Positions 1 to 62,969 of a stretch of 62,969 nucleotides of DNA are shown here, in pieces. Every line of letters starts with the position of its first letter. Within the stretch, counting starts at the first letter, position 1. The stretch comes from Halorubrum saccharovorum DSM 1137. Lineage in GTDB: Archaea; Halobacteriota; Halobacteria; Halobacteriales; Haloferacaceae. The translations under genes and the position numbers were made by a program. The notes under the pieces were generated by a model, which saw nothing but the letters and a program-made list of their open reading frames with translations, ran no database searches and had not been told where the DNA came from. The DNA is taken from the NCBI RefSeq assembly GCF_000337915.1, contig NZ_AOJE01000059.1, positions 1-62,969 of the forward strand, read 5' to 3'.

Positions 1-115
1 AGTCCTCCAAGTCGAGAAACACCTCGTCGGCGTCGCTGTCGGCCGCCGAGTGCATCATCTTCTCGTCGCTCGCGGGCGTTGCAAGCTGCGTCCGGCGAAG
101 GGTAACGTCCGTCAT
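1..115 (-). CDS. HpcH/HpaI aldolase / citrate lyase (CitE-like), N-terminal part
   Basis: The first 38 residues of a minus-strand gene are present and the rest lies beyond the left edge. They begin MTDVTLRRTQLATPASDEKM and continue into DADEVFLDLED. This is the opening of the haloarchaeal citrate lyase beta-subunit-like / malyl-CoA lyase family: the RRTQL(A)TPAS entry strand followed by the acidic FLDLED strand of the TIM barrel. These enzymes cleave or form CoA thioesters such as malyl-CoA or methylmalyl-CoA. The ATG sits about 30 bases after a TATA-like element, so the transcript is probably nearly leaderless. The exact substrate cannot be decided from this fragment. Confidence 0.8.
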   Translation of the reverse strand, partial: MTDVTLRRTQLATPASDEKMMHSAADSDADEVFLDLED

Positions 116-143
116 ATAGCGAGTCTATCACGCTCGTCCATGA

Positions 144-150
144 AAATAAA
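144..150 (-). promoter_or_regulatory. TATA box for the CitE-like gene
   Basis: AT-rich heptamer (TTTATTT on the minus strand) in a G+C-rich setting, about 30 bases before the ATG at 115. This is typical archaeal promoter spacing and predicts a short or absent 5' leader. Confidence 0.5.
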
Positions 151-185
151 GATACCTCACGCGGGGGTATTTTCTCTGAAGCGGA

Positions 186-203
186 ACCGGGTGAAGACCC
201 GGT
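186..203. terminator. Perfect 7-bp hairpin, possible terminator or structural element
   Basis: ACCGGGT and ACCCGGT pair perfectly around a GAAG loop. The hairpin lies between two minus-strand genes, about 105 bases past the stop of the upstream small gene and before the promoter of the CitE-like gene. It has no clear T-tract, so the terminator reading is weak. Confidence 0.25.
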
Positions 204-308
204 GAGGGCCGCTCTGCGAGACCTCTCTCCCGATCGAACCGGAGTCACTCACCGCGAGTCGACCGCGAGAAATCGTCGGGGTTCGGGGCGGAACCGGCCC
301 CGACCGCG

Positions 309-491
309 TCAGTCGTCCGCCGGGGAACGCGGTTCGGCCGGGGGGTCGCGCTCCTCGGGCTCGCCCGCCGGATCGTCGACGGCCTCGGCGTCGGAGATCT
401 CGTCGGGCCGTGCGTCCGCCTCCTCGGATCGGTGACGCTCTCGGAGCTCCTCGATCGAGCGCGCCTCGGAGTAGTGATGACACATGACCAT
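309..491 (-). CDS. Small acidic haloarchaeal protein, function unknown
   Basis: A 60-residue protein beginning MVMCHHYSEARSIEELRERH and ending in a disordered acidic, proline-rich tail. The CHHY start followed by a short charged helix recurs in small haloarchaeal proteins as I remember them; no function is known to me. Cys and two His residues at the N-terminus could bind metal, but this is inference. The ATG at 491 is preferred (a second ATG lies at 485) because a CCTTATC TATA-like element at 513-519 places transcription start next to it. Confidence 0.6.
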   Translation of the reverse strand: MVMCHHYSEARSIEELRERHRSEEADARPDEISDAEAVDDPAGEPEERDPPAEPRSPADD

Positions 492-560
492 TATTACCAA
501 TGACTTCCGGCAGATAAGGATTACGCCGAGAGCGGAGGGAAGCGGCCGAGACGGGCGTTT

Positions 561-1601
561 CTACGGCTTGACGAGCACCTTGATCGCTTCGCGCTCGTCC
601 ATCATGCGGTATCCCTCGGCGACCTCGTCGAGGCCGACGGTCTCGGTGAAGATCGGCGCCGGGTCGAGGGTGCCCTGAAGCACGTCGGCCATCAGCTCCT
701 CGGCGTAGGCGCGCACCGGGGCGACGCCGCCCGCGAGCGTCACGTTGTCGCCGAACAGCCCGAACACGTCGAGTCCCTCGTCCTCGACCCCGTGGGGGAC
801 GCCGACGTAGCCGACGGTGCCGCCGGGGCGCACGACGTCGATCGCGGTGTTCATCGCGCTCGCGGCGCCGACGCACTCCATCACGTGGTTCGGTCCGCCG
901 TGGGTGAGCTCGCGGACCCGCTCGACGGCGGCCTCGCCGCGCTCCGAGACGGTCTCCGTTGCGCCGAACTCCTCGGCGATCGCGAGCCGGTCCTCGTGGT
1001 GACCCACCGCGACGATCCGTTCGGCGCCGAGCCGGCGGGCCGCGAGCACGCCGCAGAGCCCGACCGCGCCGTCGCCGATCACCGCGACCGTCGACCCCGT
1101 CTCGACGCCCGCGCTGACGGCCGCGTGGTGGCCGGTTCCCATCACGTCCGTCAGCGGAAGCAGCGACCGGAGCGTGTCCTCGTCGTCCGCGAACCGGTCG
1201 GGAACCCGAACCAGCGTCCCGTCGGCGTGGGTCGACCGGACGTACTCGCCCTGACCGCCGCCGTTGTCGCCGCCCCACGAGTCGCCGTTCACGCAGGAGG
1301 TGTGGAGCCCCTTGCGGCAGAACTCGCACTCGCCGCAGGAGATGGCGAAGGGGGCGAGCACGCGGTCGCCGGGGGCGACAGAGGTGACCGCGTCGCCGAC
1401 CGCCTCGACGATCCCCATCGGCTCGTGGCCGACCGGGGAGCCCTCGTCGCGGTCGCTGTCGCCGCGGTAGAACCACAGGTCGGAGCCGCAGACCGCGGTG
1501 TGAGTCACCCGGACGATCGCGTCGGTCGGAGCCTCGATCTCGGGACGGGGTCGCTCCTCGACGTCGATGTCGCCGGGGCCGTTGAAAATGGCTGCGCGCA
1601 T
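561..1601 (-). CDS. Zinc-dependent alcohol dehydrogenase (MDR family)
   Basis: A 346-residue medium-chain dehydrogenase/reductase. The catalytic zinc site is visible as Cys38 and the GHEP motif (His59, Glu60). The structural zinc site is Cys89, Cys92, Cys95 and Cys103. A Rossmann motif (GDGAVG near residue 177) binds NAD(P). The family oxidises alcohols or polyols, or reduces aldehydes, in the cytoplasm; the substrate cannot be told from sequence. Length is normal for the family. A glycine-rich SWGGDNGGGQGEY stretch follows the zinc lobe and is also common in formaldehyde-dehydrogenase-like members. The gene is monocistronic and divergent from the lamin-tail gene. Confidence 0.85.
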   Translation of the reverse strand: MRAAIFNGPGDIDVEERPRPEIEAPTDAIVRVTHTAVCGSDLWFYRGDSDRDEGSPVGHEPMGIVEAVGDAVTSVAPGDRVLAPFAISCGECEFCRKGLHTSCVNGDSWGGDNGGGQGEYVRSTHADGTLVRVPDRFADDEDTLRSLLPLTDVMGTGHHAAVSAGVETGSTVAVIGDGAVGLCGVLAARRLGAERIVAVGHHEDRLAIAEEFGATETVSERGEAAVERVRELTHGGPNHVMECVGAASAMNTAIDVVRPGGTVGYVGVPHGVEDEGLDVFGLFGDNVTLAGGVAPVRAYAEELMADVLQGTLDPAPIFTETVGLDEVAEGYRMMDEREAIKVLVKP

Positions 1602-1720
1602 GGGACCCGCTACCGGTGCGCGTCACAAAAGGTCGGCGTCGCTCCCGCGGGTGAGGCCAAATCCCACACCTACGTGCTTTGGCCGTCCTCCTTTTTCGAT
1701 CCGAACGCAGCGCTTCGACC

Positions 1721-3175
1721 GTGAGTGATTCTACTGACGAGCCGGGGGCACGGTCGGAGTCTTCGGCGCGGGATGGCGACGCGAGCGGGGAGAACGAGTC
1801 GGGGCTCGGTCGCCGCGAGTTCGCGATCAGCGGCGGGGCCGTCGGCGTTCTCGCTCTCGGCGGCGCGGGTGCGTACCTGTCGATGGGTTCCGGATCGGGG
1901 GGAGCGGAGTCGCCGTTCCTCCTCCAGCAGGGCTATCTCCGGTACGAGGTCGATCCGATCTCGAAAGGCGAGATGAACGTCGAGCAGTTCTACGACTACA
2001 CGGACACCTCCGCGAGCCCGGAGGGGGACATCGTTCAGACGGACGCCGCCTCGCGGATGTTCATCTACGACGGGCCGGTGAATTCCTCGCTGGTCTTCCT
2101 GCACGGGTCTACCGACGTTGATCACGGGGGAACGGCGGCCTTCTCGTTCTCGGGATTGAGCCGCGATCAGGGCGAGTGGGCGGTGCGCGACGACCCGATG
2201 AGCGTGAGCGACGACTTCGAGAAGTGGGACGGCGGCAACGCGAAGGTGAAGTGGGAGTGGGGCACGAACACGAGTGACGGCGGCGCGTTCTGGGGCGGGC
2301 TGGACCGCGAGGACTTCACGATCAGCGTGACCCCGAAAACTCTGCGAGGCGTCGACGCCTGGACGTTCGTCTCGGGCGAGTTGGGGAGCCTGATCCGACA
2401 CGACCTGTTTCGGGAGAAGCCGGTGAAGATCAAGCCGACGAAGGGGAAGACGGTGAAGAAGGCGAACCTCGACATCATGCCGGACTCCGAGGTGGCCGAG
2501 TTCGACCCCTACTCGAACGAGTCGCTGACCGTGGCGGTGAAACGGCCACCGTCCGGCGTCGACGAGAGCGAGTGGGTCGCCCCCGACGAGCTCGACCCGG
2601 GGAACTACGCGGTGAACTTCGGTTCGAAGCGGTATCTCGCGGGACAGAACGCCGCTCAGCCCCAGTCGTATGCGATGGAGGGGGACTCGCTCCGCCTGCA
2701 GTACAAGGCGAAGGCGGCGAACTTCTCGCTCGATTCGGCGTACGGGTACCTCGTCTCGAAGGCGGGCGAGAAGACGTACGTGCGGGGCCGCGACGTCGTC
2801 AAACCGGGCGGGTTCGAGAACGCCGACAGAGAGGAGCCGCAGTTGGTCGTCTCGAACCTCCACGTCGACCCCGAGGGCGACGACAGGGAGAACCTCACCG
2901 AGGAGTACGTCGAGTTCCGAAACGACGGCGACGAGGAACTCGACCTCTCGGAGCACACCGTTCGCGACGAGACGGGCTGGGAGTTCCACCTGCCGAGCGA
3001 GTTCGTCCTGCAGGCGGGCGACGCGTTCCGCCTCCACACCGGGGCGGGCGAGTGGACCGAGACGGACCTCTACTGGGACGCGGGACAGCCGGTGTGGAAC
3101 AACGACGGCGACACGGTCATCGTGCTGGACGAGAACGCGAACGAGGTCCTCGCGTACGACTACCCGCGAGAGTGA
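1721..3175 (+). CDS. Tat-exported lamin tail domain (LTD) protein
   Basis: About 484 residues from a GTG start. An acidic N-terminus precedes a twin-arginine motif (RREFAISGG) and a hydrophobic Ala/Gly/Leu/Val segment, so the protein is probably exported and perhaps membrane-anchored. The C-terminal ~110 residues, from VVSNLHVDPEGDD through EEYVEFRNDG, the DLSEHTVRD loop and the final YDYPRE, have the immunoglobulin-like lamin tail pattern found in many extracellular archaeal proteins. The central ~300 residues are beta-rich and unfamiliar to me. The upstream ATG at 1679 is rejected because it lies too close to the divergent gene and adds no signal-peptide features. The role may be surface attachment or binding; this is inference. 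Confidence 0.75.
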   Translation: MSDSTDEPGARSESSARDGDASGENESGLGRREFAISGGAVGVLALGGAGAYLSMGSGSGGAESPFLLQQGYLRYEVDPISKGEMNVEQFYDYTDTSASPEGDIVQTDAASRMFIYDGPVNSSLVFLHGSTDVDHGGTAAFSFSGLSRDQGEWAVRDDPMSVSDDFEKWDGGNAKVKWEWGTNTSDGGAFWGGLDREDFTISVTPKTLRGVDAWTFVSGELGSLIRHDLFREKPVKIKPTKGKTVKKANLDIMPDSEVAEFDPYSNESLTVAVKRPPSGVDESEWVAPDELDPGNYAVNFGSKRYLAGQNAAQPQSYAMEGDSLRLQYKAKAANFSLDSAYGYLVSKAGEKTYVRGRDVVKPGGFENADREEPQLVVSNLHVDPEGDDRENLTEEYVEFRNDGDEELDLSEHTVRDETGWEFHLPSEFVLQAGDAFRLHTGAGEWTETDLYWDAGQPVWNNDGDTVIVLDENANEVLAYDYPRE

Positions 3176-3186
3176 CGGGAGAGCCG

Positions 3187-4272
3187 TCAGATCCCGCCGC
3201 CGGCCATCGCGAACAGCGCGACGGCGATGACCGCGAACAGCCCGCCCACGCCCAGCTTGATCGTCTCGGTGTTCAGCGCCGTCGAGACGTACGGCGCGAT
3301 CTGGCCGCCGAGGGTGGTCGCCGGAACGGTCCAGACGACCATGTTCCACGGCGTCGTCGCCAGGTCCATCGTGTGGCCGCCGACTAGCCCACCGCCGAAC
3401 ACGTGCACGACGGACGCCAGCACGGCGGTGGTCGCGACGACGATGTGGTTGGTTCCGATCGCCACGCGGACCGGGACCTGCGTGCGGAGCATCGAGATGA
3501 TCCCGAGTTCACCGATACCGAAGCCGGCGAGCCCCTGGAACACGCCGCCGACGCTGTAGTTGGCGAACCGTTCGAGGTAGCCGCCGCGCGAGTAGACGTA
3601 GTCGTCGCCGTCGCGGTCGACCCGAGTGACCGTGCCGGACTCGTCGGTGTCGACGCCCGCGGGACCGAGCTTGTTCGCGTCGTCCGGGAGGTCTCGGGGC
3701 GACCCGCCGTCCGCGGCGACTTCCTCACCGTCCCCGCTTCCCGTCGGCTCCCCGTGTCCCAGATCGGCTCGGAAGAGCAGATACGACGCCGCGATCAGGG
3801 CGATCCCCAACAGCGCGTGAAAGAGCGGTTCGGGGATGACGAAGGAGAGGAGCGCGCCGCCGACGACGAAGGGGACGCCGCCGAGCACGAGCGACAGCGA
3901 GAGCCGCCGGTCCACGAGCCCGTACTGGATGAACGCGAGCGACGAGCTCGACAGCCCGAACGACTCGCTGATGAGCCCGATCTTCACCAGCGTCGTCGGT
4001 TCCAGCGGGTACGCGACGAGCGGGAAGACGAAGATGAGGAACGGGACGAACAGCGCCGACCCGCTGATCCCGACGGTGTTGACGATGGTCGCGCCGATGC
4101 CGAACGCGACGAACAGCCACCAGTACTCGGTCCAGTAGCCGGCGCCGGCGTCGGCCGGCGTCGGCGCGAAGCTGTACACCCCCGCGACGAACAGGAGGGG
4201 GGCGAGGAACACGAAGACGTGCTGATACCGGAGAATGGTACGCTGCACGCCGCTCGACAGTGAAGCGCTCAT
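3187..4272 (-). CDS. TauE/SafE family membrane transporter (sulfite exporter-like)
   Basis: A 361-residue polytopic membrane protein with about eight hydrophobic segments in two halves separated by a ~65-residue acidic hydrophilic loop. Each half carries a family-type glycine-rich repeat: GIGATIVNTVGISGSALF near residue 60 and GGVFQGLAGFGIGELGI near residue 240. TauE/SafE members export sulfite, sulfoacetate or other small organic anions; the substrate here is unknown. The ATG at 4272 follows a TATA-like element at 4304-4310 by the usual distance. It converges on the lamin-tail gene with an 11-base gap. Confidence 0.85.
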   Translation of the reverse strand: MSASLSSGVQRTILRYQHVFVFLAPLLFVAGVYSFAPTPADAGAGYWTEYWWLFVAFGIGATIVNTVGISGSALFVPFLIFVFPLVAYPLEPTTLVKIGLISESFGLSSSSLAFIQYGLVDRRLSLSLVLGGVPFVVGGALLSFVIPEPLFHALLGIALIAASYLLFRADLGHGEPTGSGDGEEVAADGGSPRDLPDDANKLGPAGVDTDESGTVTRVDRDGDDYVYSRGGYLERFANYSVGGVFQGLAGFGIGELGIISMLRTQVPVRVAIGTNHIVVATTAVLASVVHVFGGGLVGGHTMDLATTPWNMVVWTVPATTLGGQIAPYVSTALNTETIKLGVGGLFAVIAVALFAMAGGGI

Positions 4273-4303
4273 TGAGTCGTGAAACGCGAGTTGCAGAGAG
4301 CGT

Positions 4304-4329
4304 CATAAATCGGTTTTCATATGTGAAAA
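4304..4329 (-). promoter_or_regulatory. TauE promoter with an upstream TTTTCA-TATG-TGAAAA palindrome
   Basis: The minus-strand TATA-like element ATTTATG lies at 4304-4310, about 32 bases before the ATG at 4272. Directly upstream of it, at 4314-4329, is an inverted repeat with perfect six-base arms and a four-base centre. Its position just upstream of the BRE/TATA suits a regulator binding site. Confidence 0.4.
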
Positions 4330-4394
4330 TTTGATCGAACTATAATTAACGTCTCTCGCGCTCGGGAGGCGGGTCGACAGCGCCAAATCAGACC

Positions 4395-4438
4395 GTTAGA
4401 ACGAACGTTTTCGAATGCTGAAATTACGACGTTCTGAC
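4395..4438. promoter_or_regulatory. Widely spaced inverted repeat upstream of the pilus ATPase promoter
   Basis: GTTAGAACG (4395-4403) faces CGTTCTGAC (4430-4438), matching at eight of nine positions across a 26-base spacer. It ends about 12 bases before the TATA-like element of the pilus gene pair. It may be a site for an activator dimer or a pair of sites; the evidence is positional only. Confidence 0.25.
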
Positions 4439-4450
4439 AGAAAAGAACCC

Positions 4451-4456
4451 TTAAAC
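4451..4456 (+). promoter_or_regulatory. TATA box of the pilus ATPase operon
   Basis: TTAAAC preceded by a run of C (BRE-like). It predicts a transcription start near 4478-4482, just before the ATG of the short leader ORF at 4486. Confidence 0.5.
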
Positions 4457-4485
4457 CGGGTCGCCGACCACCCGCCGATCGAACG

Positions 4486-4548
4486 ATGACGCGGAGACTC
4501 GACGCCGACGCCGCGACGAACCGAGCGACGCGGGGAGTCGGGCCGTGA
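4486..4548 (+). CDS. Putative 20-codon leader ORF coupled to the pilus ATPase
   Basis: An ATG about 30 bases after the TATA element opens a 20-codon frame (MTRRLDADAATNRATRGVGP). Its TGA stop overlaps the GTG start of the ATPase gene as GTGA. On a leaderless transcript this ATG would be the first start codon met by the ribosome, and the ATPase could then be translated by termination-reinitiation. No homologue is recognised. A GTG followed by A always creates TGA in the +1 frame, so chance is a real alternative. Confidence 0.35.
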   Translation: MTRRLDADAATNRATRGVGP

Positions 4549-6869
4549 GCGACGGGCCGACTCTCCGAATCGTCGACGACGCGGACGACGACTCGGGCGG
4601 TGCGGTCCCAGCGCCGGTGCCGCCGGACGACCCCGAGGCGTGGTACGCGCCCGCGGTTCGCGCGCAGTACGAATCGGAGCCGGGGGTCGTCGCGACCGTC
4701 CGCGAGCGCGACGGCGGCCGGTTCGGCTACGACGTTCGCGAGCCCCCGTTGTCGGCGGCCGACGAGAGTGCGCTCGACCGCGTCCGCGACCACTTCTCGG
4801 GGGTTCGCCACCGCCGACCCCTCACGCGGGTCGGCGTGAACGAGCGCGCCGAGGCGGGGTTCGAGCCGAAGTACGAGCGCGCGCTCGACCGGCTGCTCGA
4901 CGCCAGCGCGGCGGCGCGCCGCCGGATCGACTACCACGCGCTTCGGGATCTGCGGCTCCTCGGCGACGTGACGCCGCTCGCCTTAGACGACCGGATCGAG
5001 GTGGCCGACGTGGGCGACGAGCGCGAGCTGGTCGTCCACACCGAGACGTTCGCGCCCTTAGAGACCGGTATCGACGCCGACGCCGAGTACGTCGAGCGCG
5101 TCGCCGCCGAGCGGCTCGCCCGGTACGCGGTCGGCTTCGCCGGGCTCTCGGTCGAGGTGGTCGTCGCCCGCGAGCGACTGCTCGGCTCCGACGCGTTCGA
5201 GACGAAGTACGCCGTCCGCGAGCCCGACCTCCTCCCCGGCGACGAGGCACTGATCGAGGAGTGCAAACAGCGCATCTGGGAGACGACCGTCAACGGCGTC
5301 GTCGACGACCGCGAGGCCTTCGTCGCCGAGCACGCCCGCCGGTTCCTCTCGCGGCGACTCACCGCGCGCAACACCCGCGCGTGGCTCGGCGCGGCGGCTC
5401 ACCGCGCCCGGTCCGCGCTGGCCGACCGCGGGCTCGCGGTCCCGCCGGTCGACTCCCGGTACGCCCACGACCGGCTCGACGACCTCGCGTACTACGTGCT
5501 CCGCGACTTCGTCGGGGAGGGGATCCTCACGGTCCCGATCCGCGACCCGAATTTGGAGGACGTGGAGGCGAACCGCGTCGGCGAGCGCGTGAAGGTGGTT
5601 CCGCGCGCCTCGATCCTGGAGGGGGGCGGGGAGGGTGGCGTCGGGGGCGCCGGGGGCCCCGCGGAGGCGGGGCGACGCGTCCCGACCAACCTCGCGTTCG
5701 ACGACGAGACCGCGTTCGTCAACGTCGTCACCGGGCTGGCCGCCCGCGACGGCACCGAGCTCAACGCGTCGACGCCGTCGGCGAAGGTGAACCTCGACGT
5801 CGACGGCGTCGACGAGACGATCCGGTGTGCGGTGGCGCTCCCCGTCATCTCGGAGGGCGGCCCGCACGTCTCGATCCGCAAACAGAGCGCGGACGCCCTG
5901 ACGCCCGTCGATCTGGTCGATCGGGGGACGCTCTCTCCCGATCTGGTCACGCTTTTGTGGCTCCTGTACGAGCACCGGGGGACTGTCCTCTTCGCCGGGC
6001 CGACCGGGGTGGGGAAGACGACCCTGCTAAATGCTCACACGCCTTTCATCCCGTTCGACGACCGCCCGGTGTCGATCGACGAGGGGTCCCGCGAGGTCCG
6101 GCTTCCGCACGAGACCGGGGTGTCGCTCACGACGCGCGATCACGAGGACGCGTACAAGGCCGTGAGCATGTCGGAGCTGATGGCCGAAGCGAACTACCTC
6201 AACCCCGACGTGGAGGTGATCGCCGAGATCAACACCCCCGCGAGCTTCGAGACGTTCGCGGAGACGCTGAACACGGGCCACGGCGTGATCGGCACCACTC
6301 ACGCCGAGGACGTGGAGGCGCTCGTCAACCGCGTGATCGAGCGGGGGCTCCCCGCCTACCTCCTCCGCGAGGTCGACCTCGTCGTCTTCCCGCGGCAGGT
6401 CGACGGCGAGCGCTACGTCTCGCGGGCGGTCGAACTGCTCTCCGAGGCGGAGTACGAGACGCTCGACCCCGAGGCGACGCGCAGCCCGACGGGGAACCCC
6501 AAACACGGCGGCGCCGGCGTCGTCGACAAGGGGACCGAGAACGTGTACTACAACACGGTCGCGTGGCGCGACGCCGACGGCGGGTTCCGGTTCCCGGGCG
6601 CGCCCGAGAGTGGGGCGTTGACCGCGTCGACCGCGCCCGGTAACGGGCGTCGCCTCCACGCGCTCGCTCGCATCGCCGACCACACCGACCGCGACGTCGG
6701 CGCCGTCGAGTCCGAGTTCGCGTCCAAGCGCCGGTACGTCGAGTACCTCGTCCGCGAGGGGGTCGACGACTTCGACGCGCTGTTCGAGTTCCTCGCCGAC
6801 CTCCGGACCGACGAGGCGGCGACCGTTGAGCGCGCCGCTCGAACCGCGGGCGGGGAGGGGCGGTCGTGA
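4545..6869 (+). CDS. Type II/IV secretion or pilus assembly ATPase (PilB/archaeal type)
   Basis: A 774-residue GspE/VirB11-family ATPase. It has a long N-terminal region, a Walker A motif GPTGVGKTT near residue 485, an acidic strand EVIAEINTP near 557 and the His box GVIGTTHAEDVEALVNR near 580. These motors energise assembly of type IV pilus-like filaments at the cytoplasmic membrane. The GTG start is the first possible start after an in-frame stop at 4452. A Gly-rich insertion lies near residues 362-375. The stop overlaps the next gene in a GTGA, so the two are translationally coupled. No pilin or prepilin peptidase gene is adjacent. Confidence 0.88.
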   Translation: MSDGPTLRIVDDADDDSGGAVPAPVPPDDPEAWYAPAVRAQYESEPGVVATVRERDGGRFGYDVREPPLSAADESALDRVRDHFSGVRHRRPLTRVGVNERAEAGFEPKYERALDRLLDASAAARRRIDYHALRDLRLLGDVTPLALDDRIEVADVGDERELVVHTETFAPLETGIDADAEYVERVAAERLARYAVGFAGLSVEVVVARERLLGSDAFETKYAVREPDLLPGDEALIEECKQRIWETTVNGVVDDREAFVAEHARRFLSRRLTARNTRAWLGAAAHRARSALADRGLAVPPVDSRYAHDRLDDLAYYVLRDFVGEGILTVPIRDPNLEDVEANRVGERVKVVPRASILEGGGEGGVGGAGGPAEAGRRVPTNLAFDDETAFVNVVTGLAARDGTELNASTPSAKVNLDVDGVDETIRCAVALPVISEGGPHVSIRKQSADALTPVDLVDRGTLSPDLVTLLWLLYEHRGTVLFAGPTGVGKTTLLNAHTPFIPFDDRPVSIDEGSREVRLPHETGVSLTTRDHEDAYKAVSMSELMAEANYLNPDVEVIAEINTPASFETFAETLNTGHGVIGTTHAEDVEALVNRVIERGLPAYLLREVDLVVFPRQVDGERYVSRAVELLSEAEYETLDPEATRSPTGNPKHGGAGVVDKGTENVYYNTVAWRDADGGFRFPGAPESGALTASTAPGNGRRLHALARIADHTDRDVGAVESEFASKRRYVEYLVREGVDDFDALFEFLADLRTDEAATVERAARTAGGEGRS

Positions 6870-8860
6870 GCGAGACCTCACAGAGCGGACCCGACGCCGC
6901 GGGCGGCCGTCGCGCCCTCGACGCGGCCGAGAGCGACGGGTACACTCGGGCCGGCGGCTCCTCGGTGGTCGACCGCGTGCTGTACGCCCTGTTCGCGCGC
7001 CACGCGGGCGACCGCCGGCACGACGCAGACCGGAAGCGGTACCGCGGAACCGCGCTCGACACGGGGTTCGAGACGTACCTGTCGCGGGTGTACGGGCTCT
7101 CGTGGGCCGTCTGCGTCGCCGTCATCGTCCCGGCGCTGCTCGTCGCCGCGTCGACTGCTCCGGGTCTGCTCGCGGCGGTCGACGCTCGGTTCGGCGCTCG
7201 CTCGCCGGTTCCGATCGGATCGCTGTCTCCCGATCGCGCCGCCGTCGTCGCCGCCGGGATCGCCGGGTTCCTCGCGAAGCGCGCGACGGTGCGGCTCGGG
7301 GGACTCCACCTCCGGTGGCTCACGGCGACGCGCCGGACCGACATCGAGCGGACGCTCCCCCCCGCGGTCCGATACCTCGAACTGCTCGCCGCCGGGAGCG
7401 ACGGTCCCCGAGAGATGGTCGAGAAGGCCGCCGCGAACGACGCGTACGGCGGGACCGCGGCCTCGCTGCGGAAGGCGCTCAACGCCGCGCGGCTCGCCGG
7501 AAGCCTCGACGAGGGGCTCCGACGGGTCGCCCGCGACACGCCCTCGCGGGAGCTGCTCGCCCCGTTCCTGCTGAAGTTCCGGAAGCACGCGGCCACCGGC
7601 GACGCGGCGCTCGCGGAGTACCTTCAGCGGGAGAGTCGGATGCTCGCGCACCGGCAGGACCGGGCCCGGAAGCGCGCCCGGCGATTCCTGGAGCTGCTCA
7701 CGGAGCTGTTCGTCGTCGTGTTGGTGTTGCCGGCGCTGCTCGTCATCGCGGCGACCGCGCTCACCGTCGTCGTCCCGGAGCTGCTCCCGCCGGTCGACAC
7801 CCCGGTCGGCGTGGTGCCGACGCGCGCGGTCGTCCTCTACGGCGCCGTCGCCTTCCTCGTCGCCATCGGCCTCGCCGGAGCGGTCGCGGTCGGCACGCTC
7901 CGCCCGCCGAACCAGCGCGCGAGCTACGACCTGCCGGCGACGCCGCGCGCGATCCTCGCCTCGGCCGGCCGCAATCCGGCCAGCGCCGCGGTCGTCTGCG
8001 CGCCGCCCGCGAGCCTGCTCGCGGTCGGACTCGCCGCCTCCGGCTACACCCTCGTCAACGTGGGGCTGCTCTCGTACGCCGCGTTCGCGGTCCCCGTCGG
8101 CGCCGTCGCGGGGAGACGGACCCGGATCGACGACGCGAAGGACCGGGAGCTGACGGACTTCGTCCACGCTGTCTCGGGCCACGTCGCGCAGGGGCGTCCC
8201 TTCCCCGCGGCGGTCGAGGCGGTCGGGCGGGACGCCGACCTCGGCGTGCTCAACGACGACGTGGCCGACCTCGCGTTCGCGCTCCGGTCGACGACCGCGA
8301 CGGGGAACGCGGGGGGCGCGGAACGAAGGAAGGGCGCGGACGGTGCCGAAGCGCCGACCCCCGCGACCGACGTTCGCGAGGCCGCCATCGACCGGTTCGT
8401 CGACCGCGTCGGGACCCCGCTGGCCGAGGGGACGCTCGGGCTCGTCACCGACGCCCTCAACGCCGGGAGCGACGCCGACGCCGTCTTCGAGACGCTCCGG
8501 ATCGAGGTCGGGCGGCTCTACAGCGAACAGCGCGCGCTCCGCTCGTCGATGCACCCGTACGTCGCGGTCGGCTGGGCGGCGGCCGCGCTGGTCGCGGCGG
8601 TCGTCGCCGTGGTCAACACGCAGGTGATCGACGCCGCGCGGCTCGCCGACCTCGCCGGCGCCACCGACCTCGTGACCGAGCCGGAGACGGTGCTCCCGGA
8701 TCTCGAACGCTTCCGCCTGTACGTCGTCACGCAGGCGACGATGCTCGCGTCCGGGTGGTTCGCCGGCACCGCCTCCCGCGGGCGCTACGCGGCGCTGTTC
8801 CACTCCGGCGTGCTCGTGGCGATCTGCTACGCGGTGTTCACCGCGGGCGGGCTGGTGTGA
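6866..8860 (+). CDS. Type II secretion system F family membrane platform (PilC/TadC type)
   Basis: A 664-residue membrane protein forming the platform partner of the upstream ATPase. Two GspF-like halves are visible: cytosolic helical blocks (the 'RTLPPAVRYLELLAAG' type near 165-180 and the 'ELTDFVHAVSGHVAQG' type near 430) each followed by hydrophobic pairs, with further transmembrane segments at the C-terminus. A low-complexity Gly/Ala-rich loop sits near 485-505. The GTG start overlaps the ATPase stop. Together the pair would form the core of an archaeal type IV pilus-type machine, but the cargo filament is not encoded nearby. Confidence 0.85.
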   Translation: MSETSQSGPDAAGGRRALDAAESDGYTRAGGSSVVDRVLYALFARHAGDRRHDADRKRYRGTALDTGFETYLSRVYGLSWAVCVAVIVPALLVAASTAPGLLAAVDARFGARSPVPIGSLSPDRAAVVAAGIAGFLAKRATVRLGGLHLRWLTATRRTDIERTLPPAVRYLELLAAGSDGPREMVEKAAANDAYGGTAASLRKALNAARLAGSLDEGLRRVARDTPSRELLAPFLLKFRKHAATGDAALAEYLQRESRMLAHRQDRARKRARRFLELLTELFVVVLVLPALLVIAATALTVVVPELLPPVDTPVGVVPTRAVVLYGAVAFLVAIGLAGAVAVGTLRPPNQRASYDLPATPRAILASAGRNPASAAVVCAPPASLLAVGLAASGYTLVNVGLLSYAAFAVPVGAVAGRRTRIDDAKDRELTDFVHAVSGHVAQGRPFPAAVEAVGRDADLGVLNDDVADLAFALRSTTATGNAGGAERRKGADGAEAPTPATDVREAAIDRFVDRVGTPLAEGTLGLVTDALNAGSDADAVFETLRIEVGRLYSEQRALRSSMHPYVAVGWAAAALVAAVVAVVNTQVIDAARLADLAGATDLVTEPETVLPDLERFRLYVVTQATMLASGWFAGTASRGRYAALFHSGVLVAICYAVFTAGGLV

Positions 8861-8929
8861 CCGGACCGCTCGCCGGCGGTCCCGCCGTCGATGCGTCTGC
8901 CGCCGGTTCGGTCCTCTCTCGCCGTCGGC

Positions 8930-10411
8930 TCAGTCCTCTCCCGCTCCGTCCGCGGTCGCCCGGTCGGTCGACGCTTCGGCCTCCTCGGCGGCTCGTCGCG
9001 CTCGGAGCCTGTTCAGCGCGACGTACGTCACCGCGCCCGCACCGACCCACCCGACGCTGAGCAGGAGCGCGAGCGGGTCCGTTCGGACGAGAAACCGGAT
9101 CAGCACGACGGCGAGTATCCCGTTCAACGCGATCGCCAGTATCGGCGGGATCGGGTAGTACGGGATCTCGTACGGGCGGTTCATGCTCGGTCGTTCCCGG
9201 CGGAGCCTGATCACCGCGACGTTGACGATGATGAACGACAGCAGGAAGAAGAGGCTCGACATGTTCCCCGCGCTCTGCGTGGGCAGCACGACGGACCCGA
9301 GCATGACGACCGCGCTGAGCAGCACCGCGACGAACGGCGTGCCGAACCGGTGATGGATCCGCCCGATCGACGGCAGCAACTGGCCCTCTCGGCCCATCGA
9401 GAAGGCGACGCGCGACGAGGCGATCACCACCGCGTTGAGCGCGGTGATAGTCGAGAACACCGCCCCGAAGACGATGAGCGCGCCGCCGTTCCGGATGAGG
9501 GGAACGCCGGTCGGCATAAAGGAGGTCGCCGCCGTCGCGATGCCGGCCTCGCCGGCGGCGGCGAGCTCCGAGGCGCCGAGCGTTCCGATCGCCACCGTCA
9601 CGACCAGGAGGTAGACGACGACGGTGGCGGCCAAGCTGACAAAGATGGCTTTCGGGATGTTCTCGCGCGGGTTCTCGACCTCCTCGGTGACGGTCGTGAT
9701 GAGGTCGTACCCCTCGAACGCGATGAACGTCAGGCCCATGGCGGGGAGGATGCTGAACGCGCCGCCCCCCTCCGGAAACAGCGGGTCGAAGTTCTGGAAC
9801 GTGAAACTGGTCTCGCCGCCGCCGCCCGCCGAGAGGAAGCCGAACGCGACGAACACGACGAGGATGGACACCTTCACGAGCGTGAACACCGTCTCGGCGC
9901 TCCCGCTCGCGGCGGTCGACGCCGCGTTCATCGCCACGAGCCCGGCGACCGCCAGGAACGCGAGGAGGAACTTCGCCGGGACGCCCACGCCGAGCAGCGG
10001 GAGGACCACCGCGCCCACCTGACCGGGCGGGGCCACCACGCCGTACACGTGGAGCAGTTCGAGGAAGTTCGGCGCGAAGCCGAGCGCGTACAGCGCGCCG
10101 GCGATCATGTACGCGAACCAGAGCATCCATCCCATGATGAACGAGCCGAAGTCGTCGAATATCTCCCGCACGAACGCGTATCCGCCGCCGCTCTTCGGGA
10201 TCGCGGACGCGAGCTCCGCGTACGAGAGCCCGGTAAACGCGGTGACGACCCCGTTCAGCAGGAAGACGAGCAGCGCTGCGGGCCCGGATATCTCGGCCGC
10301 GAGGCCGGTGAGGACGAAGATCCCCGCGCCGATCATCGCGCCCATCCCGATCATCGTCGCGTCCAGCAGGCCCAGTTCGGCCTCCGGTTTCCGCTGATCG
10401 TGGCTGCTCAT
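8930..10411 (-). CDS. APC family amino acid permease
   Basis: A 493-residue transporter with about 12 hydrophobic segments. The first carries the APC hallmark GMGAMIGAGIFVLTG, the unwound substrate-binding helix, near residues 22-36. The loop FEGYDLITTVTEEVENPREN, with the conserved E-P/N-R-N signature, lies near residue 230. Such permeases take up amino acids or amines by proton or sodium coupling; the substrate is not predictable. The C-terminal tail is charged (ERRARRAAEEAEAS type) and cytosolic. It is transcribed convergently with the pilus genes and divergently from the TrkA-like gene. Confidence 0.87.
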   Translation of the reverse strand: MSSHDQRKPEAELGLLDATMIGMGAMIGAGIFVLTGLAAEISGPAALLVFLLNGVVTAFTGLSYAELASAIPKSGGGYAFVREIFDDFGSFIMGWMLWFAYMIAGALYALGFAPNFLELLHVYGVVAPPGQVGAVVLPLLGVGVPAKFLLAFLAVAGLVAMNAASTAASGSAETVFTLVKVSILVVFVAFGFLSAGGGGETSFTFQNFDPLFPEGGGAFSILPAMGLTFIAFEGYDLITTVTEEVENPRENIPKAIFVSLAATVVVYLLVVTVAIGTLGASELAAAGEAGIATAATSFMPTGVPLIRNGGALIVFGAVFSTITALNAVVIASSRVAFSMGREGQLLPSIGRIHHRFGTPFVAVLLSAVVMLGSVVLPTQSAGNMSSLFFLLSFIIVNVAVIRLRRERPSMNRPYEIPYYPIPPILAIALNGILAVVLIRFLVRTDPLALLLSVGWVGAGAVTYVALNRLRARRAAEEAEASTDRATADGAGED

Positions 10412-10620
10412 GCGTTCGTGATCCGGGGTTCGCGTCCGAGGGCGGTCATGCGAAGGCTATCTCAATTGCCGCGACCGTACCCACATTAATCTGGTCCCGC
10501 CAGCGCGCACGTTTCGTCGGGGCGATCCGTCGTTTCGTCGCTCCGCCGGTTCGCCGGTTCGCCGCTCCGACGGTTCGGCCGGGCGTAACCTACAATTGGC
10601 TGCGCACAGAAGTCCGGCGA

Positions 10621-11286
10621 GTGAGCGCGGACTTACGAGTCGTGATCGTCGGCGGTCACCACGTCGGGTATCACGCCGCGCGCCAGCTCTCCGAGCGCGG
10701 TCACGACGTGGTCGTCGTCGAGAAGGACCCCGAGCGAGTGGCGTTCCTGAGCGACCAGTACGACGCGACCGTCATTCACGGCGACGGCGGCCGGCGATCG
10801 GTCCTGCAACAGGCGGGGCTCGACCGGAGCGACGTCATCGCGGCGCTCACCGGCTACGGCGCGATGACGAACATCGGCATCTGCGCGATGGCGACGGAGA
10901 TCGAACCCGACATCGGGACCGTCGCGCGGATCGACCACGGCGACCGGGACGAGTACGACGGGCTCGTCGACCGGGTCGTCTATCCGGAGGAGCTGGCGGC
11001 GCACGCGGCGACCAACGAGATCCTCCACGTCGCCGGCGGCGGCGTCCAGACGATCGAGGAGGTGACGGGGGATCTCGCGCTGCTCGAACTCACCGTGGCG
11101 GGCGACGCGCCGGTCGCCGACCGCGAACTCCGCGACGTCGCGTTCCCGCGCGGGTCGGTCGTCGTCGCCGGACGCGACAGCAACCAACTCCCGGGGCCGG
11201 AGATGGTGTTGGAACCCGGCTACCGGTATCTGGTCGCCGTCAGGGCCGGTATCAGCGACGAGGTCGTTCGGCTGTTCCGGGGCTGA
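10621..11286 (+). CDS. TrkA-like NAD-binding potassium channel/transporter regulator (RCK domain)
   Basis: 221 residues with a TrkA_N Rossmann domain followed by a TrkA_C (RCK_C) domain ending near residue 220. The fold is clear from VVVVEKDPER (acidic residue after beta-2), DATVIHGDGG and the DVIAALTGYG strand. The usual GxGxxG nucleotide motif reads GGHHVG here, with His13 in place of the middle Gly. Such proteins gate Trk/Ktr potassium uptake systems in response to nucleotides. No membrane Trk subunit is adjacent, so its partner must be elsewhere. The start is GTG. Confidence 0.82.
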   Translation: MSADLRVVIVGGHHVGYHAARQLSERGHDVVVVEKDPERVAFLSDQYDATVIHGDGGRRSVLQQAGLDRSDVIAALTGYGAMTNIGICAMATEIEPDIGTVARIDHGDRDEYDGLVDRVVYPEELAAHAATNEILHVAGGGVQTIEEVTGDLALLELTVAGDAPVADRELRDVAFPRGSVVVAGRDSNQLPGPEMVLEPGYRYLVAVRAGISDEVVRLFRG

Positions 11287-11360
11287 CGGCCGGTCGTTCG
11301 CGGTGGTATGAACCCGTCCGAACGGCAACCCTTATGCGATTCTCCGAGCGATCCTCGCGC

Positions 11361-11591
11361 ATGGCTGGCCGATACGGCAACCTCGACTATCCGACGATCA
11401 CCAAACGCGGCGTCCTGCTCGGGCTCGGACTGTTCCTGATCGGGGCCGTCGGCGAGGCGTACATCCACATGACGGGCGCGCAGGTGCCCGGCTGGGAGGA
11501 GCGGCTCCTGCTCGATCTGGAGTTCCTCGGCACCGCGATCGCGCTCGTCACGCCGTTCGTCTTCGGGATCTTCCTCCCCCTCACCGAGTAG
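11361..11591 (+). CDS. Small haloarchaeal membrane protein, function unknown
   Basis: A 76-residue protein starting MAGRYGNLDYPTITKRG with two transmembrane segments (about 17-36 and 55-73). The N-terminal GxLDYPTxTKRG pattern is shared, as far as I recall, with many short haloarchaeal membrane proteins of unknown role. An in-frame ATG at 11334 lies inside a likely TATA element (CCCTTATG), so the ATG at 11361 is preferred and gives a leaderless transcript. Confidence 0.65.
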   Translation: MAGRYGNLDYPTITKRGVLLGLGLFLIGAVGEAYIHMTGAQVPGWEERLLLDLEFLGTAIALVTPFVFGIFLPLTE

Positions 11592-11670
11592 GGCGCGGTT
11601 CGAATTCGCGCATCGACGGGTAGCGACGGCGTTCGCGACGGGCCCGTTCGCGACGGGTCGGGTCCCGATC

Positions 11671-11709
11671 GATTAAAGTCGACTTGTGCTAATCAACCGC
11701 TAGTGGTTG
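11671..11709 (+). promoter_or_regulatory. cob operon promoter with nested palindromes
   Basis: The TATA-like ATTAAA at 11672-11677 predicts a start near 11700. It overlaps a perfect 10-bp palindrome AAGTCGACTT (11676-11685). The predicted start is covered by a second near-palindrome, CAACC-GCTAGT-GGTTG (11694-11709). A third pair, GATTA/TAATC, brackets 11671-11694. This density of dyads between TATA and start is typical of a repressor target for the cobamide operon. Confidence 0.45.
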
Positions 11710-11792
11710 TCATCGACCGGGCGGGCGACGGACGCGATCGACCGGCCCAGAAACTCGACCGATCGGGGCGGCGAGCCGGGGGCGTCGCGTGA
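11703..11792 (+). CDS. Putative 29-codon leader ORF before cobT
   Basis: A GTG right at the predicted transcription start opens a frame of 29 codons (VVVIDRAGDGRDRPAQKLDR and on). Its TGA overlaps the GTG start of cobT as GTGA. No homologue is recognised. It could couple cobT translation to leader translation or simply be chance openness in G+C-rich DNA. Confidence 0.25.
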   Translation: MVVIDRAGDGRDRPAQKLDRSGRRAGGVA

Positions 11793-12877
11793 CGGACGTG
11801 ACCCTCGCGGTCGTCGCTGGAACGACCGCGACCGCCGCGATCGACGGGATCAGCGCCGCGGGCGCCGACCCAGAACTGCGGGAACACACCCCGAGCGCCG
11901 ACCTCGAGATCGTCGCCGACGGGCGTCCCGCTCCCGACTCGGCCGTCCCGGTCAGCCCCTCCGGCTGCCCGACTCCGGCGGTCGTCACCCGCGCCGTGCG
12001 CGAACTCGTCGGGTTCGAGTTCGTCGGGATCGACGCCGGCCTCGCGGTCCCGACGGCGCCGACGGGGGCGCCGGTCCTCGACGCGGGCGCCGCGCCCGGC
12101 GGCGACGTGCGAGATCCGGAGCCCGTCCCGGACGCGGCGGCGATTTTCGAGCGGGCGCGGGGGATGGTGCCGGCAGCGGTGGAGGGGCGGTCGGACGCGC
12201 CCGACGGCGGCGATATCGACGCCGACGACCGCGACCTCCTCGTCGCCGAGACGATCCCCGGCGGCACGACGACCGCGCTCGGCGTTCTCACCGCGCTCGG
12301 CGAGCGCCCGGCGGTCTCCTCGTCGCTGCCGGCGAACCCCCTTCGGACCAAGCGCGCGGTCGTCGAGGAGGGGCTGGCCGCCGGCGGACTCGCCGCCGGC
12401 GACGCCGCGGGCGACCCGCTCGACGCGCTCCGACTGATGGGCGACCCCGTCCTCGCCGCGGCCGCCGGCCTCGTGGTCGGCGCGGTCGAACGCGGCGTGC
12501 CGGTGACGCTCGCGGGCGGGACCCAACTGGCGGCGGTCGCCGCGCTCGCGCGACACGCGGGCGTCGAGCGCCGGCTCCCGCTCGCGACGACCTCGTTCGT
12601 CGCCGACGACCCTTCCGCCGACGTGAGCGCGCTCGCGGACGACCTCGGGCTGACGCTCGCCGCGACCGACCCGGCGTTCGGCGAGAGCGACCACTCGGCG
12701 ATGGCGGCGTACGCCCGCGGCGAGGCGAAGGAGGGCGTCGGGATGGGTGGCGCGCTGGCCCTCTCCGAGCGCGCCGGCGTCCCCGCGGGCGACGTGCGCG
12801 ACCGCGTGGCCGCGCTCACCGACCGCCTGCTGGCCGAGCGGGAGGCGGGAGGCGCGACGGGAGGCGCTCCCCGATGA
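11789..12877 (+). CDS. cobT: Alpha-ligand (nicotinate-nucleotide) phosphoribosyltransferase CobT, archaeal UPF0284 type
   Basis: 362 residues with the CobT fold: Gly-rich substrate segments (AETIPGGTTTALGVLTALGE near residue 152, VTLAGGTQLAAVAALARHAG near 240) and a C-terminal Gly-rich EGVGMGGALALSERAG. It transfers phosphoribose from nicotinate mononucleotide to the lower-ligand base, making the alpha-riboside phosphate that CobS attaches to the cobamide. Which base is used cannot be told from sequence. It is the first gene of the operon; its TGA overlaps the next ATG (ATGA). The start is GTG. Confidence 0.85.
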   Translation: MTDVTLAVVAGTTATAAIDGISAAGADPELREHTPSADLEIVADGRPAPDSAVPVSPSGCPTPAVVTRAVRELVGFEFVGIDAGLAVPTAPTGAPVLDAGAAPGGDVRDPEPVPDAAAIFERARGMVPAAVEGRSDAPDGGDIDADDRDLLVAETIPGGTTTALGVLTALGERPAVSSSLPANPLRTKRAVVEEGLAAGGLAAGDAAGDPLDALRLMGDPVLAAAAGLVVGAVERGVPVTLAGGTQLAAVAALARHAGVERRLPLATTSFVADDPSADVSALADDLGLTLAATDPAFGESDHSAMAAYARGEAKEGVGMGGALALSERAGVPAGDVRDRVAALTDRLLAEREAGGATGGAPR

Positions 12878-14181
12878 GGGGGATCGTGCTCGCCGGCACC
12901 GCTTCCGGGGTCGGCAAGACGGTCGCGACGCTCGCGGCGATCCGGGCGCTCGACGGCGCCGGCCACGCGGTCCAGCCGGCGAAGGCCGGACCAGATTTCA
13001 TCGACCCGAGCCACCACGAGCGCGTGGCGGGGCGCCCCTCGCGCACGCTGGACCTGTGGTTACAGGGCGAGGACGGGCTCCGCCGGAACTACGCCCGCGG
13101 CGAGGGCGACGTCTGCGTCGTCGAGGGCGTGATGGGGCTGTACGACGGCGACGGGTCGAGCACCGCCGCGGTCGCCGAGGCGCTCGGCCTCCCGGTCGTG
13201 CTCGTGGTCGACGCCAGCGCCGGCATGGAGAGCGTCGCCGCGACCGCGCTCGGGTTCCGCGCCTACGCCGACAAAATCGGTCGCGACATCGACGTGGCCG
13301 GCGTGATCGCCCAGCGCGCGCACGGCGGGCGCCACGCCGACGGGATCCGGGAGGCGCTCCCGGACGAGATCGCGTACTTCGGTCGGATCCCGCCGAACGA
13401 CGACCTAGAAGTTCCCGACCGCCACCTCGGGCTCCACATGGGTGACGAGTCGCCCCTGCCCGACGACGCACTCGACGCGGCCGCGGAGGGGCTCCGGGTC
13501 GACCGGCTCGTCGACCTCGCGCGGGAGCCGGCGGGCGCACCGGACCCACCGCAAGCGGTCGCGCCGACCGCCGACCGCCCGCGCGTCGCGGTCGCCCGCG
13601 ACGACGCCTTCCGGTTCGCGTACCCGGCGACGGTCGAGCGCCTGCGCGAGCGGGCGACCGTCGAACCGTTCGCTCCGGTCGCGGGCGACCCGCTCCCGCC
13701 CTGCGACGGCGTCTACCTCCCCGGCGGCTACCCAGAGCTTCACGCCGCGGAACTGGCGGCGAGCCCGGCGCTCGACGATATCGCGAGCGCGGCCGCCGAG
13801 GGGACTCCCGTGCTCGGCGAGTGCGGGGGGCTGATGGCGCTCGCGGAGTCGCTGACGACCGCCGAGGGCGAGACGCACGCGATGGCGGGCGTCCTCCCGG
13901 CCGACGTGCGCATGCGCGACCGGTACCAGGCGCTCGATCACGTCGAACTGCGGGCGACGCGGGACGCGCCGACGGCGTCGGCGGGCGCGACCCTGCGCGG
14001 CCACGAGTTCCACTACTCGACCGCCGACGCCGCGAGCGACGCCCGGTTCGCCTTCGACGTGGAGCGCGGGACCGGGATCGACGGCGACCGCGACGGGCTG
14101 ATCGAACACCGAACGCTCGGAACGTACTGTCACGTCCACCCGGAGAGCGGGGCGTTCGACGCGTTCCTCGACGGGCTGTGA
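12874..14181 (+). CDS. cbiA: Cobyrinate a,c-diamide synthase CbiA
   Basis: 435 residues. An N-terminal dethiobiotin-synthetase-like domain carries the P-loop GTASGVGKT (residues 8-16). The C-terminal class I glutamine amidotransferase domain carries VLGECGGLMALAE, with the nucleophilic Cys near 316, and the terminal HVH motif. It amidates the a and c side chains of cobyrinate using ATP and glutamine. Its presence implies that corrin precursors are made by the cell, because pure cobinamide salvage would not need it. The start codon overlaps the cobT stop (ATGA) and its stop overlaps cbiB (GTGA). Confidence 0.92.
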   Translation: MRGIVLAGTASGVGKTVATLAAIRALDGAGHAVQPAKAGPDFIDPSHHERVAGRPSRTLDLWLQGEDGLRRNYARGEGDVCVVEGVMGLYDGDGSSTAAVAEALGLPVVLVVDASAGMESVAATALGFRAYADKIGRDIDVAGVIAQRAHGGRHADGIREALPDEIAYFGRIPPNDDLEVPDRHLGLHMGDESPLPDDALDAAAEGLRVDRLVDLAREPAGAPDPPQAVAPTADRPRVAVARDDAFRFAYPATVERLRERATVEPFAPVAGDPLPPCDGVYLPGGYPELHAAELAASPALDDIASAAAEGTPVLGECGGLMALAESLTTAEGETHAMAGVLPADVRMRDRYQALDHVELRATRDAPTASAGATLRGHEFHYSTADAASDARFAFDVERGTGIDGDRDGLIEHRTLGTYCHVHPESGAFDAFLDGL

Positions 14182-15242
14182 CCGCGATGGCGATCGGTTC
14201 ACCTCTCGGCGCGGCGCTCGCCCCCCTCGCCGCGCTGACGATCGCGGTCGCGCTCGATCTGGCGCTCGCGGAGCCGCCGGCGCGGGTCCACCCCGTCGCG
14301 CTGTTCGGGTCGATCGTGGGGCGATTCGACCGGTCGTGGTCGCGCCCGCGTCCCGTCGGCGTCGCGGTCGCGGTCGCGCTCCCGCTCGCCGCCGCGGCGG
14401 TCGCGGGCGGGGTCGTCGCGGTTGCGGGCGCGACGAGCGCGCGGGTCTCCCCCGCCATCCCCGTCCTCGTCGCCGGCGCGCTCCTCTTTTCCACCGTCAG
14501 CCTCCGGCTGCTGCTGGCGACGACCGCCGAGGTCGTCGGGCTGACTGAGACGGACCCGGACGCGGCACGGGAGTCGCTCCGGGCGCTCGCGGGCCGGGAC
14601 GCGACTGACCTCTCGCCGGCCGACCTCCGGAGCGCGGCCATCGAGAGCGCGGCCGAGAACCTCGCAGACGGGTTCGTCGCCACCCTCTGCGGGTTCGCGC
14701 TGGGGGCGACGCTCGGGCTGGCGGTCGGTCCGACGGCCGGGGCCGCTGTCGGCGGGTCCGGGACCGCCCTCCCGCTCGCCGCGGGCGTCGCCGGCGCGGT
14801 CTGGGTGAAGGCCGTCAACACGCTCGACTCGATGCTCGGCTACCGCTCGAAGCCGGTCGGGTGGGCGAGCGCCCGCCTCGACGACGCCGTCATGTTCGTT
14901 CCGGCCCGCGCGACCGCGGGCTGTCTCGCGCTCGCGGCCGGATCCCTCGGCGCGCTCCGCCGAGGCGCCTCGTGGGCGCGGGAGCCGAGGTCGCCGAACT
15001 CCGGGTGGCCGATGGCGACCGCTGCGGCCGCGCTCGACGCGCGACTGGAGAAGCCCGGTCACTACGTCCTCAACCCGGACGCGAGCCCGCCGAGCGTCAC
15101 CGACGCGACGCGCGCGGTCCGGCTCGTCGGCGCCGCCGGCGGGGTCGCGGTCGTCCTCGCGGCGGGATGGCTGGCGGCGGTCGGCTGGGCGCTGTCGCGC
15201 GGTTGGCTCCCGACCCCTGCGGGGGTGGTCGGATGGTCTTGA
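14178..15242 (+). CDS. cbiB: Adenosylcobinamide-phosphate synthase CbiB
   Basis: About 354 residues from a GTG that overlaps the cbiA stop; an ATG nine bases later is an alternative start. It is an integral membrane protein with an early 'ALAEPPARVHPVALFGSIVG' segment (the D/E-PPxxxHPVxxxG signature of the family). The conserved ESAAENLADGFV and KAVNTLDSMLGYR motifs lie in the middle. CbiB condenses adenosylcobyric acid with aminopropanol phosphate, made via CobD, in the membrane. The gene overlaps cobS by ten bases. Confidence 0.9.
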   Translation: MTAMAIGSPLGAALAPLAALTIAVALDLALAEPPARVHPVALFGSIVGRFDRSWSRPRPVGVAVAVALPLAAAAVAGGVVAVAGATSARVSPAIPVLVAGALLFSTVSLRLLLATTAEVVGLTETDPDAARESLRALAGRDATDLSPADLRSAAIESAAENLADGFVATLCGFALGATLGLAVGPTAGAAVGGSGTALPLAAGVAGAVWVKAVNTLDSMLGYRSKPVGWASARLDDAVMFVPARATAGCLALAAGSLGALRRGASWAREPRSPNSGWPMATAAAALDARLEKPGHYVLNPDASPPSVTDATRAVRLVGAAGGVAVVLAAGWLAAVGWALSRGWLPTPAGVVGWS

Positions 15243-16021
15243 CCGCGCTCCGCGGGGCGATCGGCTTCCTCACTCGGATCCCGATCGGTCGCGACGAGGC
15301 GGCGTGGGGGGCGTTCGCGCGCTCGCCGTGGACGTTCCCGGTCGTCGGGTACCTCGTCGGCGGGCTGGTCGCTGCCCCGCTGCTGCTCGCCTCGCCCCCG
15401 GCGTCGGTCCCCTCCCCAACGGCCGCGCTCGGGTTCGTCCTCGCCGTCTACGCCGTCACCGGGATCGGTCACCTCGACGGCGTGGCCGACCTCGGCGACG
15501 CGGCCGCCGTTCACGGGGACCGCGAGGAGCGCCGGCGCGTGCTGAAGGACTCCCGACTCGGTGTCGGCGGGACCGTCGCGCTCGCGTTGGTCGTGCTCGG
15601 GCTGGCGACCGCCGCGCTCGCGGTGGTCGAGGTCGCGGCGACCGCGGGGAGCGGCGGCGTCTCCCTCGCCGCGCTCGGGATCGTCGTCGCCGCGGAGGTC
15701 GGCGCGAAGGCCGCGACCGCGGCGCTCGTCTGCGTCGGCGACGCGCCCCACGAGGGGCTCGGCTCGGCGCTCACCGACGAGTCAGCTCCCGGCTCGGCGC
15801 TCCCCGTCATCGCGCTGGCAGCGCCTGCCGCGCTGCTCGCGTGGCCGCGGGTGCTTCCCGGCGTCGCGGCGCTCCTCGCCGCGCTGGCGACGGCGGCGCT
15901 CGTCGCGCGGTGGGCCCGACGCCGGCTCGGCGGGATCTCCGGCGACGCGCTCGGTGCGACCACCGAGATCGCGCGGGTCGCCGCGCTGCACGCGGGGGTG
16001 ATCGCGTGGACGCGCTTCTGA
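15233..16021 (+). CDS. cobS: Adenosylcobinamide-GDP ribazoletransferase (cobalamin synthase) CobS
   Basis: 262 residues, rich in transmembrane segments, with the CobS hallmark GHLDGVADLGDAAAVHGDREERRRVLKDS divided over the first cytosolic loop (here near residues 80-108). It joins the alpha-riboside phosphate from CobT to AdoCbi-GDP from CobY at the membrane. The start ATG lies inside the end of cbiB, and its last 16 bases overlap the start of cobY, which indicates tight coupling. Confidence 0.9.
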   Translation: MVLTALRGAIGFLTRIPIGRDEAAWGAFARSPWTFPVVGYLVGGLVAAPLLLASPPASVPSPTAALGFVLAVYAVTGIGHLDGVADLGDAAAVHGDREERRRVLKDSRLGVGGTVALALVVLGLATAALAVVEVAATAGSGGVSLAALGIVVAAEVGAKAATAALVCVGDAPHEGLGSALTDESAPGSALPVIALAAPAALLAWPRVLPGVAALLAALATAALVARWARRRLGGISGDALGATTEIARVAALHAGVIAWTRF

Positions 16022-16695
16022 TGTGCGGCGGCCGCGGCACCCGCCTCGGCGGCGGGACGGAGAAGCCGCTCCGCGAGGTCGCGGGCCGGCCGATGGTCGA
16101 CCGCGTGCTCGACGCGCTCGCCGAGAGCCGGGTCGAGACGATCCACGCGGTCGTCTCCCCGCACGCGACGCGGACGCGAGCACACCTCGCGGCGCGAGCG
16201 AGCGAGTCGGCGTCGCCGTCGGTCGTCGAGGCGCCCGGAAACGGCTACGTCGCCGACCTGCAGCACGCGATGGAGGCGATCGGCGCGGACGGGCGACCTC
16301 GCTTGACCGTCGCCGCCGATCTCCCGCTGCTCGACGGCGCGGCGGTGAACGCGGTCCTCGACGCGGCCCGCGCCGTCGACGGCGACTCGCTCACCGTCTG
16401 CGTGCCCGCGGCCCGCAAGCGCGAACTCGGCGTCAGCGCGGACGCGACGACCGAGATCGACGGCCGCGAGGTCGTCCCCGCCGGGATCAACGTCGTCGGC
16501 GGCCGGGCGGGCGACGGCGGGAACGGCACGGGGGACGACGCTGACGGCTCCGCGGACGACGCGGACGACGCCGGCGAGGGCGCGGTCCACCTCACCGACG
16601 ACGCCCGAATCGCCGTCAACGTCAACTACCCGTCGGACGTGCGGACCGCAGAGCGACTGCTGGCGGACGATTCAACACACCACACCGACCGATGA
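16006..16695 (+). CDS. cobY: NTP:adenosylcobinamide-phosphate guanylyltransferase CobY (archaeal)
   Basis: 229 residues from a GTG start (VDALLMCGGRGTRLGGGTEKP). The GGRGTRLG...EKPL nucleotide motif, AADLPLLDG metal-binding strand and GINVVGG segment match the MobA-like CobY family. This family replaces bacterial CobU in archaea, converting AdoCbi-phosphate to AdoCbi-GDP. A ~30-residue Gly/Asp/Ala-rich insertion (about 168-195) interrupts the C-terminal part. The start overlaps cobS by 16 bases and the stop overlaps cobD (ATGA). Confidence 0.88.
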   Translation: MDALLMCGGRGTRLGGGTEKPLREVAGRPMVDRVLDALAESRVETIHAVVSPHATRTRAHLAARASESASPSVVEAPGNGYVADLQHAMEAIGADGRPRLTVAADLPLLDGAAVNAVLDAARAVDGDSLTVCVPAARKRELGVSADATTEIDGREVVPAGINVVGGRAGDGGNGTGDDADGSADDADDAGEGAVHLTDDARIAVNVNYPSDVRTAERLLADDSTHHTDR

Positions 16696-17765
16696 ACCTC
16701 GACACCGCGCTCGGCCTCGACCGCGAACCGCACGGCAGCAGCGACGACCCCGACCTGCTCGACTTCTCGGCGAACACCAACCCCGAGGTCCCGCCGGGCG
16801 TCGAGGAGGTGTACCGCGAGGCGTTCGCCGACGCGCGGTCGTACCCCGCGGAGCCGCCGGCGGCGTTCCGCGAGGCCGCAGCCGACTACGTCGACTGCGA
16901 CCCCGAGGCGGTCGTGCCGACGCCGGGCGGGCTCGCCGCGATCAGGCTCACGATCGGGCTCGCGGTCGACGCGGGGGACACCGCCCTGCTCCCGGCGCCG
17001 AGCTTCGGCGAGTACGCCCGGGAGGTGCGACTGCAGGGCGGCGAGCCCGCCTTCGTCCCGGCCGACGCGGTCCTCGACGCCGACCCGGCAGACCACGCGC
17101 TCGCGGTCGTCTGCGCCCCGAACAACCCCACGGGGACCGACTACGAGCGGGCCGCACTGGAGCGGTTCGCGGCGCGGTGCCGCGCGGCCGACACCCCTCT
17201 GCTCGTCGACGAGGCGTTCCGCGGGTTCACCGACCGCCCCTCGATCGCGGGGACCGAGGGCGTCGTCGTCGCGCGGTCGCTGACGAAGCTGTTCGGGCTC
17301 CCCGGGATCCGGACGGGGTTCGCGGTCGCGACGGGCGAATTCGGCGCGGCGCTGGAGCGCGCCCGTCGCCCGTGGAACGCGAGCGTCCCGGCGCTTACGA
17401 CCGGCGCGTACTGCATGCGACAAGACGCGTTCGTCCGAGAGACCCGCGAGCGCGTCCGAGCGGAGCGGTCGCGGATGGCGACGGCCCTCGCAGAGCGGTA
17501 CGACGTGGTCCCCTCCGAGGCGCCGTTCCTGCTGCTCGACGTGGGAGAGGCGGCGGGCGGCCGCTCCGTCGAGCGGGTGGTCGCGGACGCCCGGGACCGC
17601 GGCGTCGCGGTCCGGGACGCGACCACCTTCCGCGGGCTCGACTCGCACGTCCGGGTGGCGGTGCGCCGGCCCGCCGAGAACGACCGCCTGCTCGCGGCGC
17701 TGGGCGTGAGGGACGGCGCGAGGGGTGACGCGGGGGCGACCGACGCGGGGAACGACGATGTTTGA
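16692..17765 (+). CDS. cobD: L-threonine-O-3-phosphate decarboxylase CobD (HisC-like PLP enzyme)
   Basis: 357 residues of the fold-type I aminotransferase family. The opening LLDFSANTNPEVPPGV is the substrate loop, CAPNNPTG is the conserved Asn-Pro turn, and SLTKLFGLPGIRTGF carries the PLP-binding Lys near residue 200. A HisC assignment is possible on fold alone, but the position between cobY and cbiZ in a cobamide operon supports threonine-phosphate decarboxylation, giving the aminopropanol phosphate used by CbiB. A short Gly/Ala/Asp tail overlaps cbiZ by eight bases. Confidence 0.85.
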   Translation: MNLDTALGLDREPHGSSDDPDLLDFSANTNPEVPPGVEEVYREAFADARSYPAEPPAAFREAAADYVDCDPEAVVPTPGGLAAIRLTIGLAVDAGDTALLPAPSFGEYAREVRLQGGEPAFVPADAVLDADPADHALAVVCAPNNPTGTDYERAALERFAARCRAADTPLLVDEAFRGFTDRPSIAGTEGVVVARSLTKLFGLPGIRTGFAVATGEFGAALERARRPWNASVPALTTGAYCMRQDAFVRETRERVRAERSRMATALAERYDVVPSEAPFLLLDVGEAAGGRSVERVVADARDRGVAVRDATTFRGLDSHVRVAVRRPAENDRLLAALGVRDGARGDAGATDAGNDDV

Positions 17766-18510
17766 CGCCACGGTGCGCGAGGGCGTGCTCCGCCTGCGCC
17801 GCCCCGAGACGCGCTGGCTCTCGACCGGCTGGGACGGGGGACGATCGCGGGGCGGAACCGCCTACAACGTCTCGGTGCCGGAGGGATTCGACCGGACCGA
17901 CCTCGGCGCGTACCGGGAGGAGCGGCTGGCGCGGGCGGGGTTCGCCGACGACGGAGACCCGCCGACCCTGTTCACCGGCGTCTCGATGGCCCACGCCCGC
18001 GGCGCGCGCCGCGGCCCGGTCGTCGCGTACGCGACCGCCGGCCTGTCGAATCCGGCGATGCTACCGGTGGATCCGACGGGAACGGCGAACGACGACGCCG
18101 GCTCCTCCGAGCCTGACGCCGAGGCGCCGGTCGAGGCGCCGACCGGAGAGCCGGCTCGGCGACCCGGCACGGTCAACCTGATCCTCGGGACGACCCGCCG
18201 GCTCGCGGACGGCGCGGCGGCGAACCTCGTCGCGGTCGCGGCCGAGGCGAAGGCGGCGACGCTGCTCGCGACGGCGGGCGTGCCGGGGACGACGAGCGAC
18301 GCCGTGGTCGTCGGCGACGACCCGACCGGGGAGCCGGCGGCGTTCTCGGGCAGCGCCACCCCGGTCGGCGCGGCGGCCCGCGTCTGCGTCCGGGACGCGG
18401 TCCGCGCGAGCCTGCGGTCGCGGTACCCGGACGGCGAGTACCCCGGCCCGACGGCCGACGCCGAACACGGCGTCGTCGCCGACGATCGGGCGGAGGTTTT
18501 TGAGCTATGA
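17758..18510 (+). CDS. cbiZ: Adenosylcobinamide amidohydrolase CbiZ
   Basis: 250 residues of the CbiZ family. Visible features are the start LSTGWDGGRSRGGTAYNVSV, the VSMAHAR strand, the TAGLSNPAML turn and the C-terminal KAATLLATAGVPGTTSDAVV block. CbiZ cleaves the aminopropanol arm from adenosylcobinamide to give adenosylcobyric acid, letting archaea re-enter the pathway at CbiB. A ~30-residue Ala/Glu/Pro-rich insertion sits near residues 105-138. It starts inside the end of cobD and its stop overlaps cobA (ATGA). The upstream ATG at 17725 is rejected because it lies deeper inside cobD. Confidence 0.88.
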   Translation: MFDATVREGVLRLRRPETRWLSTGWDGGRSRGGTAYNVSVPEGFDRTDLGAYREERLARAGFADDGDPPTLFTGVSMAHARGARRGPVVAYATAGLSNPAMLPVDPTGTANDDAGSSEPDAEAPVEAPTGEPARRPGTVNLILGTTRRLADGAAANLVAVAAEAKAATLLATAGVPGTTSDAVVVGDDPTGEPAAFSGSATPVGAAARVCVRDAVRASLRSRYPDGEYPGPTADAEHGVVADDRAEVFEL

Positions 18511-19247
18511 CACACGACGACACTGACACCGACGGCGACGAAGACGCACCGACGGACGAAGTATCGGCCGAAAGCGGCGAGAACACGGCCGCCCGCACTC
18601 CCGGCGGTGGCGCCGCCCCCGAACCGGAGCCGATCGAGTCGGCCGCGCCCGAGGAGTTCGGGCTCGTGCAGGCGTGGTGGGGCGACGGCAAGGGGAAGAC
18701 CACGGCCGCGATGGGGATGGGGTTCCGGGCCGCGGGCCACGGCTACCGCGTCCACATGCTCCAGTTCATGAAGGGCGGCGCCGACAGCGTCGAGGGCGTC
18801 AGGGGGGAGTACAACGCAATCGCCGCCATGCCGGGCTTCTCCTACGAGAACGCCGGGCACTACGGCTGGCACGGCCTCCTCGACGGCTCCGCGGACGACG
18901 AGCACGAGGCGAAGGCGAGCGCGGCGTTCGAGCGCGCGGAGGAACTCGTCGCGGGCGCCGCCGACGCGGACCTGACCGAACCCCTCCCGCTCGACGGCGA
19001 CCCCGACGAGGGGGTCCACATGCTGATCTTGGACGAAGTGCTGTACGCCGCCGACCGCGGGCTCGTCGACCCCGAGGCGATCGTCGCGCTCGCGGCGTCG
19101 AAGCCCGAGAACCTCGAACTCGTCCTCACCGGGAGCCACGACGAGCCCGACTACCTCGACGGCGTCGCCGACCTGATCACGAACGTCCGGAAGGATGCCC
19201 ACCCGTTCGACGCGGGCCACCGCGCCCGGCGGGGGACGGAGTACTGA
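18507..19247 (+). CDS. cobA: Corrinoid ATP:cob(I)alamin adenosyltransferase CobA/CobO
   Basis: 246 residues. The P-loop [20 protein letters not shown] (near residues 58-77) and the [14 protein letters not shown] strand identify the BtuR/CobO/CobA family, which adds the upper adenosyl ligand to cob(I)yrinic acid diamide or cobinamide. The first ~48 residues are an acidic, Pro/Ala/Glu-rich extension absent from the usual ~200-residue enzymes. The central region has an [15 protein letters not shown]-type loop. It is the last of the run of overlapping genes; a 22-base gap separates it from cbiP. Confidence 0.9.
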
Positions 19248-19269
19248 GCGTGCCCCGAGGGTGCCCCCC

Positions 19270-20853
19270 GTGACCGACACCGACGCCGACACCGTCCTGA
19301 TCGCCGGCACCGCGAGCCACGTCGGCAAGAGCACGCTCGCGGCCGGGCTCTGTCGGCTGCTCGCGCGCCGGGGCGTCTCGGTCGCGCCGTTCAAGGCGCA
19401 GAACATGAGCAACAACGCCCGCGTCGCGCTCGCGCCCGACGGCGAGTGGGGCGAGATCGGCGTCTCCCAGCACGTGCAGGCGCGCGCCGCCGAGGTCCCG
19501 GCGACGACCGACATGAACCCCGTCCTGCTCAAGCCGCGCGGCGACGGCGAGAGCCAGCTGGTGATCGACGGCGCGGCGGACGACCACGTCGCGGCCGGCG
19601 AGTACTACGAGTCGCACTGGGACCGGGCGCGTGACGCGGCGGTCGCGGCCCACCGCCGGCTGGCGGGCGACTACGACGTGGTCGTCGCGGAGGGGGCGGG
19701 GAGCATCGCCGAGATCAACCTCCACGACCGCGACCTCGCGAACGTCGAGTGCGCGCGCTTCGCCGACGCCGCGATCCTGATCGCGGTCGACATCGAGCGC
19801 GGCGGCGCCTTCGCGAGCCTCTACGGCACCCTCGAACTCCTCCCCGACGACGTGCGCGACCGCGTCGCCGGCGCGGTCATCACCAAGTTCCGCGGCGACG
19901 GCTCCCTCCTCGAGCCCGGTGTCGCGGAGATCGAGGAACGGACGGGGGTTCCGATCGTCGGCGTCGTCCCCCACGACGACCCCGGGCTCCCGGCGGAGGA
20001 CAGCCTCTCGCTGCCGGACGCGGCGGAAACCGGCGGCGGAGGCGCGGGCGGCGGGGGCCCCGGGCGCGGCGGAGCCGTCCTCGGTGCGGACGACGGCGTC
20101 CCCGAGGAGTCCGCGGTCCGGGTCGCGGTCCCGCGGCTCCCGCGCATCTCGAACTTCACCGACCTGGAGCCGCTCGCTCGCGAACCGGGCGTCCGGGTGG
20201 CGTACGTCCCGCTCGACGCCTCCGCTGCTTCCCCCCTCGCCGACGCCGACGCGGTCGTCCTCCCCGGCTCGAAGAACACGGTCGACGACCTGCTCGCGCT
20301 GCGCGAGGTGGGCCTCGACGACGCGATCCGCCGCTTCCAGGGACCGATCGCCGGGATCTGCGGCGGCTACCAGATCCTCGGCGAGCGGATCACGGGCGCG
20401 GACATCGAGGGAACCGGTGGGGTGACCGAGGTCGAGGGCGTCGGCGTGCTCCCGGTCGAGACCCGCTTCTCGCCCGAGAAGCGCGTCGAGCGCGTGACCC
20501 GGTCCGTCGAGGGCGTCGGCCCGCTGACGGGTGCGGACGGGAGCGCGTCCGGCTACGAGATCCACATGGGTCGGTCGTCGCCGATCGGAGAGGTCCCCCG
20601 GCCGCTGGGTCCGGAGAGCGCGGCGACGGACCGCGCGCTCGGGACCTACCTCCACGGGCTCTTCGAGAACGAGGCGGTCCGCGACGCCTTCGCGGCGACC
20701 GTCTTCGAGGCGGCGGGCGCGTCGAGGCCCACGGAACCGTCTCAGTCGGACGAAAGCGCGCCGGACGACGGTCGGTCTCCCTACGACCGCGCCGCCGACC
20801 TCGTCGCCGAGCACGTCGACCTCGCGGCCGCGGGGCTCGACGGCTTTGGGTGA
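19270..20853 (+). CDS. cbiP: Adenosylcobyric acid synthase CbiP (CobQ)
   Basis: 527 residues from a GTG at 19270. The N-terminal domain has the P-loop [10 protein letters not shown], the [10 protein letters not shown] signature and the [11 protein letters not shown] strand. The C-terminal triad amidotransferase-like domain has [12 protein letters not shown] near residue 360 and YEIHMGRS. It amidates the b, d, e and g side chains to make adenosylcobyric acid. A Gly-rich linker of ~30 residues (about 258-285) precedes the conserved [14 protein letters not shown]. Earlier in-frame starts lie inside cobA and are less likely. It closes the cobamide operon. Confidence 0.92.
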
Positions 20854-20952
20854 CCGGGCCGGACCGCGGCGATCGAACGCGCGGTCCGACCGCGGCGGGG
20901 TCGCGACCGGACGGTCGGTATCTATTTTTTCCGCGAGACCCTTGCGCCGCGT

Positions 20953-21141
20953 ATGGTCTCCCGCGAGAACGCGGTCATCGGGACGTGTATCGCCCTCACG
21001 GTCGCCCTCGCCCTCGTCGTCGAATCGCTGAACCTTGCGTACCCGGGATGGGTGCCCCTCGCGCTGTTCCTCGGCGGCGGGGTCGTCGTGCCGCTGGCGA
21101 TAAACGGGGCGCTCGATCGGCGCGAGGCGGCGGCGGAGTAG
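20953..21141 (+). CDS. Small membrane protein, function unknown
   Basis: 62 residues (MVSRENAVIGTCIALTVALA and on) with two predicted transmembrane segments at about 7-27 and 32-51 and a short charged C-terminus (DRREAAAE). A short T-run (TATTTTTTCC at 20922-20931) lies 22-31 bases before the ATG at a TATA-like distance. Small two-helix proteins of this shape are common in haloarchaea; no function is known to me. Confidence 0.55.
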   Translation: MVSRENAVIGTCIALTVALALVVESLNLAYPGWVPLALFLGGGVVVPLAINGALDRREAAAE

Positions 21142-21215
21142 CCGAGGTCCGTTGGAACCCCGGCGAGGACGTCCGGTCGCGCAACCCCTAAGACGCGAGC
21201 GATGCGACTGATCGT

Positions 21216-21884
21216 ATGAAAATCGCGATACTCGGCGGCACGGGCGACATCGGACAGGGCCTCGCGCTCCGGCTCGCCGCCGACACTCCCCACCAGGTCA
21301 CCATCGGCTCGCGCGACGCGGAGCGGGCGGCGACCAAGGCCGAGGAGTACACCACCGAACTCGACAGCCGCGGCCTCGACGCCGCGGTGACCGGCGCCGA
21401 GAACGAGGCCGCCGCCGCCGCGGCCACGGTCGTCGTGCTCGCGATCCCGCCCTACCACGTCGGCGACACCGTCGAGTCGATCGCCGACGCGCTCGACGAG
21501 GGCGACGTGCTCGTCTCCCCCGCGACCGGCATGAAACGCGACGACGAGGGGTTCCACTACCACAGGCCCGGCGCGGGCTCGGTGACGCGGATCGCGGCGG
21601 ACGCGGCGCCCGACGGAGTCGACGTCGTGGGGGCGTTCCACAACCTCGCGGCCGACCGCCTCGCGAACCTCGACGCCGACCTCGGGATCGACACGCTCGT
21701 GATCGGCGACGACGGGGACGCCAAGCGGACGGTCGTCGACCTCGCCGAGGGGATCGAGGGGCTTCGCGCGCTCGACGCCGGCGGCGTCGCCAACGCCCCG
21801 GAGATCGAGGCGCTCACGCCGCTTCTGATCAACGTCGCCCAGCACAACGACGGGCTCCACGACCTCGGGATCGAGTTCAAGTGA
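21216..21884 (+). CDS. npdG: F420:NADP oxidoreductase (NADPH-dependent F420 reductase)
   Basis: 222 residues. The Rossmann motif ILGGTGDIGQGLALRLA at the start and TIGSRDAERA (Arg/Ser after beta-2, NADP preference) match the archaeal Fno/NpdG family, as do ATGMKRDDEGFHY and GAFHNLAADRL in the centre. The enzyme moves hydride between coenzyme F420 and NADP in the cytoplasm. Length is standard for the family. It stands alone between a small membrane protein and the polyprenyl synthase. Confidence 0.88.
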   Translation: MKIAILGGTGDIGQGLALRLAADTPHQVTIGSRDAERAATKAEEYTTELDSRGLDAAVTGAENEAAAAAATVVVLAIPPYHVGDTVESIADALDEGDVLVSPATGMKRDDEGFHYHRPGAGSVTRIAADAAPDGVDVVGAFHNLAADRLANLDADLGIDTLVIGDDGDAKRTVVDLAEGIEGLRALDAGGVANAPEIEALTPLLINVAQHNDGLHDLGIEFK

Positions 21885-21942
21885 TCCGAGGCCGGCGGTC
21901 GTTCCGTTAGGCCTTTGCGCGACCGGTCCCTCCGGGCGATAG

Positions 21943-22785
21943 ATGGAGTACCTGGAGCGCCGGGTCGCGCTGGTCGAGGACCGGCTGGAGGCCGTCATCG
22001 ACGAGGTCGAGCCCGACGAGCTGTCCGAGGAGGTCGGCCACGTCGTCCTCGCCGGCGGCAAGCGGGTCCGACCCGCCGTGACGATCCTCGCCTGCGAGGC
22101 GTTCGACGGCGACCCCGACGCGGCCGTCGACTTCGCGGCCGGGATCGAGTTCGTCCACAACGCGTCGCTCGTGATCGACGACATCATCGACCGCTCCGAG
22201 GTGCGCCGCGGCACGCCGTCGGCGTGGGCCGAGTACGGCTACGGCCCGGCGATCATCGCCAGCGACGGACTCCTCGGCGAGGCGTTCGCGCTGTTCTCCG
22301 CCGAGCCCCGCGCGATGCGGACTGTCGCCGAGGCGCTCGTCGAGCTCGGGGAGGGCGAGGCCACCGAGCTGGCCGCCCGCCCCACCACCGAGGCCGAGTA
22401 CATGGAGCTCGCGCGCCGGAAGACCGGCGCGTTGTTCCGGGCGGCGGCCGAACTGGGCGCGATCGCCGGCGGCGCCGACCCCGGCGCGGTCGACTCGTTC
22501 GGCGAGTACGCCGAGCGCGTCGGCGTCGCCTTCCAGATGCGCGACGACGTGCTCGACGCGACCGCGGACGCCGACGACCTCGGCAAGCCGACCGGGCAGG
22601 ACGCGGAGATGGACCGCCCCTCGGTCCTGCAGGTCACGTCGCTGTCGCCCGAGGAGATCGACGAGCGCGCCCGCGAGCAGTCCGAACTCGCCTTAGCCGC
22701 GCTGGACGACGCCGACCCGCCGGAGACGGAGGCGATCGAGTACCTCCGCGACCTCGCGGAGTTCGTCGTCGTGCGGGAGCGGTAG
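21943..22785 (+). CDS. Polyprenyl diphosphate synthase family (IdsA-like)
   Basis: 280 residues. The first Asp-rich motif, DDIIDRSEVRRG near residue 78, binds Mg-diphosphate of the allylic substrate. The second, MRDDVLDATADADDLGKP near 199, binds the second metal site. Haloarchaea use such trans-prenyltransferases to make geranylgeranyl (C20) or farnesylgeranyl (C25) diphosphate for lipids, and longer ones for quinones. The protein is somewhat shorter than the ~350-residue IdsA enzymes, so chain length and role are uncertain. It converges on the peptide transporter operon. Confidence 0.85.
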   Translation: MEYLERRVALVEDRLEAVIDEVEPDELSEEVGHVVLAGGKRVRPAVTILACEAFDGDPDAAVDFAAGIEFVHNASLVIDDIIDRSEVRRGTPSAWAEYGYGPAIIASDGLLGEAFALFSAEPRAMRTVAEALVELGEGEATELAARPTTEAEYMELARRKTGALFRAAAELGAIAGGADPGAVDSFGEYAERVGVAFQMRDDVLDATADADDLGKPTGQDAEMDRPSVLQVTSLSPEEIDERAREQSELALAALDDADPPETEAIEYLRDLAEFVVVRER

Positions 22786-22847
22786 GGAACGAGGGCGACT
22801 CGCACCGGTCCCGCTTTTGGTTCGACTCGGCGGAAACGCGCGCGGAG

Positions 22848-24179
22848 CTACCGCGACGACGCCCCGGCCTCCGGAGCCTCGTAGTCCGCTTCCCACTCCT
22901 CGCGGGCCGTCTCCACGTCCTCCGGCTGTTCGTTCAGCAGGCACGCGGAGGGGTGCTCCCCCGCGGGCAACCCGGGATCGATCGCCTCGCAGGGCGACCG
23001 GTACCGCTCTCGCAGCGTCGCCGCGGCGGTCTCGCGGTCGCCGTCGGCGAGCGCGCGGATCGCCTCGCTGACCGTCTCCTCCTCGGCGTCCGGGAGCTCC
23101 GTGTCGAACGCCTCCTCGCGGAGCGAGTCGACGAACGCCTCCCGGTCCTCCCGGTCGGGATCGCCGACCTGTTCCCACCGCAGGTCCACGTCGATGTCGC
23201 CGTTCTCGATCCGGGTCCTGAACTCACTGATCCCGCGGAACGTCGCCTGCGGCAGGTCCAGCCCCGGCGGTTGGATCAGCTCCGGACACCGCGTCCGGAA
23301 CGAACACCCCGAGGGCGGGTTCCGCGGAGAGGGCACGTCGCCGCGGATCGTCTCGACGGTGCGGTCCCGCTCGTCGGTGTCCGCCCGCGGGACCGACTCC
23401 AACAGCGCCTTCGTGTACGGGTGTTTCGGGTCTTCGAATATCTCCTCGGTGGGACCGATCTCGACGATCTCGCCGAGGTACATGACGGCGACCCGGTCGG
23501 AGATGTGGCGCACCACCGAGAGGTCGTGCGCGATGAACAGGTACGTCAGGTCGCGTTCCGCCTGCATGTCGGCCAGCAGGTTCAGCACCTGCGCCTGCAC
23601 GCTCACGTCGAGCGCGGAGACCGGCTCGTCGAGGACGATGAACTCCGGGTCGATGGCGAGCGCGCGGGCGAACCCGATGCGCTGGCGCTGCCCCCCGGAG
23701 AACTCGTGGGGGTACCGGTCGATCTGGTCGGCGGAGAGTCCGACCTCATCAAGGAGGGTCTCGGCGCGCTCGCGGCGCTCCCCGGAGGTTCCCACGCCGT
23801 GTATCGCGAGCGGCTCCGTGATGATCTCGCCGGCGGTCATCCGCGGGTCCAGACTGGAGAACGGGTCCTGGAACATCACCTGCGCCCGCCGCCTGAACGC
23901 GTTCATGTCGGTGCCCGAGAGATCGAAGACGGGATCGCCGTCGAACGTCACGGAGCCGCCGGTGGGCTCGCGGAGGCGCATCAGCGTCTCCGCGAGCGTC
24001 GACTTCCCGCAGCCGGACTCGCCGACGACGCCGAGCGTCTCGCCCTCGCGGACCTCGAAGGAGACGCCGTCGACCGCCCGCACCGCCTCCCGCTCCGCGC
24101 CGGTCAGCCGGTCTAACAGCGTGTCGTTCTCGTAGTAGTACTTCTCGAGGTCGTCGACGGTGACGAGGGGATCAGTCAT
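22848..24179 (-). CDS. dppF: Peptide-type ABC transporter ATP-binding protein (DppF/OppF)
   Basis: 443 residues. Walker A GESGCGKST, signature FSGGQRQRIGFARAL and Walker B FIVLDEPVSALD are intact. The oligopeptide C-terminal domain begins at CSFRTRCPELI. About 120 extra residues follow, with an acidic EEAFDTELPDAEEETVSEAI stretch between the first Cys pair and later Cys residues (SPCEAIDPGL, PSACLL). It is the second nucleotide-binding subunit and last gene of the operon, overlapping dppD by eight bases. Confidence 0.88.
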   Translation of the reverse strand: MTDPLVTVDDLEKYYYENDTLLDRLTGAEREAVRAVDGVSFEVREGETLGVVGESGCGKSTLAETLMRLREPTGGSVTFDGDPVFDLSGTDMNAFRRRAQVMFQDPFSSLDPRMTAGEIITEPLAIHGVGTSGERRERAETLLDEVGLSADQIDRYPHEFSGGQRQRIGFARALAIDPEFIVLDEPVSALDVSVQAQVLNLLADMQAERDLTYLFIAHDLSVVRHISDRVAVMYLGEIVEIGPTEEIFEDPKHPYTKALLESVPRADTDERDRTVETIRGDVPSPRNPPSGCSFRTRCPELIQPPGLDLPQATFRGISEFRTRIENGDIDVDLRWEQVGDPDREDREAFVDSLREEAFDTELPDAEEETVSEAIRALADGDRETAAATLRERYRSPCEAIDPGLPAGEHPSACLLNEQPEDVETAREEWEADYEAPEAGASSR

Positions 24180-25416
24180 CGCTCACCTCCGCGTCGGAGG
24201 CGATCGACCCATCGGCCGCGGTCGATCCGTCGTTCGCGGCCGTCCCGTCGTCGGTCGCTCTCGCGAACCGCTCGTCGGGGACCGCGTCGGCCTCGCTGTA
24301 CTCGCGCTCGGCGAGGACGCAGCGGGCGCGGTGGCCGTCGCTCACCTCGTACTCCGGCGGTCGCGTGAGACAGTCTGTCATGGCTTTCGGACAGCGGTCG
24401 GCGAAGTAACAGCGGTCGGGCATGTTCGCGTCGACGAGGTCCGGCACGTTGCCCGCGATGGGTTCGAGCCGCTCGCCCGGCTGATCGATGTCCGGCACCG
24501 ACCCCAACAGCCCCTTCGTGTACGGGTGGACCGGGTCGTCGAACACGTCTCGCAGAGTTCCGCGCTCGACCACCTCGCCGGCGTACATGACGCTCACCCG
24601 GTCGGCGACGCGGGCGATGACGCCCAGGTTGTGGGTGATGAGCACGACGCTCATCTCCATGGTCTCCTGTAAGTCGGCGAGCAGGTCGAGGATCTGCGCC
24701 TGGATGGTCACGTCCAGCGCGGTCGTCGGCTCGTCGGCGACCAAGAGATCCGGGTCGCCGGCGAGCGCCTGCGCGATCATCGCACGCTGGAGCATGCCGC
24801 CGGAGAACTGGTGCGGGTACTCCTCGGCGCGCTCGGCCGGATCGGGGATGCCGACGCGTTCGAGCAGCTCGACCGCGCGGTCCCAGCTCTCCTCGGACGT
24901 GTACGAGCGGTTGGGGAGGACGCCGTCGAGGAGCATCTGCCCCAGCCCGTACCCCTGCGTCCGCGACCGGGTCGAGCGCGGGTTCGCGCTCGCGCGGCGC
25001 TGCACCTCGGCCGCCTCGGCGATCTGTTCGCCGACGGTGATCGAGGGGTTGAAGCTGCTCATCGGGTCTTGGAAGATCATGCTGAACGCGGAGCCGCGGA
25101 GCGACCGGCGCTCCGCCTCGGAGAGGCGGCGGAGGTCGACGAAGTCGCCGTCGACCGCCTCGGGGCGATCGCCCTCGACCCGCTCCGCGAGGTCGGCGTT
25201 GTTGTACCAGATCTCCCCGCTCGTGATCTTCCCCGGCGACTCGACGAGGTCGATGAGCGAGAGCCCGGTGACGGACTTCCCGCTGCCGGACTCGCCGACG
25301 ACGCCGAGGACGGAGCCGGCCTCCACCGTGAACGAGACGTTCTCGACCGCGTTGATCTGCCCCTCCTCGGTGAAGAAACGCGTCGAGAGGTCCCGGACGC
25401 GAAGCAGGTCGGTCAC
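24172..25416 (-). CDS. dppD: Peptide-type ABC transporter ATP-binding protein (DppD/OppD)
   Basis: 414 residues from a GTG start at 25416 that overlaps the dppC stop as GTGA. It has Walker A GESGSGKS, signature FSGGMLQRAMIAQAL and Walker B LLVADEPTTALD. The oligopeptide C-terminal Cys cluster follows (DRCYFADRCPKAMTDC). An acidic, Ala/Asp/Ser-rich tail of ~45 residues closes the protein. A much longer reading of this frame would run through dppC and is rejected. It forms the ATPase dimer with DppF. Confidence 0.88.
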   Translation of the reverse strand: MTDLLRVRDLSTRFFTEEGQINAVENVSFTVEAGSVLGVVGESGSGKSVTGLSLIDLVESPGKITSGEIWYNNADLAERVEGDRPEAVDGDFVDLRRLSEAERRSLRGSAFSMIFQDPMSSFNPSITVGEQIAEAAEVQRRASANPRSTRSRTQGYGLGQMLLDGVLPNRSYTSEESWDRAVELLERVGIPDPAERAEEYPHQFSGGMLQRAMIAQALAGDPDLLVADEPTTALDVTIQAQILDLLADLQETMEMSVVLITHNLGVIARVADRVSVMYAGEVVERGTLRDVFDDPVHPYTKGLLGSVPDIDQPGERLEPIAGNVPDLVDANMPDRCYFADRCPKAMTDCLTRPPEYEVSDGHRARCVLAEREYSEADAVPDERFARATDDGTAANDGSTAADGSIASDAEVSDD

Positions 25417-26432
25417 GGCGCACCCCCCTGTCCCTCGATGCCCGGATCGAGCGCGTCGCGCAGCCAGTCGCCGATCAGGTTGATCCCGACGACGGCGGCG
25501 ACGATGGCCAGCCCGGGGACGGTGGCGATCCACCACGACGACGAGAGGTAGTCCCGGCCCTGCGCGATGTCGAAGCCCCACGAGAGCTGCGCCCCCGAGA
25601 AGCCGAGGAACGACAGCGAGGACTCGAGCAGGATGATCGCGGCGACCTGGATCGTCGCGAGCACTAAGATCGGCGTCAGGCTGTTCGGAAGCACGTGTCT
25701 GAGGATCACGTGCAGGTCGCTTCCGCCCATCGATCTCGCCGCCTTCACGTACTCCTGATCGCGGACGGACAGCGCCTCGCCGCGCGCGACGCGGGCGAAC
25801 CACACCCAGTTCACGAGCGCGACGACGGCGATCACGGTCCCCGGCAACACGATGTCGCTCGGCATCTCCGACGACGCGATCCCGAGCTCGACCAGCGGGT
25901 CGGGAATGCGAAGCGACGCCTGCCCCCACAGCCCGATGAGCGCGATCGCGAGCACGAGCGACGGGAACGCTAACATTACGTCGGCGAACCGCATCAGCGC
26001 GTCGTCGATCCGGCCGCCGTAGTAGCCGGCCGTGATACCGACGGTGACGCCGAGCACGACGGCGATCGAGGTCCCGAACAGGCCGACCAGAAGCGACGTG
26101 CGCGCGCCGAACATCGTCCGCGAGAGCACGTCGCGGCCGAGCGAGTCGGTTCCGAGCGGGTGAGCGACCGTGGTGTTGACGACGACCTCCTCCTCGACGA
26201 TCTGCACCTCGCCGTCGACCATCTGCGAGGTCGTCTGATTCTCCGTCGCCGTGAATCCGAGCGGCGGAATGTTCGCGTTGTCGAGGTCCTGCTCCGTCGG
26301 GTCGTGGGGCGCCAAGAGCGGAGCGAACACCGCGGTAAAGAGGATCACTGCGAGGATCGCAATCCCGAGCTTCGCGAGGAGGCTCCGCGAGAGCTCGCTC
26401 CGGAGGTTCCGGAGCGTCCGGGGAGAGATCAC
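25413..26432 (-). CDS. dppC: Peptide-type ABC transporter permease (DppC/OppC)
   Basis: 339 residues from GTG at 26432. An N-terminal transmembrane helix (SLLAKLGIAILAVILFTAVF) is followed by a ~60-residue extracellular loop and the family block HPLGTDSLGRDVLSRTMFGA. Five further transmembrane helices follow, with the cytosolic coupling motif EYVKAARSMGGSDLHVILRHVLPN near residue 226 that contacts the ATPases. Its start overlaps the stop of the 40-codon ORF lying between it and dppB. Confidence 0.9.
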   Translation of the reverse strand: MISPRTLRNLRSELSRSLLAKLGIAILAVILFTAVFAPLLAPHDPTEQDLDNANIPPLGFTATENQTTSQMVDGEVQIVEEEVVVNTTVAHPLGTDSLGRDVLSRTMFGARTSLLVGLFGTSIAVVLGVTVGITAGYYGGRIDDALMRFADVMLAFPSLVLAIALIGLWGQASLRIPDPLVELGIASSEMPSDIVLPGTVIAVVALVNWVWFARVARGEALSVRDQEYVKAARSMGGSDLHVILRHVLPNSLTPILVLATIQVAAIILLESSLSFLGFSGAQLSWGFDIAQGRDYLSSSWWIATVPGLAIVAAVVGINLIGDWLRDALDPGIEGQGGAP

Positions 26433-26551
26433 CGGCCGGTCACCCCCGGAGCCGTCTCGGGAGACGCCCCGCGCGCCGCCCCGGTCGTTCGAGGCTCAAC
26501 CGTGTGACACGTCACACCGCCTGAGAGAACGGAGAGAGTTCGGTTCGTCAT
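26429..26551 (-). CDS. Putative 40-codon intercistronic ORF between dppB and dppC
   Basis: An ATG overlapping the dppB stop (TGATG) opens 40 codons (MTNRTLSVLSGGVTCHTVEP and on). They end with TGA overlapping the GTG start of dppC (GTGA). It therefore bridges the only non-overlapping junction between permease genes with continuous coupling. The sequence contains an inverted repeat (26502-26517). I recognise no homologue; it may be a coupling frame rather than a functional peptide. Confidence 0.4.
   Translation of the reverse strand: MTNRTLSVLSGGVTCHTVEPRTTGAARGASPETAPGVTGR
26502..26517. promoter_or_regulatory. GTGTGA-CACG-TCACAC inverted repeat in the dppB-dppC junction
   Basis: Six-base arms pair perfectly around a four-base centre. 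It contains GTGACACG, which also occurs beside the palindrome at the dppA promoter (29260-29267), so both could be bound by the same regulator. As RNA it would form a small hairpin inside the 40-codon ORF. Confidence 0.35.
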
Positions 26552-27570
26552 CAGTGGACCACCCGCGGATTGAGGTACGCGTACAGCGCGTCGACGAAGA
26601 TGTTGATCAGCACGAACCCGGTCCCGATCACGATCAGCGACCCCTGGATCAGCGGCCAGTCGCGGACGTTGATCGAGTCGATGACCAGCGTGCCGAGGCC
26701 GGGCCACGAGAACACGGCCTCGGTGATCACCGCGCCGCCGATCAGGGTCCCCAGCTGGAGCCCCAACACGGTGACGATCGGGATGAGGGTGTTCTGCAGC
26801 GCGTGTTTGTACTGGATCAGCGACTCCGGGAGCCCCTTCGCGCGCGCCGCCCGGACGTACGGCTGCCCGAGCTCCTCGATCATCCCGCTTCGGGTCAACC
26901 GGGTGACGAGCGCGGTGAAGTACGTGCCGAGCGTCACCGCCGGCAGCGCGATGTGCCACAGCCACGTCCACAGCCCGTCGAGGAACGCGCCGACGTCCAT
27001 CGGGGCGGCGAGCCCGTTCTCGACCGTGACGAGGAACGCGAACGTCTCGAAGAGGCCGATCGGCCGCCGGCTCGTCGGGAAGATATCGAGCTGCACCGAC
27101 AACACCAGGATGAGCATGATCCCGAGCCAGAAGTTCGGGGTCGAGATGCCCACGAGCGAGAACAGGGTCGCTCCGTAGTCGGCGGGCTCGCGCCGTCGCG
27201 TCGCGCTGATGACGCCGAGCGGGATGGCGATGACGATCGCGACGACCGTCGCCGCGACCGCGAGCTCGACGGTGGCCGGCACGCGGGCGAGCACGATGGT
27301 GCTCGCCTCCGTCCCGCGGAGGTACGAGTACCCCATGTCTCCCTGAAGCAGCCCGACGATGTAGTCGACGTACTGGACGTACAGCGGCTGATCGAGCCCC
27401 AGATCCGCGGCTATCTGTGCGCGAAGCTCGGCGCTCGCGTCCAGCGGCGCGACGAACGTCACCGGGTCGCCGGGGGTGATGAATCGCAGTAGGAACACTG
27501 CGGTCACGACCCCCCACACGACCAGCACGCCTTGGATCCCGCGTTTCAGGAGGAACCGTCCCAGCGCCAT
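26551..27570 (-). CDS. dppB: Peptide-type ABC transporter permease (DppB/OppB)
   Basis: 339 residues. The N-terminal helix and 'FLLRFITPGDPVTFVAPLDA' periplasmic-type block, the GDMGYSY turn and the coupling motif PYVRAARAKGLPESLIQYKHALQN are standard for DppB/OppB; the last is written here in parts and lies near residue 225. About six transmembrane helices are visible. It pairs with DppC to form the translocation path. Six bases separate it from the binding-protein gene upstream. Confidence 0.9.
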   Translation of the reverse strand: MALGRFLLKRGIQGVLVVWGVVTAVFLLRFITPGDPVTFVAPLDASAELRAQIAADLGLDQPLYVQYVDYIVGLLQGDMGYSYLRGTEASTIVLARVPATVELAVAATVVAIVIAIPLGVISATRRREPADYGATLFSLVGISTPNFWLGIMLILVLSVQLDIFPTSRRPIGLFETFAFLVTVENGLAAPMDVGAFLDGLWTWLWHIALPAVTLGTYFTALVTRLTRSGMIEELGQPYVRAARAKGLPESLIQYKHALQNTLIPIVTVLGLQLGTLIGGAVITEAVFSWPGLGTLVIDSINVRDWPLIQGSLIVIGTGFVLINIFVDALYAYLNPRVVH

Positions 27571-27576
27571 CGAACC

Positions 27577-29244
27577 TTAGTTTTCGCCCGGCAGGTTTTG
27601 GGACTCGGACATGAGCTCGTCGACCTCCTCGTCCCCCCGGTAGCTGGAGAGCGCTCCGTCAGAGGTGAGAAGGGGGATGATCGTCTGGCTGGCGTCGAAC
27701 GTGGTGTTCCCCCAGCCGAGCAGGTAGAAGTGCGGCATGTTCTCGATGTCGCCGCTCGTCACCTCGCCCGCGAGCGAGGCGAAGTCGCGCTGCTCGACCT
27801 GGCAGGAGACGTTCGAGAGTTCGTCGATCTGGCTGGCGACCGCCTGCGCGATCTGCACGTCGCGGAGGTACCGACCCACGGGCGTTTCGAGGGTGATCTC
27901 GACGCCGGCGTGGCCGGAGTCCTCGACGAGCTGTTCGGCCTGCTCGACGTCTTGCGGGTACGGGCCGACCTCCCCGTTGTAGCCGACGAACCCTTCGAGC
28001 GTGGGCTGGCCGGTCGCGTCGGCGAACCCCTGGAGAATGTTCTCGATGATGCTGTTCAGGTCGATGGCGTAGTTCAGCGCCTGCCGGAACTCCGGGCTGG
28101 AGAACGGCTCCACGTCGTACCGCATGGCGTTGAAGATGACGCGGGTGCTCGGCACCGCCGTGATCTCCGTACTGTCCTCGTCTCGGACGCGGCTCACTTC
28201 CTGCGGCGGCACGTTGACGACGAGGTCCGTCTCGCCGGCGAGCAGCTGCGAGACTCGCGTGCTCGACTCGCTGGTCGCGCGGATCGTCAGCTCCTCGATC
28301 TCCGGCGCGTCGCCCCAGTAGTCCTCGTAGGGCTCGTAGACGATCTCCACGTCCTGCTCGTACTCGACGACCTGGAACGGGCCGGTCCCGTTCATGTCGG
28401 AGTTGATCTCCGAGGAGTCGCGCGACTCGATCCAGTCCTGCTGGACGACCTTACAGTACGAGGCGAAAAGCGAGAACACGATCGGGTTGATCCCGTCGGA
28501 GGTGACCTCGACGCCGCCGTCGACGACTTCGGCGCCCGTGACGCCGGCGAGCTGGTCGCTCTGCGGGCTCTCGATCCCGACCTCGCTATCGACGACGCGG
28601 TTGACGCTGTAGGCGATGTCCGAGGGCTGGAGCTCGTCCCCGTTGTGGAACGTGACGCCGTCGCGTATCTCGAACCGGACGCGGCCCTCTTCGAGCCGCT
28701 CGTAGTCGGTCGCGAGCGCGTCGATGATGTCGCCGTCGGCGTTGCGGCCGAGCACGCCGTCGTGGGCCTGCACGACGATGTTGTCGGTCGGCGTCTCTCG
28801 GTGGTCGTGGGGGTCGAGCCCCGAGTCCATCGACGACTGGGTGATGGTGACCGACGGCTCGCCCTCGGTCACCGAGATGGCCTGGGCCTCGATCCGCTCG
28901 TCGCGGCGGGCGGTCCAGTCGAGCCGGCTCGCGATGCCGTACACGCTGTACTGGCGGTTGAGGAAGATCCACGGAGCGCGCTCGTTGAGCCGGAGGTTCG
29001 CGCGCTGGAGGTGCTCCTCGCGGGTCTCCGGCTCCGGGAGCTGCTCTCCGTCCTCGCCGTCGGTGCCGTCGGAGCCGTCCGACCCGTCGCTCCCGTCGCT
29101 TCCATCACTTCCGTCGCCGCCGCTGTCCGAACAGCCGGCGAGCCCGACGGTGGCTGCAGTGCCTCCGACGTATTTGAGGTACGTCCGGCGGTTCACGTCC
29201 GAGTCATCGCGTAACATAGGCAGTTCAATACTATCGGGGGACAT
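27577..29244 (-). CDS. dppA: Peptide-type ABC transporter substrate-binding lipoprotein (DppA/OppA)
   Basis: 555 residues. The N-terminus has a Tat lipoprotein signal (NRRTYLKYVGGTAATVGLAG followed by Cys), then a repeated Gly-Ser-Asp linker, and a family 5 solute-binding domain. That domain shows 'EEGRVRFEIRDGVTFHNGDE' in its first lobe and 'FSSPEFRQALNYAIDLNSII' (split over two helices) later. It captures peptides or related nickel/oligosaccharide-type ligands outside the cell; the ligand is unknown. ATG 29244 is chosen because the TATA element at 29271-29276 puts the transcript start beside it; ATG 29217 is possible. Confidence 0.88.
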   Translation of the reverse strand: MSPDSIELPMLRDDSDVNRRTYLKYVGGTAATVGLAGCSDSGGDGSDGSDGSDGSDGSDGTDGEDGEQLPEPETREEHLQRANLRLNERAPWIFLNRQYSVYGIASRLDWTARRDERIEAQAISVTEGEPSVTITQSSMDSGLDPHDHRETPTDNIVVQAHDGVLGRNADGDIIDALATDYERLEEGRVRFEIRDGVTFHNGDELQPSDIAYSVNRVVDSEVGIESPQSDQLAGVTGAEVVDGGVEVTSDGINPIVFSLFASYCKVVQQDWIESRDSSEINSDMNGTGPFQVVEYEQDVEIVYEPYEDYWGDAPEIEELTIRATSESSTRVSQLLAGETDLVVNVPPQEVSRVRDEDSTEITAVPSTRVIFNAMRYDVEPFSSPEFRQALNYAIDLNSIIENILQGFADATGQPTLEGFVGYNGEVGPYPQDVEQAEQLVEDSGHAGVEITLETPVGRYLRDVQIAQAVASQIDELSNVSCQVEQRDFASLAGEVTSGDIENMPHFYLLGWGNTTFDASQTIIPLLTSDGALSSYRGDEEVDELMSESQNLPGEN

Positions 29245-29254
29245 AAGGGCTGTG

Positions 29255-29276
29255 GTCACGTGACACGACGTTTAAG
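29255..29276 (-). promoter_or_regulatory. dppA promoter: TATA box plus GTCACGTGAC palindrome
   Basis: On the minus strand the TATA-like CTTAAA (29271-29276) is followed seven bases later by a perfect 10-bp palindrome, GTCACGTGAC (29255-29264), lying between TATA and the start codon at 29244. This is the classic archaeal repressor position. Confidence 0.5.
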
Positions 29277-29372
29277 CGTCTAACACCGCCTCTGCCGTCT
29301 ACTCGTCCGTCTCATGTTCGCCCCGAGGACGCGCGAGGAAGGTTTAATTCCCCGCGGCGACGCCTCCCCCTT

Positions 29373-29828
29373 ATGAGCAGAGCCGATCTCGGCGAGCGGT
29401 GGCAGCGCGTGTTCGACGACACCGAGGCGACCGCGGCGGAGTACCGCGACCGCGGCTGGGAGGCGATCGCGCTCCATCCCGGCGACGTGAACCCGATCGC
29501 CGACGAGGCGCGGCTTCACGTCCTGTTGCCCGGGTCGGAGTTCGACGAGGCGGACGAGCTGCTCTCCGGGGTACAGATCGAATCGGTTCGGGTGTACGCG
29601 GCGGCGGGCGAGACGGTAAGTTACCGGCTGGTCGTCGCCGAGAGCGAGACGGCGGAGGTCGCCGTCTGCGTCCCGACGTTCGTCCTCGACTCGGACAGGG
29701 AAGCGCTCGAAGCGGCCGCGGCCGACGCGGACCGGCTGACGCTCCGGCTCCGCCCGCTCGACGACCGCGACCGCGTCGAGTTCGCGATCGACGATCCGGA
29801 TATCTTCTTCCGAGATCCGGAGGAGTAA
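29373..29828 (+). CDS. Conserved haloarchaeal protein, function unknown
   Basis: 151 residues, acidic (MSRADLGERWQRVFDDTEAT start, DIFFRDPEE end), with no membrane segment, signal or metal motif. Predicted alpha/beta with an N-terminal helix, a GWEAIALHPGDVNPI strand-turn typical of a small haloarchaeal family I have seen, and a long central sheet region. ATG follows a TATA-like TTTAAT at 29343-29348. It is divergent from dppA. No function is proposed. Confidence 0.6.
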   Translation: MSRADLGERWQRVFDDTEATAAEYRDRGWEAIALHPGDVNPIADEARLHVLLPGSEFDEADELLSGVQIESVRVYAAAGETVSYRLVVAESETAEVAVCVPTFVLDSDREALEAAAADADRLTLRLRPLDDRDRVEFAIDDPDIFFRDPEE

Positions 29829-29930
29829 CGCCGGTCGCGCCGCGTGTGACGGCCCCGAACACACGTTCATGGCGATCGCTCCGTCCGGCGACTTCGACGT
29901 ATTCATACTTGTGCGATCACGATCATCTAC

Positions 29931-30644
29931 ATGAACCGAGCAGAGAAGGCCGCCCTCCAGCTGCAGGCGGTCGCCGTGTTGCGGATGCTGAAGGAGACGC
30001 GAACCTACGAGGAGCTATCCGAGGTGACCGACCTGCCCGCGGGCGACCTGAACCGGTACGTCAACGGCCACGTGCTCCCCGGTACCGACCGCGCGAGCGA
30101 GGTCGTCGAGGCGGTCGGTCGCGACGCGCTCGCCGACGAACTCCTCGCCCGCGTCGAGTTCGACGACGAGGGGTACGTCGACAACTCCGGCGTCGTCTTC
30201 GACCAGTCGTTCCTCGACCTGGTCGCGCCCGTCGCCGCGGAGACGTTCGAGTTCGAGTCGCCGGACGTGGTGCTCACCGCCGCCACCGACGGGATCACCC
30301 TCGGCGCGGCGATGGCCTCCTTCTTCGACGCGCGGCTCGCGTACGCCAAGAAGTCGAAGGAGACCGCCGTCGAGGAGTTCATCGAGTCGCGCCAGCGGCT
30401 CGCCTCGGGCATCGAGCTCACCTACTACCTCCCCGCGAGCGCGATCGACGCCGGCGACACGGTGCTCGTCGTCGACGACCTGATCCGGTCGGGCGAAACG
30501 CAGGAGCTACTCTTAGACATCGCCTTACAGGCCGACGCCGACGTCACTGGCGTGTTCACGCTCATTGCCGTCGGCGACGAGGGGATGGAGCGTGCGCGAG
30601 CGATCACCGACGCTCCGGTCGGCGCGCTGACGACGTTCGAGTGA
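29931..30644 (+). CDS. HTH-phosphoribosyltransferase transcriptional regulator, probably purine-related
   Basis: 237 residues. The first ~65 residues look like a helix-turn-helix (YEELSEVTDLPAGDLNRYVN, then GHVLPG). The rest is a type I phosphoribosyltransferase fold with the PRPP-binding loop VLVVDDLIRSGET near residues 177-189. Such fusions act as ligand-sensing regulators (bacterial PurR, haloarchaeal PyrE-like GfcR), often without catalysis. The gene lies immediately upstream of an NCS2 nucleobase permease, which has an inverted repeat ahead of its promoter, so I infer control of purine uptake or salvage. A true phosphoribosyltransferase activity is the alternative. Confidence 0.75.
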   Translation: MNRAEKAALQLQAVAVLRMLKETRTYEELSEVTDLPAGDLNRYVNGHVLPGTDRASEVVEAVGRDALADELLARVEFDDEGYVDNSGVVFDQSFLDLVAPVAAETFEFESPDVVLTAATDGITLGAAMASFFDARLAYAKKSKETAVEEFIESRQRLASGIELTYYLPASAIDAGDTVLVVDDLIRSGETQELLLDIALQADADVTGVFTLIAVGDEGMERARAITDAPVGALTTFE

Positions 30645-30714
30645 GCGCGGCCGCGCCTTTGAGTACACACGTTCGCGCATTTCTATAGGCGTGTCGACGT
30701 TTCAAACCGGGTTT

Positions 30715-30734
30715 ATACACATGAACTTGTGTAT
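30715..30734. promoter_or_regulatory. ATACACA-N6-TGTGTAT inverted repeat upstream of the NCS2 permease
   Basis: Seven-base arms pair perfectly across TGAACT. The repeat ends 21 bases before the permease TATA-like element GCTTATC (30756-30762), a typical activator position in archaea. The adjacent HTH-phosphoribosyltransferase gene is the obvious candidate regulator. Confidence 0.5.
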
Positions 30735-30792
30735 CTTGCGCTAACGTTCAGCAAAGCTTATCACTCGATCCCGGGGAACACTCACCCGTTCA

Positions 30793-32172
30793 ATGGGGCT
30801 TACAGACACGCTCGCTGCGCAGTTCGACCTAGATGGGCACGACTCCGACGTTCGGACGGAACTGATCGCGGGGGTCACTACCTTCCTCGCGATGTCGTAT
30901 ATCATCGTGGTGAATCCCGCGATCCTCTCGGAAGCGATCCAGATCGAGGGGTACAGACAGGGCGAGGTGTTCCAGATGATCGCCATCGCGACGGTCCTCT
31001 CGGCGGCGATCGGAACGGTCGTGATGGCGCTGTACGCGAACCGGCCGTTCGGACTCGCGCCCGGCCTCGGGCTCAACGCCTTCTTCGCGTACACGGTCGT
31101 GCTCGGGCTCGGCGTCCCGTGGCAGACGGCGCTGGCCGCCGTCTTCGTCGAAGGGGTCCTGTTCATGCTGCTCACCGCGGTCGGCGCGCGCGAGTACGTC
31201 ATCCGGCTGTTCCCCGAGCCGGTGAAGCGGTCTGTCGGTGCCGGTATCGGTCTCTTCCTGCTTTTCATCGGCTTTCAGGAGCTCCAGATCGTCGTTCCCG
31301 ACGAGTCGACGCTCGTCACGCTCGGCGGGATCTTCGGGAACCCGTGGGCGATCCTCGGCCTGCTCGGAGTCGCGTTCACCTTCGGCCTCTGGGCCCGCGG
31401 GCTCACGGGTTCGATCGTGATCGGTATCGTGACGACCTCCCTCGTCGGCTGGGGGCTCACCTTCGCCGGCGTCTTCGCCCGCGGCACGGTCACGCCGGAG
31501 ACGCTCCCGAGCGCGCAGTACGACATCACGCCCCTCGCGGGCGCGTTCGTCGACGGGCTTGGGCAGATCGATCCCCTCACGTTCGTCCTGGTCGTGTTCA
31601 CGTTCTTCTTCGTCGACTTCTTCGACACCGCCGGGACGCTCATCGGCGTCTCGCAGTTCGGTGACTTCCTCGACGAGGACGGCGACCTCCCCGACATGGA
31701 CAAGCCGCTGATGGCGGACGCGGTGGGGACGACCGCCGGCGCGATGCTCGGCACCTCCACGGTGACGACGTTCATCGAGTCGTCGGCCGGCGTCGAGGAG
31801 GGCGGCCGCACCGGCCTGACGGCGCTTGTCATCGCCGGCCTCTTCGTCGCGTCGCTCGCGGTGATACCCGTCGTCGCCGCCATCCCGGCGTACGCCTCCT
31901 TCATCGCGCTGATCGTCGTCGGCGTGATGATGCTGCAGGGGCTCGTCGAGGTCGACTGGGACGACCCCGCGTGGGCCGTCTCGGCCGGCCTCACCGTCAC
32001 CGTGATGCCGTTCGCCTACTCGATCGCCGACGGGCTCGCCGCCGGTATCATCGCCTACCCGCTGATCAAGGTCGCGGTCGGCGACTACGACGAGGTCGCG
32101 CTCGGGCAGTACGTCATCGCGGCGCTGCTGGCGCTGTACTACGTCCTGCAGACGCGCGGCGTCATCCTCTAA
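30793..32172 (+). CDS. NCS2 family nucleobase permease (adenine/guanine/hypoxanthine type, AzgA-like)
   Basis: 459 residues with about 12-14 hydrophobic segments. Family marks are the N-terminal AGVTTFLAMSYIIVVNPAIL (helix 1), GLAPGLGLNAFFAYTVV near residue 85, and VFTFFFVDFFDTAGTLIGV near 265. These match the AzgA/PbuG purine branch of NCS2 rather than the uracil branch. It imports purine bases across the cytoplasmic membrane. The HTH-phosphoribosyltransferase regulator lies just upstream. Confidence 0.88.
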   Translation: MGLTDTLAAQFDLDGHDSDVRTELIAGVTTFLAMSYIIVVNPAILSEAIQIEGYRQGEVFQMIAIATVLSAAIGTVVMALYANRPFGLAPGLGLNAFFAYTVVLGLGVPWQTALAAVFVEGVLFMLLTAVGAREYVIRLFPEPVKRSVGAGIGLFLLFIGFQELQIVVPDESTLVTLGGIFGNPWAILGLLGVAFTFGLWARGLTGSIVIGIVTTSLVGWGLTFAGVFARGTVTPETLPSAQYDITPLAGAFVDGLGQIDPLTFVLVVFTFFFVDFFDTAGTLIGVSQFGDFLDEDGDLPDMDKPLMADAVGTTAGAMLGTSTVTTFIESSAGVEEGGRTGLTALVIAGLFVASLAVIPVVAAIPAYASFIALIVVGVMMLQGLVEVDWDDPAWAVSAGLTVTVMPFAYSIADGLAAGIIAYPLIKVAVGDYDEVALGQYVIAALLALYYVLQTRGVIL

Positions 32173-32236
32173 CCCCCGGCGCCACCCGCTTCGCGCGGAC
32201 CGCTGCGCTCTTCCTCGCCGCCATCCGCCGCCCCAG

Positions 32237-32728
32237 CTACGGCGCGGTCACGACGAATTCGTCGAACTCCCCGTCCTCGGTGACTTCGACGGTGTCGGGG
32301 ACACCCATGTCGAACGTCAGCTCGACCCGGTAGGAGTCGGCCGCGATGTCGTCCGTGCACTCCTCGCCCGCCTCCGGATCCCGCCGACCGACCACTCGGA
32401 CGGTGGCCGCGCTCCCCCCGGGCTCGTACGTCGCGCGCTTCAGCGCGACCTCTCCGCACGAGCTCGACGAGTAGCTGACCGTCCCCTCGACGGTCACTAC
32501 CGACGCCTCCTCGTCGAACGCGACTCGAGGCGGCTCGTCGGCCGCCGGCGCGTCGTCGATCCCGAGCGTGATCGTCGCGTCGCGGAGCTCGGTGGGGCGG
32601 TCGGGATCGCCGGACGCGGGCTCATCGCCCCCGTCTCGGGTGCCGTCACCGAGCGATCCGTCGAGACAGCCTCCGAGCGACGACGTGACGGCGATTCCGG
32701 CGCCCGCGAGCAGCGTGCGGCGGTTCAT
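32237..32728 (-). CDS. Tat lipoprotein, function unknown
   Basis: 163 residues starting MNRRTLLAGAGIAVTSSLGG followed by the lipobox Cys: a short Tat signal with lipidation site, so it is anchored outside the membrane. After a Gly/Asp-rich linker comes one beta-rich domain (ATITLGIDDAP, VTVEGTVSYSSSSCGEVALK, ECTDDIAADSYRVELTF) with two further Cys that could form a disulfide. Family unknown to me. Upstream in-frame starts lie outside the signal-peptide context and are rejected. Confidence 0.65.
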   Translation of the reverse strand: MNRRTLLAGAGIAVTSSLGGCLDGSLGDGTRDGGDEPASGDPDRPTELRDATITLGIDDAPAADEPPRVAFDEEASVVTVEGTVSYSSSSCGEVALKRATYEPGGSAATVRVVGRRDPEAGEECTDDIAADSYRVELTFDMGVPDTVEVTEDGEFDEFVVTAP

Positions 32729-32876
32729 GTCCCTACGCCCGCCTTGCACCGGTATATGCTTTCCAGAGGCTGAAAGCGGTGTTTCACCCTCCCGTCCGGC
32801 GTCCGTCCGGCGTCCGTGCGCGCCGCGCGCACCGCCCACCGTACTTCTTTACGCGTCTGTCCCCTATCCCACAGTG

Positions 32877-33131
32877 ATGACGGACCTGACGCTCTACGAA
32901 CTGGAAGGGTGCCCGTACTGCGCGAAGGTGAAGACCAAGCTCGCCGACCTCGACCTAGAGTACGAGTCGGTGATGGTGCCGCGGTCGCACGGCGAGCGCA
33001 CCGAGGTGGAGGCGGTCTCCGGCCAGACCGGCGTCCCCGTCCTCGTCGACGAGGCGAACGGGATCGAGGGGATGTCCGAGAGCGACGACATCGTGGAGTA
33101 CCTCGAAGAGACGTACGGCGACGCGAGCTAG
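32877..33131 (+). CDS. Glutaredoxin-like thioredoxin-fold protein
   Basis: 84 residues with a CPYC active site at Cys12-Pro-Tyr-Cys15 near the N-terminus, the conserved cis-Pro of TGVPVLVDE near residue 57 and a C-terminal SDDIVEYLEETYG helix. This is the minimal glutaredoxin fold, also found as the N-terminal part of glutathione-S-transferase-like proteins. Haloarchaea use gamma-glutamylcysteine rather than glutathione, so the physiological thiol partner is uncertain. The ATG at 32877 is preceded by an in-frame GTG at 32874. Confidence 0.82.
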   Translation: MTDLTLYELEGCPYCAKVKTKLADLDLEYESVMVPRSHGERTEVEAVSGQTGVPVLVDEANGIEGMSESDDIVEYLEETYGDAS

Positions 33132-33210
33132 GCGGTTCGCCGGCCGCTTCCGACGCCGTATTGCCGGCCGATCGCGAGTCTATTTATCCGGTGCCCGCAA
33201 CGTGCCCAGC

Positions 33211-33567
33211 GTGCGACTCGTCCACCGCAGTGGCCGATCCAACGCCCCGTCGACGCCCCTCGCGAGCGACGTCGACGTGGCGCGCTCGACGCTCGAACAG
33301 GGTCGCGGGCTGATGTTCCGCCGGTCGATCCCCGACGACTACGCGCTCGTGTTCCCCTTCGACGCCCCGGACACGCAGTGGCTCCACATGCTGTTCGTCC
33401 CCTTCGCGATCGACGCGCTGTGGCTCGTCGACGGCGAGGTGCAGAAGGCGAAGCGGCTCGCACCGTTCGTCGGACTGGGCCGCGGCCGCGCGGACACGGT
33501 TGTCGAACTCCCGGCCGGCGCGGCCGACGAGGTCGCCGTCGGCGACGAGGTCCGGCTCGTCGAGTGA
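33211..33567 (+). CDS. DUF192 family protein
   Basis: 118 residues. The RGLMFRRSIPDDYALVFPFD block, then LHMLFVPFAIDALWLVDGEV (split over two strands) and the C-terminal VVELPAGAADEVAVGDEVRL are the marks of the small beta-sheet DUF192 family; its role is unknown. GTG 33211 is preferred over GTG 33202 because the TATA-like TTTATC at 33182-33187 sets the transcript start near it and because family members begin at this point. Confidence 0.8.
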   Translation: MRLVHRSGRSNAPSTPLASDVDVARSTLEQGRGLMFRRSIPDDYALVFPFDAPDTQWLHMLFVPFAIDALWLVDGEVQKAKRLAPFVGLGRGRADTVVELPAGAADEVAVGDEVRLVE

Positions 33568-33597
33568 CCCGGCGTCAACACCGCCCGACGACCCGGC

Positions 33598-35016
33598 TCA
33601 CTCGTCGTCCGGTGTCCGGAGATCCATCTCGATCCGCGTCCCGCCGGCCGACGCGGAGCCGATGTCGAACGACCCGCCGCCGGCGCTGACGATCCAGTTG
33701 ACGTACCAGAGGCCGAGTCCGCTCGCGTGCTCCAGCGGCGTCTCCTCGCCGGTGAGCACCGACCGTTCGGCCGGGGGGATTCCCGGGCCGTCGTCGGCGA
33801 CGACGAGCGACGCCCACGACTCGCTCGGGAGCTCGGCGGCCGTGATCTCGACGCGCGGGCGCTCGGCCTCACTGTGTCGGATGGCGTTGTCGACGAGCTC
33901 CGTGATCGCCTCGGCCAGGTAGCCGATCGCCGACACCGTGACCCCCTCTGGCACGTCGACCTCGATGTCGGCGCCCTCGCGGAGCTCCGCCGGGAGCGAG
34001 ATCAGCGCCTCGTCGACCGCCTCGGCGAGGTCGAGCCGGGTGGGCGCGGGCCGGTCGGAGAGCAGCCGCTCGACGCGCCGAGAGGTCTCGCCGACGCGGA
34101 GCAGGCGCTCGGCTGTGTCGACGACGCGTTCGAGCTCCGTCGCCAGATCCGGGTCGTCGACGGACTCGATGGCCCGCTCCGTGAAGCCGGTCACCACGTT
34201 GAGGTCGTTCCGGAAGTTGTGCCGGAGGACCCGTGTCAGGACGGCCAGCCGCTCCTCGCGGAGCGACGCCTCGGTGCGGTCCTCGCCGACGCCGATCGCA
34301 CCGGTGACCTCGCCGTCGTCCACGATCGGCCCCAGCGCGAGCCGGTACGGGACGCGCTCGCCGGACCGCGTCAGAAGCGTCGCCTCGCAGTCGGCCGGCT
34401 CGCGATCGCGGTACACGCGCCGAAGCGCCTCGGCGACGCCGTCACGGGTCTCGTCGTCGAACAGCACCGTCAGATCGGTCCCCGACAGCTCCTCGCCGTC
34501 GCGTTCGGCGTCGGCGGCGAGCCGGTCGTTCCAGCGCGCGAGCGTCCCGTCCACGCTACACTGGAACAGCGCGGCGGGAACCGTCGAGGCGACCGCGTCG
34601 ACGACGCGCAGCTGCGACCGGAGGCTTTCCTCGGCGGTGACGCGATCGGTCACGTCGGTCAACCCGACGATCAGCCACCGCTCGTCGGCGATCGTCGTCG
34701 CGTGGAGCGACACGGCGAGGCGGCGACGCCCCCGCTCGTCGACGGTCTCCCACTCGAACTCGGTGACCCCCTCACGGTCGACCGCGTCGTCGACGACCGC
34801 GCCCACCGGATCGCCGTCGACCGTCTCGTCGGTCTCATCGAGGTCCGTGAGCCCCATCAGCGTCAGGGTCCCGCGGTCCTGCCCGATCAGCTCGGCCGCC
34901 GGCGCGTTCGCCGCTCGGATCGCGTGCGTCTCCGGATCGCAGGCTAACGTCGGCGTCGGAATCGCCTCGACGAACGACCGAACCACGCGGGGTGTCGCCT
35001 CGCCGTCACGATCCAT
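33598..35016 (-). CDS. PAS-domain sensor histidine kinase
   Basis: 472 residues, no transmembrane segment. Two PAS domains (about 10-130 and 135-252) precede the histidine box RVLRHNFRNDLNVVTGF near residue 265, with the phosphoacceptor His, as usual for haloarchaeal kinases. The HATPase domain has ELVDNAIRHSEAERP (N box), VVADDGPGIPP (G1) and ASGLGLWYVNWIV (G2). No receiver or response-regulator gene is adjacent, so it is an orphan kinase. The input is likely a cytosolic signal such as redox, light or small ligand; the PAS ligand is not visible. Confidence 0.87.
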   Translation of the reverse strand: MDRDGEATPRVVRSFVEAIPTPTLACDPETHAIRAANAPAAELIGQDRGTLTLMGLTDLDETDETVDGDPVGAVVDDAVDREGVTEFEWETVDERGRRRLAVSLHATTIADERWLIVGLTDVTDRVTAEESLRSQLRVVDAVASTVPAALFQCSVDGTLARWNDRLAADAERDGEELSGTDLTVLFDDETRDGVAEALRRVYRDREPADCEATLLTRSGERVPYRLALGPIVDDGEVTGAIGVGEDRTEASLREERLAVLTRVLRHNFRNDLNVVTGFTERAIESVDDPDLATELERVVDTAERLLRVGETSRRVERLLSDRPAPTRLDLAEAVDEALISLPAELREGADIEVDVPEGVTVSAIGYLAEAITELVDNAIRHSEAERPRVEITAAELPSESWASLVVADDGPGIPPAERSVLTGEETPLEHASGLGLWYVNWIVSAGGGSFDIGSASAGGTRIEMDLRTPDDE

Positions 35017-35103
35017 TCATACCCGCTTCACGAGCTCAGAGCTTATAAACGGCGAGGGACGCACCGCCGTGGGGGAGTCCGCCGTCGCCGACGGGGAGTC
35101 CAC

Positions 35104-37698
35104 TCAGTCCGCCTTCGCCTGCCAGTCGCGGACCGTGTCCGCGCCCACGCCGTCCACGTCGGCCGCCAGATCGTCCGGATCGATCGACTTGAGGTCGTCG
35201 ACGCCGTCGACGCCGGCGTCTTTCAGCTTCTCCGCGGTCTTCTCGCCGATCCCCTCGACGGTCTGGAGCTCCGAGCCCTCCTGCCGGGCGGTGAACTCCC
35301 GGTAGTTGCAGATTGGACAGCCGAGCTCCCACGGCTCGTCGCCGGAGTGGATCCGGAGGTGCGGGAGGTCGTGCTCCTCGCAGGTCTCGTCGGTGACCTC
35401 GATCTCGCCGCGCCGGGGGAGCGGGAGCGAGTAGTCGCAGTCGGGGTAGCGCGTGCAGCCGACGAGCCGGGAGCCGGAGCGGAGCCGTTTGATGGCCAGC
35501 TCTCCGCCGTGCTCCTCACCACATTCGGGACACGTTCCGATCACCTCGTCCTCCTGCTCGTCGGCCTCGTCGGCCTTACACTGCGGGCAGCCGTGGACGA
35601 ACGTCTTCCGGCCCGCGAGCATCTTCACCTGTCGGAGGTCGTGCTCCTCGCAGGTCTCGTCGAGGATGAGCGGCTTCCCCGTGGAGGGGAGCGGCAGGGT
35701 GTACTCGCAGTCGGGGTAGCCGTCGCAGCCGACGAAGTACGACCCCTGTCGGGACTTCCGGACGAGGAGGTCCTCGCCGCACTCGGGACAGGGGCCGAGC
35801 GTCTTGTCCGCCTTCAGCGACTTCTGGAGGTGGTCGCCGACCGCCTCGCGCGACTCGGTGAGGTCGTCGAACACGCGGTCGAGCAGCTCGCGGGACTCCT
35901 CGGTCACCTCCTCGTACTCCTTCTCGCCGGCCGCGATCGCCTGCATGTCTCGCTCCAGCTGGGCGGTCATCTCCTCGCTCACGATGTGCTCGGCGAACTC
36001 CTCGGCCGCCTCGACGACCGCCTCCGCGAGTCGGGTCGGCCGCGGCGGGTCGCTCTCGATGTAGTTGCGGTCGTACAGCTTCTCTAAGGTGCGGTGGCGG
36101 GTCGCCTTCGTGCCGACGCCGCGCTTCTCCATCTCCTCGATGAGCCGGGACTGGCCGTACCGGCGGGGGGGCTGGGTCTCCTTCGCGTCCGTCCGCCGGT
36201 CGGTGAGCGCGAGCGTCTCGCCGACCTCGACGTCGGGGACGATGCGCTCGTCGCTGGAGCGGTACGGGTACACGTCGTGGTAGCCGGCCTCCAACAGGCG
36301 CTTCCCGTTGGCCTTCAGCCGAAGCCCGCCGTCGGCGGCGAGGTCGCCGGGACCGGTCGCCTCGTCCGGGTCGCGGAGGGCGGCGAGCCCGTCGGCGCGC
36401 TCGGCGATCGGAGTCGCCTCGCCGTTCGCGAGCGCGACGACGCGGAGCCGCTCCCACGTCGCGGGCTCTGCGCAGGTCGCGAGGAAGCGGCGGACGATCA
36501 GCTCGTACACCTCCCACTCGTCCTCCGAGAGGTCCGAGGCCGATGGGAGCTCGCCGGTCGGGTGGATCGGCGGGTGGTCGGTGGTCTCCTCGTCGCCCTC
36601 GGTGGGCTCGATCTCCTCCCGGTCGAGGAGGCTCTTCGCGTCCGTCCCGAACGTCGAGGCGGCCGAGAGCTCCTCGATCAGCTCGCGGGGCTCTAAGTCG
36701 TCGGGGTACACCGTGTTGTCCGTCCGGGGATACGTGACGTAGCCGGCGGTGTACAGGTCCTCCGCGAGCGACATGGCGCGCTGCGCGGAGTAGCCGAGCG
36801 AGCCCGCGGCGCGGATGAACGCCGTGGTGTTGAACGGGGTCGGCGGGTCGTCGGTACGAGTGCGGCGGCGCACGTCGTCGACGACGGCATCCTCGGCCGC
36901 GTCGAGCGCCTCCGTGAGCACCTCGGCGGCGTCGCCGTCCCAGACGCGCTCGGCCTCGTTGCCCTCGTCGTTCAGGTAGAAGTATCGCGCCTCGAAGGGG
37001 TCGCCGCCGGACTTCGTCAGGTTCCCGTACAGCTCCCAGTAGGATTCGGGGTCGAACGCCTGGATCTCCCGTTCCCGGTCGACGATCAGCTTGAGGGTCG
37101 GCCCCTGCACCCGACCCACCGAGATGAAGTCGTCGCCGAGCTGGCGGGCGGAAAGCGAGAGGAACCTGGTGAGCGCCGCCCCCCACGTGAGATCGATCAC
37201 CTGTCGGGCCTCCCCGGCGGCCGCCAAGTCGAAGTCGAGCTCGTCGGGGTTCGCGAACGCCTCTCGCACCTCGTTCTCGGTGATCGACGAGAAGCGGACC
37301 CGGTCGATGGGAGCGTCCTCGTTCACCTCGCGCACCAGCTCGTACGCCTCCTTGCCGATCAGCTCGCCCTCGCGGTCGTAGTCGGTCGCGATGACGACCC
37401 GGGAGGCGTTGCGCGCGAGCTTGCGGAGCGCGGCGACGATCCCCTCCTGCGTGGGCTCTTTGGTCACCGGCGCGTCGATCAGCTCGACGGGCTCCACGTC
37501 GCGCCAGTCGTTGTACTCGGCGGGGAAGTCGACGCCGACGACGTGGCCCGAGAGGCCGATACAGCGCTTGCCGCCCCACTTGTACACGTTCACGTCGTTC
37601 TCCCGCTCCGCCGTCGCGGACTCGCCGCTCAGGATGTCGGCGATGCGACGCGCCGCGTTGTCCTTCTCCGTGATGATAAGCTCGGGGCCGCGACTCAT
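35104..37698 (-). CDS. topA: DNA topoisomerase I (type IA)
   Basis: 864 residues. The TOPRIM domain begins ELIITEKDNAARRIADILSG and carries VVIATDYDREGELIG. The catalytic Tyr lies in VTYPRTDN near residue 323. The C-terminal third holds zinc-ribbon repeats (CPECGEDLL...GCDGYPDC, CPQC, CPECGEEH...GCTRYPDC, CPICNY), and the last ~55 residues form helix-hairpin-helix repeats (VEGIGEKTAEKL, VDGVGADTVRDW). It relaxes negative supercoils. ATG 37698 is chosen by the TATA element CTTTAG (37725-37730) and the standard start SRGPELI; ATG 37752 is rejected. Confidence 0.93.
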   Translation of the reverse strand: MSRGPELIITEKDNAARRIADILSGESATAERENDVNVYKWGGKRCIGLSGHVVGVDFPAEYNDWRDVEPVELIDAPVTKEPTQEGIVAALRKLARNASRVVIATDYDREGELIGKEAYELVREVNEDAPIDRVRFSSITENEVREAFANPDELDFDLAAAGEARQVIDLTWGAALTRFLSLSARQLGDDFISVGRVQGPTLKLIVDREREIQAFDPESYWELYGNLTKSGGDPFEARYFYLNDEGNEAERVWDGDAAEVLTEALDAAEDAVVDDVRRRTRTDDPPTPFNTTAFIRAAGSLGYSAQRAMSLAEDLYTAGYVTYPRTDNTVYPDDLEPRELIEELSAASTFGTDAKSLLDREEIEPTEGDEETTDHPPIHPTGELPSASDLSEDEWEVYELIVRRFLATCAEPATWERLRVVALANGEATPIAERADGLAALRDPDEATGPGDLAADGGLRLKANGKRLLEAGYHDVYPYRSSDERIVPDVEVGETLALTDRRTDAKETQPPRRYGQSRLIEEMEKRGVGTKATRHRTLEKLYDRNYIESDPPRPTRLAEAVVEAAEEFAEHIVSEEMTAQLERDMQAIAAGEKEYEEVTEESRELLDRVFDDLTESREAVGDHLQKSLKADKTLGPCPECGEDLLVRKSRQGSYFVGCDGYPDCEYTLPLPSTGKPLILDETCEEHDLRQVKMLAGRKTFVHGCPQCKADEADEQEDEVIGTCPECGEEHGGELAIKRLRSGSRLVGCTRYPDCDYSLPLPRRGEIEVTDETCEEHDLPHLRIHSGDEPWELGCPICNYREFTARQEGSELQTVEGIGEKTAEKLKDAGVDGVDDLKSIDPDDLAADVDGVGADTVRDWQAKAD

Positions 37699-37724
37699 TG
37701 CCCCGAGGTAGGCCGCTCTCCCGT

Positions 37725-37768
37725 CTAAAGCTTTCGCGATGCCTGATCGCACGCACGCGCGTGCGATC
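37725..37768 (-). promoter_or_regulatory. topA promoter: TATA box plus alternating purine-pyrimidine inverted repeat
   Basis: TATA-like CTTTAG is at 37725-37730 on the minus strand. Fifteen bases further upstream lies a perfect 10-bp inverted repeat, arms GATCGCACGC (37745-37754) and GCGTGCGATC (37759-37768), four-base centre. Its core 37748-37765 is 18 bp of strictly alternating pyrimidine-purine, a Z-DNA-prone or cruciform-prone tract. The bop promoter of Halobacterium is known for a supercoiling-sensitive RY box, so a homeostatic role is plausible. Confidence 0.45.
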
Positions 37769-37864
37769 GCCAGCGAGCGACGCCGGTCGACGCACCGCTG
37801 CCGAGGATCTGTCGCCGAGCTGTGATCCGGGCGATGCTACTCCTATCGGCCGCCTTTTCCCTTA

Positions 37865-37882
37865 TTCTACCGTTTGGTAAAA
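37865..37882 (+). promoter_or_regulatory. Dyad between TATA and start of the aldehyde dehydrogenase gene
   Basis: The sequence reads TTCTACC-GTTT-GGTAAAA: perfect TACC/GGTA core arms with two of three outer bases also symmetric. It overlaps the end of the TATA-like CTTATT (37861-37866) and ends six bases before the ATG at 37888, a repressor-type location. Confidence 0.45.
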
Positions 37883-37887
37883 CACAG

Positions 37888-39378
37888 ATGTCGACCGACC
37901 TGTCCATCGACGCCGACTGGAGCGCGCAGTACATCGACGGCGAGTGGGTCGCCGCCGGCGACGACGAGACCATCGCCGTCGAGGACCCCTCGACGCGCGA
38001 GGTCGTCGCCGAGGTGCCGAGCGCGACCGAGGGCGACGTCGACGACGCCTACGAGGCCGCGGCCGCCGCACAGGAGGGGTGGGCCGAGGCCCCGCCGGCG
38101 CAGCGCTCGGCGGTCGTTCAGCAGTTCCTGCAGGCCTTACAGGAACACGACGAGGACGTGGTCGACCTGCTGGCCAACGAGGTCGGCGGCTCGGCGATCA
38201 TGGGCGAGACCTCGATCCAGATCGCGTCCGACCACGCCGGCGAGGCCGCGACGCTCCCGCGCCGGATGAAGGGCGAGCGCGCCGAGTCGAACATCCCCGG
38301 TAAAGAGAACGTCGTCGAGCGGGGGCCGAAGGGCGTGGTGACGGTGATCTCGCCGTGGAACTTCCCGCTGAACCTGAGCGCGCGAGCGGTCCTTCCCGCC
38401 ATCGCCGCCGGGAACGGCGTCGTCCTCAAGCCGTCGACGAACTCGCCGATCACGGGCGGGCTGCTGTTCGCGCGGCTCTTCGAGCAGACCGACCTCCCCG
38501 ACGGCGTGATCAACGTCGTCACCGGCCGCGGCTCCGAGATCGGCGACCGCGTCGCCAGCCACCCCGAGAGCGACGTGGTCTCCTTCACCGGCTCCACGTC
38601 GGTCGGCCGGCGCGTCGCGGGGCTCGCGGGCGAGAACCTCGCGGTGCCGGCGATGGAGCTCGGCGGCAACAACGCCCACGTCGTCACGAGCGACGCCGAC
38701 GTCGACCGCGCCGTCGACGCGGCGACGTTCGGCTCCTTCGTCCACCAGGGACAGGTGTGTATCTCGATCAACCGTCACGTCGTCCACGAGGACGTGTACG
38801 ACGAGTACGTCGCGAAGCTCACCGAGCGCGCCGAGGAGCTCCCGGTCGGGAGCGCCCACGAGCCCGACACCGTCGTCGGCCCCATCATCGACGAGTCTCA
38901 GCGCGACGAGATGCTGGGGTACGTCGACCGGACGATCGAGGCCGGCGCGACCCTCGAAACCGGCGGCGAGACTGCCGACATCGACGGCGTCGACGACTCG
39001 CTCGTCGTGAAGCCGACGGTCCTCTCGGGCGTCGCGAACGACATGGCCGCGGCGTGCAACGAGCACTTCGGCCCCATCGCGCCCGTCATCCCGTTCTCGG
39101 ACGTCGACGAGGCGGTCGCGATCGCCAACGGCACCGAGTACGGGCTCTCCGGCTCCGTCCACGCCGGCGACCTCGCGGTCGCCAAGGAGATCGCCGGCCG
39201 CATGGAGACCGGGAACGTCCACATCAACGACCAGCCGATCAACGACGAGGCGCACGTCCCGTTCAGCGGGATCGGCGCGTCGGGCGTCGGCGAGTACAAC
39301 AGCGACGCGTTCCTGCGAGAGATCACGGAGACGAAGTGGATCTCCGTCCAGCACGAGCCGCGCGAGTACCCGATCTGA
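37888..39378 (+). CDS. Aldehyde dehydrogenase (NAD(P)-dependent)
   Basis: 496 residues of the ALDH superfamily. Motifs seen: the N-terminal YIDGEWVAAGDDETIAVEDP, VTVISPWNFPLNLSARAVLP (Asn of the oxyanion hole), FTGSTSVGRRVAGLAG (cofactor), MELGGNNAHVV (general-base Glu) and HQGQVCISINRHVV with the catalytic Cys near 291. The LGGNN form, instead of the usual LGGKS, is shared with benzaldehyde/vanillin-type and AstD-type members, so an aromatic aldehyde is possible but unproven. ATG 37888 gives a nearly leaderless transcript; an upstream in-frame ATG (37822) adds a segment unlike the family. Confidence 0.88.
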   Translation: MSTDLSIDADWSAQYIDGEWVAAGDDETIAVEDPSTREVVAEVPSATEGDVDDAYEAAAAAQEGWAEAPPAQRSAVVQQFLQALQEHDEDVVDLLANEVGGSAIMGETSIQIASDHAGEAATLPRRMKGERAESNIPGKENVVERGPKGVVTVISPWNFPLNLSARAVLPAIAAGNGVVLKPSTNSPITGGLLFARLFEQTDLPDGVINVVTGRGSEIGDRVASHPESDVVSFTGSTSVGRRVAGLAGENLAVPAMELGGNNAHVVTSDADVDRAVDAATFGSFVHQGQVCISINRHVVHEDVYDEYVAKLTERAEELPVGSAHEPDTVVGPIIDESQRDEMLGYVDRTIEAGATLETGGETADIDGVDDSLVVKPTVLSGVANDMAAACNEHFGPIAPVIPFSDVDEAVAIANGTEYGLSGSVHAGDLAVAKEIAGRMETGNVHINDQPINDEAHVPFSGIGASGVGEYNSDAFLREITETKWISVQHEPREYPI

Positions 39379-39426
39379 GGGAATCTCTCGAATAGGCCGC
39401 CGAAAACGGCGATCGCGCCGCTTCCG

Positions 39427-40638
39427 CTACTCCTCGTCTCCCGTCTCGGCTGGCTCGGTCGGCACGCCGCCGAGGTTCCCCTCGTCGTCGAACCGCTTGG
39501 CGCGCAAAAAGCGGGTGCGGTAGCGGTTCGCCCCCTCCTTCGTGTCGGCCTCGCGGATCTCGTCGATCCGGCCGTCGGCGACCGCGTCGATGATGTCTTC
39601 GACCTGCTCCTTCTCGCTCGGCGTCAAGTCGAACTCGTAGGTGCGGGGCCGTTCGCTCTCCAGGCGGGTCCACTTGCGCGCGGCGCTCACGACGACCGAA
39701 CAGGGCTCGCGGCAGGGGAAGGCGCCGTCGCCGCCGTCGACATTGAGGTCGGTCTCGTCGTCGTACTCCCACTCGCGCCGTTTCAGACACTGCGAGTCGT
39801 CGCAGCACGCCTCCGCGACCCAGTCGACGTGCTCGTGGCCCTCGCCCCGGTCCCACGTCTTCACGACGCCGTAGATGCCGGACTGCCGCTCCATCGTCTC
39901 GCGCCAGTGGCTCACGTCGAGTTCCCCCTCGCGCTCCCGGTGCCAGTTGGCGACCGTCGCGGGGTAGACCGTTTCGACCGCCTCGTAGGCGTCACGCGGG
40001 CCGAGGTCGGGGAAGACCCAGCCGCCCGCGAGCGTCGGCGCGGTCTTGAGGGGGCGGTACCGCCCCTTCTCGTCGAGCTTGACGAGCTCTCGGGCGTCGA
40101 GCGGGTCGTCGTAGCGGTCGAGTTCGTCGACCGGAACGCCCGCGTCGTCGGCGTGGCGCACGTCGTACCGGCGCTCGCCGCGGTCGGTGACCGTGGCCGT
40201 TATCTTCAGCTCGCCCCACGCGCGCTCGATCCCCTCGGCGAGCGCGGCGTATCGAGTCGCCACCGTCGCGCCGTCGGCGTCCTCCAGCCAGCGCAGGAAC
40301 GCGCGGCGGGGGCCGAACTCGCCGACGACGCGCTCGAAGGCGTACCAGTCGGTGACCGCGGGAGCGCGCTCGTCGAGCGCCTCGTGGAGCTCGCGCTCGC
40401 TCACCCCGGTCTGGCGGTCGCCGTCGGCGGGGTCGAGGACGTAGCCCCCGTCGTCGCGCGCGACGCTGAACCCCTCGAAGCGGAGGGGGTCGTTCGGATC
40501 GCGCCCGTCGAGCGCGTCGAGCACCGCGTCGAAGGCGTCGCTCGGGAGGTCGATACTGGGGACCTCCGGGGCGGTCTCGGTGTCGTCGTCGGCCGCGGCG
40601 CCCTCGTCTGCGGTCGCGTCGGAAGTGGGTTCCGGCAC
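39427..40638 (-). CDS. DR2241 family protein, partner of CbiX
   Basis: 403 residues. The C-terminal ~170 residues carry a Cys cluster (EACCDDSQCLKRREWEYDD, then FPCREPCSVVV) resembling the DR2241 4Fe-4S domain known from fusions or neighbours of CbiX cobaltochelatases. The N-terminal half has a low-complexity Ala/Asp head and an alpha-rich domain (FGPRRAFLRWLEDADG near residue 112). It follows cbiX directly on the same strand, two bases after its stop. I infer that it aids cobalt insertion, for example by redox or delivery; no activity is established. Confidence 0.75.
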   Translation of the reverse strand: MPEPTSDATADEGAAADDDTETAPEVPSIDLPSDAFDAVLDALDGRDPNDPLRFEGFSVARDDGGYVLDPADGDRQTGVSERELHEALDERAPAVTDWYAFERVVGEFGPRRAFLRWLEDADGATVATRYAALAEGIERAWGELKITATVTDRGERRYDVRHADDAGVPVDELDRYDDPLDARELVKLDEKGRYRPLKTAPTLAGGWVFPDLGPRDAYEAVETVYPATVANWHREREGELDVSHWRETMERQSGIYGVVKTWDRGEGHEHVDWVAEACCDDSQCLKRREWEYDDETDLNVDGGDGAFPCREPCSVVVSAARKWTRLESERPRTYEFDLTPSEKEQVEDIIDAVADGRIDEIREADTKEGANRYRTRFLRAKRFDDEGNLGGVPTEPAETGDEE

Positions 40639-40640
40639 GG

Positions 40641-41510
40641 TCAGTCCCCCGTGGCGACGCGGGTCGTCTCGCGCACGTCGTCGAGCGCGGTCCCGAGGTC
40701 GGCGCCGGCGTCGGCCGCGCGCTCAAGGATCACGTCCGCCATCAGCGGTTCGGTGCCCACCGCGCCCGCGTACCAGATCCGAGTGCCGTCGACCTCGGTG
40801 GGCACGTCGTACCCCTCGGTGTGGTCCTCGCAGAGCCCGACGTCCTCCGGGATGTCCTCCTGGGTGTGGTAGCCGTCGGCGATGAAGAGGGGGACGAGGA
40901 CCACGTCGTCGCTCTCGAAGTAGTCGGGAAGGTCGTCGACCTCGGGGTCCTCGTCCATGTACAGCGCCTTCACCTCGTCGAAGCGGTCGCGCTCGGCGAT
41001 CCGGTCGGCGTGGTACTCGATCGCCTTCGCGCTGTTCTCGTTGCGCTCGGTGCCGTGGCCGACGACGGCGAGGCCGAACCCCTCGCCCACGTCGGGGTCG
41101 CCGGTCACCGACTCCGCGCGCCGGACGATCACGTCGGTCATCGCGCGGTGGGTCCCCACCGGGCCGCAGTAGTGGACCTCGTGGTCGATGTCCTCGGCGA
41201 CGAGGGTGGCCTGGTCGGCGGAGAGGCCGTCGGAGTCCCACTCCGAGACGTCCCAGCCGTCGAGCCGGAGCTCGCGGGGGATCACCTGCTCGGTGAAGTA
41301 CCCCTCCGAGACGAACAGCGGGACGACGTAGATCTCGTCGCCTTCGACGGTGCGGAGCACCTCTCGGAAGTGCGGTTCCTCCTTCCAGAAGCCGGTCTTC
41401 ACCTCGTCGAAGGCGCCGGTCGCGCGGATGGTGTCCGCGTGGTCGTACGTCGGCGCGCTCGACCCCGGATTGAGGTGTGAGCCGTGTGCGACGATGACGA
41501 GCGACTGCAT
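40641..41510 (-). CDS. cbiX: Sirohydrochlorin cobaltochelatase CbiX (two-domain form)
   Basis: 289 residues built of two related CbiX halves: LVIVAHGSHLNPGSSAPTYD at the N-terminus and LAVVGHGTERNENSAKAIEY near residue 155, each with the active-site HG(S/T) motif. EEPHFREVLRT and VPLFVSEGYFTEQVIP support the chelatase fold. It inserts cobalt into sirohydrochlorin, the first committed anaerobic cobalamin step. It stands about 20 kb from the main cobamide operon, with the DR2241-type gene directly after it. Confidence 0.9.
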   Translation of the reverse strand: MQSLVIVAHGSHLNPGSSAPTYDHADTIRATGAFDEVKTGFWKEEPHFREVLRTVEGDEIYVVPLFVSEGYFTEQVIPRELRLDGWDVSEWDSDGLSADQATLVAEDIDHEVHYCGPVGTHRAMTDVIVRRAESVTGDPDVGEGFGLAVVGHGTERNENSAKAIEYHADRIAERDRFDEVKALYMDEDPEVDDLPDYFESDDVVLVPLFIADGYHTQEDIPEDVGLCEDHTEGYDVPTEVDGTRIWYAGAVGTEPLMADVILERAADAGADLGTALDDVRETTRVATGD

Positions 41511-41637
41511 ACACGCGCTGGGGGCGCGCCGCTCTTAGGGACTTCGGCACGTCCGGGGTCGCGGGAACCCGACGCCCGTCTCTCGCCCCGAGACCGCGAT
41601 CGAAACCGCCATGGCGACCCGCGCCGCAGGTCCGGCC

Positions 41638-42183
41638 ATGTCGCTCGCAGCCGAGACCCGCGAGGCGGCCCGGGCGCGCCCCTTCGTCCTCGACGCGCTC
41701 CGCGCCGGCGTTCTCAACCACAGCGCCGCCGCCGCGTGGCTGGCCGACGACGCCGGCCTCGACGGCGACGCCGACGCGATCGCGACCGCGCTTCGACGGT
41801 TCCGCGAGGAGCTGCCCGACTACGGGACCGCCGACCGCGCCGCCAGCGTGTCGATGCGGAGCGGGGTGGCGGTCGTCGATTCCGATGAGGCGGGTGCCGA
41901 CGGCGGTGACGACACCGACGCCACCGATCCCGGCCCCCTCCTCCGCGTCGGCGGCGCGGCGGTCGTCCCGGAGGGGCGAGACACCGCGATCCTCGCGACC
42001 GGCGCGGTCGACGCCGCGGCGCTCGGGGCGGTCCTCCGCCGTCTCGCGGCCGCCGATGTCGCGGTCGAGGCCGCCGGCGTGGCGGCGGAGACGCTCGTCG
42101 TCGTCGTTGGACGGCGCGACGGCGCGACCGCGGTCCGGGTCGCGGAGGCGGCGCTGGCGGCAGTTCCGGTCGACGAGGGCTGA
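41638..42183 (+). CDS. Conserved haloarchaeal protein, possible amino-acid-binding regulator
   Basis: 181 residues. N-terminal ~65 residues (SLAAETREAARARPFVLDAL, then LRAGVLNHSAAAAWLADDAG) look like a winged-helix-like helical domain shared by a haloarchaeal family. The C-terminal ~75 residues form an ACT-like alternation with DTAILATGAV and AAETLVVVVGRRDG strands. Function is unknown; the gene precedes prephenate dehydratase, which also has an ACT domain, but the link is only positional. The in-frame ATG at 41611 is less likely because it precedes the family start. Confidence 0.6.
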   Translation: MSLAAETREAARARPFVLDALRAGVLNHSAAAAWLADDAGLDGDADAIATALRRFREELPDYGTADRAASVSMRSGVAVVDSDEAGADGGDDTDATDPGPLLRVGGAAVVPEGRDTAILATGAVDAAALGAVLRRLAAADVAVEAAGVAAETLVVVVGRRDGATAVRVAEAALAAVPVDEG

Positions 42184-42273
42184 GTCACCGATCGGCCCCC
42201 TGTCTCCCGTCTCTCCAGTCAATATCCGTGCGACCCCGCACGCTTTTCTAACGCGGTCTGATAGGTAGGGTCG

Positions 42274-43080
42274 ATGAACGCCGTCACGCTCGGTCCCGCC
42301 GGTACGTACTCGCACCGCGCGGCGCGGGCCGTCGCCACCGAGGTGTCGTTCCGCGAGTCGGTCACCGCCATCGTCGACGCCGTCGCGGCCGGCGAGTTCG
42401 AGCGGGGAGTCGTCCCCATCGAGAACAGCATCGAGGGATCCGTCTCGGAGAGCCTCGACGCCCTGGCCGACCACGACGTGGCGGTCACCCGCGAGGTCGT
42501 CACCCCGATCCGCCACGCCCTCCTCGCGCAGGAGCCGGAGTTCGATGTCGTCGCCAGCCACTCGCAGGCGCTCGCGCAGTGTCGCAACTGGCTGGAGGCC
42601 AACCACCCGGACGCCGGCCTCGAAGCGGTCGCCTCCACGGCTCGCGGGGTCGAGCGCGCCCGCGAGGACGCCCGAATCGCCGGGATCGGCCACCCGGACA
42701 ACGCCGGCGACGACCTCACGATCCTCGCCGAGGACATCCAGGACCGCACCTCCAACGCGACGCGCTTCCTCGTCGTCGCGCCCGAGTCCGCGCGCTCCGA
42801 CGCCGGCGGGAAGACGACCCTGATCGTCTACCCGAACGCGAACTACCCCGGCCTCCTCTTGGAACTGCTGGAGGCGTTCGCCGACCGCAACCTCAACCTC
42901 TCGCGGATCGAGTCGCGTCCGAGCGGCGAGCGACTCGGCGACTACCTGTTCCACTTCGACGTCGACGCCGGCCTCTACGAGGCGCACATGGCGAGGGCGG
43001 TCGAGGACATCGAGGCGATCGCCGACAACGGCTGGGTCAAGGTGCTCGGGTCGTACGACACCGAGCATGTGTTGGAGTAG
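42274..43080 (+). CDS. pheA: Prephenate dehydratase (monofunctional, with ACT domain)
   Basis: 268 residues. The N-terminal domain opens with AVTLGPAGTYSHRAARAVA and has IENSIEGSVSESLDAL; the catalytic TSNATRFLVV motif (Thr-Arg-Phe) lies near residue 162. The C-terminal ACT domain has PGLLLELLEAFADRNLNLSR and IESRPSGERLGDY, where ESRP binds phenylalanine for feedback inhibition. It converts prephenate to phenylpyruvate for phenylalanine synthesis. A TATA-like TTTTCTA lies ~28 bases before ATG. It converges on cysS. Confidence 0.93.
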   Translation: MNAVTLGPAGTYSHRAARAVATEVSFRESVTAIVDAVAAGEFERGVVPIENSIEGSVSESLDALADHDVAVTREVVTPIRHALLAQEPEFDVVASHSQALAQCRNWLEANHPDAGLEAVASTARGVERAREDARIAGIGHPDNAGDDLTILAEDIQDRTSNATRFLVVAPESARSDAGGKTTLIVYPNANYPGLLLELLEAFADRNLNLSRIESRPSGERLGDYLFHFDVDAGLYEAHMARAVEDIEAIADNGWVKVLGSYDTEHVLE

Positions 43081-43189
43081 AGCTCTTTCTCGGCGACACG
43101 CGGCGCGCGCCCCCGAGTGGCCGCGAGGCCACGAGGAGCGCACGCGAGTCTGAGGAGGTGTGTGGTTGCAGGTGTGGGCGGGCTTCGGC

Positions 43190-44683
43190 TCACTCGAACC
43201 GGTACGTCGCGCCGTCCGGGCCGTCCTCGATCTCGACGCCGACTTCGGCGAGCGCGTCCCGGAGCTCGTCGGCGCGCTCGTAGTTGCCGGCCTCGCGCTC
43301 GGCCTCGCGCACGTCCAGCACCAGCTCGACCAGCTCGCCGGCCAGATCGACGTCGCCGTCGGTCGTCGACCCGAACTGGAGGCCCAACACGTCGCCGGCG
43401 AGAGCCTCGAACGCCTCGACAGCGTCGCGGAGGCCGCGGTAGTCGTAGGCGGACCCGGGATCGCCATCCTCGACGCCGTCCACGTGCCGGTTCACCGCGT
43501 CGGTGAGGTCCAAGAGCGCCGCGGTCGCCTCCCGGAGGTTCAGGTCGTCGTTCATCGCGCTCGCGAAGTCGTCGCGAGCGGTTTCGACGGCCTCGCGAAG
43601 CGCCTCGTCCTCGGCCTTCGCGCGGGCCTCGGTGGAGTCGAGCGCCTCGACGGCGCGGTCGTAAGTGCGCGAGAGGCGCTCCCAGCGCTCCTCCGCCTCG
43701 GCGATCGTCTCCTCGGTGAGCGCCTGCTCGGAGCGGTAGGCGGCCCCGGCGTAGAAGGTGCGGATCACGTTGACGCCGAGCTCGTCGAGGGCGTCCGGGA
43801 CGGTCCAGAAGTTACCGATCGAGGAGGACATCTTCTCGCCCTCCATCTCCAGCAGGCCGACGTGGAGCCAGTGGCGAGCGAACGTCTCGCCGGTGGCGGC
43901 CTCCGACTGCGCGATCTCGTTCTCGTGGTGGGGGAAGACCAGGTCGCGCCCGCCCATGTGGATATCGAGGGTGTCGCCGAGGTGCGTCGTCGACATCGCC
44001 GAGCACTCGACGTGCCACCCGGGGCGGCCCTCGCTCCACGGCGACTCCCACGTCTCGCCCGCGGGCGGATCGTCGCCGTGGTCGTGTTTCGCGTGCTCGC
44101 GCGCGGCGGTCTCGCTCACGCCGTCGGCCTTCCACAGCGCGAAGTCCGACGGGTTGCGCTTCTCCGAGCGCTCGTCGGGCTCGCCCTGCGCCTCTAGGTC
44201 CTCGACGTTCTGGTTCGAGAGCTTCCCGTAGCCGTCGAACGCGGTCACGTCGAAGTAGACGGAGCCGTTCGACTCGTAGGCGTACCCCTTCTCGATCAGC
44301 GTCCCGACGAGCTCGCGGATCTCCGGGACGTGTTCGGTGACGCGGGGGTACACCTCTGCGCGCAACAGGTTCAGCCCGCGCATCGCGTCGAAGACGGTCG
44401 CCGTGAACGTCTCGGCCACGTCGCGCTCTTCGGTCCACTCGTCGCGCTCGCCGACGCGGGCCGTGATCTTCTCGTTGACGTCGGTGACGTTCTCGACGTG
44501 GCGCACGTCGTAGCCGACGTGGTCGAGCCACCGGTGGAGCACGTCGGCGTGGAACCACAGGCGGGCGTGTCCGAGGTGGGGGTCGTCCGACACCGTCAGG
44601 CCGCAGACGTACAGCGTGACGTCGCCGTCGGCCGTGAACTCGACGCGCTCGTCTTCCAGGGTGTCGGTAACGACGAGACTCAT
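43190..44683 (-). CDS. cysS: Cysteinyl-tRNA synthetase
   Basis: 497 residues, class I. The HIGH motif is DPHLGHARLW (residues 34-43) and the KMSKS motif is GEKMSSSIGNFW near 273. Zinc-binding residues expected in the family are seen as Cys27 (YVCGLTV), HVECSAMS and FPHHENEIAQSEAATG. The family charges tRNA-Cys in the cytoplasm. The anticodon-binding C-terminal domain is complete (REAGNYERADELRDALAEVG). Length is slightly above bacterial enzymes because of acidic surface insertions common in halophiles. Confidence 0.95.
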   Translation of the reverse strand: MSLVVTDTLEDERVEFTADGDVTLYVCGLTVSDDPHLGHARLWFHADVLHRWLDHVGYDVRHVENVTDVNEKITARVGERDEWTEERDVAETFTATVFDAMRGLNLLRAEVYPRVTEHVPEIRELVGTLIEKGYAYESNGSVYFDVTAFDGYGKLSNQNVEDLEAQGEPDERSEKRNPSDFALWKADGVSETAAREHAKHDHGDDPPAGETWESPWSEGRPGWHVECSAMSTTHLGDTLDIHMGGRDLVFPHHENEIAQSEAATGETFARHWLHVGLLEMEGEKMSSSIGNFWTVPDALDELGVNVIRTFYAGAAYRSEQALTEETIAEAEERWERLSRTYDRAVEALDSTEARAKAEDEALREAVETARDDFASAMNDDLNLREATAALLDLTDAVNRHVDGVEDGDPGSAYDYRGLRDAVEAFEALAGDVLGLQFGSTTDGDVDLAGELVELVLDVREAEREAGNYERADELRDALAEVGVEIEDGPDGATYRFE

Positions 44684-44766
44684 TACCGGGTGATCGCCGG
44701 GGTGCGACTTTTACCCGTCGGATCGAGCGAGACCGCCGTCCGGGTATCGGCCACTCGCCTCGTTTC

Positions 44767-46053
44767 TCACGTTTCCTGCGTCGTCCACGTCACCTCGTAG
44801 CCCGCCTCGCGCACCGCGTTCAGGACCCGATCGACGTGGGCCGGACCGTTGGTCTCCACCTCGAACACGAGGTCGGCGTCGCCGACCGGCAGGTCCGGGC
44901 GGCTGCGCTCGTGGCGCACCGTCCGGATGTTCGCGCGCTCCCCCCCGATCAGGGTGGTGATCTCCCCCATCGTGCCGGGCGTGTCGTCGATCCGGACGGA
45001 GAGCTCGATCAGCTGATCGCGGTCGACGAGGGCGTGCGTCACCACCTCCTTCAGCGTCGTGACGTCGATGTTGCCGCCACAGAGCAGCGGGACCACCGTC
45101 TCGCCGGCCAGATCGAGTTCGTCGACGGCGCCGTCGTCGAGGAGGGCGGCCGCGGCGGTCGCGCCCGCGCCCTCGACCATCTGCTTCGCGCGCTCCAAGA
45201 GCAGCAGGATGGCGCTCGCCACGTCGTCGTCGCTCACGACGACCACCTCGTCGAGATGTTCCTTCAACAGGCCGAAGGTGAGGTCGCTCAGCCCGCCGGT
45301 CGCGATCCCGTCGGCGATGGTGTCCGGTTCCTCGCGCGTCACGAGCTCGCCGGCAGCGAGGCTCTCCGAAAGCGTCGAGGCGCCCTCGGTCTGGACGCCG
45401 ACGACCCGCGTCTCGGGCGAACGCGCCTTGACGGCGGTCGCGACCCCGCCGGCGAGCCCGCCGCCGCCGACCGGGACGAGCACCGTGTCCGCGCCGGGCA
45501 CCTGATCGAGCACCTCGAGCCCGAGCGTCCCCTGTCCGGCGACCACGTCCGGGTCGTCGAACGCGTGGACGAACCGCGTCCCGGGGTCGTCGGTCAGCGT
45601 CTGCGCGTGCGCCATCGCCTCCGGGAACGCGTTCCCGCGGAGCACGACCTCGGCGCCGTACCCGCGGGTCGCCTCGATCTTCGCCGCCGGCGCCGACTCC
45701 GGCATCACGATCGTCGCGTCGATCCCCGCCCCCGACGCCGCCAGCGCGACCCCCTGCGCGTGGTTGCCGGCGCTCGCGGCCACGACACGCTCGACCGCGG
45801 ACTCTCGGTCCCGGCTCTCGTCGTCCCCTCCGTCTCCCTTCCCGGACCCGTCGACGGCCCGAGAAATCGCGTTGTACGCGCCGCGCGTCTTGAACGAGCC
45901 GGTGCGTTGGAGGTGTTCCATCTTCAGGCGCACGTCGGCGCCGCACCGCTCGCTCAGCGATCGACTGCGCTCGACGGGCGTGCGCTGGACGATCGCCGCC
46001 GGTTCGAGCCGGTCGGCGGCGGCCTCGATATCCGTGATCGTGACGGAAGACAT
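44767..46053 (-). CDS. ilvA: Threonine ammonia-lyase (threonine dehydratase) with ACT domain
   Basis: 428 residues, fold type II PLP enzyme. The Schiff-base Lys is Lys55 in TGSFKTRGAYNAIS. The ASAGNHAQGVALAA loop and VGGGGLAGGVATAV phosphate-binding loop are intact. A single ACT domain follows (LSVRIDDTPGTMGEITTLIG near 340-360), as in short, catabolic-type enzymes also used for isoleucine synthesis. It converts threonine to 2-oxobutanoate. A short acidic insertion (GSGKGDGGDDESRDRESA) lies near residues 70-87. Confidence 0.92.
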   Translation of the reverse strand: MSSVTITDIEAAADRLEPAAIVQRTPVERSRSLSERCGADVRLKMEHLQRTGSFKTRGAYNAISRAVDGSGKGDGGDDESRDRESAVERVVAASAGNHAQGVALAASGAGIDATIVMPESAPAAKIEATRGYGAEVVLRGNAFPEAMAHAQTLTDDPGTRFVHAFDDPDVVAGQGTLGLEVLDQVPGADTVLVPVGGGGLAGGVATAVKARSPETRVVGVQTEGASTLSESLAAGELVTREEPDTIADGIATGGLSDLTFGLLKEHLDEVVVVSDDDVASAILLLLERAKQMVEGAGATAAAALLDDGAVDELDLAGETVVPLLCGGNIDVTTLKEVVTHALVDRDQLIELSVRIDDTPGTMGEITTLIGGERANIRTVRHERSRPDLPVGDADLVFEVETNGPAHVDRVLNAVREAGYEVTWTTQET

Positions 46054-46257
46054 GAGCGCGGTGTTCTCGGGGACTCCGGAAAAGGACTCGGTTACGGAAC
46101 GGAGTCACCCCGATCTCGCCGTGCCCGTGACGGCGTCTCACCGCTTCCCGAGCGCCTCTTCGAACACCCGTCGCGCGAGCCCCGACCGGGGCGAGTGCGA
46201 TTGCGGTCCGACCGGACCCCACCCGTGCGCTTATGTCGTCGAGGTCGAAGCAGAGGT

Positions 46258-46683
46258 ATGAACCCGTTCGTCGCCGTCATCCTCGTCGGCGTCCCGCTCG
46301 CGTGGCTCGTCAGCTTCGCGGTATACGCGTACCTCGACGCGCCGAACCACGGGATGGACCGGCGGAAATGGGCGCTCATCTGCTTTTTCGTCCCGCTCTT
46401 CGGCTTCTTCGCGTACGTGTTCGAGCGAGGCGAACGCGATTACGATCCGTCCGAGGACCCCTACGCAGCGGGACGCGACGCGCGCAAGGCCGGCCTCGCC
46501 GTCCACGAGCGACGGCGCGGAGAGAAGGCGATCGGGCCGGCCGGGTCCGAGGCCGACGACGGCGGGGACGGAGATGGAAGTGGAGATGGAAGTGGAGATG
46601 GAAGTGGAGACGGAAGTGGAGACGGAAGGGGAGACGGAGACGAGTGGAACGATCCCGACGGGATCGACATCGACGACGGCTGA
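46258..46683 (+). CDS. Small membrane protein with Gly-Asp-Ser repeat tail
   Basis: 141 residues. Two transmembrane segments (about 4-26 and 38-54) flank DAPNHGMDRRKWALI, a layout like the N-terminal 'PLD nuclease N-terminal' type small membrane proteins. A cytosolic charged helix follows (EDPYAAGRDARKAGLAVHER). The tail is an almost perfect GDGS repeat encoded by a 12-base tandem repeat. A TATA-like CTTATG near 46230 sets the ATG at 46258. Function unknown. Confidence 0.65.
   Translation: MNPFVAVILVGVPLAWLVSFAVYAYLDAPNHGMDRRKWALICFFVPLFGFFAYVFERGERDYDPSEDPYAAGRDARKAGLAVHERRRGEKAIGPAGSEADDGGDGDGSGDGSGDGSGDGSGDGRGDGDEWNDPDGIDIDDG
46570..46639 (+). repeat. 12-base tandem repeat (GGAGATGGAAGT), almost six copies
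   Basis: Copies begin at 46570, 46582, 46594, 46606, 46618 and 46630. The later copies change GAT to GAC, which is silent (Asp), and the fifth ends in AGG instead of AGT (Ser to Arg). The repeat adds Gly-Asp-Gly-Ser units and probably varies in copy number between strains. Confidence 0.85.
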
Positions 46684-46721
46684 TCCGAGGGCTCGACCGA
46701 GTTAGAGGGCGGCCGTCCCGC

Positions 46722-47129
46722 CTACAGCATGTCGAGCAGCGCCGACCGCCGCCGTCCGAGGTCGAACGTGGCGTCGGCGCCGTCGAGGCGCTCGAAGAAG
46801 GCGAAGGCGTCCGCACCCGACCGCTCCGCGTGCTCGACGAGCGCCTCGATCGACGCCCGGTTGAGGGCGAGCGACTCCAACTGGCCGCAGGCGAGCGCGA
46901 GCGCGACGCCGGCCTCGCCGGCGGGGAACGCGGGATCGACCGCCGAGAAGTCGGGATCGGTGTCGTCGGTTGGGGCGTCGTCGTCGGGCCGATCGCTAGC
47001 CGTGGCGGCGGCCGGGAACGTCCGGAGACAGCGCGTGCAGATCGCGGTCAGCGGGTCCGGCGCGTGCTCGCGGAGCGCGGGCGGAACGGCGAACGCGACG
47101 ACGGCGGCGTCGCAGTGGGGACAGGACAT
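46722..47129 (-). CDS. Zinc-ribbon protein of DUF6276 type
   Basis: 135 residues. The N-terminus has paired CxxC motifs (MSCPHCDAAVVAF and AICTRCLRTFPA), a zinc ribbon, followed by an acidic linker and a helical domain (GVALALACGQLESLALNRAS and on). The family assignment is from memory. It lies 52 bases downstream of atpD on the same strand, so it is probably co-transcribed with the ATP synthase operon; a role there is unknown. Confidence 0.65.
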   Translation of the reverse strand: MSCPHCDAAVVAFAVPPALREHAPDPLTAICTRCLRTFPAAATASDRPDDDAPTDDTDPDFSAVDPAFPAGEAGVALALACGQLESLALNRASIEALVEHAERSGADAFAFFERLDGADATFDLGRRRSALLDML

Positions 47130-47181
47130 TGCGACGAGAGAGACGATCGATGGACGCGGGAACGAAGCGATTCGGGGGTGT

Positions 47182-47877
47182 TCAGTCCGCGGGCTCCGGA
47201 TTCTCGGTCTCGGCCGCGGCGGCCTCGGCCTCGGCCTCGGCTTCCGCCTCCTCCTCCTCTTTTTTCGCCTTGATCTTCTTCATGCGGAAGATCTCCTCGC
47301 GCTCCTGCTCTTCGAGCTTCTGCTCGATGTACTCCTGGTTCTCGTACAGGGTCGGAAGAAGCGTGAACTCCAGCGCGTTCACGCGGCGCTTGGTGGTCTC
47401 GATCTCCGTGAGCATCTTCTTCATCGCCGTCTCCACCTCGGCGGCGAGGATGATCTTCTCTAACAGCTCCTCGTAGGCGTCCGCGGCCTCGTCGATCCGC
47501 GCCGAGGAGCCGAGCAGCCCGTAGCCTCGCTCGTCGAGGCTCTTCTTCACCTTCGAGGACTCGATCTGCGGGACCACGACGCCCATGATATTCTTCGACT
47601 GGGTCGTGATCTCCGGGTGTTCTTTCAGCGCCGCGGCCGCGCCGCGAACGGCCACGTCGCCCTCCATCGCGCGGGCCATATCGATCTTCCGCTGGGCCGT
47701 CTCGTAGTTCTCGGACACGTCCGATCGGACGTCCTGCGCCTGATCGAGGATGTCCATGAACTCCATAATGAGGCCGTCACGCTTCTGTTCGAGCGTGTCG
47801 TGACCGCGCTCGGAGAGCTCGATGCGGTCCTCGATCGCCATCAGGTTCTTGCGAGTCGGTTTGACGTCCTTGGCCAT
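47182..47877 (-). CDS. atpD: A-type ATP synthase subunit D
   Basis: 231 residues starting [20 protein letters not shown] (ATG 47877). The protein is a long antiparallel coiled coil, as expected for the central rotor stalk, with [14 protein letters not shown] near residue 170, the hallmark segment of subunit D. The C-terminal ~35 residues are a Glu/Ala-rich halophilic tail. It lies 131 bases after atpB. A longer in-frame start at 47943 is rejected because it is not part of the family. Confidence 0.92.
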
Positions 47878-48008
47878 CTTGTTGGGGAACGGTTCCGCTC
47901 CGAGGCGGATAATTCTTTTCAGTCGTGACGTGTCGGTGCTCACCGCGACGGCGATAAGCGGTGCTCCGGGGAGAAGTCTCGACGAGGGATAGCGAGGAAA
48001 GCCGCCGA

Positions 48009-49430
48009 TCAGTCGGCCGCTTCGACGACCTGGCGCTCCGAGTCCTCCTCGCGGTAGTACTCCTCGATGAACTCCTCGTCGATCCGGTTGAGGGCGTCCT
48101 TCGGGAGCATCGAGAGCAGGTCCCAGCCGATCTCCAGCGTCTCCTCGATGTCGCGGTTCTGGTCGAAGCCCTGGTCGACGAACTCCGACTCGAAGGCGTC
48201 CGCGAAGTCGAGGTACTTGTTGTCGAGCTCCGACAGCGCCTCGCGACCGACGATGTTCACGAGGTCGCGAAGGTCCTCGCCCTCCGCGTACGCCGCGAAC
48301 ATCTGGTCTTTCACGTCGGCGTGGTCCTCGCGGGTGAGCCCCTCGCCGATCCCGTCGTCCATCAGCCGAGACAGGCTGGGGAGGACGTTGATCGGGGGCT
48401 GCAGGCCCTGACTGTTGAGGTCGGGGTCGACGTAGATCTGCCCCTCCGTGATGTACCCGGTCAGGTCCGGGATCGGGTGGGTGTCGTCGTCGCCCGGCAT
48501 CGTGAGGATCGGGATCTGCGTGACCGACCCCTCACGGCCCTGAATCCGCCCGGCGCGCTCGTACAGCTGCGCCAGGTCGGTGTACATGTATCCGGGGTAG
48601 CCGCGTCGCCCCGGGACCTCCTCGCGGGCCGCCCCGATCTCCCGGAGCGCCTCGCAGTAGTTGGTCATGTCCGTCAGGATGACGAGGACGTGGTAGTCCT
48701 TCTCGAAGGCGAGGTACTCGGCCGTGGTGAGCACCATCCGCGGGGTGACCGTCCGCTCGACGGCGGGGTCGTCCGCGAGGTTCATGAAGACGACGGACCG
48801 CTCCAGCGCGCCGGTGCGCTCGAAGTCCTCCATGAACTCGTTGGCCTCCTCCTGGGTGATCCCCATCGCGCCGAAGATGACGGCGAACTCCGAGCCCTCC
48901 TCGTCGTCGCCTTCCTCCTCTTCGGGCACGCTGGCCTGTCGGGCGATCTGCATCGCCAGTTCGCTGTGCGGCTGGCCGGAACTGGAGAAGATCGGGAGCT
49001 TCTGGCCGCGGACGAGCGTGTTCATCCCGTCGATGGCCGAGACGCCCGTCTCGATGAACTCCTCGGGGTACTCCCGGGAGTACGGGTTGATCGCCGCGCC
49101 GACGATGTCCTGTCGCTCCTCGGGGACGATCTCCGGACCGTCGTCGATCGGACGGCCGGAGCCGTCGAGGACCCGTCCGAGGAGGTCCTCGGTGACGGGC
49201 ATCTTCATCGTCTCGCCCAGGAAGCGGACGGACGCGTTCTGGTCGATACCGGAGGTGCCCTCGAACACCTGGATGGCGACGACGCCCTCCGAGGATTCGA
49301 GCACCTGTCCGCGCAGCGTCTCCCCCTGTGCCGTCTCGATCTCGACGATCTCGTCGTAGCCGATGGCCTCGTCGACCTCGGCGTACACGAGGGGACCGCT
49401 GATCTCGGTGATGGTCTGATACTCTTTCAT
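48009..49430 (-). CDS. atpB: A-type ATP synthase subunit B (non-catalytic)
   Basis: 473 residues. It begins [20 protein letters not shown] and shows the beta-barrel followed by the degenerate nucleotide-binding domain typical of subunit B ([20 protein letters not shown], without a canonical P-loop GxxxxGKT). The conserved [20 protein letters not shown] block lies near residue 277. It alternates with AtpA in the A3B3 head. One base separates it from atpA. Confidence 0.95.
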
Positions 49431-49431
49431 G

Positions 49432-51210
49432 TTAGTAGAGGCTCCGGAGTTCCTCGGTGATGTCCGCTTTGAGCTCCTCGACGTACTCCTCGTAGTCCTC
49501 CTGGACGCCGATCCGGTTGATCCGGGGGGCGCTCTCGGTGTCGACGATCTCCTCGACGGGGACGCCCGCTTCGAGCGCCTTGAACGCCTCGTCGTTGAAC
49601 GTCTCGATCGTCGTCAGCATGAGGTACGTCTTCTCCGGCGGGCAGTACGTGTCCACCGGGTGGAACGCGTTCTGCTGGAGGTACGCCTCGCGCAGGTAGC
49701 GGGCGACCTCCAGGGTGAGCTGCTGGTCGTCGGGCAGGGCGTCCTTCCCGACGAGCTGGACGATCTCCTGCAGCTCGGTCTCCTCGTCGAGCACGTCGAC
49801 CGCCCACTGGCGCTTCTCCGCCCAGTCGTCGGCGACCTCGTCTTCGAACCACGGGTCGAGCTGGTCCTTGTACAGCGAGTACGACTCGTTCCAGTTGATC
49901 GACGGGAAGTGGCGGCGCTCCGCCAGGTCCGCGTCGAGCGCCCAGAACGTCTTCACGATGCGCAGCGTGTTCTGGGTGACCGGCTCGGAGAAGTCGCCTC
50001 CGGGCGGCGACACCGCGCCGATCGCCGAGACGGAGCCCTCCGTCCCGTTGACGTTCTCGAAGTAGCCGGCGCGCTCGTAGAACTGCGCGAGCCGGGCGGC
50101 GAGGTACGCGGGGTACCCCTCCTCGCCGGGCATCTCCTCCAGCCGGGAGGAGATCTCGCGCATGGCCTCCGCCCACCGCGAGGTGGAGTCGGCCATCAGC
50201 GCCACGTCGTACCCCATGTCGCGGTAGTACTCGGCGATCGTGATTCCCGTGTAGATACAGGACTCACGCGCCGCGACGGGCATATTCGAGGTGTTCGCGA
50301 TGAGCGAGGTCCGCGCCATCAGCGGGTTGCCGTTGGCCGGGTCCTCCAGCTCGGGGAAGTCCTCGATGACCTCGGTCATCTCGTTGCCGCGCTCGCCGCA
50401 GCCGACGTAGACGATGATGTCCGCGTCGGCGTACTTCGCGAGCTGGTGCTGCGTGACCGTCTTCCCGGAGCCGAACGGCCCCGGAATCGCGGCCGTCCCG
50501 CCCTTCGCGATTGGGAACAGACCGTCGAGGATGCGCTGGCCGGACACCAGCGGCGTCCGGGGCGTCTTCTTGTTCTCGGAGGGACGCGCCTCGCGGACGG
50601 GCCACTCCTGGTGCATCGAGACGTCCGTGCCGTTGGCGAGCTCGGCCACCGTCTCGGTGACGTCGAACGAGCCAGACTCGACGGCGGTGACCTCGGTGGT
50701 CTCCCCCTCGTCGAGGGCGTCCGGCGGCACCATCACCTTGTGGTCGATGGTGACCGTCTCCTCGACGACGCCGACCACGTCGCCGCGGCCGACCTCGTCG
50801 CCGACCTCGACGGTGGGCTCGAACTCCCACTCCTCCTCTAAGTCGATGCCGGGCGCGTCGACCCCGCGGTCGAGGTACGGACTGCCCATCTTTCCCTCCA
50901 GCACGTCCAGCGGACGCTGAACGCCGTCGTAGATGGCGTCCAGCATCCCCGGACCTAGGTCGACCGACAGCGGCTCGCCCGTGTTCTCGACGGGCTCGCC
51001 GGGGGCGACCCCGGAGGTCTCCTCGTACACCTGAATGGTCGTGATGTCGCCTTCGATCTCGATCACTTCCCCCATGAGGCCTTCGTCGCCGACGTAGACG
51101 ACGTCGTTCATGCGGGCGTCGAGGTCGCGGGCGCTCACGACCGGACCGCTCACGCTTTGGATAACACCGTCTTCGCTTGGGGTGGTCTCCGTGGATTCTG
51201 CTTTACTCAT
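49432..51210 (-). CDS. atpA: A-type ATP synthase subunit A (catalytic)
   Basis: 592 residues. The catalytic P-loop [20 protein letters not shown] begins near residue 244, and the [20 protein letters not shown] block follows. The subunit carries the ~90-residue non-homologous insertion that distinguishes A from B. No intein is seen: the motif is continuous. It forms the catalytic sites of the ATP synthase, driven by proton or sodium flow in this halophile. One base (TAATATG) separates it from atpF. Confidence 0.96.
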
Positions 51211-51211
51211 A

Positions 51212-51541
51212 TTAGTCGTCCTCCTCCATCAGGTCGATCCCGATGGCTCGTTTGATCTGGTCGCGCAGCCCGCCGCTGCCGGCGCCGGACCCGCCGAGCG
51301 TCACGAGCACGGGCTCGATGCTCCCCTCCACCGACTCGCGGGTCCCCCGCGAGAGGTGGTCGAGGTCGTCGTCGTGCATCACGATGATGCCGGTGTCCTC
51401 GTCGTCGAGGGTCCGTTCGACGGCGTCGTCGAGCCGCTCGTCCTTCTCGTCGTCCGGTACGTTCTCGAACTTCCGCACGCCGGCGAGCCTGAATCCGGTC
51501 GTGAACTCGGGGCTCCCGACGACGGCGATCTCCTGGCTCAT
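51212..51541 (-). CDS. atpF: A-type ATP synthase subunit F
   Basis: 109 residues, Rossmann-like small subunit of the central stalk. It starts [20 protein letters not shown] (the conserved G-S/D-x-x-x-x-x-G-F-R-L-A-G motif), and has [19 protein letters not shown] in the centre. The start overlaps the atpC stop (ATGA). Confidence 0.92.
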
Positions 51542-52584
51542 GTTATCACCAGCTCCGATTCGATCTCGTCGGCCGACAGCCCGGCCTCCTTCCCGCGGGC
51601 GATCGCCCGGATGTTCTCGACCTCGCGCTCCTTCGCGAGGATGTACGAGATCACCGGCGTCACCGACACCGGATGGATCGTGCCGAGCCGGTCGCCGTAC
51701 GCCAGCAGGGCGGCGTCGGTCGCGTGCTCGAACGCGATGAGGCTGTCCGCCTCCTCGAGCTCGCGCAGCGCGGGACCGAGTTCCTCGCCGTACTGGCTGT
51801 CGGCGATGTACTCCACGAGGTCGTCGAGGTTCCGCGCGAGCCGCGCGAGCGACCCGCGGGTGAACAGGTCGCCGCCCTCGATGAAGTACGCAGCGGGGTC
51901 GATGTCAGCGCCCGACCGGGCGAGCCGGAGGGCGTTGATCGCGTTCCGGAAGTCGACCTCCGCCTTGAGGAACGCCTCGTACTGGCGGGTCGGCTCGTCG
52001 CCGCCGAGCCCCGACAGGAGCCGCTCGTAGAACGCGCGGTCGACGGCGTTCTCCAGCGGCACCAGCACGTCCGTCTCCTCGTACTCGGCGTACGCCTCCC
52101 GGAGCGGGTCCCCGTAGATGGTGTCTTCGAGCACCTCGACGACCGCGTCGATCGAGTCGGCCTCGAGCAGCCGCCGGACCCGCCGATCGTCGAACTCACC
52201 GGCGCGGATCAGGTCGGTCTCAATGGCCGACTGGTCCGCGTCGGTGTAGGCGCCGCGGATGACCGTCTTCACGTTCCAGGCGTCGAACTTCCGGAGGTAC
52301 CGAGCGATCAGGTCGTACAGCGACCCCTCGCTCCAGTCGAGGATGTCGTCGAACTGCTCGGCGAGGTTCCGATTCAACGCGTACTCGATCAGGTCCACGC
52401 CGCCGTGGCGACTTCCGAGGGCGTTGATATCCGCGCCGTAGCTCGACTCCTCCATGAACCGAGCGATCTCCGACGGTCCCATCCGGGTCAGCTTCCGGTA
52501 CTCCTCGTCACCGTAGAGGCTGCCGCGGCGGGCACGAACCCGCGCGACGACGTACTCTGGGTTCGAGCTCCCGACGGCGCTCAT
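51538..52584 (-). CDS. atpC: A-type ATP synthase subunit C
   Basis: 348 residues, the funnel-shaped helical subunit (V-ATPase d homologue) linking the central stalk to the c-ring. Visible are the N-terminal NPEYVVARVRARRGSLY, the repeated helical blocks (FDDILDWSEGSLYDLIARYL near residue 78) and the C-terminal PVSVTPVISYILAKEREVEN with the Arg/Glu-rich IRAIARGKEAGLS end. The ATG overlaps the atpE stop. Confidence 0.92.
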   Translation of the reverse strand: MSAVGSSNPEYVVARVRARRGSLYGDEEYRKLTRMGPSEIARFMEESSYGADINALGSRHGGVDLIEYALNRNLAEQFDDILDWSEGSLYDLIARYLRKFDAWNVKTVIRGAYTDADQSAIETDLIRAGEFDDRRVRRLLEADSIDAVVEVLEDTIYGDPLREAYAEYEETDVLVPLENAVDRAFYERLLSGLGGDEPTRQYEAFLKAEVDFRNAINALRLARSGADIDPAAYFIEGGDLFTRGSLARLARNLDDLVEYIADSQYGEELGPALRELEEADSLIAFEHATDAALLAYGDRLGTIHPVSVTPVISYILAKEREVENIRAIARGKEAGLSADEIESELVIT

Positions 52585-53159
52585 TGGTCGAACAGTCGCT
52601 CCGAGATGTTCTTCAACTCGTCATCCCAGACGGATTCCAGGATCGAGTCGAACGTGTTGTTCACGCGAACGCGAGAGGTGTCGCTCTCCGCGACGACGCC
52701 GCCGAGGCAGTCGACCTCGCCGTCGACCGCGGCGTTGCGGTCCTCGACGAGCTCCTCGACGAGCTCGACGTCCTCGGCGCGGGTGTAGACGGCGACGTCC
52801 TCGTCGTCGTCGAACTCCGCGAGAGTCGCGTCGAGCAGCGTCTCGGTCAGCTCGCGGCGCCGATCGCCGTCGAGCCCATCGATGGCGGCCTCGACGTCGT
52901 CGTAGACGTCTTCCAAGACGTCGCGACGGGCGCCGAGCCGCTCCTGTTTGGCCTCGAGTTTGGCCGAGGAGAGCGTCTGCTCGCGCTCCTGATCGATCTG
53001 TCGATCGACCTCGGCGAGCCGCTCTTCGCGGATGCGCTCGGCATCGGCCTCCGCCTCGGCGACGATCTCGTCCGCCTCGGACTCCGCCGCCTCACGGATT
53101 TCCTCTGCACGCGCGCGGGCTTCGTCTCGAACGTCCTCAACGACAGTGTCCAAACTCAT
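52581..53159 (-). CDS. atpE: A-type ATP synthase subunit E
   Basis: 192 residues. A long charged N-terminal helix (DEARARAEEIREAAESEADE and on, ~100 residues) and a globular C-terminal domain (DCLGGVVAESDTSRVRVNNTF) identify the peripheral-stalk subunit E that pairs with H. ATG 53159 is the family start; an upstream in-frame ATG (53219) adds a Ser-rich segment inside atpK and is rejected. Confidence 0.92.
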   Translation of the reverse strand: MSLDTVVEDVRDEARARAEEIREAAESEADEIVAEAEADAERIREERLAEVDRQIDQEREQTLSSAKLEAKQERLGARRDVLEDVYDDVEAAIDGLDGDRRRELTETLLDATLAEFDDDEDVAVYTRAEDVELVEELVEDRNAAVDGEVDCLGGVVAESDTSRVRVNNTFDSILESVWDDELKNISERLFDQ

Positions 53160-53181
53160 TGGTGTGGAAAGGGAGTGCCGC

Positions 53182-53433
53182 TTAGACGATGAAGACGACG
53201 ACGAGTGCGAGAATGACAATCGTCTCGGGGAGGACCGTCAGAATGAGCCCGTTGACGAACAGATCGTCGTCTTCGGCCATCGCGCCGACGGCCGCGGAAC
53301 CGATTCCCCGCTCGGCGTAGCCCGCGCCGAGCGCCGCCAGCCCGACGGCGAGTGCTGCCGCGGCGTTGGCGTCAGTCAGCGTTCCACCGGCCTGCAGTGC
53401 GACGTTCCCGAGTTCGTTGGTAGCTTCAAGCAT
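53182..53433 (-). CDS. atpK: A-type ATP synthase proteolipid subunit (c-ring, AtpK)
   Basis: 83 residues forming two hydrophobic helices joined by a polar loop (GAMAEDDDLF). The ion-binding carboxylate is Glu70 in the second helix (VLPETIVILALVV). Many copies form the rotor ring in the membrane. A TATA-like element upstream suggests that the gene also has its own promoter within the operon. Confidence 0.92.
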   Translation of the reverse strand: MLEATNELGNVALQAGGTLTDANAAAALAVGLAALGAGYAERGIGSAAVGAMAEDDDLFVNGLILTVLPETIVILALVVVFIV

Positions 53434-53489
53434 TGGTAGTAGTTGCGGTTGCTCGTCTCCGAACAGTTGCTAGTTGCCGCCACAGTGGT

Positions 53490-53496
53490 CATAAAG
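53490..53496 (-). promoter_or_regulatory. Possible internal promoter ahead of atpK
   Basis: On the minus strand CTTTATG stands in the 180-base atpI-atpK gap, about 60 bases before the atpK ATG. It predicts a ~35-base leader. The c subunit is needed in many copies per complex, so an extra promoter here makes sense; position and sequence are the only evidence. Confidence 0.4.
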
Positions 53497-53613
53497 CTTC
53501 CCAAAACGACCGAATAGAGCGCCCCGGACACGGGAGAAAGGTGCGACTAACGACGGCGATTTTCTGACTCCGGACGACGTCCGCGAGGGCGGTCGCAGAG
53601 CAGACCGCGACCG

Positions 53614-55788
53614 TTACTCCTCGTCGGCGGTGTACTGCCGGTCGTAGCCGAACGGCAGGTACGAGTCGCCGCCGCCCTCGTAGAAGTTCCCGAAGAACTC
53701 CACGTATTCGAGACGCACCGCCTGAATGCCGGCGGAGGTGACCCCGAGCGCCAGGACGACGATGTGGCCGACGACCGCGACGACGATCCCGCCCACGAGC
53801 GCGACGACGCCGACCGCACCGATCGATGCCGGGTCGAACGCGGTCGTGATCCCGGCGAAGACGAGCTCGTACTCCTCCGGGTGGTTCTGGATGTACTCCA
53901 GGTAGTCGGCGGAGAAGATGAAGTGGAAGCTCCCCTCGCCGCCCTCCCCGATGTACGCCCCGAACGCCAGCAGGTTCACGGCGAGCGCCATCCCGCCTTT
54001 CGCGAGCAGCACCGCCATGATCCGGGCGTACGAGATGACGTTGACGATCGGCGAGAGCACCTCGGCGAGCTCCGGCGGCTCGCCGATCGCGAGCAGGACG
54101 ATCCCGAGCAGGATCGCCACGATGGCAGCGTACCCGACCGCGACCGGGAAGCCGGCGAACGACACGGCCCCGAAGGTGAGGATCGAGAACGAGTCGAACA
54201 GGAAGTCCGGCTTCGGACCGGGGAGGTGCTGGCTGAAGATCCAGACCCACGCGCCGTTGAGGATCAGCAGCCACGAGCCGCCCTCGTACAGCGCGTGTTT
54301 CAGGTCGTGCTGCTGGTAGTTGCTCACGAACGAGAGGATGTGCCCCACGTTCAGATGCGCGAGCCCGAACAGCACGCTGGCGACCAGGAACGACAGCGCC
54401 CAGTCGATGTCGGCGGGTGAGAGGCCCTTCCCGTCGACGGGCCAGTGGACGTCACCCGGCAGCAGCTGATAGGCGTGGTAGCCGAACACGTCGATCCCGA
54501 AGTAGATCCCGAACAGGATCGTGAAGCCGCCGGCCCACAGCGCGACGGCGCCGAGTTCGCGGAACGTCCCGTCGTACCTGCTGTACAGGAAGGCGCCGAT
54601 GGCGGCGTACAACACGCCGTACCCCACGTCCCCGATCATGAAGCCGAACATGAGCGGGAACGTGAGGAAGACCAGAAGCGTCGGGTCGAACTCCGAGTAC
54701 TTCGGCCGCCCGAATCCCTGCACGAGCAGTTCGAAGGGCCCGGCCGCGCTTCCGTTGTTCTGGACGACCGGCGGGTCGTCGCTGCCGTGGGTCGCGTGGC
54801 CGCCGTCGGTGGCCGCCTCGCGCTCGGCGCCGCCGTCCGCGACCGCCTCGGTGTGGTGGTCGCCGTCGGGGGTGAACGACGCGCGCTCAAGCTCCTCGAC
54901 CTCGGCGTGGTCGCCGACCGCGTCGGTGATGGCCGCCCGCAGGTCGGAGAACGTCTCGGTCGGCACCCACCCCTCCGCGATGAAGGCGTTCTCGGTGGTC
55001 GCGAAGGAGAGCGGCGCCTGCTTCTTCTCGGCCTCGATGGTGAGCTGCTCTTCGGCGCGCAGCAGGAAGCCGGCCGCCTCCTCCTTCACCGCCGCGAGCT
55101 CCGCTTCGATCTCGTCGAGGTCGTTCTGGAGCTCCTCGCGCTCTCGCTCGAGCTCCGCGACGTACTCGCTCGGGCTGGCCTCCGCCTCCGGCACTTCGAG
55201 CAGCGCGATGTCGACGCCCACGAGCGAGTCCTGCAGGACGCCCTCCTCGGCCCCGTCCGCGGGACGCGCGAAGATCGCGACGATATCGCTTCCGGCGAAC
55301 ACCTCGAACGCCTCGATCCCGTCCGCGTCGGCGAGCGTCGCCTCGACCGCCTCCGGCTTCGCCTCGCCGACGACGACTTCGAGCGAGTCGTAGCCGCCGA
55401 GCAGGTCGAGCTCGATCCCCAGATCCGCGAACGGCTCCATCCGGTCGAGCTCCTCTTCCCGGTCTCGGATCTCGGCTTTGAGCTCGTCGCGCCGGTCGTT
55501 GAGATCGTTGACACGCTCGCGCACGTCGGCGAGCTCCGCTTCGAGCGCCTCGTCGTCGATCGGGCGGGCCCCGTCGGCCTCGTCCCCCTCGACGTCGAGG
55601 ATGCTCTCCAGCGAGCGCACGGTGACGAGCTTCTCGTTGACGGTCTCCGCGCCGTCGAGCGACTCGCCGGGCGAGAAGCCCTCGTAGCGCTCGTCGTAGT
55701 CCGTGACGTGCAGGGAGTGGTGTTCGTACGTCGCCTCGATCACGTCGTCGATGACGCGCTTCGAGCCCGTCACCGACACCTTGCTCAT
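53614..55788 (-). CDS. atpI: A-type ATP synthase subunit I (a-subunit homologue)
   Basis: 724 residues. The N-terminal ~370 residues are cytosolic with two coiled-coil stretches (RVNDLNDRRDELKAEIRDRE and ELEREREELQNDLDEIEAEL) that connect to the peripheral stalks. The C-terminal half has about eight transmembrane helices, including a GMALAVNLLAFGAYIGEGGE-type segment and a GGIVVAVVGHIVVLALG helix. It forms the ion half-channels next to the c-ring. A Gly/Asp/His-rich patch lies between the halves. ATG 55788 leaves a four-base gap after atpH; the upstream ATG 55806 is less likely. Confidence 0.92.
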   Translation of the reverse strand: MSKVSVTGSKRVIDDVIEATYEHHSLHVTDYDERYEGFSPGESLDGAETVNEKLVTVRSLESILDVEGDEADGARPIDDEALEAELADVRERVNDLNDRRDELKAEIRDREEELDRMEPFADLGIELDLLGGYDSLEVVVGEAKPEAVEATLADADGIEAFEVFAGSDIVAIFARPADGAEEGVLQDSLVGVDIALLEVPEAEASPSEYVAELEREREELQNDLDEIEAELAAVKEEAAGFLLRAEEQLTIEAEKKQAPLSFATTENAFIAEGWVPTETFSDLRAAITDAVGDHAEVEELERASFTPDGDHHTEAVADGGAEREAATDGGHATHGSDDPPVVQNNGSAAGPFELLVQGFGRPKYSEFDPTLLVFLTFPLMFGFMIGDVGYGVLYAAIGAFLYSRYDGTFRELGAVALWAGGFTILFGIYFGIDVFGYHAYQLLPGDVHWPVDGKGLSPADIDWALSFLVASVLFGLAHLNVGHILSFVSNYQQHDLKHALYEGGSWLLILNGAWVWIFSQHLPGPKPDFLFDSFSILTFGAVSFAGFPVAVGYAAIVAILLGIVLLAIGEPPELAEVLSPIVNVISYARIMAVLLAKGGMALAVNLLAFGAYIGEGGEGSFHFIFSADYLEYIQNHPEEYELVFAGITTAFDPASIGAVGVVALVGGIVVAVVGHIVVLALGVTSAGIQAVRLEYVEFFGNFYEGGGDSYLPFGYDRQYTADEE

Positions 55789-55792
55789 CCGC

Positions 55793-56149
55793 TCAGGCCT
55801 GAGCATCCACCGCCTCCTCGGCCTGTTGGTTCACCGCTTCTTCGAACCGTTCGACGGCGTAGTCGACGGCCGAGTCCACGCGGTCGCGGGCCTCGCGTTC
55901 GAGCTCGTCGCGGTCGGCACGACCCGATTCGAGGATCTCCTCGCGGCGTTCCTCGATCTCCTCGCGGGCCGCCGCCAGCCGGTCGTCGGCCTCGGAGTCC
56001 GCCTCTTCCTCGGCCTCCGCGCGGATCTCCTCCGCGCGTTGTCGAGCCTCGGCGAGGCGCTCGTCGGCGTCCGATTCCGCCTCCGCGATGATCTCGTCCG
56101 CCTCCGTTTCAGCCTCCTTGATCCGGTCGAGCACCTCTGGTCTCGCCAT
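55793..56149 (-). CDS. atpH: A-type ATP synthase subunit H
   Basis: 118 residues, nearly all one charged coiled coil (KEAETEADEIIAEAESDADE start). This is the peripheral-stalk subunit H (G-like), partner of E. It is the first gene of the ATP synthase operon; a TATA-like element at 56181-56188 lies ~35 bases upstream. Confidence 0.9.
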   Translation of the reverse strand: MARPEVLDRIKEAETEADEIIAEAESDADERLAEARQRAEEIRAEAEEEADSEADDRLAAAREEIEERREEILESGRADRDELEREARDRVDSAVDYAVERFEEAVNQQAEEAVDAQA

Positions 56150-56180
56150 ACTACTAATCGCCTGAAACTCTACAAGCGAC

Positions 56181-56188
56181 GTATAAGG
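56181..56188 (-). promoter_or_regulatory. ATP synthase operon promoter (TATA box)
   Basis: CCTTATAC on the minus strand, ~35 bases upstream of the atpH ATG, predicting a leader of about nine bases. It is part of a divergent promoter region shared with the MinD4-like gene. Confidence 0.55.
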
Positions 56189-56274
56189 TGTTTGCGAAAA
56201 TGCGCGGGTGGTTCCGCCGATTCAGGCGGCCGATCGCGCCGAAACGCCGTCCCGATCGCGCCGTTGCCGCCTAC

Positions 56275-56282
56275 ATTTAAGT
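56275..56282 (+). promoter_or_regulatory. TATA box of the MinD4-like gene
   Basis: ATTTAAGT, ~25-30 bases before the ATG at 56306. The transcript is predicted to be nearly leaderless. Confidence 0.55.
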
Positions 56283-56305
56283 ATCAGTCGCCGGACCCTC
56301 ACCGT

Positions 56306-57913
56306 ATGGCAACGGTGTATGCGGTCGCGTCGGCGAAAGGTGGGGTCGGGAAGACCACCACGACCGCGGCGGTGGCGACGCTCCTGGCCGACTCGGGCGC
56401 CGACGTCGTCGCGATCGACGCCGACCTCGGTATGGCGAACCTCGCGGCGGCCGTGGGCGTGACACCCGGCGGGATCACCCTCCACGACGTGCTCTCGGGG
56501 GCGGCCGACCCCCTCGACGCGGTTCACGAGGGGCCGTCCGGACTCCGCGTCGTCCCGGGCGCGGCGGACCTGGACGCGTACGCGGCGGCCGACCCCTCCG
56601 GGCTCCGGGAGGTCGTCGACGCCTTCGACGACGCCGACTACGTGCTGATCGACGCCGGCGCGGGACTCTCGCACGACTCCACCCTCCCGCTCGGCCTCGC
56701 GGACGAGACCCTCCTCGTCTCCACGGCGGAGCGGAGCGCCCTCGGCGACACCGAGAAGACCCGCCAGCTGACCGAGCGGCTCGGCGGATCCGTCGCGGGC
56801 GCCGCGATCACTCGGATCGACCCCGAAACCGCCGCGGGCGACGACCCGATCGACGCGGTCGAAGAGACCCTCGACGCCCCCGTGATCGGACGGATCCCCG
56901 AGGACGAGGCGGTGTTGCGCGCGGCCGAGTCGGGCGGGCCTCTCCCCGCCTTCGCCCCGGACGCCCCGTCGACCCGGGCGTACCGCGACCTGACGCGGGC
57001 GCTGACCGGCGAATCGATCGCCGGCCCCGGGCTCGCCGCCGGCGACGTGGCGGACGGGGACGACGCGGAAGACAGCGGCGTCGAACCCGAGGGCGGCTCC
57101 CCCGCCGACGCCGACACTGAGGGACCGGACGAGGCGGACGAGGTGGTCGAACCGGACGAGGCGGGCGAGGGCGACGAGGAGGACGAGTCAGCCCAACCGG
57201 ACGAAGCGACCGAGACCGACGGTGCCGAGGGCGAAGACGCTGCGCCAGAAGAGGACATCATCGTCGCCGACTCCGAGCGGGCCGGCCTCAGCGGGCCGGG
57301 CGACGAGGAGGACATCATCGTCGCCGCGGAATCGCCCGTCGAGGACATTGCGGAGGCCGAATCCGGCGATTCCACCGACGCCGACGCGGCTGACGAAGAA
57401 CCGGAGCCCGCCGACGAACTCGACGCCGTCGACGACGAGACGGAGACCGTCGGAGAGGACCACGTCGACGGCGACGACCTCGAAGCGATGATCGAATCGG
57501 ACGCCGAGCCGGAGCAGTTCGACGACGAGGGCGACGAGGCAGGCCAAGACGACGAGGCAGGCCAAGACGACGGGGCGAACGACTCGGACGAGACGGACGA
57601 AGCGGACGAAGCGGACGAAGCAGACGAGACCGGCGTCCCGACCGCCGAACCGGCTGCGGGCGACGAGTCGGTTAGCGACGACACGGCGGACGACGGGAGC
57701 GCCGCCGACGAGTCGGGAGCGGAACCGGAGTCCGAGTCGGAACCGGCCCCGGTCGAAGAGGCGGAACCCGACCCGGACGACGAACTCGCCGGCAGCGTTC
57801 CGTTCCGCGACGACACCGGAACGATGAACACCGCCCTCTCGGAGGAGGAAGGAGACGAGGACACGGACGAAGACGAGGACGGCGGCTTCTTCAGCCGGCT
57901 GCTCGGACGGTAG
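56306..57913 (+). CDS. minD4: MinD family ATPase with long acidic tail (MinD4-like)
   Basis: 535 residues. The first ~245 are a MinD/ParA ATPase with the deviant Walker A KGGVGKTTTT (Lys11, Lys16), the DADLGMANLAAAVG switch and VLIDAGAGLSHDSTL. The remaining ~290 residues are acidic and disordered-looking, with a duplicated EEDIIVA motif (near residues 314 and 333), DEAGQDDEAGQDD and DEADEADEADE runs. They end in GGFFSRLLGR, a short amphipathic helix suited to membrane binding. In Haloferax volcanii MinD4, with a similar tail, oscillates and positions archaella and chemosensory arrays. Divergence from the ATP synthase operon matches my memory of that locus. Confidence 0.82.
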   Translation: MATVYAVASAKGGVGKTTTTAAVATLLADSGADVVAIDADLGMANLAAAVGVTPGGITLHDVLSGAADPLDAVHEGPSGLRVVPGAADLDAYAAADPSGLREVVDAFDDADYVLIDAGAGLSHDSTLPLGLADETLLVSTAERSALGDTEKTRQLTERLGGSVAGAAITRIDPETAAGDDPIDAVEETLDAPVIGRIPEDEAVLRAAESGGPLPAFAPDAPSTRAYRDLTRALTGESIAGPGLAAGDVADGDDAEDSGVEPEGGSPADADTEGPDEADEVVEPDEAGEGDEEDESAQPDEATETDGAEGEDAAPEEDIIVADSERAGLSGPGDEEDIIVAAESPVEDIAEAESGDSTDADAADEEPEPADELDAVDDETETVGEDHVDGDDLEAMIESDAEPEQFDDEGDEAGQDDEAGQDDGANDSDETDEADEADEADETGVPTAEPAAGDESVSDDTADDGSAADESGAEPESESEPAPVEEAEPDPDDELAGSVPFRDDTGTMNTALSEEEGDEDTDEDEDGGFFSRLLGR

Positions 57914-57968
57914 CGACCGCGACGCTCTCGGCCAGGTCGGTCCTGTGAGAACGCAGGCCGAGGCCCGG

Positions 57969-58940
57969 TCAGGCCTCGGACGGCGGCTTCGCCCGGTCGC
58001 GAATGAGCTCGCGGATCTCCTCGGGGTCGGAGATGCCAGCGAGCTCCTCGCAGGAAACGAGGGCGGTGCCGTCGACCGACTCGCGCTTCTCGTCCTCCTC
58101 GGTGAAGTAGACCGAGCGGGTCTGCGCCACCTCGCCGATCGAGGACATGATCCGGGCGCGCTTCTCGGCCGCGGGAGTGAACGTCGAGTGGCCGGTGAGC
58201 ACCCGAGTCACGGCGCTCCCCTCGTCCTCGGAGACGGCCTTGAACGGCGCGCGGGCGGTCGGGTGAACCGTGAATCCCGCGTTCGTGAGCACGTGGAGGA
58301 CGTGCTCGTCGTCGGGATCGGTCTCGGGCGCCGAGGGAGTGGGATCCGAGTCGCGGACCTCGTCGGCGCCGTCGAGCACGTCGACCGGACTGGAGAACGG
58401 CTCGTTGAACAGCTCTTCCAGCTGGATCGCCACCTCGATGGAGGCGTTCATCCCGTCTTCGTACTTCGAGACGGTGCGGCGCGAGACGCCGAGCTCGGTC
58501 GCGAGGCGGCCGAGCGACCAGCCGCGCTCCTCCCGCTCGTCGGCCAGCAGGTCGCCGTCGAGGCTGACGTAGAGCCCGCCGGGGGCGGCGTAGATGAGCG
58601 GTGGCATCCCCTCGACGAACAGGTCGTACCCCGTGTCGGGGTTGATCACCGGGACGCCGTGCCGGAAGTAGACGACGCCCGGCTTCAGATCCTCGTCGCG
58701 GGTCCGGACCCCGATAACCATCGGCGTCGCCTGCAGGTACTCGCCGAGTCGGCGCATCTCCGCGCCGGTCTCCGCGTCGAGCGCGTCGACGTTCCCGAGG
58801 ATCTTCAGGAGGACGAGGTCCTCGTCGCGTCTGGCCGCCACGTCGAAGCTCTTGGGCCGGACCGCACACCGGTCGCTGACGAGGAAGCCCGCGTCCTCCA
58901 GCATCGCGGTGACGTTCTCGATCAGCGCAGTCCGGGACAT
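57969..58940 (-). CDS. Putative HTH-type transcriptional regulator (archaeal conserved family)
   Basis: 323 residues. The N-terminal ~115 residues form an alpha/beta domain ([20 protein letters not shown], then [20 protein letters not shown]). A Cro/XRE-like helix-turn-helix follows ([20 protein letters not shown] near residue 140). The C-terminal part has a second alpha/beta half ([20 protein letters not shown]). The layout matches the archaeal 'putative HTH-type transcriptional regulatory protein' family; target genes are unknown. A strong TATA element (TATATA, 58963-58969) gives a leaderless start at ATG 58940; extended in-frame starts are rejected. Confidence 0.82.
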
Positions 58941-58962
58941 AGTCGAGATAAGCGGCTCGCCG

Positions 58963-58969
58963 TATATAT
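58963..58969 (-). promoter_or_regulatory. TATA box of the HTH regulator gene
   Basis: A TATATAT core in G+C-rich DNA, 23-30 bases before the ATG at 58940. Leaderless start predicted. Confidence 0.55.
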
Positions 58970-59127
58970 GCGTTGTGTCAATCGCACACGCTCGAAAGCC
59001 CTGCCAGCCTGCGGTTTTCCCGATCGGGGCGCCGATGCAGTTATATACTCGTTCGTCGGATCGGACCCTCTCCGTCCGCTCCGTCCCGCCCCGAAACCGG
59101 TTTGTCCGGGAGCGCGAAAATGCGCGT

Positions 59128-60564
59128 ATGCCGATCGTCGCCGTCGACGACACCGACTCCCGCGAGCGCGGGATGTGCACGACGTACGTCGGCGCGCGGC
59201 TGGCCGAGCGCCTCGACGCCGCCGGCGGCCGCGTCAGTCGCCGCCTCCTCGTCCGGCTCAACCCGGCGGTGAAACACAAGACGCGGGGCAATGCCGCGGT
59301 CGCGGTCCACGTCTCCGGCGTCGGCGCCGAGGCGGCCTTCGACCTCGCCGCCGAAACGGTCCGTGAGTTCGCGGCGGCGGACGACCCCCGTACCTCGCCC
59401 GGCGTCGTCGTCGCCGACGTCGACGCGGGCGATGCCGACGGCACCGGCGACCCGTTCGGACCGGGTACCGCCTCCGTTCCGGGCGACGTGGCCGACTTCG
59501 CCCGTCGCGCGCTCCGCCATCGCCTCTCGCTCGACGAGGCCCTCGAACTCGCCGACGAGCACGGCTTCCGGCACGCGGCGTTCGGGTCCGGCGGCGAGCC
59601 CGACGCGGAGGCCGTCGCGGGGCGCGGCCGGATCGGCGCGCTCGCGGCGGTCGGCGCCCCCGCCGCGTTCGACGACTGGACCGTCGAGCGCATCTCTTAC
59701 CGCGAGCTGGAGCGCTGCGGGACGCCCCGCGACGTCGATGTCGAGCGCGTCTTCGCGGCCGCCGACCGAAGGTATCCGACCGTCTGGGACTCCGTCGACC
59801 GCGGAACGGGAGATGCGGTCTGCGTGCCGAACGCTCCCGGACCGATCCTCCACGGGATCCGCGGCGACGACGCCGACGCGTGCCGCGAGGTCGCCGAGGC
59901 GATCGCGTCCGAGCCGGTCGAGCGCGCCGCGACGTTCCTGACGAACCAGGGAACAGACGCGCACCTCGCGCCGGGCGCGATCGGCGACCTCCGCGACGGC
60001 GCGGGGTACCGGGTCGCCGGCGTGGTCGCGAGCGAGCCGGAGACGAAACGCGGGGGACACGTCCACGTCGACGTGGCGGCGCCGGACGATGATCGTCTCC
60101 GCCTCCGGTGCGTCGCGTTCGAGCCGACCGGCCGGTTCCGTGACCGCGTTCGCGCCCTCCGCCCCGGCGACCGGGTGACGGTGTGCGGCGAGCACGAGGT
60201 CCGAGCGGTCGAGGTCGCCGGTGGCGTCGACGACGGCAGCGGAGCCGACGGAGCCGACGGAGCCGACGAAGTCGCCGGCGGTCGGGCGACCTTGAAACTG
60301 GAGAAACTCGCCGTGCGAGACCTCGTCGAGACGGAGGCCGCCGTGCCGACCTGCCCCGACTGTGGGCGGTCGATGTCCTCTGCGGGGCGGGGACAGGGGT
60401 ACCGCTGCCGCGACTGCGGCACCGACGCGCCCGGGAAGATCGAGGCGCCGATCGACCGAGAGCTGGAACTCGGCTGGTACGAGGTCCCGCCGAGCGCCCG
60501 GCGCCACGTCGCGAAGCCGCTGATTCGCGGGGGGTTCGACGGGCCGATCCACCCGGAGCGGTGA
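59128..60564 (+). CDS. tiaS: tRNA(Ile2) 2-agmatinylcytidine synthetase TiaS
   Basis: 478 residues. The start [20 protein letters not shown] is the TiaS catalytic segment, followed by [20 protein letters not shown]. The C-terminal region has an OB-fold and a zinc ribbon ([20 protein letters not shown] then DCG) near residues 410-432. TiaS attaches agmatine to C34 of the isoleucine tRNA that reads AUA, an archaea-specific step. A Gly/Ala/Asp repeat precedes the zinc ribbon. ATG 59128 is the family start; another TATA-like element (TTATATA, 59041-59047) lies ~85 bases upstream. Confidence 0.92.
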
Positions 60565-60602
60565 GTCGGCGGCTGGAGCGGTCGAGAACGGAGGGGACCT
60601 CG

Positions 60603-61940
60603 CTACTCGCTCGCCACGAGCTTGTAGCACATCCCGGCCTCGTCGGAGCCCTCCGGGGCGCGCTCCGCGTAGTAGATCCCGTCGCCGGTCACGGCGGGCG
60701 CGCTGGTCACGTCGCCCCGGCCCTCGGCGGTCCAGGTGACCGACCCGTCGTCGCGGTCGAGCGCGTAGAGCTTCGCGTCGTACGAACCGACGAGCACGTG
60801 GTCGTTCGTGGCGACCGCGCTCCCGGTGATCCAGCCGCCCGTCTCGGTCGCCCACAGCTTCTCGCCGCTGTGGAGGTCGATCGCGTAGGCGTTTGTGTCG
60901 TGGCTCCCGACGTACACCTCGCCGTCGTGGACCGCGGGCGCGCACATGACCCCGCCCGTCTCCCCGGGGTCGGGGTCGCCCTTCGCCGTCTCGCCGCCGT
61001 CGGTCTCGAACTCCCACAGCATCGAGCCGTCCTCGACGTCGAGCCCGGTGACGGTCCCCGCCCACGAGGGGACGACCGCGATCCCCTCGCTGATCGCCAG
61101 CGGGAGCTTCACGTCGCCGCCGGTGTCGTAGGCCCACTCGCGTTCCAGCTCCGGGAACGACCACGCGTAGCAGTACCCGTCGTTGGAGCCGAAGATGAGC
61201 CGCCCGTGTTCCCGGTCGATCGCGACCGTCGAGTGCGGGTGGTTCGTGGGACGCCTGTCGCGCCACTCCACCTCGCCGGTCTCCGCGTCCATCTCGACGA
61301 CGCTCCCGTCCGGGGGCGCGTGCTCGACCGCGAGGTAGAGCTTCCCGTCGAGGTAGGTCGGACTGGCGGCGGCCGACCCGCCGACCTTGTTCTGCCACAG
61401 GATCTCGCCGTCGTCGAGCGACAGCGCCGAGACAACGCCGTCGTAGGTGCCGACGTACAGGCTCCCGTCCGCGATCGCCGGGGTCCCGTGGCTGCCGCGG
61501 TCGTCGTCGCTGATCGAGGTCGCCCAGTTCACCGAGCCATCCGGCGCGATCGACTGGACCCGGCCGGTGTCGTCGGCGAGCACGATCGCCCCGTTCGGCG
61601 CCACCACGGGGCTCCCCTTCGAGGCCGAGTGGTCGCCGCGGTTGGCCGGCACCGACCACGCGGTCTCGATCGCGTCCGGGACCGTCGCGTCGACGTACCC
61701 GGTGTTCCGGAGCCCGTTCCGGAACTGCGTCTTCACCCCGTCGTCGGGGCCGTCCGTCGGTCGGTCGCCACCATCCGAATCCCCTCCGTCGCTCCCGTCT
61801 CCGGGCCCCCCGTTCCCGGGCGCGTCGCCCTCGCCGGAGCCGCCGGTGTCGAGGGCGGAGCAGCCCGCAAGTCCCGCGGCGCCCGCGGTGCTCGCGGCAC
61901 CGAGGACCCGAAGCCAGTCGCGACGCGTTCGGTCGGTCAT
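60603..61940 (-). CDS. Tat lipoprotein with PQQ-like beta-propeller
   Basis: 445 residues. A Tat lipoprotein signal (RRDWLRVLGAASTAGAAGLAG then Cys, near residues 6-27) is followed by a Gly/Asp/Ser linker. Seven or eight PQQ-like blades follow, each with the Trp-docking pattern (DGEILWQNKVGGSAAASPTY, DGSMLWEFETDGG, SGEKLWATETGGWITGSAVA). This is a BamB-like surface protein, probably for protein interaction rather than PQQ catalysis. ATG 61940 is chosen by the Tat signal; ATG 61958 is possible. Confidence 0.85.
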   Translation of the reverse strand: MTDRTRRDWLRVLGAASTAGAAGLAGCSALDTGGSGEGDAPGNGGPGDGSDGGDSDGGDRPTDGPDDGVKTQFRNGLRNTGYVDATVPDAIETAWSVPANRGDHSASKGSPVVAPNGAIVLADDTGRVQSIAPDGSVNWATSISDDDRGSHGTPAIADGSLYVGTYDGVVSALSLDDGEILWQNKVGGSAAASPTYLDGKLYLAVEHAPPDGSVVEMDAETGEVEWRDRRPTNHPHSTVAIDREHGRLIFGSNDGYCYAWSFPELEREWAYDTGGDVKLPLAISEGIAVVPSWAGTVTGLDVEDGSMLWEFETDGGETAKGDPDPGETGGVMCAPAVHDGEVYVGSHDTNAYAIDLHSGEKLWATETGGWITGSAVATNDHVLVGSYDAKLYALDRDDGSVTWTAEGRGDVTSAPAVTGDGIYYAERAPEGSDEAGMCYKLVASE

Positions 61941-62025
61941 GGCGGTCCCTACCCGCACCGAGAATAAAAAGCCCCGCTGTCGGCGATGCGGCCGAGCGAT
62001 GGGGACCGGCGTTTTCCGACGGCGG

Positions 62026-62256
62026 TCAGTCGTCGATCTCCCGGGCCTCGCGCCACGTCGCCGCGCGGTCGAGCGCGGTCTCGCGGTCGTCGAACCGCTC
62101 GCGCTCGTAGGCCGACTCGTCGTCGGCCTGTTCCATCACGTCGAGGCGGGCGACGAACCCGCCGTCGCCGCGCTCGCGGATCCGGACCGTCGCGTAGCCG
62201 TCGGAGCGCTCCCACTCGGTGATCACGTCGTCGTCGCGTCCCAGAGACCAGGGCAT
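62026..62256 (-). CDS. Small haloarchaeal protein, function unknown
   Basis: 76 residues (MPWSLGRDDDVITEWERSDG and on), a short predicted beta sheet (YATVRIRERGDGGFVARLDV) then a charged helix (RFDDRETALDRAATWREARE). Small acidic proteins with this arrangement occur widely in haloarchaea; function unknown. Confidence 0.6.
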   Translation of the reverse strand: MPWSLGRDDDVITEWERSDGYATVRIRERGDGGFVARLDVMEQADDESAYERERFDDRETALDRAATWREAREIDD

Positions 62257-62358
62257 ACCGGAGAGGGTGCGCGACGCGGCTAAAACGGCGCGGTTCGCGG
62301 TCGTCGACGGGAAAGACCCGTCCCGATCTGCCTCTCGTCCGTCCGTCGTCCGTCCCGA

Positions 62359-62502
62359 TCAGTCCCCGTCGCTCGCCGGCGCCGTCGCGTGCGAGCAGAC
62401 CGGACAGACCGCGTAGCCGAGGGCGTCGTACGGCACCGACGCCGAGGGGGCGGTCACGTCGCACTCGGGGCAGTCGAACGTCGAGCCCTTCTGGATGCTC
62501 AT
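62359..62502 (-). CDS. Very small zinc-ribbon protein (47 residues)
   Basis: ATG 62502 to TGA 62359 encodes a protein beginning MSIQKGSTFDCPECDVTAPS and continuing to AVCPVCSHAT. Two CPxC pairs (Cys11/Cys14 and Cys33/Cys36) form a zinc ribbon with no other domain. Such micro-proteins are frequent in haloarchaea and often regulate or bridge larger complexes. A TATA-like GATATGC on the minus strand lies about 20-26 bases upstream of the ATG. Confidence 0.65.
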   Translation of the reverse strand: MSIQKGSTFDCPECDVTAPSASVPYDALGYAVCPVCSHATAPASDGD

Positions 62503-62598
62503 ACCTCCCCGTGCGAGTCCTCGGCATATCGTTATGCGCCGCTTGCCGTCCCCTCAATGAGTCCCTACTTATATGCGACCGCGGGTCCGAGCCCGACC

Positions 62599-62969
62599 GT
62601 GACCGAAGACGTTCACGCGGAACGACGCGAGCGCGCCGCGGCGCGGCTCCGGGAGACCGGCGCCGACGGGCTCGTCTGTTTCCCCAGCCGGAACCTCCAG
62701 TACCTCACCGGCTTCGCCGAGGAGCCGGGAGAGCGACACCTCCTGCTCGTCGTGCCGGCGAGCGACCGCACCACAGCCGGGGGCGCCCCCGCCGCTCCGA
62801 CCCTCCTCGTACCGGTCCTCTACGAGGCGCAGGTCCGGGAGGAGACCACGGTCGACGCGGTGCGGACGTGGGCCGACGGCGACGACCCGGCCGCCGCCGT
62901 CCGGGACCTCCTCGGCGACCTCGGGCTCCGCGAGGGGCGGCTCCTCGCCGACGACACGATGTGGGCGAC
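62599..62969 (+). CDS. M24 family Xaa-Pro peptidase (creatinase N-terminal domain), partial
   Basis: The first ~123 residues are present from a GTG start (VTEDVHAERRERAAARLRET); the gene continues beyond the right edge. LVCFPSRNLQYLTGFAEEPG is the signature of the creatinase/prolidase N-terminal domain (Ser-Asn/Arg-Asn-x-x-Tyr-Leu-TGF). The metal-binding catalytic domain would follow outside the window. TATA-like TTATAT (62569-62574) fits a leaderless GTG start. Family function: removal of X-Pro dipeptides. Confidence 0.78.
   Translation, partial: MTEDVHAERRERAAARLRETGADGLVCFPSRNLQYLTGFAEEPGERHLLLVVPASDRTTAGGAPAAPTLLVPVLYEAQVREETTVDAVRTWADGDDPAAAVRDLLGDLGLREGRLLADDTMWA

Follow-up and report, generated by a model that had tools for sequence, protein, structure and literature searches.

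An alternating purine-pyrimidine tract upstream of Halorubrum saccharovorum topA and a conserved alternating element at haloarchaeal gyrB promoters

Upstream of topA in Halorubrum saccharovorum DSM 1137, an unbroken purine-pyrimidine alternation of 18 bp was found that may act as a supercoiling-responsive cis-regulatory element of the topA promoter, kin in type to a stronger element at the BRE of gyrB. This reading is put forward tentatively, with confidence that falls somewhat short of even. The gyrB promoter carries a conserved version of the feature seen at topA. The perfect dyad that surrounds the alternation is incidental, and the alternation itself represents the far end, in this species, of a genuine tendency among topA promoters. 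What is observed directly is the sequence of the tracts, how far they are conserved, how enriched they are and how specific to particular genes.

The topA promoter and its dyad

The window, a 62,969-nt stretch of the H. saccharovorum DSM 1137 genome, encodes topA on the minus strand (35104..37698, ATG at 37698-37696). The product is an archaeal type IA DNA topoisomerase I with C-terminal zinc ribbons and HhH, and scored 980.8 bits against NF005555 (topoisomerase I), for which the cut-off is 635. The BRE/TATA of the gene, GAAAGCTTTA (37735-37726, minus strand), lies 37 nt before the ATG and recurs with near-identical sequence and equal spacing in nearly all family members. As originally predicted, a perfect inverted repeat with 10-bp arms lies beyond this TATA. 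It reads GATCGCACGC-ACGC-GCGTGCGATC at 37745-37768, with fully complementary arms (37745-37754 and 37759-37768) and a 4-nt spacer. The predicted inner pyrimidine-purine alternation was also confirmed; it is CGCACGCACGCGCGTGCG, runs without a break over 18 bp (37748-37765) and sits inside the dyad. Neither feature is assigned to a strand, and the BRE/TATA is 12 bp away from the tract, which lies upstream of it.

The dyad by itself is unsurprising, because dinucleotide shuffles of the window gave 3-6 comparable dyads (perfect arms of 10 bp, spacer at most 10; five shuffles), versus 2 observed. For the 18-bp alternation, 0.2 occurrences are expected per window in dinucleotide shuffles. YR runs of at least 18 bp occur three times in the entire 3.42-Mb genome, and the topA tract is the sole one of the three that is free of TA steps. 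The two remaining 18-bp alternating runs, at G000:C21:97726-97743 (L243) and G000:C43:57087-57104 (L244), both contain TA steps. No known structured RNA was found at the site of the tract; a lone miRNA model, below threshold and lying in the coding region of the aldehyde dehydrogenase, was judged to be a chance match.

The divergent neighbour of topA encodes an aldehyde dehydrogenase of the Aldedh family (37888..39378, plus strand; PF00171). It had been suggested that the tract could also affect the promoter of this gene, an effect that we reject because the promoter is ~95 bp from the tract and synteny is lacking: among the loci checked, an aldehyde dehydrogenase stands next to topA only in a six-species sub-clade and in Halorubrum alkaliphilum. 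Across Halorubrum topA loci, placement of this gene between topA and a DR2241-domain/Fer4_23 gene (37888-40638 in the window) is confined to the same species; many other Halorubrum have a DR2241-type gene directly upstream of topA.

Conservation upstream of topA across haloarchaea

For comparison of the dyad, topA upstream regions were anchored at the BRE. The set held 110 sequences: 50 of the 52 Halorubrum genomes contributed, 40 sequences came from elsewhere in the family and 20 from the order's other families. Conservation of the dyad among relatives was not borne out by this alignment, in which it was present in only one of the 110 regions, that of the window species, the second-longest perfect arms being 9 bp (L093). 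The five closest species, which also have the aldehyde dehydrogenase neighbour, lack the dyad; the arm at 37759-37768 differs, the topA-side arm is largely kept and the alternating runs are 10-14 bp. Across the six-species sub-clade, an alternating run of at least 10 bp is always present and stops at nearly the same point. Inverted repeats in the topA upstream regions showed no excess over control windows.

Alternation was scored over the 75 bp preceding the BRE, as the length of the longest alternating run. Controls were 316 intergenic windows together with radA and top6B promoters, a set that replaced a TATA-anchored scan of control promoters yielding too few controls. The mean longest run was 9.05 bp in 86 non-redundant topA promoters versus 6.22 bp in the 316 control intergenic windows, which were supplied by 20 genomes partly picked after the tracts had been noticed, the topA side taking in all topA sequences. 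Runs of at least 10 bp were found in 47% of the non-redundant topA promoters versus 7% of control windows. Each of three taxonomic groups showed a significant excess over controls; relative to dinucleotide shuffles of these regions, the excess was clear overall and in Halorubrum, and weaker in the other two groups. When each of 42 genera was represented by one value, the topA mean was 8.49 versus 6.32, and none of 20,000 draws was as high.

A base-level element accompanies this alternation. Order-wide, the topA upstream element reads CGCGCnnGCnnGCGATYT, and the topA-proximal half of the dyad is the window species' copy of it. Motif EM on the 86 non-redundant upstream regions returned CGCGCnnGCnnGCGATTT (13.4 bits, ~80% occupancy), most often located 4-20 bp ahead of the BRE; its form in Halorubrum is CGCGCGTGCGGGCGATC and in other families (GCGCACACC)CGCGCTGTCGTGCGATTT. 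The copy in the window, CGCGCGTGCGTGCGATCA (37744..37761, minus strand), was assigned by motif EM (13.5 log-odds, posterior 1.00) and by the genus alignment, and includes the topA-proximal dyad arm; the dyad is therefore built on an older promoter element. The motif has conserved non-alternating positions (CGATYT), and CGCACAC words at topA upstream regions are strand-biased. Outside Halorubrum, alternation reaches 30 bp past the base-conserved motif (8.12 vs 5.08, p=3e-10). A regulon search of the species' own genome with GTGCGNGCGATC gave 12 sites, among which topA was the sole promoter.

The alternating tract at topA is not universal. Most clade-1 Halorubrum have GCGGGCG as the topA motif, which interrupts the alternation, and in one large Halorubrum clade the alternation is lost and the base motif partly retained; many genera also have no tract. 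The expectation that alternation would be conserved despite divergent flanks is upheld in altered form: GC-rich alternation is enriched before topA across haloarchaea with differing flanks, but is lost in that clade and lacking from those genera.

The gyrB element

Sixty gyrB upstream regions were fetched, of which 58, from eight families of the order, could be parsed. In every one of the 58, the TATA is immediately preceded by a GC-rich alternating element, at or overlapping the BRE, with the consensus CGCnCGCGCGTRCG-N5-TTTA. An alternating run of at least 8 bp is present in 58/58 and one of at least 10 bp in 97%; among control promoters, runs of at least 10 bp were seen in 0/20 for radA and in 13% of 15 for top6B. 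The gyrB core is conserved at the base level and its spacing to the TATA is fixed. Position 8, at which CG would favour Z-DNA more, is T in 90%; position -1 is free, with the alternation broken there in about half of species. Non-consensus bases in the core comprise 42 transitions versus 8 transversions (flank, 295 vs 657), most being supplied by one clade-specific column.

The element is specific to gyrB. An exact search of 34 genomes with CGCGCGTRCG-N2-30-TTTAW gave 23 matches, 16 of them the gyrB promoter; the remaining 7 lie at unrelated genes and equal in number those of a reversed-pattern control, which is chance level. In the H. saccharovorum genome, the topA and gyrB tracts have CGCGCGTGCG in common, and of the 10 sites matching GCGTGCG-N2-31-TTTA, those at topA and gyrB are the only ones with an alternating tract before the TATA. 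A gyrB matrix scored topA upstream regions above controls in all groups; the topA and gyrB motifs are not identical in sequence outside Halorubrum.

Two further features of these promoters were noted. In many non-Halorubrum genomes, gyrB and top6B are divergent neighbours (G228:C4:194101-198417; also G127, G061, G068, G113, G191, G253 and G276); the two genes are separated in Halorubrum, where the gyrB element is nonetheless kept. Across haloarchaea, radA (L287-L306) and top6B (L257-L276) promoters have a conserved TTTCACTTTCAC motif immediately before the TATA, which looks like the site of a common regulator. A full-text literature search for the radA/top6B motif string found no paper containing it.

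Supercoiling and candidate readers of the tracts

Under the reading that we favour, the topA tract would be the local form of the upstream element found before topA in most haloarchaea examined, and chance would have extended it into a longer sequence that is both alternating and palindromic. GC-rich alternating tracts are expected to respond to supercoiling, leaving the B-form for Z-DNA under strong negative superhelicity. In the gyrB promoter the tract adjoins the TATA, and Z-DNA there would hinder binding of TFB/TBP and switch the gene off, and relaxation, for instance by novobiocin, would switch it on. The topA tract, placed 12 bp further upstream, would modulate transcription and not block it; that Z-DNA is what reads the tracts, and in which direction topA is affected, is what we infer. 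A simple energy model of naked DNA gave an estimated critical sigma for the B-Z transition of about -0.04 for both the window tract and the gyrB tracts; the control windows had a median of -0.058. In its broadest form, this reading would have haloarchaea sense their own supercoiling through Z-DNA-prone tracts in gyrB (at the BRE, in every family examined) and, more loosely, topA promoters, as a protein-independent, order-wide homeostat; we regard that version as rather unlikely.

A dedicated protein that binds the element and controls gyrB and topA, with the alternation as a by-product and the dyad of the window as a chance extra half-site, is a serious alternative, to which we would give appreciably less than an even chance. 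Base-level conservation at gyrB with fixed TATA spacing points this way, as do, at topA, the conservation of the CGATYT end and the strand bias of CGCACAC words, the match of the gyrB matrix to topA upstream regions in all groups, and the protein-site-like TTTCACTTTCAC motifs at a similar place in radA and top6B promoters. One or two targets per genome (34 genomes) would be unusual for a regulator, however; the topA and gyrB motifs differ in sequence outside Halorubrum, and the alternation at topA runs past the base-conserved part. A purely structural reader is disfavoured by the T that the gyrB core conserves and by its one free position, as well as by the conserved but non-alternating end of the topA motif and the strand-biased words within it, all of which fit a sequence-specific protein; the choice between Z-DNA and a protein as reader is therefore left near even. 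The broken alternation in most clade-1 Halorubrum and the many genera without an alternating topA tract also count against the favoured reading.

It is also conceivable, if improbable, that the long alternation and dyad are functionless here, the outcome of GC-/CpG-rich intergenic drift with selection acting on the promoter-proximal half only. Such drift would suit the absence of the dyad from the five closest relatives (runs of 10-14 bp), the chance expectation of perfect dyads of this size in the window and the large Halorubrum clade devoid of alternation. It sits poorly with the occurrence of just three such alternations in 3.42 Mb, with the retention, by six of six sub-clade species, of runs of at least 10 bp whose ends nearly coincide, and with an enrichment before topA that holds across genera. 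That the palindrome extrudes a cruciform under supercoiling, as was also proposed at the outset, is very improbable in spite of its perfect 10-bp arms and 4-nt loop: the dyad occurs in 1/110 topA upstream regions, these regions have no more inverted repeats than controls, and the critical sigma for extrusion, estimated at -0.050 to -0.066, is worse than the corresponding estimate of ~-0.04 for Z-DNA in the same tract.

In bacteria, topA responds to novobiocin in the opposite direction to the rise of type I topoisomerase in Halobacterium. Under this drug, Halobacterium gyrase, topoisomerase I and topoisomerase VI are all reported to rise (PMC9348778; PMC3184054), and Haloferax gyrB to be induced up to 20-fold (PMC9348778); a Haloferax gyrB promoter (L228) carries the alternating element. 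The novobiocin response of haloarchaeal gyrase was reported in 1991, according to the citation in PMC9348778. The accessible literature on this gyrase response names no cis-element for it. The published topoisomerase I response is an induction, at odds with a simple topA homeostat; the stimulation in Halobacterium argues against a homeostatic topA of the bacterial type, in which topA falls on relaxation. The original idea of a topA gene that senses the supercoiling it controls is partly supported, and better for gyrB than for topA: alternation is enriched at topA and a stronger element is present at gyrB, but type I topoisomerase is raised by novobiocin in Halobacterium.

Known systems offer partial parallels. 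The RY box of the Halobacterium bop promoter (Yang et al. 1996, J Bacteriol 178:840, as cited in PMC3184054) is likewise an alternating purine-pyrimidine promoter tract and reportedly responds to supercoiling and non-B-DNA. With uninterrupted alternations of about 10 bp or more at the promoter, the 18-bp topA tract and the gyrB tracts resemble supercoiling-sensitive promoters of this RY-box type. However, bop is not a topoisomerase gene, and the present tracts differ in being GC-rich and located upstream of or at the BRE, with that of gyrB conserved across families. Relaxation-stimulated gyrase and supercoiling-sensitive topA in Escherichia coli and Mycobacterium (PMC4770202) share with the haloarchaeal case the principle of topoisomerase genes governed by the topology they set. 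Sensing in Mycobacterium is ascribed to the -35/-10 spacing (PMC4770202), whereas the haloarchaeal candidate is a tract beside the archaeal BRE/TATA, and haloarchaeal topoisomerase I, unlike bacterial topA, is reportedly induced by novobiocin.

The gyrB-specific, order-wide alternating element at the BRE, with its looser counterpart at topA, provides a concrete candidate for a sensor of DNA topology in archaea. If Z-DNA is indeed the reader, these promoters would be a rare prokaryotic instance of left-handed DNA with a conserved physiological function.
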